This document shows positions 1 to 39,825 of a stretch of 39,825 nt of DNA, one piece after another. Under the pieces are notes generated by a model. The model had not been told where the DNA came from. It saw nothing but the letters and a program-made list of their open reading frames with translations, and made no database searches. The position numbers and the translations under genes were made by a program. How positions within the stretch are numbered: the stretch's first letter is position 1; the number at the start of each line of letters is the position of its first letter. Source of the DNA: Candidatus Margulisiibacteriota bacterium (GTDB lineage Bacteria; Margulisbacteria; Riflemargulisbacteria; GWF2-35-9; DYQY01); NCBI GenBank assembly GCA_028706105.1, contig JAQWCF010000004.1, positions 1 through 39,825 on the forward strand, written 5' to 3'.

Positions 1-2
1 GT

Positions 3-134
3 GTAAATAAACCAGATATGAAAATACGCAAAATGAAATCAAGATGGGGTTCTTGTAACAGAGCAAAAAAGAAAATTACAATTAATTATGAACTTGTAAA
101 AGCTCCTAAAAATTATGGCAAGGATTTTATCTGA
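3..134 (+). pseudogene. 3'-truncated YgjP-like (DUF45, SprT/M48-like) metallohydrolase fragment
   Basis: The frame starting at base 3 is open from the window edge and ends with TGA at 132-134. It reads as the middle of a YgjP/DUF45 hydrolase: a basic stretch, then the family hallmark RWGSC (bases 42-56), then ITINYELVKAP, which in the family precedes the HExxH zinc site. Just after AP-K-N the similarity stops and the frame ends within eight codons, so the zinc-binding half is absent. The same bases (from about 111) enter the adenylation domain of the next gene in another frame. This is a broken gene joined to an NRPS gene, either by a real rearrangement or by an assembly or contig-edge artefact. 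The family call rests on the WGSC context and is fairly secure; the cause of the break is not known. Confidence 0.6.
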
Positions 135-2244
135 TGGTAATATCCAGTTTATTGGAAGAAAAGATTTTCAGATTAAAATAAGGGGTTATAGAATTGAACC
201 AGGAGATATTGAATCTTGTATGGAGAGTATAGATGGAATTTCAAAAGCAGTTATTGTAAGTCCAGAAATTAATGGCAATAAAGTTTTAGTTGCTTATTAT
301 AATTCATTTCAGGAGATACCTCAGAATGAATTATTAGCAAAAATGCGATTGTCTCTCCCTTCTTATATGATCCCAAATTTTTTCCAAAAGTTGGATAGTA
401 TTCCTTTATCACCCAATGGTAAAGTTGATAGGAAGGCATTGATTTCTTTACCAATTAGCGTTCCAGACCAAAACATACAAAGTTTAAGTTCTGATGAAGC
501 GAAAGAGTCTGTAAAAAGAGTTTGGGTAAACATATTAGGAGAAAAATTTTCAAGTGATTGTGCCTTTGTGAGTATGGGAGCAGATTCTTTAGAGGCTATC
601 AAAATTGCCTCAGAATTAAATGTTTTAGGCTATAAATGTAGTTATTTGGATATTTATAAGAGTTTTTCTTTTGATGACTTTTATAGTACATACATTGATG
701 ATGAAAAAATTGATGATATATTATTTGCGAATCAAGTGTTAGAAAAGGTCTTTGGGCAAGGGGTTGTGATTGAAAATGTTCATCATTCAAAGTTGCAGAA
801 AAGAGTAATTGAACTAAATACTGACTTGGAGAAAAAGTTTTTAGATTATGAGAAAATAATCGAGTTTTGTCATGATAGATTTGATTTTAGTCTTCAGCCT
901 CAATATTTTTCTAATAAAGAATATATTAGACTAGATGAAATGAGTGCTAAAAATTTATTATCAGAGCTATTTAGAAGTGAAGGGTTGATATTTAAAGAGT
1001 TTTTATCTAAAGAAAAAAGATATAGGTTAGTCGATCCGTTATATTCATTTGATTTACGTAAGTTTTATAGAAATAAATATTTTGTTTCTAAAGTGAGAAT
1101 AGCTAGTAACTCGGTTAATAACGTCAGAAGAGCAGTTGCGGACCTTATGAATAAGAACGATCTTTTGCGAGCGTGCTTAGTTAAAACTGGGCTAGATAAA
1201 TATGCTTGGGATATTTTCGATGAGTGTAATTATGAAATTCCTTGTTTGGACCTATCAGGTTATGAAGTGTTTTCTAGTTACGATTTTATTTATAATGTTT
1301 TGAGTGAGTACTATATTAATAAGAATGAATATAGAAAATTTTTATTTAGGGCAATAGTTGTGAAAATAAATTTGAGTGAGACTTTTTTGTGGTATTTTAT
1401 GGATGATAGTATTCACGATGATTATGGCAATCAGTTAATTGATAGCTATTTATTAGAAGTTGCTAAAAGTGGTTATAAAGATTATCCAACAACAGCTTCT
1501 TATCAGGATTTCTTGAATAAAGTCATTATAAACAAATATGACAATGAAGAAAAACTAATTTGTGATTTATACTTGGATGATTTTAATAATCATACAAAAA
1601 TGTATGCTTCTTTTATTAAGAAAATGATAGCAAGCAATCCATCATCAGAAAATTTCAGTTATAAATTTAAATTACCACAAAGTAGCGTTGATGAGCTTAG
1701 TTTAGCGTTGGAAGTATTTACTCTTTTTGCTCGTTATCATTTTCCTTTTACTAAAGTTCCGATAGTTTTTTTGCATAATACTAGATTTTTTTCTTCTGAA
1801 GAATTTGTTAACAGCATTGGAGCCTTTATTGATGAGGTTCCTCTAATTATTAATACTGAGCTAAATGTAGAGGCAAATCTTAATTATATAAAGTCAAGTT
1901 TGGCATATGTTAATTCCCATGGAATACATTTTAAAAATATTTTACTTAATACAAAATTTAAAAACAAAAAGTTGCAACAAAAAGTTAAAAAGATAGTTGG
2001 AAAACTTGCTGAGACAGACAGCTTGTTGTTCTTTAATTTTAAACAAGGAGACATTCAGATAGATGAACTTTTTAGTGAAAGTGATGAACTAGTAATTAAT
2101 AGATGGCTGAAAGGTATTAGGTTTGTTATAACAATAATGTCTGGCTCTTGTGAGGTTTTTATTCGCTTTCCTTATGCAGTAAACTCTGTAGGGTTTAGAG
2201 AATATCTTAATAAGAGTTTTACTGAAATTATAGGTGAGGAATGA
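115..2244 (+). CDS. NRPS fragment: adenylation C-terminus, carrier domain, degenerate epimerization/condensation-like domain
   Basis: A nonribosomal peptide synthetase piece whose front is missing. Residues 4-33 match the end of an adenylation domain (DGNIQFIGRKD and core A8 KIRGYRIEPGDIE), and NGKVDR at 101-106 is core A10 with its conserved Lys. A carrier domain follows at about 125-195, with MGADS placing the phosphopantetheine Ser at 158. Residues about 205-709 resemble the condensation/epimerization superfamily: DLLR at 349-352, SIGAFIDEVP at 567-576 (like epimerization motif GWFTxxxP) and FFNF at 639-642 (like FNYLG). The expected HHxxxDG is replaced by MDDSIHD at 429-435, so classical catalysis is unlikely. 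No ribosome-binding site precedes the ATG at 115; the real start was probably about 400 codons upstream, beyond the junction near base 111. The next module starts about 30 bases downstream. Confidence 0.7.
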   Translation: MARILSDGNIQFIGRKDFQIKIRGYRIEPGDIESCMESIDGISKAVIVSPEINGNKVLVAYYNSFQEIPQNELLAKMRLSLPSYMIPNFFQKLDSIPLSPNGKVDRKALISLPISVPDQNIQSLSSDEAKESVKRVWVNILGEKFSSDCAFVSMGADSLEAIKIASELNVLGYKCSYLDIYKSFSFDDFYSTYIDDEKIDDILFANQVLEKVFGQGVVIENVHHSKLQKRVIELNTDLEKKFLDYEKIIEFCHDRFDFSLQPQYFSNKEYIRLDEMSAKNLLSELFRSEGLIFKEFLSKEKRYRLVDPLYSFDLRKFYRNKYFVSKVRIASNSVNNVRRAVADLMNKNDLLRACLVKTGLDKYAWDIFDECNYEIPCLDLSGYEVFSSYDFIYNVLSEYYINKNEYRKFLFRAIVVKINLSETFLWYFMDDSIHDDYGNQLIDSYLLEVAKSGYKDYPTTASYQDFLNKVIINKYDNEEKLICDLYLDDFNNHTKMYASFIKKMIASNPSSENFSYKFKLPQSSVDELSLALEVFTLFARYHFPFTKVPIVFLHNTRFFSSEEFVNSIGAFIDEVPLIINTELNVEANLNYIKSSLAYVNSHGIHFKNILLNTKFKNKKLQQKVKKIVGKLAETDSLLFFNFKQGDIQIDELFSESDELVINRWLKGIRFVITIMSGSCEVFIRFPYAVNSVGFREYLNKSFTEIIGEE

Positions 2245-2275
2245 TACAATAGTTTTATTATAGGGAGTGAGATGT

Positions 2276-5257
2276 TTGGTAAATATTTATAATTTATTTT
2301 TAGAACAAACAAAAGATAATGAAGAAAATATTGCAATAATTTACGATGGCACAGAGTATAGCTATGCTTATCTTTTAGAAGAAATTAAGAACATTTCCGA
2401 GAAATTACAAATTAATGGACTTATTGAAGGTGAGGTTGTTGCTCTTTACATGACATGTTCTTTTCTTTCTGTTGCTAGTCTTTTGGCTATATGGAAATTA
2501 GGTGCAGCAGTCCTTCCTTTTGATGAGAATACTCCAAAGATAAGGTGTCAAAATTATTTAGAGCAGTCAAAGGCTAAAATGATTTTGACTGAGAAGGATA
2601 ATCTTCTTAATATTCAGGTTTGCAATGTAAATGAATCACTTAAAAATGAAAATATTGCTTATATAATGTTCACCTCTGGTTCAACTGGGAATCCTAAAGG
2701 AGTCAAAATTAGTGGAAAAAATATTGAAAGCTTGATAGCTGCTTGGCAAGAATTTTATGGATTATTAGATTTTTTGCCACGTGTATTACAACTTTCTAGC
2801 ATTAGCACTGACATGTTCATTGGTAATCTTCTCAAATCTTTGTTTTTTTCTGGCACTCTAATTATTGTAAATAAAGAAGATAGGTTAAATCTTGCAAGTA
2901 TGGTTCAAGTTTTTGATAAGTATAAACCGAATCTTATTGAATTTATCCCTTCTTATATGAGACTGGTACTAGAGCAAGTTATAGAAAATAGTCTGGGTAC
3001 CACTTTTTTAAAACAAATAGTTGTTGGTGGAGAGGCTTGCTCCCAATTAGACTACAAGTGGATGATTGCTAATTTTCCCTTAGCAAGGGTGGTAAATGGT
3101 TACGGTCTTACAGAGTGTACTATTGAGAGCGTTGTATATGAAACTAAAAACATGGATGATAGAATTAATGAGCAGCGAATGTTAATTGGTAAACCACTAA
3201 ACAATACTCATGTATTTGTTGTTAATAGTAATCTAGAACTGATTAGTGATGGTGAATGTGGCGAGCTGTTAATTGGTGGAGATGGTGTTGCTGAGGGATA
3301 TTTGGATGAGGCAATGGACAAAGGTAAGTTTATAAGATTTAAGGGAATTAATTGTTATAGAACTGGAGATACAGTACAAAAAATGTCTTCGGGAGATTTG
3401 TTGTTTTTGGGCAGGAATGATGAGCAAATACAAGTAAATGGATATAGGGTTGAATTAAGTGAAATAAATGGAGTGTTAGGAGAAATAAGTGGAGTAAAAG
3501 AAGCTGTAGCGTTGAATGTTGGGAAGGACTCCTTTAAACCTCAGGTTGTCGCTTTTGTTGTGGCAACTTTAGATAAAAAAAGCATTCTAGCTGAGATTAT
3601 ATTAAAATTGCCGGAACAAATGGTTCCTACTGAAATCATTTTATTGGATTCGCTTCCAAGGACAGTTAGTGGGAAAATTGATAGGCAAGCTTTAATTTCT
3701 TCCCTTAAAACAAAAATGCACGAAGAAAAAGAAAATTATCAACCCAAAAATGTAATAATTGCAATTCTTGGAGAAGTTTTAGAAAAGCCATTGTTTATGG
3801 ATAGAAGTATTGGTGCGCAGGGTGCTGACTCCTTAGCAATGATTAGAATTCTTCATAAACTAAAGCAACAAGAATTCAATGCAAAAATATCAGACATTTA
3901 TGCTACCAATAGCATTAATTCCTTTATAGATTTAATGATTTTATCAAAGGAGCAAGAGCCCTTGATTCAATATAGCTGTAAGCGCGAATTAATAAGCGCT
4001 GAGCTTATAAAAACTAAACTAGGTGAGTTGCGACAGTCAGAAATAGTTTTTTTTAATAAATTGATTTTAAGTGGAGTTGAAAAAATACTTGATTTGGAAT
4101 CCTTTAAAGCAAGCTTTAGAACAATTCAGAGAGAAAAGTACAATATTGATTATTTATTGTTTAATGATAAATCTTTTAATGAGCTTGCTGAGAAACATTT
4201 TTGTTTGTTAAAAGAACAAGATTTATTGAGATCAACACTTAATGTCGAGGATAAATTGGCTTGGTTAGTTTTTAAGTTGCCAGAAGATATCTTGCCAATA
4301 TTGGTAGATTTAAGTGATTATCATTTTGAACAATCACAAATTCTTAGTATGTTGCCTTTTATTAAAGAATATTATCTTATTAAAGATAAATTAAGTAGGT
4401 TCCCTTATAGGCATTTGTTTGTAAAGATCTCCGACAATAAGTTTATGTTTGTTTTTTGTATGGATGAATCCATTCATAACAAGGTTGGTGCAGATATTGT
4501 GAAGAGTTATTTTTCTTTAGGAAAGCTAGACAATACTGTTCAATATGAGGAATATTTAAAGTTATTAAAAAAAGGTTCCTTGTTAAGTGAAGAGGATATA
4601 GTTAAAGAATTTAGGTTGAAAGAATTTAATAATGCAGTAGAAAGTTTTCCAGAATATTCGTTGGAACAGATTAGGTTATATAATTATGAGTTTGTTTTAG
4701 ATAAGCAAAAAGATAGCTACACTCAGTCCTTAGAGATATTTAAGAAAATATCAAACAATTTGTTTGAGTTAGATGTACCATTTTTTATGGTTCAAGATAC
4801 GCGGGCATATCAGGATGGTATTTTTAGCAAGACTATAGGTGAGTTTACTGACTTTATTCCTTGTGTGTTAAGTTTAGGAGGAACTTTTGAAAAATTAATT
4901 AATGATATAAATTTTCTAAGAAAGAAAGCGACATTAACGTTTACCAATATGAAATCTTTTAAATGGTTTTCTGTTAGGTATACGCATCCAATTATTAAAA
5001 AATTTGCAAGCAACGTAAAGCTAGAGAGAGAAGGAATGGAGAAGATTGTTGTTTTTCACTATAGAACTGAAGTAGATGATAGTACCGAGTTATATAGTAC
5101 AGAAAACATCAAACAAAACATGCACTCAAGTTGGCCAACAGCAATTACTTTTAATTTTGCACAATCAGGGGATAAGTTGTTTCTCAGTTCTTATTTGCCT
5201 TGTGACAAAAATAGGTGGTTAGAAATAGTACGGGAAATAGAAGATGGAAAAATATAG
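2276..5257 (+). CDS. NRPS module: adenylation, carrier, degenerate epimerization/condensation-like domain
   Basis: A complete NRPS module protein of about 993 residues. The start is probably TTG at 2276, because GGGAG at 2263-2267 is well spaced for it; an in-frame GTG at 2267 overlaps that site. The adenylation domain (about 1-475) has TSGSTGNPKG (133-142), Asp179 in the A4 region (amino-group contact of amino-acid substrates), NGYGLTE (275-281), YRTGD (361-365), GRNDEQIQVNGYRVE and SGKIDR (465-470, Lys467). The carrier has QGADS with Ser519 as the phosphopantetheine site. The last about 420 residues parallel those of the preceding gene: DLLR, MDESIHN at 729-735 in place of HHxxxDG, QDTR at 840-843, and KTIGEFTDFIP. 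The specificity pocket read by hand is D-M-G-E-I-V-G-I-E-K, closest in my memory to an ornithine code. The peptide product is unknown. Confidence 0.85.
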   Translation: MVNIYNLFLEQTKDNEENIAIIYDGTEYSYAYLLEEIKNISEKLQINGLIEGEVVALYMTCSFLSVASLLAIWKLGAAVLPFDENTPKIRCQNYLEQSKAKMILTEKDNLLNIQVCNVNESLKNENIAYIMFTSGSTGNPKGVKISGKNIESLIAAWQEFYGLLDFLPRVLQLSSISTDMFIGNLLKSLFFSGTLIIVNKEDRLNLASMVQVFDKYKPNLIEFIPSYMRLVLEQVIENSLGTTFLKQIVVGGEACSQLDYKWMIANFPLARVVNGYGLTECTIESVVYETKNMDDRINEQRMLIGKPLNNTHVFVVNSNLELISDGECGELLIGGDGVAEGYLDEAMDKGKFIRFKGINCYRTGDTVQKMSSGDLLFLGRNDEQIQVNGYRVELSEINGVLGEISGVKEAVALNVGKDSFKPQVVAFVVATLDKKSILAEIILKLPEQMVPTEIILLDSLPRTVSGKIDRQALISSLKTKMHEEKENYQPKNVIIAILGEVLEKPLFMDRSIGAQGADSLAMIRILHKLKQQEFNAKISDIYATNSINSFIDLMILSKEQEPLIQYSCKRELISAELIKTKLGELRQSEIVFFNKLILSGVEKILDLESFKASFRTIQREKYNIDYLLFNDKSFNELAEKHFCLLKEQDLLRSTLNVEDKLAWLVFKLPEDILPILVDLSDYHFEQSQILSMLPFIKEYYLIKDKLSRFPYRHLFVKISDNKFMFVFCMDESIHNKVGADIVKSYFSLGKLDNTVQYEEYLKLLKKGSLLSEEDIVKEFRLKEFNNAVESFPEYSLEQIRLYNYEFVLDKQKDSYTQSLEIFKKISNNLFELDVPFFMVQDTRAYQDGIFSKTIGEFTDFIPCVLSLGGTFEKLINDINFLRKKATLTFTNMKSFKWFSVRYTHPIIKKFASNVKLEREGMEKIVVFHYRTEVDDSTELYSTENIKQNMHSSWPTAITFNFAQSGDKLFLSSYLPCDKNRWLEIVREIEDGKI

Positions 5258-6437
5258 TCTTTCATTTCAACAAGAAGAGATGTGGATTGCTGAACAGTTT
5301 TATTCTACTGGAAGTTTATTCAACATTGGTGGTTATTGTAAGCTAGATGCTGAGATTAATCATCAAATATTAGAGAAGGCAATTTCCATTGCTTTGAATA
5401 GCTATTCCAATTTCAAAGCACATATTTTGGTTGATGATGATGGCGTGCCTTATCAAGTTTTTGATGATTTTGTAGCTTTTGATTATGAATTTATAGATTA
5501 TCTTGTTGACGATAAAAGTGCAATGGATTGGATGCAAAAGAAAATGGATAGTTCTTTATTATCTAAAGAGAATAAGCTCATTTATGTGGCAACAATAAAG
5601 ACAACTCAAACTCAATTTTATTTTTTAAAAATACATCATTTGTTGTCAGATTTTTTTGGAGTTAAAATTATGCTAAATAAAATGATGACAGTATATCAGC
5701 AATTAATAGAGAACATTAATCCTGCCATTTTTACTACACAAGAGAGTGATTATCGCGACTATTTGATTGTGCAAAAAGAGTATATTAACTCGATAACTTG
5801 GCTGAAAGACAAAGAGTATTGGCAGAGGGAACTGAATATTAAAGAAAAGGACTTAAGTTTATCATCACCAATAAATAACGCCGATTTTAAAAGTAATGTG
5901 AAATATATGGTTATAGATAATTTTAAAAAGGAAAGATTAACTGCAATTGCTAAGGAACATAATGTTTCAGATTTTGTTTTTTGGCTTTATCTTGTTGGAG
6001 TAACATTTTGTGAGATGGACGCTTCTAGTTGTTATTATTTGGGTGTACATTTTTTGAATAGATTAAATAGAAAGGAAAAGAATAACCCTGGCCTTTTCAC
6101 TAATTCTTTACCAATAAAAATAAGCAACAGTGAATTTAAGAAGGACATTTTTGATTTATCAAAGAGGGTAAGACAAGCTTTCAGGCATCAGCAATTTCCT
6201 ATTAGAAAACTTTCTTTATCAACGGATTTTTATTCGGTTATAGTTTCTTTTGAAAGTTATCAGAAGTCAGAAGATATTTATGGATATACTTTAAAAAGTA
6301 AAGAATCCGTTTGTCCAATAACTTTTTATATTGATAATCATCAGATACAATTGGTTTATCATAAAAGTATAGGTGAAGAAAAAATAAATGAAGTAATTTC
6401 AAGTTTGTGGGAAACAATAAATAGGGTCATATGTTAA
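5244..6437 (+). CDS. free-standing NRPS condensation domain protein
   Basis: A 397-residue protein that is a single condensation domain, the enzyme unit joining two carrier-bound aminoacyl groups. The N-terminus YSLSFQQEEMW (4-14) matches core C1 (SxxQxxxW). HHLLSDF at 131-137 is the active-site HHxxxDG motif with both His and the Asp kept but the final Gly changed to Phe. NRLNRKEKNNPGLFTNSLPI near 270-290 matches core C5 (GxFxNTLP). It overlaps the end of the preceding module gene by 14 bases, so the two are probably translated together. With the two carrier proteins upstream it could supply the bond-forming step that their own degenerate terminal domains appear unable to perform. No carrier or thioesterase domain is attached, so how the product is released is not evident here. 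Confidence 0.8.
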   Translation: MEKYSLSFQQEEMWIAEQFYSTGSLFNIGGYCKLDAEINHQILEKAISIALNSYSNFKAHILVDDDGVPYQVFDDFVAFDYEFIDYLVDDKSAMDWMQKKMDSSLLSKENKLIYVATIKTTQTQFYFLKIHHLLSDFFGVKIMLNKMMTVYQQLIENINPAIFTTQESDYRDYLIVQKEYINSITWLKDKEYWQRELNIKEKDLSLSSPINNADFKSNVKYMVIDNFKKERLTAIAKEHNVSDFVFWLYLVGVTFCEMDASSCYYLGVHFLNRLNRKEKNNPGLFTNSLPIKISNSEFKKDIFDLSKRVRQAFRHQQFPIRKLSLSTDFYSVIVSFESYQKSEDIYGYTLKSKESVCPITFYIDNHQIQLVYHKSIGEEKINEVISSLWETINRVIC

Positions 6438-6465
6438 AATGATTTTATCATTAGGAGGTAACAAA

Positions 6466-7164
6466 ATGAAAAAAAGATTAATAGTGGTGGTATGTTTGTT
6501 AAGTGTTCTTACAGTATTTGCAGTTGCATATAATGGCGATAGTAAAATCAATATGATTTCTGTTAACGGTAAAGGCGAGATTTCTTTTGAACCAGATATA
6601 GCTTATGTTTCAGTCGGAGTAAATGGTGTTTTTCAAGATGTAACAAAAGGGCAAAAAGAAATTAATAATAAAATAAATAATTTTTTAGATAAAATAAAGG
6701 GAATCGTTCCAAAAGATAATATTTCTACAGAGAGATTTAGCGTGAATAATACATATGAGTATGTTTCCGGAAAAAGACAGTTCGCAGGCTACACAATAGA
6801 CCAGAATCTGAAGATTAAGTTAAAGGACTTAAAGTTGATTGGTGAAGTGATTGATTTAGCAGTTGAGAATGGTCTAAACAATGTTGGTCAGATTATTTTT
6901 TCTAGTTCTAAGATAGATGAATATAAACAAAAAGCCTTAAAACAATCTTTGCTTGATGCCAAGAAGAAGGCTGAGCTAATTGCTGGGACTATGAATACTG
7001 GGAAAATTAAAATTAAACAAATTCAAGAAGCAGGAAGCTTTGCTCAGCCCTTAAGAGCAGAAGGCATGCAAATGAAAACTTTGGCCGCAGCTGATACAAG
7101 TACACAGTACCAAGTTGGCGATATGATAGTAAATGCTCAAGTCAACGTGATATACGAATTTTAA
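6466..7164 (+). CDS. SIMPL-domain (DUF541, YggE-like) exported protein
   Basis: A 232-residue protein starting at ATG 6466 behind a strong AGGAGGT (6453-6459); an ATG at 6439 in the same frame has no such site. The first about 22 residues (MKKRLIVVVCLLSVLTVFAVA) form a signal peptide or membrane anchor. The mature part begins ISVNGKGEISFEPDIAYVSV, the usual opening of SIMPL/YggE proteins, followed by the alternating VxVNxxYEY and Lys-rich helix (KQKALKQSLLDAKKKAELIA) seen in the family, and ends in a beta strand. These periplasmic or surface proteins have no firmly known activity; some are linked to oxidative stress. It lies 28 bases after the NRPS condensation gene and 10 before purE, so it is probably cotranscribed. 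Confidence 0.85.
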   Translation: MKKRLIVVVCLLSVLTVFAVAYNGDSKINMISVNGKGEISFEPDIAYVSVGVNGVFQDVTKGQKEINNKINNFLDKIKGIVPKDNISTERFSVNNTYEYVSGKRQFAGYTIDQNLKIKLKDLKLIGEVIDLAVENGLNNVGQIIFSSSKIDEYKQKALKQSLLDAKKKAELIAGTMNTGKIKIKQIQEAGSFAQPLRAEGMQMKTLAAADTSTQYQVGDMIVNAQVNVIYEF

Positions 7165-7174
7165 GGAGGCAGTA

Positions 7175-7624
7175 ATGAAAGACGTTTTAGTAATAATGGG
7201 AAGTAATTCCGATATGCCAGTTATGCAGGAATGTATAGATACTTTAGAAAAATTTGGATTAAGTTGCCAAGTGGAAGTAGCTTCTGCTCATCGCACGCCA
7301 GAAAAGGTTCTAGGAATTGCCAAAGATGCTGATAAAAAATTTAAAGTTATTATTGCTGCTGCTGGTAAATCTGCTCATCTTCCTGGTGTTATTGCAGGGC
7401 ATACAATCTTGCCAGTAATTGGTGTTCCGATGAAGACTTCTGACTTAGGGGGTGTGGATTCGTTATACTCTATTGTGCAAATGCCAAAGGGAGTTCCTGT
7501 TGCTACAGTTGCAATTAATGGAGCTATGAATTCTGCTATTTTGGCTGCACAAATGATAGGGATAAGTAATAGTGCTGTAAAAGAAAAATTATTAGCACAT
7601 AAAGAGGAAATGAAAAACTCATAA
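7175..7624 (+). CDS. purE: PurE, N5-carboxyaminoimidazole ribonucleotide mutase
   Basis: PurE catalyses the carboxyl-transfer step that gives 4-carboxy-AIR in purine synthesis. The 149-residue length fits the short bacterial form. MGSNSDMPVM (8-17) is the nucleotide/phosphate loop, SAHRTPEKV (37-45) carries the catalytic His, and AGKSAHLPGVIAGHTILPVI is the conserved core (usually AGGAAHLPG, here with Lys-Ser). AAGGAGG lies just before the ATG. The stop overlaps the next start as TAATG. No purK is seen in the window, so whether it works as a mutase (class I) or as an AIR carboxylase cannot be settled from context; the sequence looks like class I. Confidence 0.95.
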   Translation: MKDVLVIMGSNSDMPVMQECIDTLEKFGLSCQVEVASAHRTPEKVLGIAKDADKKFKVIIAAAGKSAHLPGVIAGHTILPVIGVPMKTSDLGGVDSLYSIVQMPKGVPVATVAINGAMNSAILAAQMIGISNSAVKEKLLAHKEEMKNS

Positions 7625-8127
7625 TGGAAATTCTCTCAAGCATTAACATTGTTGATGTTGTAGTTGTTTTATTGTTAATATATTTTAGCTATAGAGGCTA
7701 TATTAGTGGGTTTTTTAATATTTTATTTGATTCATTAGCGGTTATTGTTTCTTTTTATGTAGCAAACCAGTATTCGTTGGTGCTTAAAGGATGGATGGCT
7801 GATTATTTGAAGTTTACTGTTTCTTGGTCTGGTTTTGCGGCTTATATTTTGGTCTATATGCTTAGTTTTGTTTTTTTTGTAGTGTGGGGAAGAATAGTTA
7901 CGAAAATCCTCAAAATAAGCCCCATGGGCATAGCTAATAGTATAGCTGGGTTGGTCTTGAACTTCTTTAAGTGGTCTTTGTTGATATTTATTCTAATTGT
8001 TATTATTGATAAGATTACTATTGATTCTGTTGGAGCTTATCTGGACAAATCTTTTGTCTATAAAAGTTTTAATAAGGTTTCTAATTGGGAATTTGTTAAA
8101 GAGTTTATTCCAGACCTCACCCCCTAA
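7624..8127 (+). CDS. cvpA: CvpA-family membrane protein
   Basis: A 167-residue integral membrane protein with about four hydrophobic segments (roughly 10-45, 60-85, 95-115 and 118-137). Near the start it has the family-typical pattern IxxVDVVVVLLLIYFSYRGYISGF (family: D-x-x-x-x-hydrophobic-x-x-x-x-G-x-x-x-G). Members are annotated after colicin V production and are also tied to envelope integrity, but the molecular role is not firmly known. It shares one base with purE (TAATG), an arrangement seen elsewhere with purine genes. The gene closes the upstream operon: a long hairpin terminator starts 35 bases after the stop. Confidence 0.8.
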   Translation: MEILSSINIVDVVVVLLLIYFSYRGYISGFFNILFDSLAVIVSFYVANQYSLVLKGWMADYLKFTVSWSGFAAYILVYMLSFVFFVVWGRIVTKILKISPMGIANSIAGLVLNFFKWSLLIFILIVIIDKITIDSVGAYLDKSFVYKSFNKVSNWEFVKEFIPDLTP

Positions 8128-8236
8128 ACAAGTTTAAATTATATTATTATTGTGCGTTTTTCCCCCTCTCCATGAAGCATGGAGAGGGGGATTATTGTTT
8201 ATGGGAATACCATAATTTTGAATTAAGGGGGTGAGG
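8115..8236. repeat. 11-bp inverted repeat enclosing the terminator hairpin
   Basis: CCTCACCCCCT at 8115-8125, the last codons of cvpA, is an exact reverse complement of AGGGGGTGAGG at 8226-8236. The pair encloses the 13-bp hairpin at 8162-8190, whose arms are also C-runs and G-runs, so alternative pairings are possible. The right copy would also be the ribosome-binding site of a 12-codon reading frame at 8237-8275. The repeat is certain; any regulatory role is speculation. Confidence 0.6.
8162..8200 (+). terminator. Rho-independent terminator after cvpA
   Basis: A perfect 13-bp stem (CCCCCTCTCCATG, 8162-8174, pairing with 8178-8190) closes a 3-base loop and is followed by ATTATTGTTT. The T-run is interrupted but the stem is very strong. 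It would end the NRPS-SIMPL-purE-cvpA transcript. Confidence 0.75.
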
Positions 8237-8383
8237 ATGTTTAAAACCAAAAATTCTGGGCATCATAGTAGATAAGTATCTAATAATATATCTATATTTT
8301 CTGTTTTATGAAAATAAGTGGGAATTTAGATGCATAGCTTACGATATATTATTAATAGGGATAAAAAAAGGGGATAAATAATA

Positions 8384-9421
8384 ATGCCATCAGTTTTGTT
8401 AACAAACTTATTTAAGAGGGTGGATCCATGGAGACCAGGAAGTAATATGGCTTCCAATTCTCCCCTAGTAGTAATCGGACAAGGTGACAGCAAGATAAAC
8501 TTTACTGTTAATGTTTCCGCTGACGGTGGAGGAAATCCATTTTCAGGACAAACACCTGCTCAACAAAAGAGTATGCTAGCTGAACTTATTTTTGGAGCTA
8601 ACCCTAAAGCAGTTCAATTACTTGAACAATTAGGTGAAGTTCTTTCAGCTTTAGGTATTACGGAAGTGAATGTTGATAAAGAGGGTAATCTTGTTGGGTT
8701 AAAAATTTCTCTTTCAAAAGGCAATATAGAGGGGTTATCAAAGTTGGATGAGCTTATGAAGGACCCCAAGTTCGCAAATTTTCTTGGTCAAGTTTTTGAA
8801 CGTTTTGACAAGATGCCAGACGTTTGGAACGCTAAAGCTGTTTATACTAATAATTTAAAAAAGATTTTATCTTCTCTAACTTCCGATCCATCAGATATTA
8901 GTGCAAAAATAATAATTGCTATTATGAAAATGGCATCAGAAGCTAGAAGCGAAGTTATTAAAATGATTATTGAAGCTATGGAAAAAAATCATCAATTATG
9001 GATGGAAGTACTTAAGCAGATGGCTGAAAAGGCATTTGAAGATAAAGCTGAAGCAAAGGCATTTTTGGAAAAACTTATGTCTAAAATTGCTAGTGGAGAT
9101 GTTGATGCTGTAAAGGCTGCTTATGCTTTTTTGAGTTCAATAACGGATACACCAGCAATAGTAATTAGTTTTGCGAGTATAGAAAAAATTAAACAGGATT
9201 TTGCTGACAACAAGAGTGAAAGCGTTTTAGATAAATTTGCTTCTAAAGAAAAGCTAGATTTAATGAAGCCACGGATAAATGATACAGAATTCAACGCATT
9301 TATTAGTGCAGTGAATGAAAAAAATCTTAGTAAAGCAAAGCAAATTATTGATGCTTCAGTTACTAGTGGTGTTAAGGATTTTTTTCAGGACATTTGGTTG
9401 CGAGGAGAATTAGGAATTTAA
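8384..9421 (+). CDS. uncharacterised 345-residue protein, mostly helical
   Basis: I do not recognise this protein. AGGGGAT lies about 11 bases before the ATG. There is no signal peptide or membrane segment. Residues 1-60 are polar and Gly/Ser/Asn-rich (an extended start, then VVIGQGDSKINFTVNVSADGG, which looks like a beta strand). From about 65 on it is helical and rich in Ala, Lys, Glu and Met, for example EAKAFLEKLMSKIASGDVDA and repeated LxxLxxxL patterns, which could be a helical-repeat or filament-like fold. It starts a set of three genes with strong ribosome-binding sites (this gene, a 49-residue gene and a 660-residue gene). The upstream terminator separates it from the NRPS operon. 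It could be structural or exported by a leaderless route; neither is shown. Confidence 0.75.
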   Translation: MPSVLLTNLFKRVDPWRPGSNMASNSPLVVIGQGDSKINFTVNVSADGGGNPFSGQTPAQQKSMLAELIFGANPKAVQLLEQLGEVLSALGITEVNVDKEGNLVGLKISLSKGNIEGLSKLDELMKDPKFANFLGQVFERFDKMPDVWNAKAVYTNNLKKILSSLTSDPSDISAKIIIAIMKMASEARSEVIKMIIEAMEKNHQLWMEVLKQMAEKAFEDKAEAKAFLEKLMSKIASGDVDAVKAAYAFLSSITDTPAIVISFASIEKIKQDFADNKSESVLDKFASKEKLDLMKPRINDTEFNAFISAVNEKNLSKAKQIIDASVTSGVKDFFQDIWLRGELGI

Positions 9422-9437
9422 GGGGAGGTAAACGGTT

Positions 9438-9587
9438 ATGTTAAAAAGTAAGTATCAGGTTCAGGAAGATTGGAATCCTAAAGTTAGTAAAGAAGTTAAA
9501 GAAAAAAGACAAACAAAGAATTTATCAACAGTAGCTAGTTATCAGGAAGAGGGAATTGTCGAAGATTTGATGAGTTGGCTTGATTAA
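9438..9587 (+). CDS. small 49-residue hydrophilic protein
   Basis: ATG at 9438 follows AGGGGAGG (9421-9428) by 9 bases, one of the better ribosome-binding sites in the window, and the frame runs 49 codons to TAA at 9585-9587. The product is charged: residues 8-27 alternate Lys and Glu (VQEDWNPKVSKEVKEKRQ) and the end is acidic with a Trp (EDLMSWLD). There is no signal peptide or membrane segment. It begins 16 bases after the 345-residue gene and has the same orientation as its large neighbours, so it is probably part of the same unit. The family is unknown; it might be a partner or chaperone of one of the large proteins. Confidence 0.55.
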   Translation: MLKSKYQVQEDWNPKVSKEVKEKRQTKNLSTVASYQEEGIVEDLMSWLD

Positions 9588-9610
9588 CACTTCGAATACA
9601 GGTCTGAGTG

Positions 9611-9643
9611 ATTTTGCATAGCAAAATTGTATCGAGGAGACGA
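9611..9643. repeat. hairpin plus GAGGAGACGA element, copy 1
   Basis: ATTTTGC-ATA-GCAAAAT (9611-9627) forms a 7-bp stem with a 3-base loop. Six bases later comes GAGGAGACGA (9634-9643). The same ten bases follow another short inverted repeat at 36905-36937. It lies between the small gene and the 660-residue gene. With only two copies seen this may be a dispersed intergenic repeat or chance. Confidence 0.35.
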
Positions 9644-9683
9644 GTAGATGAAGTTACGAAATGACGAAATAGGGGAGTAAGTT

Positions 9684-11666
9684 ATGAGTTTTGATGTAAT
9701 CGCTAGTGCTAGAAATATTGAAAACCCTCTTATTGTAGCAGATGGTTGCTTAAAAGATGGTGCAGCAGATGCATTAGCTGAGAGGGTTCTTGGTAATAGT
9801 GCATTACCTGAACAGAAAGCAGCATTCTCAACACTTCTTAACGGTTTGGCAAAGACCAATACTAGTCTTTTTGCTCAAGTAGAGGATGTATTTGGTAAAG
9901 ATAATTCAAAAGGTGATGAGTTTTATACTCCAGAGGGTGTAAAAGAATTTAGAGCAGCGTTAAAACAGGAAGGAACCCCTATTACTGCAGAAAAGTTAGC
10001 AAAAGCATTGGATTCGGTAAGAAAAGATGAGAAGGCAGAAACGTTTTTTTCGACCGGAACAGTTGACACATCAGCTGAAGATGTTTTGGATGTTAGTGGC
10101 GATAAGTGGGATGCGCATATCAAAAGTATGGTAAAGATTAATGACGCCGCCTATGCAGCAATAAGTAGGGTTGATGCCAATTTAGATGTAGAGACATATA
10201 AAAAGTTATCTGAAAGTTGGGGAACAGGCGGCATCCCAATGAATCTGGATGGTGCAGAATTTAAAAAAAGAGTTGCGTTGTTGGTTTTAGCAAAAGGAAC
10301 AACATTCGTGAATGGGTTATGCAAGGATGCGAGATCAGAAAGTGATGATTTAACGAAACAAGCTAGTGGTGTATTAGATGGGATTGATAAAGCGTTGGAT
10401 ACATTGATGGAAACTATAAATGACCCAACTAATTTTTTGGGTGTTACTAGGACAAAAAAGGTAAAAGAAGAGTGGGGAGAATTTGTTGGGTATCTGTCAA
10501 CATTGCCTAATGCAGATTATGGAATATGGGCAGAGAATAATAATATAGATAGCATTAAAAACATTGCTTCAACGTTCATTTTAGCTTTTGCAGAGGAAGC
10601 GACAAAGCAAGAAGAAGGCACACAAATAGGAGCTTGGGCCATTAACACAATATTTGCAAATGGTGAAAGATATATGACAGGTATTCATGGTGACAAATCT
10701 GATTTTGATGTTTTTTCTAAAGTATTCAAGGAAGGGTTTTTGTTATTTGCTAGTAGCAATAATATAACAGGAAAAGTTGTATTCAGAGACGAGAACCAGC
10801 TAGATAGTTATCAGGATATATTTAAAACAAAAGGCCAGGCTGATGAATTTTTTAAGAACCACCTGGGGGTAAGAAAACTTTGGGCAGCGAAATATCCTGA
10901 GTATAAAGATGATTCATTGAAGTTGCTAAATTTATTCATTAGCGATCTTCAAAAGGCAAACGTTATTGAGATAGATGATACTCATAGAGAATGGACAAAA
11001 TTTGGGGAAGAATCTAAATTAGGTGCGATGATTAATGAAGCCGCAAACAAGATAGAGGCTAAATATGGGAAGGAAGATAAGCAAATACCTAAGGATATGA
11101 CAATAGCAGAAATTTTTACTGAGGAGTTTTCAAGAGGATTAAGTAAAGATAAAGACAGGATATATGATACATATTGGTTTGATTTAAAGGAAAAGGTTAA
11201 GATAGAAGAAGTGGCAGATAGGTTAATGGGGATGGTTCCTGAGCGTGAAGCTAAGATAAAAACAGCAGTTGAGGTTTTACATGATGATAAGATTACGGAT
11301 GAGGTTACTGTTATTGGAAGGTTAATGGATATTTGTTATGGACCAGAAACTTCCAAAAGTAGCCGTTTCTTGAGAACAGGAGCTGATACTTCTGTTGATG
11401 TTGCAACCAAACTCAGTGCAGGGATTCAATATTTAGCAAGCGATCAATTTAAAACAGATGGTGGTAATACACCACCAGAAAAAGGGTTAACTGATGTGCA
11501 ATACGATGCGTTAAGAAAAGCGATGTTAGGCAAAACAGCTACACCAGCAGCAGACTCAGCAGAGGAAACTGATACTGGAGCTTCTAGAGCGCCAGGAACA
11601 GGAGCAATTCCAGCAGAAGTGATGGAGAGGTTGAGGGCGGAACAAGCCGCGCAGCGACAACAGTAA
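9684..11666 (+). CDS. uncharacterised 660-residue protein
   Basis: Not recognised. GGGGAG (9672-9677) sits 6 bases before the ATG. There is no signal peptide, membrane segment or Cys-rich motif. The body is acidic, soluble and predominantly helical by composition, with several Trp-containing segments (WGEFVGYLSTLPNADYGIW near 255-275). The last about 45 residues form a low-complexity Ala/Gly/Pro/Glu tail ending in ERLRAEQAAQRQQ, and this tail uses more G and C than the rest. It follows the 345-residue and 49-residue genes and its stop is only three bases from the stop of the convergent coiled-coil gene. The lack of any known motif in a protein this long, next to another large unknown, suggests a lineage-specific system. 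Confidence 0.75.
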   Translation: MSFDVIASARNIENPLIVADGCLKDGAADALAERVLGNSALPEQKAAFSTLLNGLAKTNTSLFAQVEDVFGKDNSKGDEFYTPEGVKEFRAALKQEGTPITAEKLAKALDSVRKDEKAETFFSTGTVDTSAEDVLDVSGDKWDAHIKSMVKINDAAYAAISRVDANLDVETYKKLSESWGTGGIPMNLDGAEFKKRVALLVLAKGTTFVNGLCKDARSESDDLTKQASGVLDGIDKALDTLMETINDPTNFLGVTRTKKVKEEWGEFVGYLSTLPNADYGIWAENNNIDSIKNIASTFILAFAEEATKQEEGTQIGAWAINTIFANGERYMTGIHGDKSDFDVFSKVFKEGFLLFASSNNITGKVVFRDENQLDSYQDIFKTKGQADEFFKNHLGVRKLWAAKYPEYKDDSLKLLNLFISDLQKANVIEIDDTHREWTKFGEESKLGAMINEAANKIEAKYGKEDKQIPKDMTIAEIFTEEFSRGLSKDKDRIYDTYWFDLKEKVKIEEVADRLMGMVPEREAKIKTAVEVLHDDKITDEVTVIGRLMDICYGPETSKSSRFLRTGADTSVDVATKLSAGIQYLASDQFKTDGGNTPPEKGLTDVQYDALRKAMLGKTATPAADSAEETDTGASRAPGTGAIPAEVMERLRAEQAAQRQQ

Positions 11667-11669
11667 CTC

Positions 11670-14426
11670 TTACAGGCTAAGTCCTTCTTTGATAAGCATG
11701 CTGATTAGCTCATCATGGTCTTCGGTTTCTTTTCTAGTTATTAAAGTTGGAGTTAGTAGTTTTTTCTCTGATTGAGATTTTTGTTTTTTTAGATAGCCAA
11801 TAACTTGATGTAAACTTTTTTTGATGCTGAGTATTTCAGTGAACGATTCACTTTTTAATTGTTTGATAGACGACTCTGCTTCTTCTTTGATAGAGTTAAC
11901 ATTTGCGAGCGTTTGTTCTAGTTGCTCGTAGAGTTCTTGCTGTGTTTGCGATTGGAGTTTATTTAGCTTGATGCTAGATTCTGTTAATTGAGTTTTCTCT
12001 GTTTTGAGTTGGTCCTGAAGAACGATTATTTTTTGGAGTGCATCTTGTAGTCTAGTGTCGATAGTTTCTTCTACCATCATCTTTAACTGCCTGATACTTT
12101 CTTGTTGTGTTTTTTGGTTTTCATTTTTAAGATTTGTCATTTCGGTTGTATGAGTTTGTTTGATAGTTTCAATGTTCTGGATAGTGCTGTTTAAGTCAGC
12201 AAAAACGCCGGTTTCTAAAGTTGTCTTGATCCCTTTAACTTGAACGATAAGTTTATTTAGAACCATTTGTTCGTTTTCAACATCTTTGGTTATATCGTGG
12301 ATGTTTTTGATGGAGTCTGTTTTGATTTCTTCGAGGTAAGTTTTGACAGAGTTAAGTTGTTCTTGCATTTTTAGGTTAGCATCTTGCTCTAATTGAACGA
12401 ATTGTTCTTTGTTTTGGAGAAGCAGTTCTTTTTGTGATTTTTCGAAGGTAAGTTTGAAGTTATGAAGAAGCTCAGTGGCTTCTGATATTTGACTTTCAGC
12501 CTTTTGGTGGATTTCTGATCTTAGTTTACTTAAGTCATTCATTGCGGTTTCAATAAGTTGAAGCTTTTCAGTATCAAGGTCTTGTTTGATTAATTGTATT
12601 TCTTGTTCTGTTTCTTGTTTTAATTCATTGACCATGAGTGTCGTTTGTTGCAATTGTTGTTCGTTTTCTGCTTTAGATATTTCTAATAAATTATCCAGTT
12701 TCTGTTGAACTTGGTCGTAAAAAAGTTGCTCATGTTCTGTGATTTGTGTTTTGACTAGTTCTAGTTCATTCTCGTTAGTGGATTTTAAAATATTCATTCT
12801 ATTGAAGAGTTCATTAATGCTGTTGGATATAGCTTTATTGGAGCTTAACTTGACTTCTTCAAGCGTTGTTTCGTTTATTTCTTTTAGTTTTTTGAATTCG
12901 TCATGGATAGCTTGGATGTCTTCAGTTTTGTCTATTTCTTGAAGTTTAGATTGTAGTGTTTGCAAGTCTTTGTAAGTGTTTTTTAGCATTATTTCTTGTT
13001 GTGCTTCAAACCTAGAAGTTAAATCTTTGATTTCTTCTTTGGTTTTACTGCTAAATTCTTCAATATTTCCTAAAATATTTTTAAGATTTTCTGTGCTTTC
13101 TTGTTTCGTGCGTTTGGAGATAGTTCTTAGTTCTTCTTCATTATTTTTTCTAAGAAGCTCCATTTCTGTTTGTAAGTTTGATTTTAGTTCAATAATTTCT
13201 GTTTCTACTTCTGTTTTTTGTTTAGTAGCTGATTGTCTTATTTCAGAAATTTCTTGAGTTGCTGTTGCCGAGAGTGTTGCTATGTCAGAGGACAAGGACG
13301 CTTTGACTGTTTCTATTTCGGATAAGGCCTTACCAATAGTATTTCTAATGTAATCTTGGCTAATTTTTGTAAATTTTTTGAAGTTTTCTCTGCTCGTGCC
13401 AGTGTCATCAAGTTCTTGTAAAGCAGAGTTTTTGGCTTTCTCAATTTCTACAATCATGGTTTGTTGAAGTTCTATTAGTTGGTCAGTTAATGTTTCTATT
13501 TTCACATCAATTAGTTTGTTTTTAGAATTAATTTCAGTAATGGCAGTTTCTTTTAATATTTCAAAGTTAGTAAGATTGTTTGTTATTGTTTTTTCAAATT
13601 CTTTAATTGTGGATTCCTTTGTGTCGTCAATGTATTGTTTGAAAGCAGAGATTTCTAGCATGGTTTCTTTATTCTTATTTTCAATAGAAGTTGTAGCTTC
13701 ATTTGTTTTTAAAGATATTTCTTTAGATAGGTTTTCTTTTTCTTCGGCAATACTTTGCTTGAAAGCTGTAGTTTGTTTGGCAAGTTCTTTTTTACCTTCT
13801 ATTATTTCTTGTTTGAAAATCGATAATTCAGTTTGCGTTTCTTCGCTTTTAGTGTCGATGTTTATTAGCGTTTCCTCTTTAATCGAGGCTATTTCTTCTA
13901 TTGTGTTATGTTTAGTTTGTTCTATAGTTGTTTCAAGCTGGGCGTATTGGGTAGCAAGGTTTTCCTCAGCTAATTTTATGCTGTGAGTGATTGTGTTATT
14001 TTCTATGGAAATTTCATTAACTAATTTACTTTTTTCTTCTGATATTTCCTTTTTGAAATCAGAGAATTGAGTTGATATTTCACTGTGAGCCTTGGCTTTC
14101 ATTTTGGAAACAATGTCTTCATAGTGTCTCATCAGATAAGTTTCTTGTTCTTTTAATTTTCTAAGGCTAAGAAGTTTGGCTGTCTTAAATTTGTTAATTT
14201 TTCTTTGAAAAGAAATTTTGATTTTTTTAAGCATACTTATTTCCTTATCAAGTTGTTTTTTAATTTTTTTAGTTCTATCTACTGCATGGAATAGTTCAAA
14301 AAAGTTTTGGACAGAGATTTGATCTCCTTGCTTGGAGACTATTTTTAGGTTAGGGTTTTCAAGTTTGATCGTTCTATTTTGATCAGTAGCGGTTACAGTA
14401 ATATTTTTTTCTTTTTCTTTTCCCAT
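11670..14426 (-). CDS. 918-residue coiled-coil protein
   Basis: A long cytoplasmic-type protein that is almost wholly coiled coil from about residue 50 to 890: a Glu/Lys/Gln/Thr/Ile-rich sequence with hydrophobic residues at heptad spacing and many repeats of the type IxxEIxxxKxE. A non-coiled N-terminal segment (about 1-45, ITVTATDQNRTIKLENPNLK) and a short C-terminal tail (DHDELISMLIKEGLSL) flank it. No Walker motif is present, so it is not an SMC ATPase, and there is no signal peptide or membrane segment. It could be a scaffold, cytoskeletal filament or cell-shape protein; the sequence alone does not say. GAGGAT precedes the ATG. It is transcribed toward the 660-residue gene, with three bases between stops. 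Confidence 0.8.
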   Translation of the reverse strand: MGKEKEKNITVTATDQNRTIKLENPNLKIVSKQGDQISVQNFFELFHAVDRTKKIKKQLDKEISMLKKIKISFQRKINKFKTAKLLSLRKLKEQETYLMRHYEDIVSKMKAKAHSEISTQFSDFKKEISEEKSKLVNEISIENNTITHSIKLAEENLATQYAQLETTIEQTKHNTIEEIASIKEETLINIDTKSEETQTELSIFKQEIIEGKKELAKQTTAFKQSIAEEKENLSKEISLKTNEATTSIENKNKETMLEISAFKQYIDDTKESTIKEFEKTITNNLTNFEILKETAITEINSKNKLIDVKIETLTDQLIELQQTMIVEIEKAKNSALQELDDTGTSRENFKKFTKISQDYIRNTIGKALSEIETVKASLSSDIATLSATATQEISEIRQSATKQKTEVETEIIELKSNLQTEMELLRKNNEEELRTISKRTKQESTENLKNILGNIEEFSSKTKEEIKDLTSRFEAQQEIMLKNTYKDLQTLQSKLQEIDKTEDIQAIHDEFKKLKEINETTLEEVKLSSNKAISNSINELFNRMNILKSTNENELELVKTQITEHEQLFYDQVQQKLDNLLEISKAENEQQLQQTTLMVNELKQETEQEIQLIKQDLDTEKLQLIETAMNDLSKLRSEIHQKAESQISEATELLHNFKLTFEKSQKELLLQNKEQFVQLEQDANLKMQEQLNSVKTYLEEIKTDSIKNIHDITKDVENEQMVLNKLIVQVKGIKTTLETGVFADLNSTIQNIETIKQTHTTEMTNLKNENQKTQQESIRQLKMMVEETIDTRLQDALQKIIVLQDQLKTEKTQLTESSIKLNKLQSQTQQELYEQLEQTLANVNSIKEEAESSIKQLKSESFTEILSIKKSLHQVIGYLKKQKSQSEKKLLTPTLITRKETEDHDELISMLIKEGLSL

Positions 14427-14463
14427 TACTATCCTCTATAATTACTTATTTAGACTAATTTTT

Positions 14464-14493
14464 ATTATACTATAGATAATGTCTGATGAACAA
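14464..14493 (-). promoter_or_regulatory. putative promoter of the coiled-coil gene
   Basis: On the minus strand TTGTTC (14488-14493) and a perfect TATAAT (14464-14469) are 18 bases apart. Transcription would begin about 30 bases before the ATG at 14426, leaving room for its GAGGAT site. The -35 box is weak. Confidence 0.4.
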
Positions 14494-14494
14494 A

Positions 14495-15328
14495 TTAAAT
14501 GAGCGGTTTGTTAGAATTAAGGAAATCTTTATAAGGTATGGGCCGTTTCCCTTCCTTCTGAACTGATATGATTTCAAGCTTATTGTTGGTGAATTTTAAG
14601 TCGGTTATTTTTATCCTTTGTTCATCTTGAAAAGTGTAAATTCCTGGCCAAAGGTAATAGGCTTGGAACTTTCTGTAGATTGTGGAGTGTTCTTCTGTTT
14701 GCAAACTTATATAGCCATCTTCTTTCTTTATTTTTTTAGTAAAAGTGGCAACTTCAGATGCTTGAGGAGAATATGTCCATTCGTTATGTTTTTTAAGTTG
14801 GGTTGTTAAAAGTTCTATACTAGCTGTTTCAAGTTTTTTAAATAAACTTTCGGCTGTTTCTGTTTCGAAAACATTAACGGTTTTTGTACTAATAATATCT
14901 CCATCATCTACACCAGTGTCTATTTTCATTAAAGTTACGCCTGTAATTTTGTCTCCATTAAGCAGGCAGCTTTGCACAGGAGATGGTCCTCTGTATTTAG
15001 GGAGCAGAGAAGTATGGATGTTGATGAAATTGAAACTGTTGACTATTTCTGCTGGGAAAATCATGCCATAAGCAATAATCAAACAAAGGTCAGGAGCTTC
15101 TTTCTTTAAAATAACTGTTAATTCTTCAATAGTCGCTGGCTTGAAGACAGTTATGTTATTTTTATTTGCAACAATTGCTACTTCTGAGGGCATAATTTCT
15201 TGTCCACGATTTTGCTTTTTATCGGGACCAGTGATCACTCCAGAGATTGGAATATTGTTTGTTATGAGACCTTGTAAGATGTTTGCTGAGAAAGCGGGTG
15301 TGCCAAAAAAGAAAAGCTTGTTTATCAT
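14495..15328 (-). CDS. fmt: methionyl-tRNA formyltransferase
   Basis: Fmt formylates initiator Met-tRNA using 10-formyltetrahydrofolate. The N-terminal formyltransferase domain starts KLFFFGTPAFSANILQGL. The catalytic triad is visible as Asn103 and His105 in NIHTSLLPKYRG and Asp141 in DTGVDDGD, matching E. coli Asn108, His110 and Asp146. SLLPKYRGPSPVQ is the family signature. At 277 residues it is shorter than the usual about 310; the shortening is in the C-terminal tRNA-binding domain, which still contains the RKFQAYYLWPGIYT segment. It overlaps def by 4 bases (ATGA), the classic def-fmt pairing, since Def removes the formyl group later. Confidence 0.95.
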   Translation of the reverse strand: MINKLFFFGTPAFSANILQGLITNNIPISGVITGPDKKQNRGQEIMPSEVAIVANKNNITVFKPATIEELTVILKKEAPDLCLIIAYGMIFPAEIVNSFNFINIHTSLLPKYRGPSPVQSCLLNGDKITGVTLMKIDTGVDDGDIISTKTVNVFETETAESLFKKLETASIELLTTQLKKHNEWTYSPQASEVATFTKKIKKEDGYISLQTEEHSTIYRKFQAYYLWPGIYTFQDEQRIKITDLKFTNNKLEIISVQKEGKRPIPYKDFLNSNKPLI

Positions 15329-15810
15329 ATATTGTCTTGTGCATCTACGGATTTAGTTGTGCCTTCCAGGGCTTTTTCTATATATAAATTACCATTTAGA
15401 TGATCTATTTCGTGTTGGAAAGCAACGGCAGGGTACCCCTCGACGTTTAGTTCTATGTCTTTAAAGTTTTCATCTTTTCCCTTTACTGTAACTTTATTGG
15501 CTCTTAGAACATCTCCTTCTAGACCAGGAACGCTTAAACATCCTTCTGTGAAAATTATTTCGCCCTCTTTGTGGGTTATCTTTGGGTTAATCATTATACA
15601 TAGCTCGTTTCTTTTGTCGCTTGTATCCACAAGTATAATTCTTAAAGGTTCGCCTATTTGAATTGCCGCAAGACCACAGCCATTAGCAGAATACATGGTG
15701 TCCATCATATCTTTGATTACTTTTTTTATTTTATCTGTAATAGCAGTCACAGGTTTGCTTTTTTTCTTTAGTAAAGGATTTCCGATGGTTAGTATTTTTC
15801 TTTTAGACAT
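15325..15810 (-). CDS. def: peptide deformylase
   Basis: Def removes the N-formyl group from nascent proteins. All three motifs are present: GCGLAAIQIG (44-53), EGCLSVPG (89-96, with metal ligand Cys91) and QHEIDHLNG (132-140, with metal ligands His133 and His137 and catalytic Glu134). The 161-residue length is normal. It starts 3 bases after the rlmB stop and overlaps fmt by 4 bases, so rlmB-def-fmt are almost certainly translated from one message. Confidence 0.97.
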   Translation of the reverse strand: MSKRKILTIGNPLLKKKSKPVTAITDKIKKVIKDMMDTMYSANGCGLAAIQIGEPLRIILVDTSDKRNELCIMINPKITHKEGEIIFTEGCLSVPGLEGDVLRANKVTVKGKDENFKDIELNVEGYPAVAFQHEIDHLNGNLYIEKALEGTTKSVDAQDNI

Positions 15811-15813
15811 AGA

Positions 15814-16551
15814 TTATTCATCTCTTTTTTCTTTGATTTTAAAAATCATAATACCAGCCGAGACACCCGCATTCAAGCTGTCGATGGATGAGCTGATTGG
15901 TATTTTGATAAGAAAGTCACATTTTTCTTTAACAAGTCTAGTAATCCCTTTACCTTCGTTTCCAATAACTAAGGCTAATCCCATCTCATAGTCTTGTTCT
16001 GCATAACTAGTTTCAGCATTCATATCTGTTCCAATTACCCATACATTTTGTTTTTTTAGTGTTTCAATAGCGCTAGCTATATTCGGTACTTTTGCTATTA
16101 ATATTTGGTCAATTGCTCCCGTGCTAACTTTGGAAACAATAGGCGTAATCTCTGCTTGTTTTGTTTTAGGAACAATTATTCCATGTACGCCTGCAGCTAC
16201 AGCAGTTCTGGCGATAGAGCCAAAGTTATGTGGGTCTTCAATTCCGTCTAGAATTAGAATAAAAGGTGGTTCTTCTAATTCTTCTGCATATTCTAGGATA
16301 TCTTCTATTTCAACAAACTGACGCTTAGGTATATGAGCAATAATTCCTTGGTGTTTTACATTTCTACATTTCACATCAAGGTCTTTTTGTTCAACAAAAC
16401 GATAAGGGATATTGTTGCCTTCTGCAATTTCTATAATTGCGCTAATGCGTTCATCATGTTTGGAGCTTTTATTAATAAGAAGTTGATGAGTTTTTTGACC
16501 AGTAAGAAGCAGTTGGAGTACTGCATTCTTGCCGACGACGACATTCTTCAT
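15814..16551 (-). CDS. rlmB: TrmH/SpoU-family RNA 2'-O-methyltransferase (RlmB-like)
   Basis: An RNA ribose methyltransferase; by length and N-terminal substrate-binding domain it looks like RlmB, which methylates 23S rRNA. The N-terminus VVVGKNAVLQLL is the SpoU substrate-binding domain. The knotted SAM-binding domain has motif 1 LDGIEDPHNFGSIARTA, motif 2 IGNEGKGI and motif 3 IPISSSIDSLNAGVSAGI. I place the start at the minus-strand ATG at 16551, which overlaps the aminotransferase stop as TAATG and has AGGA 9 bases upstream; an ATG three codons earlier (16560) directly abuts that AGGA. A tRNA target cannot be excluded from sequence alone. Confidence 0.9.
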   Translation of the reverse strand: MKNVVVGKNAVLQLLLTGQKTHQLLINKSSKHDERISAIIEIAEGNNIPYRFVEQKDLDVKCRNVKHQGIIAHIPKRQFVEIEDILEYAEELEEPPFILILDGIEDPHNFGSIARTAVAAGVHGIIVPKTKQAEITPIVSKVSTGAIDQILIAKVPNIASAIETLKKQNVWVIGTDMNAETSYAEQDYEMGLALVIGNEGKGITRLVKEKCDFLIKIPISSSIDSLNAGVSAGIMIFKIKEKRDE

Positions 16552-17825
16552 TAAAGACATTCCTGGATAGTGCTAATTAGTATATCTATCGCTTCTTTGG
16601 CTTGTGCTTTTGTAATAATTAAAGCTGGGATTAAACGTAGACACTGGTCGCTGTCTCCGCAACTAATAATAACTAGTCCTTTTTCTAAAGCTTTTATTTT
16701 AATTTTTTTAACAATTTCAGGAGAAGGTTCTTTGGTGACAGGGTCGATAAACTCAACTCCAATCATAAGACCTACACCACGAACATCCCCAATAACTGGA
16801 AGTTTTTTTTGGGCTTCATGAAGGAGAGAGGTAATAAATTTTCCTATTTCGTAGGCATTTTCGAGTAGCCCTTCTTCTTCAATAACAGATATCGTGGCCA
16901 GTGAGGCTGCGCAGGAAACGGGGTTTCCTATATATGTTCCACCATGAGCACTTGTTGTCCATTGGTCCATTAGTTCTTTTTTGGCAACGCAAGCACCAAG
17001 TGGCATGCCAGAGGCAATCCCTTTTGCAAGGGCAACAATGTCGGGAACAACGTCATAATGTTCCATGGCAAACATTGTTCCTGTACGTCCGAAGCCAGAT
17101 TGTACTTCATCAAATATTAGGAGAATCCCTTGTTCTTCAGTGAATTTTCTTAGTTCTTGGATAAATTCAACTGGAGCGGGAACATAGCCACCTTCCCCAA
17201 GTATGGGTTCAATAATAACCGCTGCAATGTCGTTGTTCTCCAAGATAGCTTTTTTAAAATTTGCGATACATTGGAAAACATAGTCGTGATATTCCATTGT
17301 ATTATGATGGAAGTAGTAGGGATAATCTAAACGTATAACATCATCAATTAGCCATCCCTCATAACCTTTTTTATATTTTTCTTTGTAGGTTACGGACAAG
17401 GCTCCCAGCGTTCTTCCATGAAAAGAATGCGTGAAGGCAACTAGTTTTTTCTTTTTAGTTACATATCTGGCTAGTTTTAAGCTTGCTTCAATAGCTTCTG
17501 ATCCGCTTTGAGAGAAGACAACAGAGGCTTCCTTAAAAGGTAATATGTTAACAAGACGCTCGGCAAGTTTAATATGGGGTTCATAATGAGCAATGCCTGC
17601 ACAGATATGAATTAGTTGTGAGGCTTGTTTTGTAATTGCTTTGACAACTGTTGGGTGACAATGACCGGTATTGGTAACGCCTATCCCGCAAGTGAAATCA
17701 ATGTATCTTTTGCCGTCTGAGTCGTACAAATAAATACCTTCTCCGCTGATAACTTCAAAGTCAGGAAAATATTTACCTAGTACAGGTGATATGTATTTTT
17801 TAGCTTTATCTTTTAGAATACTCAT
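16551..17825 (-). CDS. class III PLP-dependent aminotransferase (4-aminobutyrate type)
   Basis: A fold-type I, class III omega-aminotransferase of 424 residues, closest in feel to GabT/PuuE 4-aminobutyrate aminotransferases. Visible motifs are SGSEAIEASLKLAR (107-120, PLP phosphate site), FHGRTLGALS (135-144), IFDEVQSGFGRTG (237-249, with Asp239 binding the PLP ring) and LAKGIASGMPLGA (266-278, with Lys268 as the Schiff-base lysine), plus GGTYIGNPVSCAA. Acetylornithine, ornithine or diaminobutyrate transaminases share these motifs, so the substrate is not certain and no symbol is given. It heads the rlmB-def-fmt run. A TATAAT lies only 6 bases before the ATG with no ribosome-binding site, suggesting a leaderless message. 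Confidence 0.85.
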   Translation of the reverse strand: MSILKDKAKKYISPVLGKYFPDFEVISGEGIYLYDSDGKRYIDFTCGIGVTNTGHCHPTVVKAITKQASQLIHICAGIAHYEPHIKLAERLVNILPFKEASVVFSQSGSEAIEASLKLARYVTKKKKLVAFTHSFHGRTLGALSVTYKEKYKKGYEGWLIDDVIRLDYPYYFHHNTMEYHDYVFQCIANFKKAILENNDIAAVIIEPILGEGGYVPAPVEFIQELRKFTEEQGILLIFDEVQSGFGRTGTMFAMEHYDVVPDIVALAKGIASGMPLGACVAKKELMDQWTTSAHGGTYIGNPVSCAASLATISVIEEEGLLENAYEIGKFITSLLHEAQKKLPVIGDVRGVGLMIGVEFIDPVTKEPSPEIVKKIKIKALEKGLVIISCGDSDQCLRLIPALIITKAQAKEAIDILISTIQECL

Positions 17826-17831
17826 AAACGT

Positions 17832-17837
17832 ATTATA
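17832..17837 (-). promoter_or_regulatory. -10 box immediately upstream of the aminotransferase start
   Basis: A perfect minus-strand TATAAT ends 6 bases before the ATG at 17825, which would put the transcript start at or next to the ATG. No Shine-Dalgarno sequence is visible and no good -35 box was found. Confidence 0.35.
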
Positions 17838-17842
17838 ACTGA

Positions 17843-17870
17843 GAAAAGCAAAAAGTGAAAAGCAAAAAGG
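17843..17870. repeat. two tandem 14-bp copies (GAAAAGCAAAAAG[TG])
   Basis: Bases 17843-17856 and 17857-17870 differ only at the last position. They lie upstream of the aminotransferase -10 box, where they give a T-rich minus strand that might act as an UP-like element. Confidence 0.5.
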
Positions 17871-17883
17871 ATGAAGTTAATCT

Positions 17884-20169
17884 TTATGTATTAAAAGCTT
17901 CTTGTAATTTATTTTTGAGAGTTTCAATGGTAAAGGGTTTTTCAATAAAACTAATATTAGTTTCCAAAATACCGTGTTTAGCAATTACTTCAGCTGTGTA
18001 GCCTGACATAAATAAACATTTTATTTTGGGACAGAGGGAGAATATTTTTTGCGACAATTCTTTACCATTCATTTTTGGCATAATCATATCAGTAAGCAGA
18101 ATATCTATTTTTGCTTTATTAGAAGTAGCTATTTTTATTGCTTCTTCGGGTGTTTTTGCGGAGATGACGGTATGTCCTATTAATTCAAGCATGTCTGTGG
18201 TCATTTCTCTAACCATGGGTTCATCTTCAACAAGAAGTATAGTTTTTTTGTTACAATTATGTATGTCTTTTTGTGTCTTGTTGTTTGATAAACTTTCCGT
18301 GGCTTTACTTTCATTACATTTTGGTAGATAAATTTTAAAGGTTGTTCCGGCTCCTGGTTTGCTAGATACGTTAATAAATCCGTTGTTTTGTTTTACAATC
18401 CCATAAACTGTTGCTAATCCTAGACCAGTCCCTTTCCCGAATTCTTTTGTTGTAAAAAAAGGTTCAAATATTTTTGAGAGTGTGTCATCAGTCATTCCTT
18501 GTCCATCGTCATTAATAATTAGTTGTATATAGGTTCCAGGCAAACAATCGGTATGAGTTTTGCAGTATTCAGGGGTAAAGGCAGACAAGCTGGTTTCTAT
18601 AATTATTTTTCCAGTGTTTTCAATTGAGTCCTTGGCATTTATGCAAATATTTGTCAGTATTTGGTCAAGTTGGGACGGATCGATGTAAACATTTCCAATA
18701 TTCTTTCCAGGCACAAAGGAAAGAAAGATATTTTCACCTGTGAGGCTGATTAACAAACTTAGCAATTCTTCGATTGTTTGATTAAGGTCTATAATTTTTG
18801 GCGACATATTTTGTTTGCGAGCAAAAGTAAGTAGTTGCTTGGTTAATTCTGAAGATCTTTCAGACGCTTTAAGGATTTCTAATAGGTTAGGATATAATGG
18901 GCTAGAATGATTTGTTTTTTTAAGTGCAAGTTCTGTTTGTCCAATAATGACCCCAAGCATATTGTTGAAATCGTGGGCTATTCCACCAGCCAATTGTCCA
19001 ACTGATTCCATTTTTTGTGATTGAGCTAACTGTTTTTGCAGTTTTTCTTTTTCTCTTTCAGTGAATTTTTGATCCGTAATATCTATGGAAAAACCTAACA
19101 GAAATTCTGGTTTGCCTTTTTTATCAACAATCGGTAATTTAAGAGTTCTTAGAATTCTTTCTCCTTTATCTTTGGTTAGGATTGGCTCTTCTGATATATC
19201 TAGATGTCCTTTTTTTTGCAAAGTTTCTCTGTCTTTTGCAATAAAAAATTTAGCTTGATCTTTAGGAAAAATATCATAGTCATTTTTCCCTAAAAGTTCT
19301 TCTTTGGGAATTCCAAGTAATTTTTCTCCTGCACGATTCATTAGAGCAAAACGTAATTCTTTAGCTTCTTTTAGAAATAGCATTACAGGTAAGCTTTCAA
19401 TTACTGATTCGAAGAGACGCTTTTCTAAAGATAACACCTTTTCAGCAATTTTTCTGTCTGTAATGTCTGTGAACATGACTGCAAAAGTATTTTGATTAAT
19501 TGGAAAAGCCCATACATTAAAGTATTTTTTTAGTTCTTGGGCATAGTTTTCATAGGCCATAGGTTTTCCTGTTTTTATAACGTTTTCGTAGGTATCAATC
19601 CAGTATTGTTCTGTGTTTGGCATGATTTCTTTGGCTGTGTGACCAATAACGTCTTTTTGTTTCAGCCCAGTTAGCTTTTCAAATTCCGGATTGGTTTCTA
19701 TGTATTTATAATCAATGGCTTTTCCGTTCTTATCATAAATCATTTCATGTGTGGCAAATCCCACTATCATATTTTCAAAGAGTACCCTGTATTTTTTTTC
19801 ATTCTCTATCAGCGATTGCTCAATGATGTTTCTTTCAGTTATATCTCTAATGATTGACTGGTAGTTCCCACTAGCCAAGAGTTTACTAGCCATTTCAACA
19901 GGAAGTTTTTGTCCATTTTTTTTGAGCAATGTTCTTGTAGTCGTGATAGTTTTATCTTGATTAATAAGATCAAAACGAAAAGGTAAAGCCTTAATGCTTT
20001 GTTCTTCCCATGGCAGCAGTGAGATATGCTTTCCAATAACGTCGTCAGCGGATATGCCTAATAGTTTTAAGAGAGTAGAATTAATATAAATAATGTTTTT
20101 GTTGGCGTCACCAATTATAATGCCATCAGTGGCGTTATCAAGTAATTCATTAATGAATGATTCATCCAT
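17884..20169 (-). CDS. hybrid sensor histidine kinase with three PAS domains and a receiver
   Basis: A 761-residue hybrid two-component kinase with no membrane segment, hence probably a cytoplasmic sensor. In order: PAS 1 (about 1-115, [18 protein letters not shown]), PAS 2 (about 122-245), PAS 3 (about 250-372), dimerization/phosphoacceptor domain with His399 in [14 protein letters not shown], ATPase domain with Asn511 (N box), DDGQGM (554-559) and GKGTGLGLA (578-586), and a receiver domain (about 642-760) with phospho-acceptor Asp694 in [12 protein letters not shown] and Lys744 in EKPF. The HDFNN form of the H-box is typical of PAS kinases linked to NtrC-like or receiver partners. No separate response regulator gene lies nearby, so the target is unknown. 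A strong promoter lies 70-100 bases upstream. Confidence 0.93.
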
Positions 20170-20239
20170 TGTTCGTCCTGACTAGCGTATGTTGTTTCCT
20201 TTGATTTTCAAGAAAGCATCAAGCTATAAGCGTATTTCG

Positions 20240-20269
20240 ATTATATAGTAGTCACCAAAGTTAAGTCAA
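20240..20269 (-). promoter_or_regulatory. sigma70-type promoter of the hybrid kinase
   Basis: Minus strand: TTGACT (20264-20269), an 18-base spacer and a perfect TATAAT (20240-20245). The transcript would start near 20233, giving a leader of about 64 bases before the ATG at 20169. Confidence 0.65.
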
Positions 20270-20313
20270 TTTTATGTCAGAAAGTAGCTTTAATTGCTGT
20301 TAGTAAATCCAAG

Positions 20314-20343
20314 TAGCCACAAAGCAGTAGTTCGCTTTATAAT
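20314..20343 (+). promoter_or_regulatory. putative promoter of the ettA-like gene
   Basis: TAGCCA (20314-20319), an 18-base spacer and a perfect TATAAT (20338-20343). The leader would be about 20 bases and include AAGGAG (20355-20360). The -35 box matches at only four of six positions. Confidence 0.4.
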
Positions 20344-20369
20344 TAATGAAAAGTTAAGGAGCACAAAAT

Positions 20370-22049
20370 ATGGCTGATGAAATAAATAAAATAATATACT
20401 CAATGTACAAGGTTTGTAAGTTTTATGATAAGAAACCAATTCTTAAGGATATTTCTTTGTCTTATTTTTATGGAGCAAAGATTGGCGTATTAGGCTTGAA
20501 TGGCTCAGGTAAGAGTTCGCTTTTAAGAATTCTGGCTGGAGTAGATCAGGATTTTCAGGGACAGATTTCCTTAACTCCTGGCTACACAATTGGTTATTTA
20601 GAGCAGGAGCCAAAACTTGATCCAAACATGACAGTAAGGCAAGTTGTTGAGCAGGGAATGCAAGAGCTTGTTGATTTAATGAAAGAATATAATGAGATTA
20701 ATGATAAATTTTCTGAGCCAATGTCAGATGCGGCGATGGATAAATTACTTGAAAGACAGGGAAAGGTACAAGAACAACTTGATGCCAAGGATGCTTGGGA
20801 TGTTGATTCTAAACTAGAAATGGCAATGGATTCGTTGCGTTGTCCAGAAGGCGATACTCTTATAAAAGTTTTATCTGGTGGCGAGTTGAGACGTGTTGCC
20901 TTATGTCGACTATTATTGCAAAAGCCAGATGTTTTATTGTTAGATGAACCAACAAACCATCTTGATGCTGAAACTGTTGATTGGTTAGAGCAACATTTAC
21001 AACGTTACGAAGGTACTGTAATTGCAGTTACTCATGATAGATATTTTTTGGATAATGTTGCTGGTTGGATTTTGGAGTTAGATAGAGGCGAAGGTATACC
21101 GTGGAAAGGTAATTATTCCTCTTGGCTAGAGCAGAAACAAAAAAGATTACAGAGTGAGGAAAAGTCGGAATTAGAGAGACAAAAAACTTTAAAGAGAGAA
21201 TTAGAATGGATTCGAATGACTCCAAAAGGAAGACAAACTAAGGCTAAGGCACACATTAAAGCTTATGAAACTTTGCTTGCAGATGAGCAAGAGAAAAGGT
21301 CAAAGGAATTAGAAATATTTATACCAACAGGCAGAAAACTTGGCACTTCAGTGATAGATGCAAAAAATGTTTCTAAAGGTTATGGCGATAGATTATTAGT
21401 AGAGAATATGACTTTTTCTTTGCCACCAGGAGGGATAATTGGGGTTATTGGTCCTAATGGTGCAGGTAAATCAACTCTTTTTAAAATGATAATTGGTGAA
21501 GAAAAACCTGATTCTGGAACAATTAAAGTTGGAGAAACTGTAGAACTCGCTTATGTTGACCAGTCTAGGGATGAACTGGATCCAAATAAGAGTATTTGGG
21601 AAGTTATTTCAGAATCGCAAGAAGTTATTCAAATGGGTAAGCATGAAATTAATTCTCGTGCCTATGTTTCAAGATTTAATTTTTCAGGTACTGACCAACA
21701 GAAGAAAGTAAGTCAGATATCAGGAGGAGAAAGAAACCGGGTACATTTAGCCAGGCTTCTAAAGTCAGGTTCAAACGTTATTTTATTGGACGAACCTACC
21801 AATGATTTGGATGTTAATACAATTAGAGCGTTAGAAGATGCCTTAGAAAATTTTGCTGGATGTGCTGTAGTAATAAGCCATGATCGTTGGTTTTTGGATA
21901 GAATTGCAACACATATTTTAGCCTTTGAGGGTGATAGTAAAGTTGTTTGGTTTGAAGGTAATTATTCAGAGTATGCTGAAGATAAAAAGAAACGTACTGG
22001 TAACGATCAGCCACATAGAATAAAGTATCGCAAATTAACTAGAGGGTAA
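20370..22049 (+). CDS. ettA: ABC-F protein, EttA type (ribosome-binding translation factor)
   Basis: EttA binds the ribosomal E site and gates the first elongation steps according to ATP level. The 559-residue length fits (E. coli 555). Two ABC ATPase domains are present: Walker A GLNGSGKS (42-49), signature LSGGELRR (168-175) and Walker B LLLDEPTNHLDAET (189-202); then Walker A GPNGAGKS (361-368), signature ISGGERNR and LLDEPTNDLD. Between them lies the charged P-site tether (about 255-320, with RMTPKGRQTKAKA). No membrane segments are present, as expected for ABC-F. AAGGAG precedes the ATG. The gene stands alone with its own terminator. Confidence 0.93.
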   Translation: MADEINKIIYSMYKVCKFYDKKPILKDISLSYFYGAKIGVLGLNGSGKSSLLRILAGVDQDFQGQISLTPGYTIGYLEQEPKLDPNMTVRQVVEQGMQELVDLMKEYNEINDKFSEPMSDAAMDKLLERQGKVQEQLDAKDAWDVDSKLEMAMDSLRCPEGDTLIKVLSGGELRRVALCRLLLQKPDVLLLDEPTNHLDAETVDWLEQHLQRYEGTVIAVTHDRYFLDNVAGWILELDRGEGIPWKGNYSSWLEQKQKRLQSEEKSELERQKTLKRELEWIRMTPKGRQTKAKAHIKAYETLLADEQEKRSKELEIFIPTGRKLGTSVIDAKNVSKGYGDRLLVENMTFSLPPGGIIGVIGPNGAGKSTLFKMIIGEEKPDSGTIKVGETVELAYVDQSRDELDPNKSIWEVISESQEVIQMGKHEINSRAYVSRFNFSGTDQQKKVSQISGGERNRVHLARLLKSGSNVILLDEPTNDLDVNTIRALEDALENFAGCAVVISHDRWFLDRIATHILAFEGDSKVVWFEGNYSEYAEDKKKRTGNDQPHRIKYRKLTRG

Positions 22050-22055
22050 TTGTTT

Positions 22056-22091
22056 GGTGTTCTCCGTCTTTGACGGAGAACACCTTTGTTT
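22056..22091 (+). terminator. Rho-independent terminator after ettA
   Basis: A perfect 13-bp stem (GGTGTTCTCCGTC, 22056-22068, pairing with 22072-22084) with a TTT loop, followed by TTTGTTT. It lies between the convergent ettA and the outer-membrane-like gene. The T-run is on the + side only. The build (13 bp, 3-base loop) matches the terminator at 8162. Confidence 0.8.
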
Positions 22092-22099
22092 GGATATTT

Positions 22100-23479
22100 T
22101 TAAAATACAAACGATCCAAATGCTGTCCAGCCATCCATTCCTGTGCACCATTGATACCCAGCGCCTAATGCAAGTTGTCCTAAATTAATTTTTAATCCAG
22201 TTTGTATTTGGGTATAACTCCAGTTGCTTCCCCAACTATCTAAGTTGCTAAAGTATTTTGGTTGAATTGCTCCGTTATGTTCAAAGATAAAACTAAGAGG
22301 TTGGAATAGTAAAAACTCTGCTCCGTAGCCCCAATAAATACCAAGCCCATTCGGTATTCCTCTCTTGAAAGATAACCCTAGGTCGAAATGCATTGCTCCA
22401 GTTTGAAATGCCCCTCCAGCTGTTCCAAATAAATTGTAGAATTGGAATGAATCTGAGTTATTTCTAACTTGATAAGCACTTATTCCATAGCCAGTAAAAG
22501 GCGTGCTTTTCCCAGCAGCTGGAATTGCGGTATAAGATCGGTAGGAGAAAGTGTCATTATATAAATTCTTTTCAAGATCTTGGAGTAGACTGTAATTTAA
22601 GACTTGCATTTGGTTTTTCCCAAAAAGGCGAGTGAATCCATAGCCATCTGCAAAGGGATAATTGTTAAATAGATAATAAACGCCAAAGTATTGATTAAGG
22701 TCTAAATTGGAGCTCCAGCCGACGGTCGATTTTTGAGTTTTGACTTTGTCTGGGTAGAAGATGTTTCCCATAAAACTGCCCGCTAAGTTATCTACTAGAT
22801 TATCAAAAAATCCATCTTTGTTAGATTCATAACGTGTTGTTTCTAGTTTGTTAACTACCAAAACTTTACTGCTAGCTAAGATATAATTATAGAGTTCGTT
22901 TTTGAGCTCCTCGGCAAGCCTTGTGTCATTGATAGGCAACTCTACTGTTTTGATTGCATCTAGAAGGAAACTAAAGTCATATTGTTCAAAGTTACCAGTA
23001 AAAAACTCTGTTTTATTGATAAATCCTCGTTCTGTTAGTACCCCTTTACGGATTAAATTATCATAAAAATTAAGAAGAGATATTTTTGTTTTTGCTAAGG
23101 TAACCATATCATTTAGATTAATTTTTGAGCCTGGATAAATCCCATTTTCTAGAGGTTTCAAAACATCCCCACGATGAGTGATCGAACCCTTTTCCATGTA
23201 TTTAAAGTAATGTTCATATGACATAGCTTGTATTAAAAGGTTGTACCAATCAGAAAAGTCTTTTGATTCAAACTTTCTATAATTAAACTCATATTGTGAG
23301 TTGATTACCTTAACGTCTTGTTTGTAGCCACTGGAGGATTGTGTTGTTTTAGTGCTCTTAGAACCTGAAGAAGTTACATTTTTGTTAACTTCGGCTTCAA
23401 CGGAATCAATATTGGCAAAAGTAAAACAACTTAATAATATAGATAGAAATAGATAGGTGATACTTTTAGGCATTGTCAT
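22100..23479 (-). CDS. exported protein with outer-membrane beta-barrel-like C-terminus
   Basis: A 459-residue exported protein. Residues 1-29 form a signal peptide (hydrophobic core ITYLFLSILLSCFTF, possible cleavage after VEA). A Ser/Thr/Lys-rich linker (about 30-55) and a helical region (about 65-240) follow. From about 255 the sequence alternates aromatic and small polar residues with many Gly, Asn and Tyr, ending AFGSFVF; a terminal Phe is the usual outer-membrane beta-barrel targeting signal. I do not recognise the family. AAGGAG lies 8 bases before the ATG. If correct, it is the best single indication in the window that the organism has an outer membrane. It converges on ettA and is divergent from glutamine synthetase. 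Confidence 0.75.
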   Translation of the reverse strand: MTMPKSITYLFLSILLSCFTFANIDSVEAEVNKNVTSSGSKSTKTTQSSSGYKQDVKVINSQYEFNYRKFESKDFSDWYNLLIQAMSYEHYFKYMEKGSITHRGDVLKPLENGIYPGSKINLNDMVTLAKTKISLLNFYDNLIRKGVLTERGFINKTEFFTGNFEQYDFSFLLDAIKTVELPINDTRLAEELKNELYNYILASSKVLVVNKLETTRYESNKDGFFDNLVDNLAGSFMGNIFYPDKVKTQKSTVGWSSNLDLNQYFGVYYLFNNYPFADGYGFTRLFGKNQMQVLNYSLLQDLEKNLYNDTFSYRSYTAIPAAGKSTPFTGYGISAYQVRNNSDSFQFYNLFGTAGGAFQTGAMHFDLGLSFKRGIPNGLGIYWGYGAEFLLFQPLSFIFEHNGAIQPKYFSNLDSWGSNWSYTQIQTGLKINLGQLALGAGYQWCTGMDGWTAFGSFVF

Positions 23480-23708
23480 GATTTAGGCTCCTTTATATTT
23501 TAATAATAGTCTAATGATATTAAACAATATGCTTTTTAGCAACAAAAGTGCTTTGTTTGTTGAGGTGGGCGAAATATGCTAGTTTTCGCTGTCTTAAATA
23601 GCAATTTTCGTAAAAAATGTCTTTTTTGCATGCATGTTTCTAGCTATTTAATAATTTATCAAGTAAAATAAACCAGTAAATTAAAAAAATAGTATTAAGG
23701 AGCAAGAA

Positions 23709-25784
23709 TTGTCTCAAATAATGGATAGATATGGTGAGCTAGTTTTTACTCAAGAAGTTATGAGAAATAAGCTTAGCGAAAAAGTCTATAGTCAGTTAAT
23801 AAATACTATTGTTAAAGGCGATACATTAGATAAAGAAATTGCAGGTGAAGTTGCTCATAGTATGAAAGAGTGGGCGATTGAAAATGGAGCTACACATTAT
23901 ACTCATTGGTTCCAACCATTAAGAGGGGGAACGGCCGAGAAGCATAATTCTTTTATTAGCTATGATGAAGAAGGTGTGCTTATTGAAAGGCTTTCAGCGA
24001 TTCAATTAATTCAATCAGAGCCTGATGCCTCATCTTTCCCAAGTGGTGGGATTCGGTCTACCTTTGAAGCACGTGGTTATTCTGCCTGGGACCCGACTTC
24101 TCCAGTTTTTTTAATTGAGGCAAAAGATACAAAGACATTGGTTATTCCTTCGGTTTTTCTTTCTTGGACTGGTGATGTTCTTGACCAAAAAACAGGTTTA
24201 CTGAGAAGCAAGAAAGCTTTAAACAATGTAGGGATTAAGTTGCAGAAGTTGCTTGGCAACAGAAATGCCAAAAGAATTAATGTTTGGTTGGGCATTGAAC
24301 AGGAATATTTTTTAGTTGATAAAGAGCTGTATGAAACAAGACCAGATTTACAGATATGTAAGCAAACTTTGTTCGGAAGGCTTGCTATTAGAAATCAGCA
24401 ATTGAAGGACCATTACTTTGGAACAATTAAAAAAAGAGTATTAGTGTTTATGGAAGATTTCGACAGAGAATTATTTAGGAGAGGTATTCCAGCCAAGACG
24501 AGACATAATGAAGTGTCTCCTAACCAATTTGAGATAACCCCATTATATGAGGAACAAAACTTAGCAATTGATCACAACTTGCAGATTATGGATATTCTTG
24601 AAGAAGTTGCAGAAAGACATGGATTGGTTGCTTTGTTGCACGAAAAGCCATTTAAAGGCGTAAATGGTTCAGGTAAACATGTTAATTGGTCTATTGGAGA
24701 TAATACGGGCGTAAATTATCTTGAACCATCAGCATCACCACTTAGAAATATAACTTTGTTAATGACCGTAGTTTCGATGATGATTGGTGTAAAAAAATAT
24801 GCAAATTTTCTCAATGCATTAGTTTTAGATGCGGGAAACGAGAAGAGACTGGGCGGGACAGAAGCTCCTCCCAATATTATGTCTGTTTATTTGGGAGATT
24901 ATTTATCTTCTTTGTTAGGAGAGATTGAAAAATTAAATAAAGTTACAGAGAAGAAAATGGCAGAAATTAGTTTAGGCATCCGTCAACTTCCCTCTGTAGC
25001 TAAAGATATTTCAGACAGGAACAGAACTGCGCCTATGGCTTTTACTGGAAATAAATTTGAGTTTAGGTCAGTTGGTTCATCCCAAAATTGTTCAGAAGTA
25101 GTTACTTTGATAAATTTAATGATTACTGAAGGCTATGAAAAAATTTATGAGAAGATTGTGAAACTTAATGGTGATCCAAAAGCGAACGTTTTATTGGTGC
25201 TGAGGGAAATGATTAAGGAAACGAAGGATATTCACTTTGAAGGAAATTGTTATTCAGAGGAGTGGAAAAAAGAAGCGAAAAAAAGAGGGTTAAGAAATGT
25301 TGATAATACTCCCGAAGCTTTGAAAGGAATGGTCAGCAAAGAGGTTTTAGAGGTTTATAAAATATTTGAGGTGCTTTCTGAAAAAGAATTATTGGCAAGA
25401 CAGAATATTCGTTTTAAACAATACGTAAGAACCAAGCAAATTGAATTTCAATCTGCTTGTGAGATGGCTAGAACAGAAGTCATGCCGGCAATACTTAAAC
25501 AGTTATCATTGTTAGTTTCGGCTACTTCTTCCAAGACAGGTTTGATTGTAGAGCAAATAAAAGAATTAGAAGTTTTATATAAAAGCATTCATGATTCTGT
25601 AGAACAGATTAATAACAAAACTACTGGGAGTTGCCTGAATGAGTTGTTTGAACAGGCAAGGTCTTATTGCCAATGTGGCGATGACTTAGACAAACTAAGG
25701 GAATTGGTTGATAAAGCAGAAGAAATTGTTTCCAAAGAATATTGGCCTTTTGCTACTTACCAACAATTATTTAGAAGAATATAG
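23709..25784 (+). CDS. glnN: type III glutamine synthetase
   Basis: GSIII makes glutamine from glutamate, ammonia and ATP. The 691-residue length, large for a glutamine synthetase, fits type III (about 700). Signatures seen in order are THYTHWFQPLRGGTAEKHNS, the EPDASSFPSGGIRSTFEARG loop, TRHNEVSPNQFEITPLYEEQ and HEKPFKGVNGSGKHVNWS (metal and glutamate binding region). The start is TTG at 23709, 6 bases after AAGGAG (23697-23702); the ATG at 23721 is too far from it. manC follows after 9 bases with its own good ribosome-binding site. No PII or nitrogen-control gene is adjacent. Confidence 0.95.
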   Translation: MSQIMDRYGELVFTQEVMRNKLSEKVYSQLINTIVKGDTLDKEIAGEVAHSMKEWAIENGATHYTHWFQPLRGGTAEKHNSFISYDEEGVLIERLSAIQLIQSEPDASSFPSGGIRSTFEARGYSAWDPTSPVFLIEAKDTKTLVIPSVFLSWTGDVLDQKTGLLRSKKALNNVGIKLQKLLGNRNAKRINVWLGIEQEYFLVDKELYETRPDLQICKQTLFGRLAIRNQQLKDHYFGTIKKRVLVFMEDFDRELFRRGIPAKTRHNEVSPNQFEITPLYEEQNLAIDHNLQIMDILEEVAERHGLVALLHEKPFKGVNGSGKHVNWSIGDNTGVNYLEPSASPLRNITLLMTVVSMMIGVKKYANFLNALVLDAGNEKRLGGTEAPPNIMSVYLGDYLSSLLGEIEKLNKVTEKKMAEISLGIRQLPSVAKDISDRNRTAPMAFTGNKFEFRSVGSSQNCSEVVTLINLMITEGYEKIYEKIVKLNGDPKANVLLVLREMIKETKDIHFEGNCYSEEWKKEAKKRGLRNVDNTPEALKGMVSKEVLEVYKIFEVLSEKELLARQNIRFKQYVRTKQIEFQSACEMARTEVMPAILKQLSLLVSATSSKTGLIVEQIKELEVLYKSIHDSVEQINNKTTGSCLNELFEQARSYCQCGDDLDKLRELVDKAEEIVSKEYWPFATYQQLFRRI

Positions 25785-25793
25785 GAGGGGTTT

Positions 25794-27155
25794 ATGAAAT
25801 TAGTCGTGTTAGCAGGGGGTAGTGGAACTAGACTTTGGCCATTATCTAGAAAATTATTTCCTAAACAATTCATTCAATTATTTGAAGGGAAATCTCTTTT
25901 CCAAAAAACTTTAATAAGAAATAAACTAGACAGCGTTACAGTTGTTACTAATGAGCAACAATATTTTTTAGTTATAGACCAGGCAAAGGAAGATGCATAT
26001 GAAGAAGTGGGGTTTATTTTAGAGCCAGTTGGACGAAATACCGCCCCAGCAATTGCTTTGGCTTGTTTTGATAGCCCTGTTGATGAGGTCATTCTTGTTA
26101 CTCCCTCAGACCATATTATAAAAAATGAAGGTGAATATAGAAAGTGTTTGAAGAAAGCGGAGAATTTAGCAAATAAAGGCAACTTAGTGACTTTTGGTAT
26201 TGCCCCTACATATCCAGCAACGGGGTATGGGTATATTCAGGCAAAAGGCGAAGATGTTCTTAGTTTTAAGGAAAAACCAGATTTAGCTACAGCGAATAAA
26301 TATTTTAAGGCTGGTAATTATTATTGGAATAGTGGAATGTTTGCCTTTAAGGCTGGTATTTTTTTGGAGGAGTTAAAAAAGTACTCTCCTGATATTTATA
26401 AATTTGCTAAGCAAGCATATGAGAAATCTGTGAGAGATAAACAAGGCATGTTAAGAGTTAAATATGATGACATGATGGCGATTCCTGCAAATAGTATTGA
26501 TTATGCCGTGATGGAGAAAAGTTCTATGGTAAAAGTTGTTCCCGCTGACATCGGTTGGTCAGATTTGGGTAGTTATGATGAAATTGCTGATTATTTTGTT
26601 GATGGAGAGTATCAGGAAGATATTGCGATAGATTCTGAAAACAACTTTGTTGTATCTACAGAAGGTAAAATAGTAAGTACTGCGGGAGTTAGTGATTTGG
26701 TTATTATTGATACCTCAGATGCACTTTTGGTCGCTAAAAAAGGTGAGACGCAAAAAGTTAAACAAGTTGTGGAAATGCTCCAGGCTAAAGGGTCTTCTCT
26801 TATTAATGAGCATAAGACGGTTCATCGTCCATGGGGAATTTATACTGTTTTATTAGAACAAAGAAATAGTTACAAGATTAAGACTATTGAGGTGAAACCA
26901 AAACATAAAATATCTTTTCAAAAACATGAACACAGAAATGAACACTGGGTTGTAGTTAGTGGAGAAGCAATTGTTACAAAAGAAGAAGAAACGATAGTTT
27001 TATCTGCTAATCAATCTACTTATATTCCTAAAGGCGTTAAGCATCGCTTAGAAAATCCTGGAGATACTCCGTTAGTGATTATAGAAGCGCAGGTTGGTAG
27101 TTACGTTGGAGAGGATGATATTATTCGATATGAGGATGATTATAATCGTACATGA
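25794..27155 (+). CDS. manC: mannose-1-phosphate guanylyltransferase / mannose-6-phosphate isomerase
   Basis: A bifunctional type II enzyme that makes GDP-mannose for surface polysaccharides. The N-terminal nucleotidyltransferase domain has LAGGSGTRLWPLSRKLFPKQ (the GTP-binding pyrophosphorylase loop), later PSDHII, FKEKPD and YYWNSGMFAF. The C-terminal cupin (about 345-450) has RPWGIYTVL and KISFQKHEHRNEHWVVVSG, matching the metal-binding QxHxxRxEHW of the isomerase half. The 453-residue length is slightly under the usual about 470. AGGAGGGG precedes the ATG. It overlaps miaB by 4 bases. Confidence 0.93.
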   Translation: MKLVVLAGGSGTRLWPLSRKLFPKQFIQLFEGKSLFQKTLIRNKLDSVTVVTNEQQYFLVIDQAKEDAYEEVGFILEPVGRNTAPAIALACFDSPVDEVILVTPSDHIIKNEGEYRKCLKKAENLANKGNLVTFGIAPTYPATGYGYIQAKGEDVLSFKEKPDLATANKYFKAGNYYWNSGMFAFKAGIFLEELKKYSPDIYKFAKQAYEKSVRDKQGMLRVKYDDMMAIPANSIDYAVMEKSSMVKVVPADIGWSDLGSYDEIADYFVDGEYQEDIAIDSENNFVVSTEGKIVSTAGVSDLVIIDTSDALLVAKKGETQKVKQVVEMLQAKGSSLINEHKTVHRPWGIYTVLLEQRNSYKIKTIEVKPKHKISFQKHEHRNEHWVVVSGEAIVTKEEETIVLSANQSTYIPKGVKHRLENPGDTPLVIIEAQVGSYVGEDDIIRYEDDYNRT

Positions 27156-28291
27156 AGTCCGGTAAGCCAAGCTTTCATATTCTTACCTTTGGTTGTCAAA
27201 TGAATAAGAGTGACTCTGAAATACTTTCAGGTTCATTATTGTCTGCAGGATATGTTTCAATTGATGACCCTCATTTATCTAATATTTTAATTTTTAATAC
27301 TTGTGCAGTAAGAGGTAATGCTGAGAACAGAGCTTTTGCAAGAATGAGAGAGTTTAATTCTTTAAGGAAAAAAAAGAATAGAGATCAGTTAATAGTAGTG
27401 AGTGGTTGTGTGCCTCAATATGAAAAAGACGAGTTGCTAAAAAAATATCCTTTCATTGATATTATTGTTGGGGCTAATTCCTATGAATATCTTCTAGAAA
27501 TACTAAGTGAATGGAACAAAAAAAAGGGTGCTGTCATTAAATTAATTGATGATAAAGATCCAGAAAAACCAATTAAGCATATCGAAAGAGATAAAAATTT
27601 TGACCAAGCATTTTTACCAATTATGTATGGATGTAACAATTTTTGTTCTTATTGTATTGTTCCTTTCACAAGGGGCAGAGAGGTTAGTAGAACTAAAGAA
27701 GATATTTTTTTATCTATAGAGGAGTTGTTAACGTCGAGTTATAAAAAACTTCTTTTGTTGGGGCAGAACGTTAACTCTTATGGACAAGGGCTTTATGAGG
27801 ATTATGATTTTGCTGATTTATTGCAAGATATTTTGTTGAAATTTGATTGGTTAGAAAAGGTGGATTTTTTAACTTCACATCCCAAAGATATTACGGATAA
27901 ATTAATTGAGGTAATTGCCAAGAATAATAAGATTGGGCGAGAAATACATTTTCCTATACAACATGGTGATGAGCGGATATTGAAACTAATGAATAGGGGA
28001 TACACCGTTCAGCAATACAAGGAAAAAGTTAGGAAATTAAGGGAAAAGGTTCCTGGTGTCAGAATATCAACTGACTTGATTGTTGGTTTTCCTGGGGAAA
28101 CAGAGGAAGAATTTACAAACATGGTGAATATAGTTAAAGAACTAGGATTCTTTAGAGTAATCAGTGCTGTTTATTCTCCACGGAAAGGGACAAAGGCCGC
28201 TGAGATGTCTGAGCAAGTAGATATCAAAATAAAGAAAAGAAGATTAAGTGAGTTAAATCAAGCAGTTAAGGACTATGCCTTTAAAGGTTGA
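27152..28291 (+). CDS. miaB: MiaB-type tRNA methylthiotransferase lacking the TRAM domain
   Basis: A radical-SAM methylthiotransferase; MiaB converts i6A37 of tRNA to ms2i6A37. The N-terminal domain has the three auxiliary-cluster cysteines Cys15 (FGCQMN), Cys51 (FNTCAVR) and Cys86 (SGCVPQ). The radical-SAM motif is YGCNNFCSYC (Cys161, Cys165, Cys168), followed by PFTRGREVSR. LDVR-like and GFPGETEEEF segments are also present. The protein is 379 residues, about 60-80 short: it ends at ELNQAVKDYAFKG, where family members continue into the C-terminal TRAM RNA-binding domain. No TRAM sequence is found in the 85 bases before prs in any frame. The start overlaps manC (ATGA). Confidence 0.85.
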   Translation: MKSGKPSFHILTFGCQMNKSDSEILSGSLLSAGYVSIDDPHLSNILIFNTCAVRGNAENRAFARMREFNSLRKKKNRDQLIVVSGCVPQYEKDELLKKYPFIDIIVGANSYEYLLEILSEWNKKKGAVIKLIDDKDPEKPIKHIERDKNFDQAFLPIMYGCNNFCSYCIVPFTRGREVSRTKEDIFLSIEELLTSSYKKLLLLGQNVNSYGQGLYEDYDFADLLQDILLKFDWLEKVDFLTSHPKDITDKLIEVIAKNNKIGREIHFPIQHGDERILKLMNRGYTVQQYKEKVRKLREKVPGVRISTDLIVGFPGETEEEFTNMVNIVKELGFFRVISAVYSPRKGTKAAEMSEQVDIKIKKRRLSELNQAVKDYAFKG

Positions 28292-28301
28292 AAAGCTTTC
28301 C

Positions 28302-28330
28302 TTGAAAAAATAAGACAAGTATTGTTTAAT
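28302..28330 (+). promoter_or_regulatory. putative promoter of prs
   Basis: TTGAAA (28302-28307), a 17-base spacer and TTTAAT (28325-28330), in the gap between miaB and prs. It would give prs a start of its own, with a leader of about 40 bases. Confidence 0.45.
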
Positions 28331-28376
28331 TAAGCGTTCACGTAGAAGTATATGGCTTTTGGAAGGAGCAACATTA

Positions 28377-29339
28377 ATGTTTAAAGATTCAGCAAATATG
28401 AAGGTTTTTTGTGGTACATCGCATCCAAAGTTAGGAGAAGAAATATCCAGGTATTTAGGGATGGATCTCTCAAGCATCAAGGTATCTAAGTTTAGTTGTG
28501 GTGAAATTTTTACTACTATTAACGAAACCATCAGAGGACGAAATGTTTTTTTAATCCAAACTTGTGGGATTAATGTTAATGAAGATTTAATGGAATTATT
28601 TATTACAATAGACTCTTGTAAAAGAGCTAGTGCAAGAAAAATTAATGTTGTTCTTCCTCATTTTGGATATGCAAGACAAGACAAAAAATCAGGACCAAGA
28701 GAGCCGATTAGTGCAAAACTGATGGCTAATCTTATCACTGAAGCTGGTGCGGATAGAGTGATTACAATGGATTTGCATGCTGATCAAATTCAAGGTTATT
28801 TTGATATTCCAGTAGACCATTTGCAAGCACTTCCACTTTTTGTGAAGTACTTTGGTAATAAGAAAAAGATAGATTATGATGGCATGGTAGTCGTTGCCCC
28901 AGACACAGGCAGAGCAAAAGCTGCAAAGAAATTTGCTGATAAAATAGGCGCGCAACTTGCTATTCTTCACAAAACAAGACCAGCTCATAACAAGGCAGAA
29001 ATTGTGAATGTTGTGGGTAATGTCGAAAACAAAACAGTATTACTTTATGATGACATGGTTGATACAGCTGGTAGTGTTACTCAAGGTATCGCTGTTTTAA
29101 GAAAACTTGGTTGTAATAAAGACATGTATCTTGTAGCTACTCATGCTGTTTTTTCAGGCCCAGCTATAGAGAGGTTAAAAGAAGCAAATTTTAAAGAAGT
29201 TGTTGTAACCAACACAATACCATTACCACCAGAAAAACATTTTCCTGGGCTCGTGGTGTTATCTACAGCTCCTCTTTTTGCAGAAGCAATTCAAAGGAAT
29301 CATACGAATACATCAATTAGTGAAATTTTTGCTGATTAA
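28377..29339 (+). CDS. prs: ribose-phosphate pyrophosphokinase (PRPP synthetase)
   Basis: Prs makes PRPP from ribose 5-phosphate and ATP for purine, pyrimidine, His and Trp synthesis. The start is ATG 28377 with AAGGAG at 28362-28367; an in-frame TTG at 28359 lies before that site. The protein is 320 residues. Motifs are HFGYARQDKK (ATP loop), VITMDLHADQIQGYFDIPVD (metal/ribose site), KTRPAHNKAEIVNVVG and the PRPP loop LYDDMVDTAGSV. The ribose-phosphate loop reads VAPDTGRAKAAKKFAD rather than the common SPDVGGVxRAR, a variant seen in some other bacteria. Confidence 0.96.
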   Translation: MFKDSANMKVFCGTSHPKLGEEISRYLGMDLSSIKVSKFSCGEIFTTINETIRGRNVFLIQTCGINVNEDLMELFITIDSCKRASARKINVVLPHFGYARQDKKSGPREPISAKLMANLITEAGADRVITMDLHADQIQGYFDIPVDHLQALPLFVKYFGNKKKIDYDGMVVVAPDTGRAKAAKKFADKIGAQLAILHKTRPAHNKAEIVNVVGNVENKTVLLYDDMVDTAGSVTQGIAVLRKLGCNKDMYLVATHAVFSGPAIERLKEANFKEVVVTNTIPLPPEKHFPGLVVLSTAPLFAEAIQRNHTNTSISEIFAD

Positions 29340-29365
29340 ACTGTATTATAAAGATTAATTAAAGC

Positions 29366-31498
29366 TTAATTAATAAATTCTTGTAGCCAATTATCTAAAT
29401 TCTCAGCAGGAGCTTCTGTTTCTTTTTGGTTTGGCACATTGCCTTCGGTTGGTTTTAGTGTGCTGAATTCTTTTGGTTCATAGCCAGCCCAGAACTTTTC
29501 AACGCTGTGCCTTCCCGCTAAGTTATTATATTTTTTGCCATCATCCCAGCATACGTCAACATTAATCATTCCACCTGGATATGGGAAATCTAATCTAGGC
29601 ACATTCATTAAGGCTGTTGTCATAAATTGTTTCCACATAAGGGCAGGGATGTATCCGCCAACTACTTTGTTCATTGGTGTGTTGTCATCGTTCCCAACCC
29701 AAGCAGAACAAACTAATTGAGGCACGAAACCTATAAACCAAGCATCCTTATAATCAGAAGTGGTTCCTGTTTTTCCTGCTATTGGTCTAGGAAGTTTGGC
29801 ATTTCTACCGGTTCCATAATTAACGACACCTTTCATCATTTCCACAAGCGCATAAACAAGGCTTTGGTCATAGACACGTTTCACTTCTGGTTTGGCGTTG
29901 TAAAGCTGGATTCCATTTCTGTCTTCAATTTTTTTAATCATTATCGGTTTAGCTAGTAAGCCACCAGTTGCAAAGGCACCATAGGCAGAGGTCATTTCCA
30001 TCATGACTATTTCTTGTGAGCCAAGAGCAATAGAAATATAAGGCATCAGAGGTGCGGTTATTCCAAACTTTTTAGCAGTTTCAACCACAGCTTCAGGTGA
30101 TACCATATCAACTAATTTTATTGCCACCAGATTGATGGATTTTTCAAGTGCTTTGCGCATTGGCATTTTACCGTCAAAGGTTAGGTCATAGTTTTGTGGA
30201 GCATATGGACCTTGGAACGTGTTAAAAACAACAGGAGAATCGTTAAGGATAGAACCAGGAGATAACTTTTTGGATAAAGCAGTCAGATAAACAAAAGGCT
30301 TAAATGAAGAGCCTGGCTGTCTTTTGGCTTGGATGGTTTTGTTGTAATGATAGTTAAGAAAATCGTGACCTCCAACCATAGTGACAACATAGCCTGTTCT
30401 TGGGTCAAGTGCTAAGATGGCTGCCTGGTTAAATTTTAGATTTTGTCTTACACTTTCAGATACAGCCCATTGCACTGCTGCTTCTGCTTCCTTTTGCATT
30501 TCCCAAATTATGGGGGTATAAACTTTTAGTCCACCGTTATAAGCTTCTTCTTCTCCGTACATACCTACAAGAGTGTTGATGATTTCTTGTGTAAAATATG
30601 GAGCTTTATATTTTAGTCTTTTTCTTGGAGCAATGATAATTTCTTGTTTTTTGCTATCAAGATATTGTTGTCTAGTTATTAGCCCAACATCGAGCATTCT
30701 TTTTAAAACTATGTCTTTTCTTTTCATGGTTGTTGGGAGATTCCTATAAGGAGAATAAAGCTCAGGTGCTTGTAACATACCAACGAGCATTGCACTTTCT
30801 GCCAGAGTTAGTTGCGAGGCGTTGTTGCCAAAATATTGCAGAGAAGCTGATTCTATTCCATATGAATTATGTCCCCAATATACTTGATTAAGGTACATAT
30901 GGAGAATTTCTTCTTTTGTATAATGACGTTCTATTCTAATAGCTAAGATGACTTCTGCTATTTTACGTGAGAATTTTTTCTTTTTAGTTAGAAAAAGATT
31001 TCTTGCTAGCTGTTGGGTTATTGTACTGGCTCCTTGCACTTTCCCGCCTTTAATAAGGTTAACAGTCATGGCCCTTAAAATACCGATGGGGTCTACTCCA
31101 TGATGTTTATAAAATCTAGCATCCTCCATTGCTACAACAGCCTTTTTCATTGTGTCTGATATTTGGGAATAAGGAATTGTTATTCTATTCTCTTCTTTGT
31201 GTAGGTCCGCAAGTATTACACCATCTGCAGAATAAATTTTGGTTGTTTGATTAGGAACGAAAGTGGCAATAACTCTAACATCTGGTAAGGTTTTAAGTAG
31301 AAAGAGTATATATAAAAAAAGCAGAAAACCTAGTGCCGCAATAACTATTGAGCCTTTTAATAAAATTGATTTTAGAAAACTAATTAGCTTTTCATTTCTT
31401 CTTTTGTTGAGGTGACCGCGGTATCCGCCTTTGCGTTTAGTGGTAGAGGTTTTAGGTTTTTTGCTTACTGATAATGGGACTCTTCGTTCAAAAACCAC
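29366..31498 (-). CDS. mrcA: class A penicillin-binding protein (PBP1A type)
   Basis: A bifunctional peptidoglycan glycosyltransferase/transpeptidase of 710 residues. A basic cytoplasmic tail (1-40) precedes one membrane segment (about 50-69). The GT51 domain has EDARFYKHHG (125-134, with catalytic Glu125) and GASTITQQLARN (156-167). The transpeptidase has SSFK (397-400, with nucleophile Ser397), SIN (454-456) and KTGTT (576-580). The start is GTG at 31498 behind GGAGG; no better start lies downstream before the membrane segment. The last about 70 residues are a charged tail. It is divergent from tyrS and convergent with prs. Confidence 0.95.
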   Translation of the reverse strand: MVFERRVPLSVSKKPKTSTTKRKGGYRGHLNKRRNEKLISFLKSILLKGSIVIAALGFLLFLYILFLLKTLPDVRVIATFVPNQTTKIYSADGVILADLHKEENRITIPYSQISDTMKKAVVAMEDARFYKHHGVDPIGILRAMTVNLIKGGKVQGASTITQQLARNLFLTKKKKFSRKIAEVILAIRIERHYTKEEILHMYLNQVYWGHNSYGIESASLQYFGNNASQLTLAESAMLVGMLQAPELYSPYRNLPTTMKRKDIVLKRMLDVGLITRQQYLDSKKQEIIIAPRKRLKYKAPYFTQEIINTLVGMYGEEEAYNGGLKVYTPIIWEMQKEAEAAVQWAVSESVRQNLKFNQAAILALDPRTGYVVTMVGGHDFLNYHYNKTIQAKRQPGSSFKPFVYLTALSKKLSPGSILNDSPVVFNTFQGPYAPQNYDLTFDGKMPMRKALEKSINLVAIKLVDMVSPEAVVETAKKFGITAPLMPYISIALGSQEIVMMEMTSAYGAFATGGLLAKPIMIKKIEDRNGIQLYNAKPEVKRVYDQSLVYALVEMMKGVVNYGTGRNAKLPRPIAGKTGTTSDYKDAWFIGFVPQLVCSAWVGNDDNTPMNKVVGGYIPALMWKQFMTTALMNVPRLDFPYPGGMINVDVCWDDGKKYNNLAGRHSVEKFWAGYEPKEFSTLKPTEGNVPNQKETEAPAENLDNWLQEFIN

Positions 31499-31528
31499 TT
31501 ATTCTTTCCTCCATAAAACATGAGCTTA

Positions 31529-31557
31529 TTGTCAGTTTTTCGTAGATGTTATATTAT
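31529..31557 (+). promoter_or_regulatory. sigma70-type promoter of tyrS
   Basis: TTGTCA (31529-31534), a 17-base spacer and TATTAT (31552-31557). Transcription would start near 31564, about 40 bases before the tyrS ATG. Confidence 0.6.
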
Positions 31558-31603
31558 CACAAGAGAGTATATTAGTTAATTAGTTTTTAAAAAAGGATAA
31601 GGT

Positions 31604-32782
31604 ATGGATGCAATAATTAAAGGATTTGTAGATGTAATAAACTTTGATGATTTAAAGGATTTGTTGAATTCAAAAAAGAGATTAAAAGTGAAATGGGGTG
31701 CTGATCCTAGTGCTCCTGATTTGCATCTTGGACATACTGTTGTTTTAAGAAAATTAAAAATTCTGCAAGATCTTGGGCACGAGATAATTTTTTTAATTGG
31801 TGATTTTACTGCTATGATTGGTGATCCTACTGGTAAGTCTAAGACTAGGAAAGAGCTATCAGAAGAGCAAGTTATAGAAAATGCAGAGACTTATCAGTCA
31901 CAAGTTTTTAAAATTTTGGACAAGGATAAAACAACGGTGGTTTATAACTCCACTTGGCTAAGTAAGCTTACCGCTAAAGATATGGTGAAACTTACTGCAA
32001 AATATAATGTTGCTAGAATGTTGGAACGAGATGATTTCAACAAAAGGTTTTCTAATAATATTTCAATAAGTATCCATGAGTTTTTGTATCCTTTATTACA
32101 AGGATATGATTCTGTTGAACTAGAAGCAGACATTGAAATGGGTGGGACTGACCAGAAGTTTAATCTTCTTGTTGGTAGGCATCTTCAAAAAGAGTATGGT
32201 CAAAAACCTCAGGTGATTTTAACCATGCCTATTTTAGAAGGACTTGATGGTGTGCAAAAGATGAGTAAAAGTTTGGGTAATCATGTTGGGTTGACCGACA
32301 CTCCAAATGAAATGTTCGGTAAACTAATGTCTATTCCGGATGAGCTTATTGTTAGGTATTTTGAGCTTCTGACTGATGTTTGCTCTACTAAAATAGACGA
32401 GATGAAAAAACAAATGAAAGATGGATCCGTTAATCCAAGAGACCTGAAAGTTAATTTAGGGAAAACAATTGTTGGCATGTATCATTCGAAAGAAGAGGCA
32501 GATAAAGCAGAAGAATATTTTATTACTGCTTTTAGACAAAAAGATATTCCAGAGGATATTCCAGAGTTGTGTGTTTCTAAAATAAAGGGTGATTTAACTT
32601 TAATAAATATTCTAAAGTTTGCTGAAATGGCATCAAGTAATAAAGAGATTAAAAGATTATTTGAGCAGGGAGCTGTTTCTTTGGATGGGGAAAAAATAAC
32701 AGATCCCTTTTTTGAATTAGAAAAAGACAAAGAAGTTGTTATTAAATCTGGGAAAAGAAATTTTTTGAAGATACTGTGGTAA
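31604..32782 (+). CDS. tyrS: tyrosyl-tRNA synthetase
   Basis: A class I synthetase that charges tRNA-Tyr. The Rossmann domain carries HLGH (41-44, in [20 protein letters not shown]) and KMSKS (219-223). [15 protein letters not shown] and [15 protein letters not shown] are typical of TyrRS. The C-terminal about 60 residues ([20 protein letters not shown] onward) form an S4-like RNA-binding domain. The 392-residue length is normal for the TyrZ/TyrS2 branch. It overlaps the next gene by 7 bases and its promoter probably serves the membrane genes downstream. Confidence 0.96.
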
Positions 32783-33129
32783 AAAAACTACTAATAATAG
32801 GTAGTTTGGTAGGTTTTCTTTCTGGTTTATTGGGTATTGGTGGTGGTTCCATTACTGTGCCAGCTATGGTTCTTTGGATGGGTTATTCGCAAAAAGAGGC
32901 TCAAGGAACATCAGTATTATTAATGTTATTTTTAGGATTAATAGGTTTTTTGTCATATTCCTTTTATTCAGTAAAATTAGATTTTGGCATCGTAGCGATT
33001 TTGACTGTCGGATGCTTGTTAGGTGCTTTTATTGGTAGCTTAATTGCTCAAAAGATGGACACTTCTTCGCTTAAAAAGATATTTGCCTTGTATATTTGTT
33101 TGGCAGGAGTAAGGATTTTTTTAATATGA
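32776..33129 (+). CDS. TSUP (TauE/SafE) family, half-size membrane protein 1
   Basis: A 117-residue membrane protein equal to the N-terminal half of a TauE/SafE transporter, a family of putative exporters of sulfite and organosulfonates. [20 protein letters not shown] (14-33) is the family's first-repeat signature, followed by three further hydrophobic segments. The GTG start at 32776 overlaps the tyrS stop. Its TGA overlaps the ATG of the next gene, which encodes the second half. Classical members carry both repeats in one about 250-residue chain; here they are two genes that presumably form a heterodimer. No sulfur-metabolism gene is nearby, so the substrate is unknown. Confidence 0.8.
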
Positions 33130-33467
33130 TATTTTTGTCTGCTGGAGTTTTAGGTGGTTTCATTTCAGGACTAATGGGTGTTGGAACTGCAGCAATTTAT
33201 GTGCCATTAATGCTTTATTTAGGATATGGTCAATTATATGCGCAGAGCATAGCCTTAATAATGATAGTTCCTGCCTCAATAATTAGTGTGGTTATTTATT
33301 ATAAATATGGAGCAATAAAACTACAGGGAATATTCTTGCTTTTAGTTCCAGCAATTATTGGTTCTTTTGTTGGTAGTTATTTGGCAAGCATTTTGCCTGT
33401 TATTATTTTAAGAAAGCTTTTTGGTGTGAGCATGGTTTATATTGCTTATAAAATCTGGAGAAGCTAA
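33126..33467 (+). CDS. TSUP (TauE/SafE) family, half-size membrane protein 2
   Basis: A 114-codon reading frame starting at ATG 33126 (ATGA overlap with the preceding half). GGFISGLMGVGTAAIYVPLM repeats the G-x-x-x-G-x-x-G-x-G pattern of the first half, here without the triple Gly. About four hydrophobic segments follow. The frame is also open about 10 codons further upstream, but the overlapping ATG is the natural coupled start. The clean overlap and intact membrane segments argue for a real two-gene transporter rather than a recent frameshift, though a frameshifted single gene cannot be ruled out from one sequence. Confidence 0.75.
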   Translation: MIFLSAGVLGGFISGLMGVGTAAIYVPLMLYLGYGQLYAQSIALIMIVPASIISVVIYYKYGAIKLQGIFLLLVPAIIGSFVGSYLASILPVIILRKLFGVSMVYIAYKIWRS

Positions 33468-33515
33468 GCCCTCTTGCTCATTGCAATAAAGATTTAAACG
33501 ATTTATTATTTAGCC

Positions 33516-34463
33516 ATGTTAATTCAAGCAATAATTTTCATTGTTGGTCTCCTTATCCTTTCAAAATCTTCTGACAAACTAATAGACGCTTCTGTTTCTT
33601 TAGGGAAACATCTGCGTTTATCCAATGTATTTATTGGTCTTACGGTCATAGCTTTCGGAACTAGCCTTCCAGAATTTTTAGTTTCTTATATGGCTTTAAG
33701 TAAGGGTGCTGCCGGTCTTAGTGTTGGTAACATTGTTGGCTCAAATATTGCCAATGTTGCGTTGATACTTGGTGGTGTTGGTTTGTTTTTTTCTTTAAGT
33801 TTTAAAAACAAAGAGGAAGCAGAGGGCATTAAAAAGAAAAGTTTTCTCATGATTGTTTTTTATATAATCTTGGTTTTGTTTAGTTTGGATAGTAGTTTGA
33901 GTAGAACAGATGGCTTAGTTTTGCTTTTATTGTTTATTTTGTTTTTGTGGATTTCTTTTAAGGAAGGCACAATTGGACACGAAGAGGCATTGGAAAAGAA
34001 ATACGGGTTAGTTGTTTCTGTTTTTTTGACAATATTAAGTTTAGCTGGACTAGTTTTAGGAGCAAAGCTTATGACGGATTCTGCTGTAACTATCGCGACC
34101 ATTCTGGGAATAAATGATTATGTTATAGGTGCGACAATAGTTGCAGTTGGCACTTCCTTGCCTGAGCTTGCCGCTTCTTTTTCTGCAGTTAAACAAGGAG
34201 AAACAGCGATGAGCTTAGCAAATATTATTGGAAGTAATATTTTTAATATTTTGATGGTGCTTGGTTTTTCATCTGTGATATTTACAATTCCAATAGACCT
34301 TAGAATTGTAAGAATAGATTATCTGATAATGATGTTTACGGCACTTATTTTGATTGTGTTTGTTTTTAATAAAAAAGACAAAGCACCAAAATGGATTATA
34401 TATGTTTCTTTGTTAACCTATGTTGGCTATATCCTGAGATTAATTGTTTTGGCTTTGGGGTAG
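33516..34463 (+). CDS. CaCA-family cation (Ca2+/Na+) exchanger, YrbG-like
   Basis: A 315-residue membrane antiporter with two homologous halves in inverted topology. The alpha-1 repeat shows GLTVIAFGTSLPEFLVS and GNIVGSNIANVALILGG; the alpha-2 repeat shows GATIVAVGTSLPELAAS and ANIIGSNIFNILMVLG. The Glu of each TSLPE and the Asn of each GSN form the ion site. About ten hydrophobic segments are visible, with a short charged loop near residue 155. The probable role is Ca2+ extrusion in exchange for Na+ or H+. No clear ribosome-binding site is seen; it follows the TSUP pair by 48 bases and is probably read through from tyrS. Confidence 0.92.
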   Translation: MLIQAIIFIVGLLILSKSSDKLIDASVSLGKHLRLSNVFIGLTVIAFGTSLPEFLVSYMALSKGAAGLSVGNIVGSNIANVALILGGVGLFFSLSFKNKEEAEGIKKKSFLMIVFYIILVLFSLDSSLSRTDGLVLLLLFILFLWISFKEGTIGHEEALEKKYGLVVSVFLTILSLAGLVLGAKLMTDSAVTIATILGINDYVIGATIVAVGTSLPELAASFSAVKQGETAMSLANIIGSNIFNILMVLGFSSVIFTIPIDLRIVRIDYLIMMFTALILIVFVFNKKDKAPKWIIYVSLLTYVGYILRLIVLALG

Positions 34464-34501
34464 ACTTTATTTTTTTACTCTAGAGAAAGCTGAAAAGAAT
34501 G

Positions 34502-34918
34502 TTATTCGTTTTCTAAATGCCAGATAAATTCATAGCAGATATCAGCTACAAAAAACTGTGCTAAATGTATGAAAGTTGTTTTGTAAGGATTTTCGTCTTT
34601 ATTAAACTGTAAGCCAAATTTAAATGCTTGCCCTAAATAGTTTTTAAATTTATCTGTAAGGATTGCTTTTTGAAAATAATCCTTAACATCTTCAATAGGT
34701 GTTTTGAGTTTATATAGTTCTGTATAGATAATGGATTGAAGTCTATCTTTTTCTATATTTCTTTCATCTTTTGGTGCATTAATTATGTTCATGATTTGTT
34801 CTTGGATTACATCTTTTTTAATCATAGACTCATAGTCAAAAGGTAGTAAGTGAAAATTAACATATCTGTTATTGTCTAATGTTTTTTGTAAAAAATTTTG
34901 TACTTTTTGGTCATTCAT
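34502..34918 (-). CDS. uncharacterised 138-residue protein downstream of motB
   Basis: Not recognised. A soluble, Lys/Asp/Gln/Phe-rich, probably helical protein with no signal peptide or membrane segment. It starts 21 bases after the motB stop in the same direction and lacks a clear ribosome-binding site, so it is probably the third gene of the motA-motB unit and translated by coupling. A role in motility is suggested by position only. Confidence 0.65.
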   Translation of the reverse strand: MNDQKVQNFLQKTLDNNRYVNFHLLPFDYESMIKKDVIQEQIMNIINAPKDERNIEKDRLQSIIYTELYKLKTPIEDVKDYFQKAILTDKFKNYLGQAFKFGLQFNKDENPYKTTFIHLAQFFVADICYEFIWHLENE

Positions 34919-34939
34919 AGTACAAGTAGTATAGCTTAT

Positions 34940-35722
34940 TTATAAAGTCGGTTCAACATTATCTTGCAAGGTTTTCATTATTCCGCTTCTTTTAAATACT
35001 ATTTCTACTCTTCGATTCATGGATCTGCCAGAGTAAGTCGCATTATTTGCTATTGGTCTGAATTCACCAAACCCTTCTGCGGATAGTCTGCTGGGCGAAA
35101 TCCCTTTTGAGATAAAGTATTTTATTACATTGCAGGCTCGAAGCGTAGATAGTTCCCAATTAGAAGGAAATCTTATTGTGCCTATTGGTGAGTTGTCTGT
35201 ATGTCCTTCAATTAAAAGTGGGTAAGGAAATGTTTGAAAAAGTTCCATTAAATAATTGAGGATAGTTCGGCTTTGAGGAGTAAGGTTATCGTCGCCTTCT
35301 TTGAATAACATACTATCAGAAATATTGATTACAACACCTCTTTCATCAATATAAGCTTTTACAATGTTTTGAAGTTGATTTTGAAATACAAAAATATTGA
35401 TATTTCTTAGAATTTCTTCAAGTTTTTTGTTTAAAATATCGTTTAGATTTGTTACGTTTTCAGCAACAAGATCAAAATTGCCACTGATTATTTTCCCTGT
35501 TTCCGTTTTAACTTCAATTCCATGTGTTTTGCGAAGAGAATCAGCAAGAGAAAGATACTTTTCTACATCTATTTTTGACATTGAGTAAAGTAAAATAAAA
35601 AAAGTTAGAAGTAAGGTCATTAAGTCTGCAAAAGTTATAGACCAATCGCTTTTAATATCATCATCGTCAGTTGAAGGTAAGTCTAAACCAGAGTTTGCGT
35701 GTATATCTTCTTCATTTATCAT
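34940..35722 (-). CDS. motB: flagellar stator protein MotB
   Basis: MotB anchors the flagellar stator to peptidoglycan and carries the proton-pathway aspartate. Residues 27-48 are the single membrane helix, WSITFADLMTLLLTFFILLYS, with Asp33 in the FAD position. A linker of about 85 residues follows. The OmpA-like domain (about 130-250) has LLIEGHTDNSPIG and NWELSTLRACNVIKYF, and NRRVEIVF near the end. The 260-residue length is usual. Its ATG overlaps the motA stop (ATGA). A sodium-driven PomB-type cannot be excluded. No other flagellar gene lies in the window. Confidence 0.93.
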   Translation of the reverse strand: MINEEDIHANSGLDLPSTDDDDIKSDWSITFADLMTLLLTFFILLYSMSKIDVEKYLSLADSLRKTHGIEVKTETGKIISGNFDLVAENVTNLNDILNKKLEEILRNINIFVFQNQLQNIVKAYIDERGVVINISDSMLFKEGDDNLTPQSRTILNYLMELFQTFPYPLLIEGHTDNSPIGTIRFPSNWELSTLRACNVIKYFISKGISPSRLSAEGFGEFRPIANNATYSGRSMNRRVEIVFKRSGIMKTLQDNVEPTL

Positions 35723-36495
35723 TTTGGTTTCTGGTTTTTAAGTGATTGCTGTAAGGTTCTGGAAATATAAGAAGAGAGTTTGTCTTCTAAAAGCGTAATT
35801 GATTCTTTGGCTTGAATGCTTAAGATTGTTTCTTTAGTGATTTGCATTAATAAGAATTCTTGCTCGCTTCTTCGTTTTAATTTATTGGCTATAGGTAAGA
35901 AGATTAGATTTGCAAGTACAGCACCATAGAAAGTAGTAAGAATGGCAGTGGACATTCCTGGGCCAAGTTTACTTGGATCACTAAGGTTGGAAAGCATCTG
36001 GACTAGACCAATCAGGGTGCCGATTAAGCCAAAGGCAGGAGCGAAGACTCCTAAGGCTTGGAATATTTCTCTCCCTAGTTTGTGCCGTGATTGCATAATG
36101 GTAATTTCGGTGTTTAGTGCTCGGATTATTTCTTGTCTAGGAATTCCGTCAGCAACCATTTGTGCTCCCTTGAGTATGAAAAAGTCATTTAATTTTTTTG
36201 CATGTACAGGCAAGTGAAGAACACCTTCTCGTCTAGCAATAACTGCTAGGCTGATGAGCTCTAGCATGTGGTAAGTAGGTTCCTTGATGGTCGAATAAAA
36301 AGCTTTTCCTGCTATTTTTATTACTTTTATAACTTCATCAAGAGGATAACTTATTAATGTTGCTGCGATTGTGCCACCAGTTACGATTAATAAGCTTGGT
36401 AATGAGACGAAAATTCCAAGGCCACTTTGAATAAAAATAGCTAATAAGATAAGACTTACCCCAGAAACTATTCCTAAAATTGTAGTTAAATCCAT
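35719..36495 (-). CDS. motA: flagellar stator protein MotA
   Basis: MotA forms the ion channel ring around MotB. The 258-residue protein has four membrane segments: about 5-22 and 30-48 at the N-terminus, and about 150-170 and 182-202. FAPAFGLIGTLIGLVQMLSN (near 150-170) is the conserved third-helix region, and GPGMSTAILTTFYGAVLANL the fourth. The cytoplasmic loop carries ARREGVLHLP. GAGGGA lies just before the ATG. A TATAAT (minus strand, 36508-36513) is only 12 bases from the ATG and overlaps that spacing, so its role is unclear. Confidence 0.94.
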   Translation of the reverse strand: MDLTTILGIVSGVSLILLAIFIQSGLGIFVSLPSLLIVTGGTIAATLISYPLDEVIKVIKIAGKAFYSTIKEPTYHMLELISLAVIARREGVLHLPVHAKKLNDFFILKGAQMVADGIPRQEIIRALNTEITIMQSRHKLGREIFQALGVFAPAFGLIGTLIGLVQMLSNLSDPSKLGPGMSTAILTTFYGAVLANLIFLPIANKLKRRSEQEFLLMQITKETILSIQAKESITLLEDKLSSYISRTLQQSLKNQKPK

Positions 36496-36566
36496 AAGTC
36501 CCTCTGTATTATATTCTCATTAATAAGTTTAAGCTGTACATTCAGTCTTGGCAACGTTTTTTAGTT

Positions 36567-36902
36567 TTGGTGGTAGTTGCTTGGCTCTCCAGCCTCACCA
36601 ATGTAATTAATCAGGTCCACATTGTTGACGTTGCTAAAGTATTTACTGAACATGGAATTTTAGTGCTTTCATCTGTTGTAAATTCTAATATTGCAACTTT
36701 GGTGAGCATTCAAATAATGCGTGCCTTTGTTGAAATGAGAAAGTTTATTTCCTCTAACATAAAAATTCATAATAAATTAAATGAGCTTGAATCAAAATAT
36801 AATCAACATGATAAAGAAATAGCAGTTATTTTTGAAGCAATTAAGCAACTTGTGGATATAGTTATTGAAGAACCAAAGCAGAAGATTGAATTTATTAGTT
36901 AA
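36567..36902 (+). pseudogene. ORF6N-domain DNA-binding protein remnant (C-terminal part)
   Basis: Residues from about 24 on match the second half of ORF6N-family proteins, which are phage-like or chromosomal DNA-binding proteins: VFTEHGILVLSSVVNSN, then VSIQIMRAFVEMRKFI, then a coiled segment KLNELESKYNQHDKEIAVIF and EAIKQL. The N-terminal DNA-binding domain is missing: before VFTEHG the frame reads unrelated sequence, and the only start is a TTG with no ribosome-binding site. In the neighbouring frame just upstream, ATFFSFGGS recalls the family's TSSWGGSR, which suggests a frameshifted, decayed gene. It is probably a leftover of a mobile or phage-derived gene. Confidence 0.6.
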
Positions 36903-36904
36903 GG

Positions 36905-36937
36905 CAAATTTTAGGAAACGAATTTGTGAGGAGACGA
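36905..36937. repeat. hairpin plus GAGGAGACGA element, copy 2
   Basis: CAAATT (36905-36910) and AATTTG (36921-36926) form a 6-bp inverted repeat, followed by GAGGAGACGA at 36928-36937, the same ten bases that follow a hairpin at 9611-9627. It begins two bases after the stop of the ORF6N remnant. Confidence 0.35.
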
Positions 36938-36998
36938 AGGGATCATAAGAGCTACTGAAGCCCTTATAAAGATGATTGAACTATCTAGTTTTACTTTC

Positions 36999-37027
36999 TC
37001 TACAACTAGTTAACTGAGTGCTATAAT
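36999..37027 (+). promoter_or_regulatory. putative promoter of xseB-ispA-dxs
   Basis: TCTACA (36999-37004), a 17-base spacer and a perfect TATAAT (37022-37027). The transcript would start within a few bases of the ATG at 37037, leaving almost no leader. Confidence 0.5.
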
Positions 37028-37036
37028 TAGCTCAAG

Positions 37037-37285
37037 ATGAAAGAACAAAGAGTGATGAAATTCGAAGATAAAATCAAAGAAATAGAGAAGACTGTTCGAG
37101 AGTTAGATTCAGAAATATCTCTTGATGAGGCTGTTGTGAAATACGAAACAGGCATGAAACACATCGAGGAATGTGAGAAAGAATTAAAAAGCGCAGAAAC
37201 ACGTATACAAAAACTTGTTCATAAAAAAGATGGTAGCGTTACAATAGAATCAATAGAAGAAAATGAATATCCCACCTTATTTTAA
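37037..37285 (+). CDS. xseB: exodeoxyribonuclease VII small subunit
   Basis: XseB is the small helical subunit that assembles on XseA to form exonuclease VII. The 82-residue protein shows the family pattern FEDKIKEIEKTVRELDSEIS, then LDEAVVKYETGMKHIEECEK and LKSAETRIQKL. Two starts are possible: ATG 37037, next to the predicted transcript start, and ATG 37055 (six codons later), behind a weak AGAG. No xseA is in the window. Its 3' end overlaps ispA by 23 bases, the common xseB-ispA-dxs order. Confidence 0.9.
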   Translation: MKEQRVMKFEDKIKEIEKTVRELDSEISLDEAVVKYETGMKHIEECEKELKSAETRIQKLVHKKDGSVTIESIEENEYPTLF

Positions 37286-38162
37286 TCAGTATAAAAAAAT
37301 GATAGAAGAGTATTTGATGGATGCTCTAACTAATAAAGATAGCGACATTGACCTTATTATTGAGTCAGCAAGATATAGCGTTATGGCTGGCGGAAAAAGG
37401 ATGAGGGGAGCTATTGTTCTTGCAATTGGCTCACTGTACGATGACACTGAAAAATTTTTACCTTTAGCCGCGGCAGTTGAAATGATTCATGCCTATTCCT
37501 TAATTCATGATGATTTGCCTGCAATGGATGATGATGATTTCAGAAGAGGAAAGCTGTCTAACCATAAAGTTTATGGTGAAGATATCGCAATTTTAGCAGG
37601 AGATTTTCTTGTGACTAAAGCCTATGGAATAATCGCCGATGGACTTATGGGTAATGGCTTCGATGCTCAAAATGTTGTTAAAGTAGTTGGGTATTTGAGT
37701 AGCGCTTTAGGTTCCCAGGGTATGGTGGGCGGACAAGTTATGGATATAAAAAGCTCAAAGGATATCTGTTGTGATATTGGCAAGCTAAGAAAAATTCATG
37801 AACTTAAAACAGGAAGATTTATTAGGGCTTCATTTATTTGTCCTTTGATTTTATGCACTGGGAAAGATGACCTCCCCGGTGTTTTTTCGTTGGTAGAGTA
37901 TGCTGATACACTTGGGTTACTTTTCCAGGTTATTGATGATATTTTAGATGAAACATCAGATCAAGAAACACTTGGAAAGCCAATCGGTTCGGATAAAGAT
38001 AATAACAAAGCTACTTACGTTTCTTTAATGGGTTTAGCTGGAGCAAAAAAATATGCGAAGAATATTTACGAGGAGATGATTGGTTCTTTGGACGTCTTAG
38101 AAGAAAGAATAAAAAATGTTTTAATGGATTTTGCCAAGATAGTATATAAGAGGAATAATTAG
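37263..38162 (+). CDS. ispA: polyprenyl (farnesyl) diphosphate synthase
   Basis: A short-chain E-isoprenyl diphosphate synthase that condenses DMAPP/GPP with IPP. The 299-residue protein has GGKRMRG (43-49), the first Asp-rich motif DDLPAMD (83-89, the DDxxxxD form found in bacterial FPP/GGPP synthases), GGQVMDI (156-162) and the second Asp-rich motif DDILD (225-229). Product length cannot be fixed by eye. It shares 23 bases with xseB and one base with dxs (TAGTG), so the three are cotranscribed. Confidence 0.94.
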   Translation: MNIPPYFNQYKKMIEEYLMDALTNKDSDIDLIIESARYSVMAGGKRMRGAIVLAIGSLYDDTEKFLPLAAAVEMIHAYSLIHDDLPAMDDDDFRRGKLSNHKVYGEDIAILAGDFLVTKAYGIIADGLMGNGFDAQNVVKVVGYLSSALGSQGMVGGQVMDIKSSKDICCDIGKLRKIHELKTGRFIRASFICPLILCTGKDDLPGVFSLVEYADTLGLLFQVIDDILDETSDQETLGKPIGSDKDNNKATYVSLMGLAGAKKYAKNIYEEMIGSLDVLEERIKNVLMDFAKIVYKRNN

Positions 38163-39825
38163 TGAGTCTTTTAGAAAAATTAGATTTGCCAAGTGGGCTT
38201 AAAAATCTCACAGAACCAGAGCTTTATTCTGTAGCTAATGAGTGTCGTGCCAAAATAATAAATGTCGTTGCGGAAAATGGTGGGCATTTGTCTCCAAACT
38301 TAGGTGTGGTGGAGTTAACAGTTGCGATCCATGCCTCATTAGATAGTCCCAAAGATAAGATAATTTGGGATGTAGGACATCAGTCGTATACTCATAAACT
38401 GCTTACCGGAAGACTTGCTAAATTTGAGACAATTAGACAAACCAACGGAATAAGTGGGTTCCCTAAAAGAACAGAATCTGAACATGATATTTTTGGTACT
38501 GGTCATGCTGCTACTTCTATTTCTGCTGCTTTAGGAGTTGCCAAAGCTAGAGATCTTTCTGGTGATAAGTTTTGCGTGTTATCAGTTATAGGTGACGCCT
38601 CAATTTCTTCTGGAGAGGCTTTTGAAGCTATCAACAATGTTCATTCCGTGAAAGGCCCTTTTATTGTCATTTTAAATGATAATGAAATGTCCATTTCCGA
38701 ATCTGTGGGAGTTGTTTCAGACCATATAACTTCACTTAGGTATAACATGCTGTATAGAGGATTCAAAAAAAAGGCGGAAAGCATTATTAAGTTATTGCCT
38801 AAAGGGGAGCCTTTAGCAGTTTCCATTGATAAATTAATAACAAGAACAAAGCATCTTTTAATAAATTATAAAAAAATAGGAGTAATTTATGAAGAGCTAG
38901 GGTTTAGGTACCTTGGACCTATTGATGGACATAATATCCCTCACATGATGGGAGCAATAAATTATGCAAAACAAGCTCCAGAACCAGTGATTATTCATGT
39001 TTTGAGTAAAAAAGGTTATGGTTATCCTCCAGCAGAAGAAAACCCAACAAGGTTCCATGGATTAGGGAAGTTTAATCCAGTAACAGGGGAACCATTAGAA
39101 AAAAAGAATAAGCTATCATATACAAAAGTTTTTGGTGAGAAGTTAGTTAAGCTGGCTCAGAAAAATAAAAAAATAGTGGCAATAACTGCTGCTATGGAAG
39201 AAGGTACAGGGCTCTGTAAGTTTAGAAAGAAGTTCCCTGACAGATTCGTGGATGTGGGAATGAGCGAAGAGCATGCAGTAACTTTTGCTGCTGGACTTGC
39301 TTCTCAAGGGATGAAGCCAGTTGTAGCGATTTACTCTACATTTATGCAACGTTCCTTTGACCAGATTATTCATGATATTGCACTTCAGAACCTGCCTGTT
39401 GTCCTAGTAATGGATAGAGCTGGGTTGGTAGGTGAAGATGGTCCAACGCATCATGGAGTATTTGATATTAATTTTATGAGGATGATTCCTAATATGACAG
39501 TTCTTGCACCTAAAGACCATAAGGAATTAGAATTAATGTTAGAATTTGCAGTGGAGCATAATGGACCGGTTTCTATTAGATACCCCAAAGGCGATCTTCC
39601 TGATACGGTATTTAAAGAGAATATTATAGAAATGGGCAAAGCAGAAATTGTGGTTGAGGATAAAAAAGCTAAAGTAACGGTTTTTGCTTGTGGTTCAATG
39701 ATTACTCCTATTTATGAAGTAATTAAAGAAAATAAATTTAATATAAACTTAGTAAATGTTCGGTTTATCAAGCCCTTTGATGAAGTTGCTTTGAAATATT
39801 TTTTAAAGCAATCTAAAGTTATTAT
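38162..39825 (+). CDS. dxs: 1-deoxy-D-xylulose-5-phosphate synthase, 3' end beyond the window
   Basis: Dxs makes DXP from pyruvate and glyceraldehyde 3-phosphate, the first step of the non-mevalonate isoprenoid pathway. The GTG start at 38162 overlaps the ispA TAG. About 554 of the usual about 620 codons are present, with no stop before the edge. Motifs are GGHLSPNLGVVELTVAIH, DVGHQSYTHKLLTGR, GTGHAATSISAALG, NDNEMSISESVG, DVGMSEEHAVTFAAGLA (with the cofactor-activating Glu) and DRAGLVGEDGPTHHGVFD. The thiamine-diphosphate motif, normally GDG, reads GDASISSGEAFEA. Confidence 0.96.
   Translation, partial: MSLLEKLDLPSGLKNLTEPELYSVANECRAKIINVVAENGGHLSPNLGVVELTVAIHASLDSPKDKIIWDVGHQSYTHKLLTGRLAKFETIRQTNGISGFPKRTESEHDIFGTGHAATSISAALGVAKARDLSGDKFCVLSVIGDASISSGEAFEAINNVHSVKGPFIVILNDNEMSISESVGVVSDHITSLRYNMLYRGFKKKAESIIKLLPKGEPLAVSIDKLITRTKHLLINYKKIGVIYEELGFRYLGPIDGHNIPHMMGAINYAKQAPEPVIIHVLSKKGYGYPPAEENPTRFHGLGKFNPVTGEPLEKKNKLSYTKVFGEKLVKLAQKNKKIVAITAAMEEGTGLCKFRKKFPDRFVDVGMSEEHAVTFAAGLASQGMKPVVAIYSTFMQRSFDQIIHDIALQNLPVVLVMDRAGLVGEDGPTHHGVFDINFMRMIPNMTVLAPKDHKELELMLEFAVEHNGPVSIRYPKGDLPDTVFKENIIEMGKAEIVVEDKKAKVTVFACGSMITPIYEVIKENKFNINLVNVRFIKPFDEVALKYFLKQSKVI

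Follow-up and report, generated by a model that had tools for sequence, protein, structure and literature searches.

A condensation-superfamily domain behind the carrier, with an acidic residue at the second catalytic histidine position, in the NRPS proteins of an uncultured Margulisbacteria order

The two multidomain NRPS proteins encoded at the start of the window (the 39,825-nucleotide stretch of the Candidatus Margulisiibacteriota contig JAQWCF010000004.1 analysed here) end in related domains, X1 and X2. Together with their counterparts in other genomes they form a distinct post-carrier subtype of the condensation superfamily, which lies C-terminal to an adenylation-carrier (A-T) pair and is conserved across the order. 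The role that we favour for it, with a probability of about 0.42, is that of a re-tooled acyl-transfer domain which acts on the residue bound to the upstream carrier and has a carboxylate where condensation (C) domains have their second catalytic histidine (His2).

NRPS protein 1 is present in the window with its 3' part (115-2244), comprising the end of an A domain, a carrier (T) with its phosphopantetheine site MGADSLEAI at 574-600, and X1, in which an N-terminal extension of ~100 residues (649-966 by alignment, with SLQPQYF at 889-909) precedes the condensation-superfamily core (967-2241, delimited by AlphaFold2, Foldseek and alignment). The protein is cut by the contig edge, and the earlier reading of 709 residues describes a partial protein. 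Its remainder was located on contig C37 of the same genome, where the terminal ORF covers a C domain and the greater part of an A domain, and where the last 142 bases correspond to window positions 114-255 with 141 of 142 bases matching; the joined protein is C-A-T-X, about 1540 residues long. Positions 1-113 encode in frame 3, at the contig edge, a fragment of a YgjP-like metallopeptidase (PF01863, E 1.2e-10) unrelated to NRPS, and since the true continuation is found on C37, window bases 1 to ~113 are probably a chimeric contig end. NRPS protein 2 (2267-5257, 996 residues) is A-T-X, with matches to PF00501 (E 9.9e-57), PF13193 and PF00550, the carrier site QGADSLAMI at 3818-3844 and X2 at 3977-5254 (again by AlphaFold2, Foldseek and alignment). 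NRPS protein 3 (5244-6437) is a stand-alone C domain (PF00668, E 5.7e-43) with an intact HHLLSDF at 5634-5654. The full locus of the window's genome (G000) is thus [C-A-T-X][A-T-X][C], and the same three genes, including the orthologue of NRPS protein 2, are intact in a second species of the genus (G001), with 1536, 993 and 398 residues. X1 and X2 make up the last ~430 residues of their proteins; the extension of the X1 type is also seen in G001, in G005 and in homologues from Paenibacillus and Eleftheria, and is absent from X2. Downstream lies a SIMPL/DUF541 - purE - cvpA flank (6439-8127), which is conserved beside X-bearing NRPS genes in G000, G001 and G006. Elsewhere in the window, two long minus-strand ORFs of 918 and 459 residues (11670-14426 and 22100-23479) have no Pfam match.

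X2 aligns with X1 at E 3e-17 and 27% identity, in agreement with the relationship proposed in the earlier note, and the motifs MDDSIHD (1399-1419) and MDESIHN (4460-4480) lie exactly where they had been placed. Their codons differ, ATGGATGATAGTATTCACGAT encoding the former and ATGGATGAATCCATTCATAAC the latter, with serine as AGT in one and TCC in the other, so the likeness is at the protein level. The landmarks in X1 are DLLR (1156-1173), DLS (1246-1263), HNTR (1774-1785), SIGAFIDEVP (1813-1842) and FNF (2029-2049), and those in X2 are DLLR (4217-4234), QDTR (4793-4804), TIGEFTDFIP (4832-4861) and VFHYRT (5051-5071). Most of these had been recognised before; however, the X2 counterpart of FNYLG is VFHYRT and not the later TFNF. 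DLLR, DLS, IGxFxDxxP, HNTR and QDTR line up with the corresponding landmarks in C domains. The Margulisbacteria copies have kept the GR-type Arg as well as the GxFxDxxP loop, and where GxFxN normally has its Asn, all 13 members of the family, namely ten from the order and three homologues, have Asp.

The loss of both histidines, as previously claimed, is evident, but the register had been off by one. In three independent alignments (HMMER against SrfA-C and PvdL, hhalign against the order's own C domains, and a 49-sequence MAFFT alignment), HHxxxD falls on [D/N/S]-[E/D]-[S/A]-I-[H/D]-[D/N], one residue downstream of the register first proposed. The equivalents in X1 are D(1402)-D(1405)-S-I-H-D(1417), with Asp at the His2 position (1405-1407), and those in X2 are D(4463)-E(4466)-S-I-H-N(4478), with Glu at that position (4466-4468). 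Among the ten copies of the order, the position of the first histidine (His1) is D, N or S, whereas the acid at the His2 position is invariant (Glu in eight, Asp in two); the His of SIH is near-invariant, and the motif Asp is retained, being Asn in two copies that include the one in NRPS protein 2. All ten share the form [MLI][DNS][ED][SA]I[HD][DN], which is far beyond chance.

Structure prediction, which the earlier note had suggested as a check, gave a condensation-type fold for both terminal domains. AlphaFold2 modelled X2 with a pLDDT of 82.9 and a pTM of 0.79, and X1 with 79.7 and 0.77; Foldseek searches of the PDB returned more than 200 matches for each at E <= 0.001, and the top matches were all C, E, Cy, CT or X-domain structures (probability 1.00, E down to 1e-16). 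In the X2 model the motif is placed between a strand and a long helix, as HHxxxDG is in C domains (PMC11546977). On the predicted structures, X is therefore a condensation-superfamily domain. A named subtype was sought among the Foldseek matches and rejected, because they spread over all types of the superfamily with none preferred. Profile searches gave a mixed outcome: PF00668 matches five of the ten order copies (best E 1.1e-9, some above the curated cut-off) and, outside the family profile, shows no match to the window's own two proteins, while TIGR01720, the epimerization (E) model, matches none of the ten copies and nothing in any genome of the order. In the other direction, a profile of the ten copies reaches SrfA-C (E 3e-4) and PvdL in the PDB (HMMER), and hhalign relates X to the order's own C domains with a probability of 95.3.

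The placement of X within the superfamily comes from a maximum-likelihood tree with 29 C and 7 E domains as references, curated Cy, dual, glycopeptide-X and CT sequences lying outside its scope. The ten Margulisbacteria copies and the three homologues form one clade (100/100) separate from all of these references, and X falls outside the E clade (99/97). Likening the domains to E domains by way of EGHGRE and TIGR01720 is consequently unwarranted, as X stands outside the E and C clades and fails the E model. The homologues were obtained in a tblastn search of plasmids with the copy from G002, which detected this terminal domain in three A-T proteins, two on plasmids of Paenibacillus sp. IHB B 3084 (WP_134914683.1 and WP_250636808.1) and one in Eleftheria terrae (WP_301260677.1). 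Their motif is HHxxxDR in two and SHxxxDA in one, this HH-bearing branch being sampled from plasmids only. Within the X clade the Margulisbacteria copies are monophyletic (100/99) and keep the replacement, as the earlier note had anticipated. Taken with the HH- and SH-bearing homologues, this suggests that the loss is derived and that the histidines were, most simply, lost once, in the ancestor of the order, inside a distinct post-carrier C subtype; the tree is unrooted, and the polarity is taken from the general occurrence of HHxxxD across the superfamily. Judging from the Paenibacillus and Eleftheria homologues, HHxxxD was most likely still present in the X ancestor. The two copies in the window had been taken as independent retentions of the motif, whereas a single ancestral replacement followed by duplication is the simplest reading of the tree.

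Each of the seven genomes from the order (Candidatus Termititenax and Marinamargulisbacteria-labelled MAGs), which is known from MAGs only, contains X, and none of 67 other Margulisbacteria genomes does, one of the same class among them. Candidatus Termititenax are termite-gut symbionts. A set of 383 relatives, mostly from other phyla, yielded no further full-length match; weak profile matches in four genomes of other phyla were discarded as one ordinary C domain and three unrelated or wrong-frame sequences. A scan for the motif over 84,980 species, again a search proposed at the outset, returned Candidatus Termititenax SulCav, GWF2_35_9 and three Marinamargulisbacteria-labelled MAGs, all of them Margulisbacteria. 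The ten copies extend over two families and five genera with no internal stop codon in any, and the same replacement in every sampled member of the order indicates that the domain is used. The NRPS genes lie between bioB and SIMPL/cvpA-type genes in G001, G003, G004 and G006; SIMPL and a cvpA-like gene thus also adjoin the X-bearing NRPS in G003 and G004, purE was read at the locus in G001 and G006, and mnmA/nadA are nearby in G001, G003 and G004. This shared neighbourhood indicates vertical inheritance across two families. It points to a synthetase locus between bioB/mnmA/nadA and SIMPL-purE-cvpA, which the genomes sampled from this uncultured order retain. In the literature on Margulisbacteria NRPS, we found nothing on the X domain.

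Between G003 and G004, X has a dN of 0.115 and a dS of 0.60 (dN/dS about 0.19), as compared with a dN of 0.136 and a dS of 0.58 in the C domain and a dN of 0.112 and a dS of 0.76 in the A domain. Between the window species and its sister, where synonymous sites are near saturation, the X domains are 55% and 58% identical and the C domains 44% and 49%. Purifying selection on X is as strong as on the adenylation domain, and X is maintained. Monophyly, the condensation-superfamily fold and the dN/dS constraint together point to a selected function and not to random decay, as the earlier note had argued; each of the functions it named, docking, a new acid/base chemistry or carrier recognition, is possible.

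Every copy comes after a carrier. In nine of the ten order copies X is at the protein C-terminus, right behind the carrier, and the copy in G002 is a separate gene directly behind a C-A-T gene; post-carrier position, membership of the clade and Asp in the GxxxDxxP loop are common to all 13. What comes next in the assembly line differs among them. For three copies (G000, G001 and G006) the next protein starts with an A domain and has no C domain, and for two (Paenibacillus pHD01 and Eleftheria) the associated A-T protein has a C domain reduced to its C-terminal lobe, the Eleftheria gene being encoded on the other strand. An intact C domain comes next for three (in G005, and as the stand-alone C in G000 and G001), and five end the line with no visible acceptor module (G002, G003, G004, G006 and pHD02). 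Motif anchoring gives the A-domain specificity codes as DVGD[I/V]GSIYK in module 1 and DMGE[V/I]GGIEK in module 2; we presume that they resemble ornithine-type or basic codes, a weak lead. With one ACPS-family phosphopantetheinyl transferase match per genome, and two in G006, an ACPS-family enzyme would have to serve the NRPS carriers. The single match in the window's genome is at G000:C44:10763-11038 (L085), despite the presence of NRPS carriers there.

In the acyl-transfer reading, X would receive the aminoacyl or peptidyl chain of the preceding carrier and pass it to the aminoacyl-carrier of the next module where an A-T pair follows without its own C domain; where X is the last domain of the line, the acceptor would be a soluble or intramolecular amine. 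Placing the acceptor amine would fall to the invariant carboxylate at the His2 position. It is favoured by the copies in G000, G001 and G006, in which X occupies the slot of the expected C domain (T-X and then A-T), and it fits the copies with a missing or halved C as well as those that end a line. Against it stands the loss of both histidines, since HHxxxDG with its second His, the mark of an active condensation domain, is not found in the order's X. So does the lack of a visible acceptor module behind the five copies that end the line. Not every C domain depends on His2, whose role is under debate (PMC11546977, PMC8097023); we found no example in the literature of an active C domain with Glu in its place. 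Alternatively, X may be a catalytically silent platform: bound to the upstream carrier, it would recruit or position another enzyme, for example the stand-alone C domain, or gate the carrier. The absence of the histidines and the location right behind the carrier would both suit such a role, for which C-like domains with degenerate motifs offer published precedents, namely the glycopeptide X-domain with HRxxxDD and the I domains (PMC11546977, PMC8949500), and it better explains the copies that precede an intact C domain: as the downstream gene in G005 has its own C, and G000 and G001 have a stand-alone one, X is not needed for elongation there. The platform is, however, harder to reconcile with the five copies in which X fills the slot of a missing or halved C, with a likely ancestral type that kept HHxxxD, and with the neighbours bioB, SIMPL, purE and cvpA, among which no conserved trans enzyme is seen. 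Because His2 may be dispensable and degenerate C-like domains are known to serve as recruitment platforms (PMC8949500), acyl transfer stays short of even odds and the platform is a serious contender.

Other chemistry, such as epimerization, lactam-forming release or hydrolysis by the Glu/Asp together with the neighbouring conserved His, appears improbable. The slot behind the carrier is that of E domains, several loci end in X with no thioesterase, and the acid and the SIH His are both suitably conserved; residues of the ornithine or basic type, which we assume from the A-domain codes, can also lactamize. But X has neither a TIGR01720 match nor the EGHGRE glutamate and lies outside the E clade, and release as early as the first of the two modules would cut synthesis short. 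That X is a relic C domain on its way to loss is very improbable, even though the catalytic histidines are gone and PF00668 misses half of the members: decay is largely refuted by selection like that on the A domain, by protein identity above that of the C domains in the same proteins and by ten uninterrupted copies kept over two families and five genera. An assembly or frame-choice artefact in a single MAG, for which the chimeric first 113 bases might speak, is refuted by independent MAGs from other projects with the same domains. Returning to acyl transfer, the wider proposal of a working condensation-superfamily branch with a carboxylate for the catalytic His, which would act behind the carrier and form or release the product of a vertically inherited, order-wide synthetase, is more doubtful and is offered tentatively.

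Comparison with known systems further delimits the family. X shares with NRPS condensation domains (PF00668; LCL, DCL and starter C) the V-shaped CAT-like double fold, as predicted, along with DLS, LLR, the GR-type Arg, GxFx[D]xxP and the motif Asp, but the order's X has [DNS][ED] for HH and Asp for the Asn of GxFxN, sits behind the carrier and forms its own clade. Epimerization domains (TIGR01720) are alike in fold and post-carrier position and differ in the E model, HHxxxDG and the EGHGRE Glu, all of which X lacks, and in clade. The glycopeptide X-domain (HRxxxDD; Haslinger et al. 2015, as cited in PMC11546977) is likewise a C-like fold with a degenerate active-site motif right behind a carrier. 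Its motif, however, is absent from our alignments of X, its hosts are taxonomically unrelated, no P450 turned up among the ORFs inspected next to the locus, and no thioesterase is visible behind X. The Cy motif DxxxxD is matched at the same columns by six of the ten copies (DESIHD, DDSIHD, DEAIHD), whereas NESIHD, SEAIDD and DESIHN (twice) do not fit, and positions 1 and 6 do not always carry an acid. The closest relatives are the terminal domains of the Paenibacillus and Eleftheria A-T-X proteins, with the N-terminal extension, the post-carrier position and GxxxDxxP after a conserved Arg, which differ from the Margulisbacteria X in having kept HHxxxDR (two) or SHxxxDA (one). The family offers a natural before/after contrast on one fold, HHxxxDR against DESIHD, which, together with purifying selection, makes the His2 question directly testable.

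Some further features of the X-bearing loci may be recorded. The NRPS proteins that start with just the C-terminal lobe of C are encoded from L090:13165 onward in Paenibacillus pHD01 and on the minus strand from 25645 of L091 in Eleftheria terrae, and both clusters also have a GT17-like glycosyltransferase gene. The giant NRPS ORF of Paenibacillus pHD02 (L093) has, three times, an extra C fragment consisting of the C-terminal lobe only behind a complete C domain. In G005 (MFRH01000068, L021:4986-9917), the A domain is broken before motif A3 by an insertion, identified by eye as cobalamin-binding plus radical-SAM-like (CPYKCIYC), and is followed by T-X.
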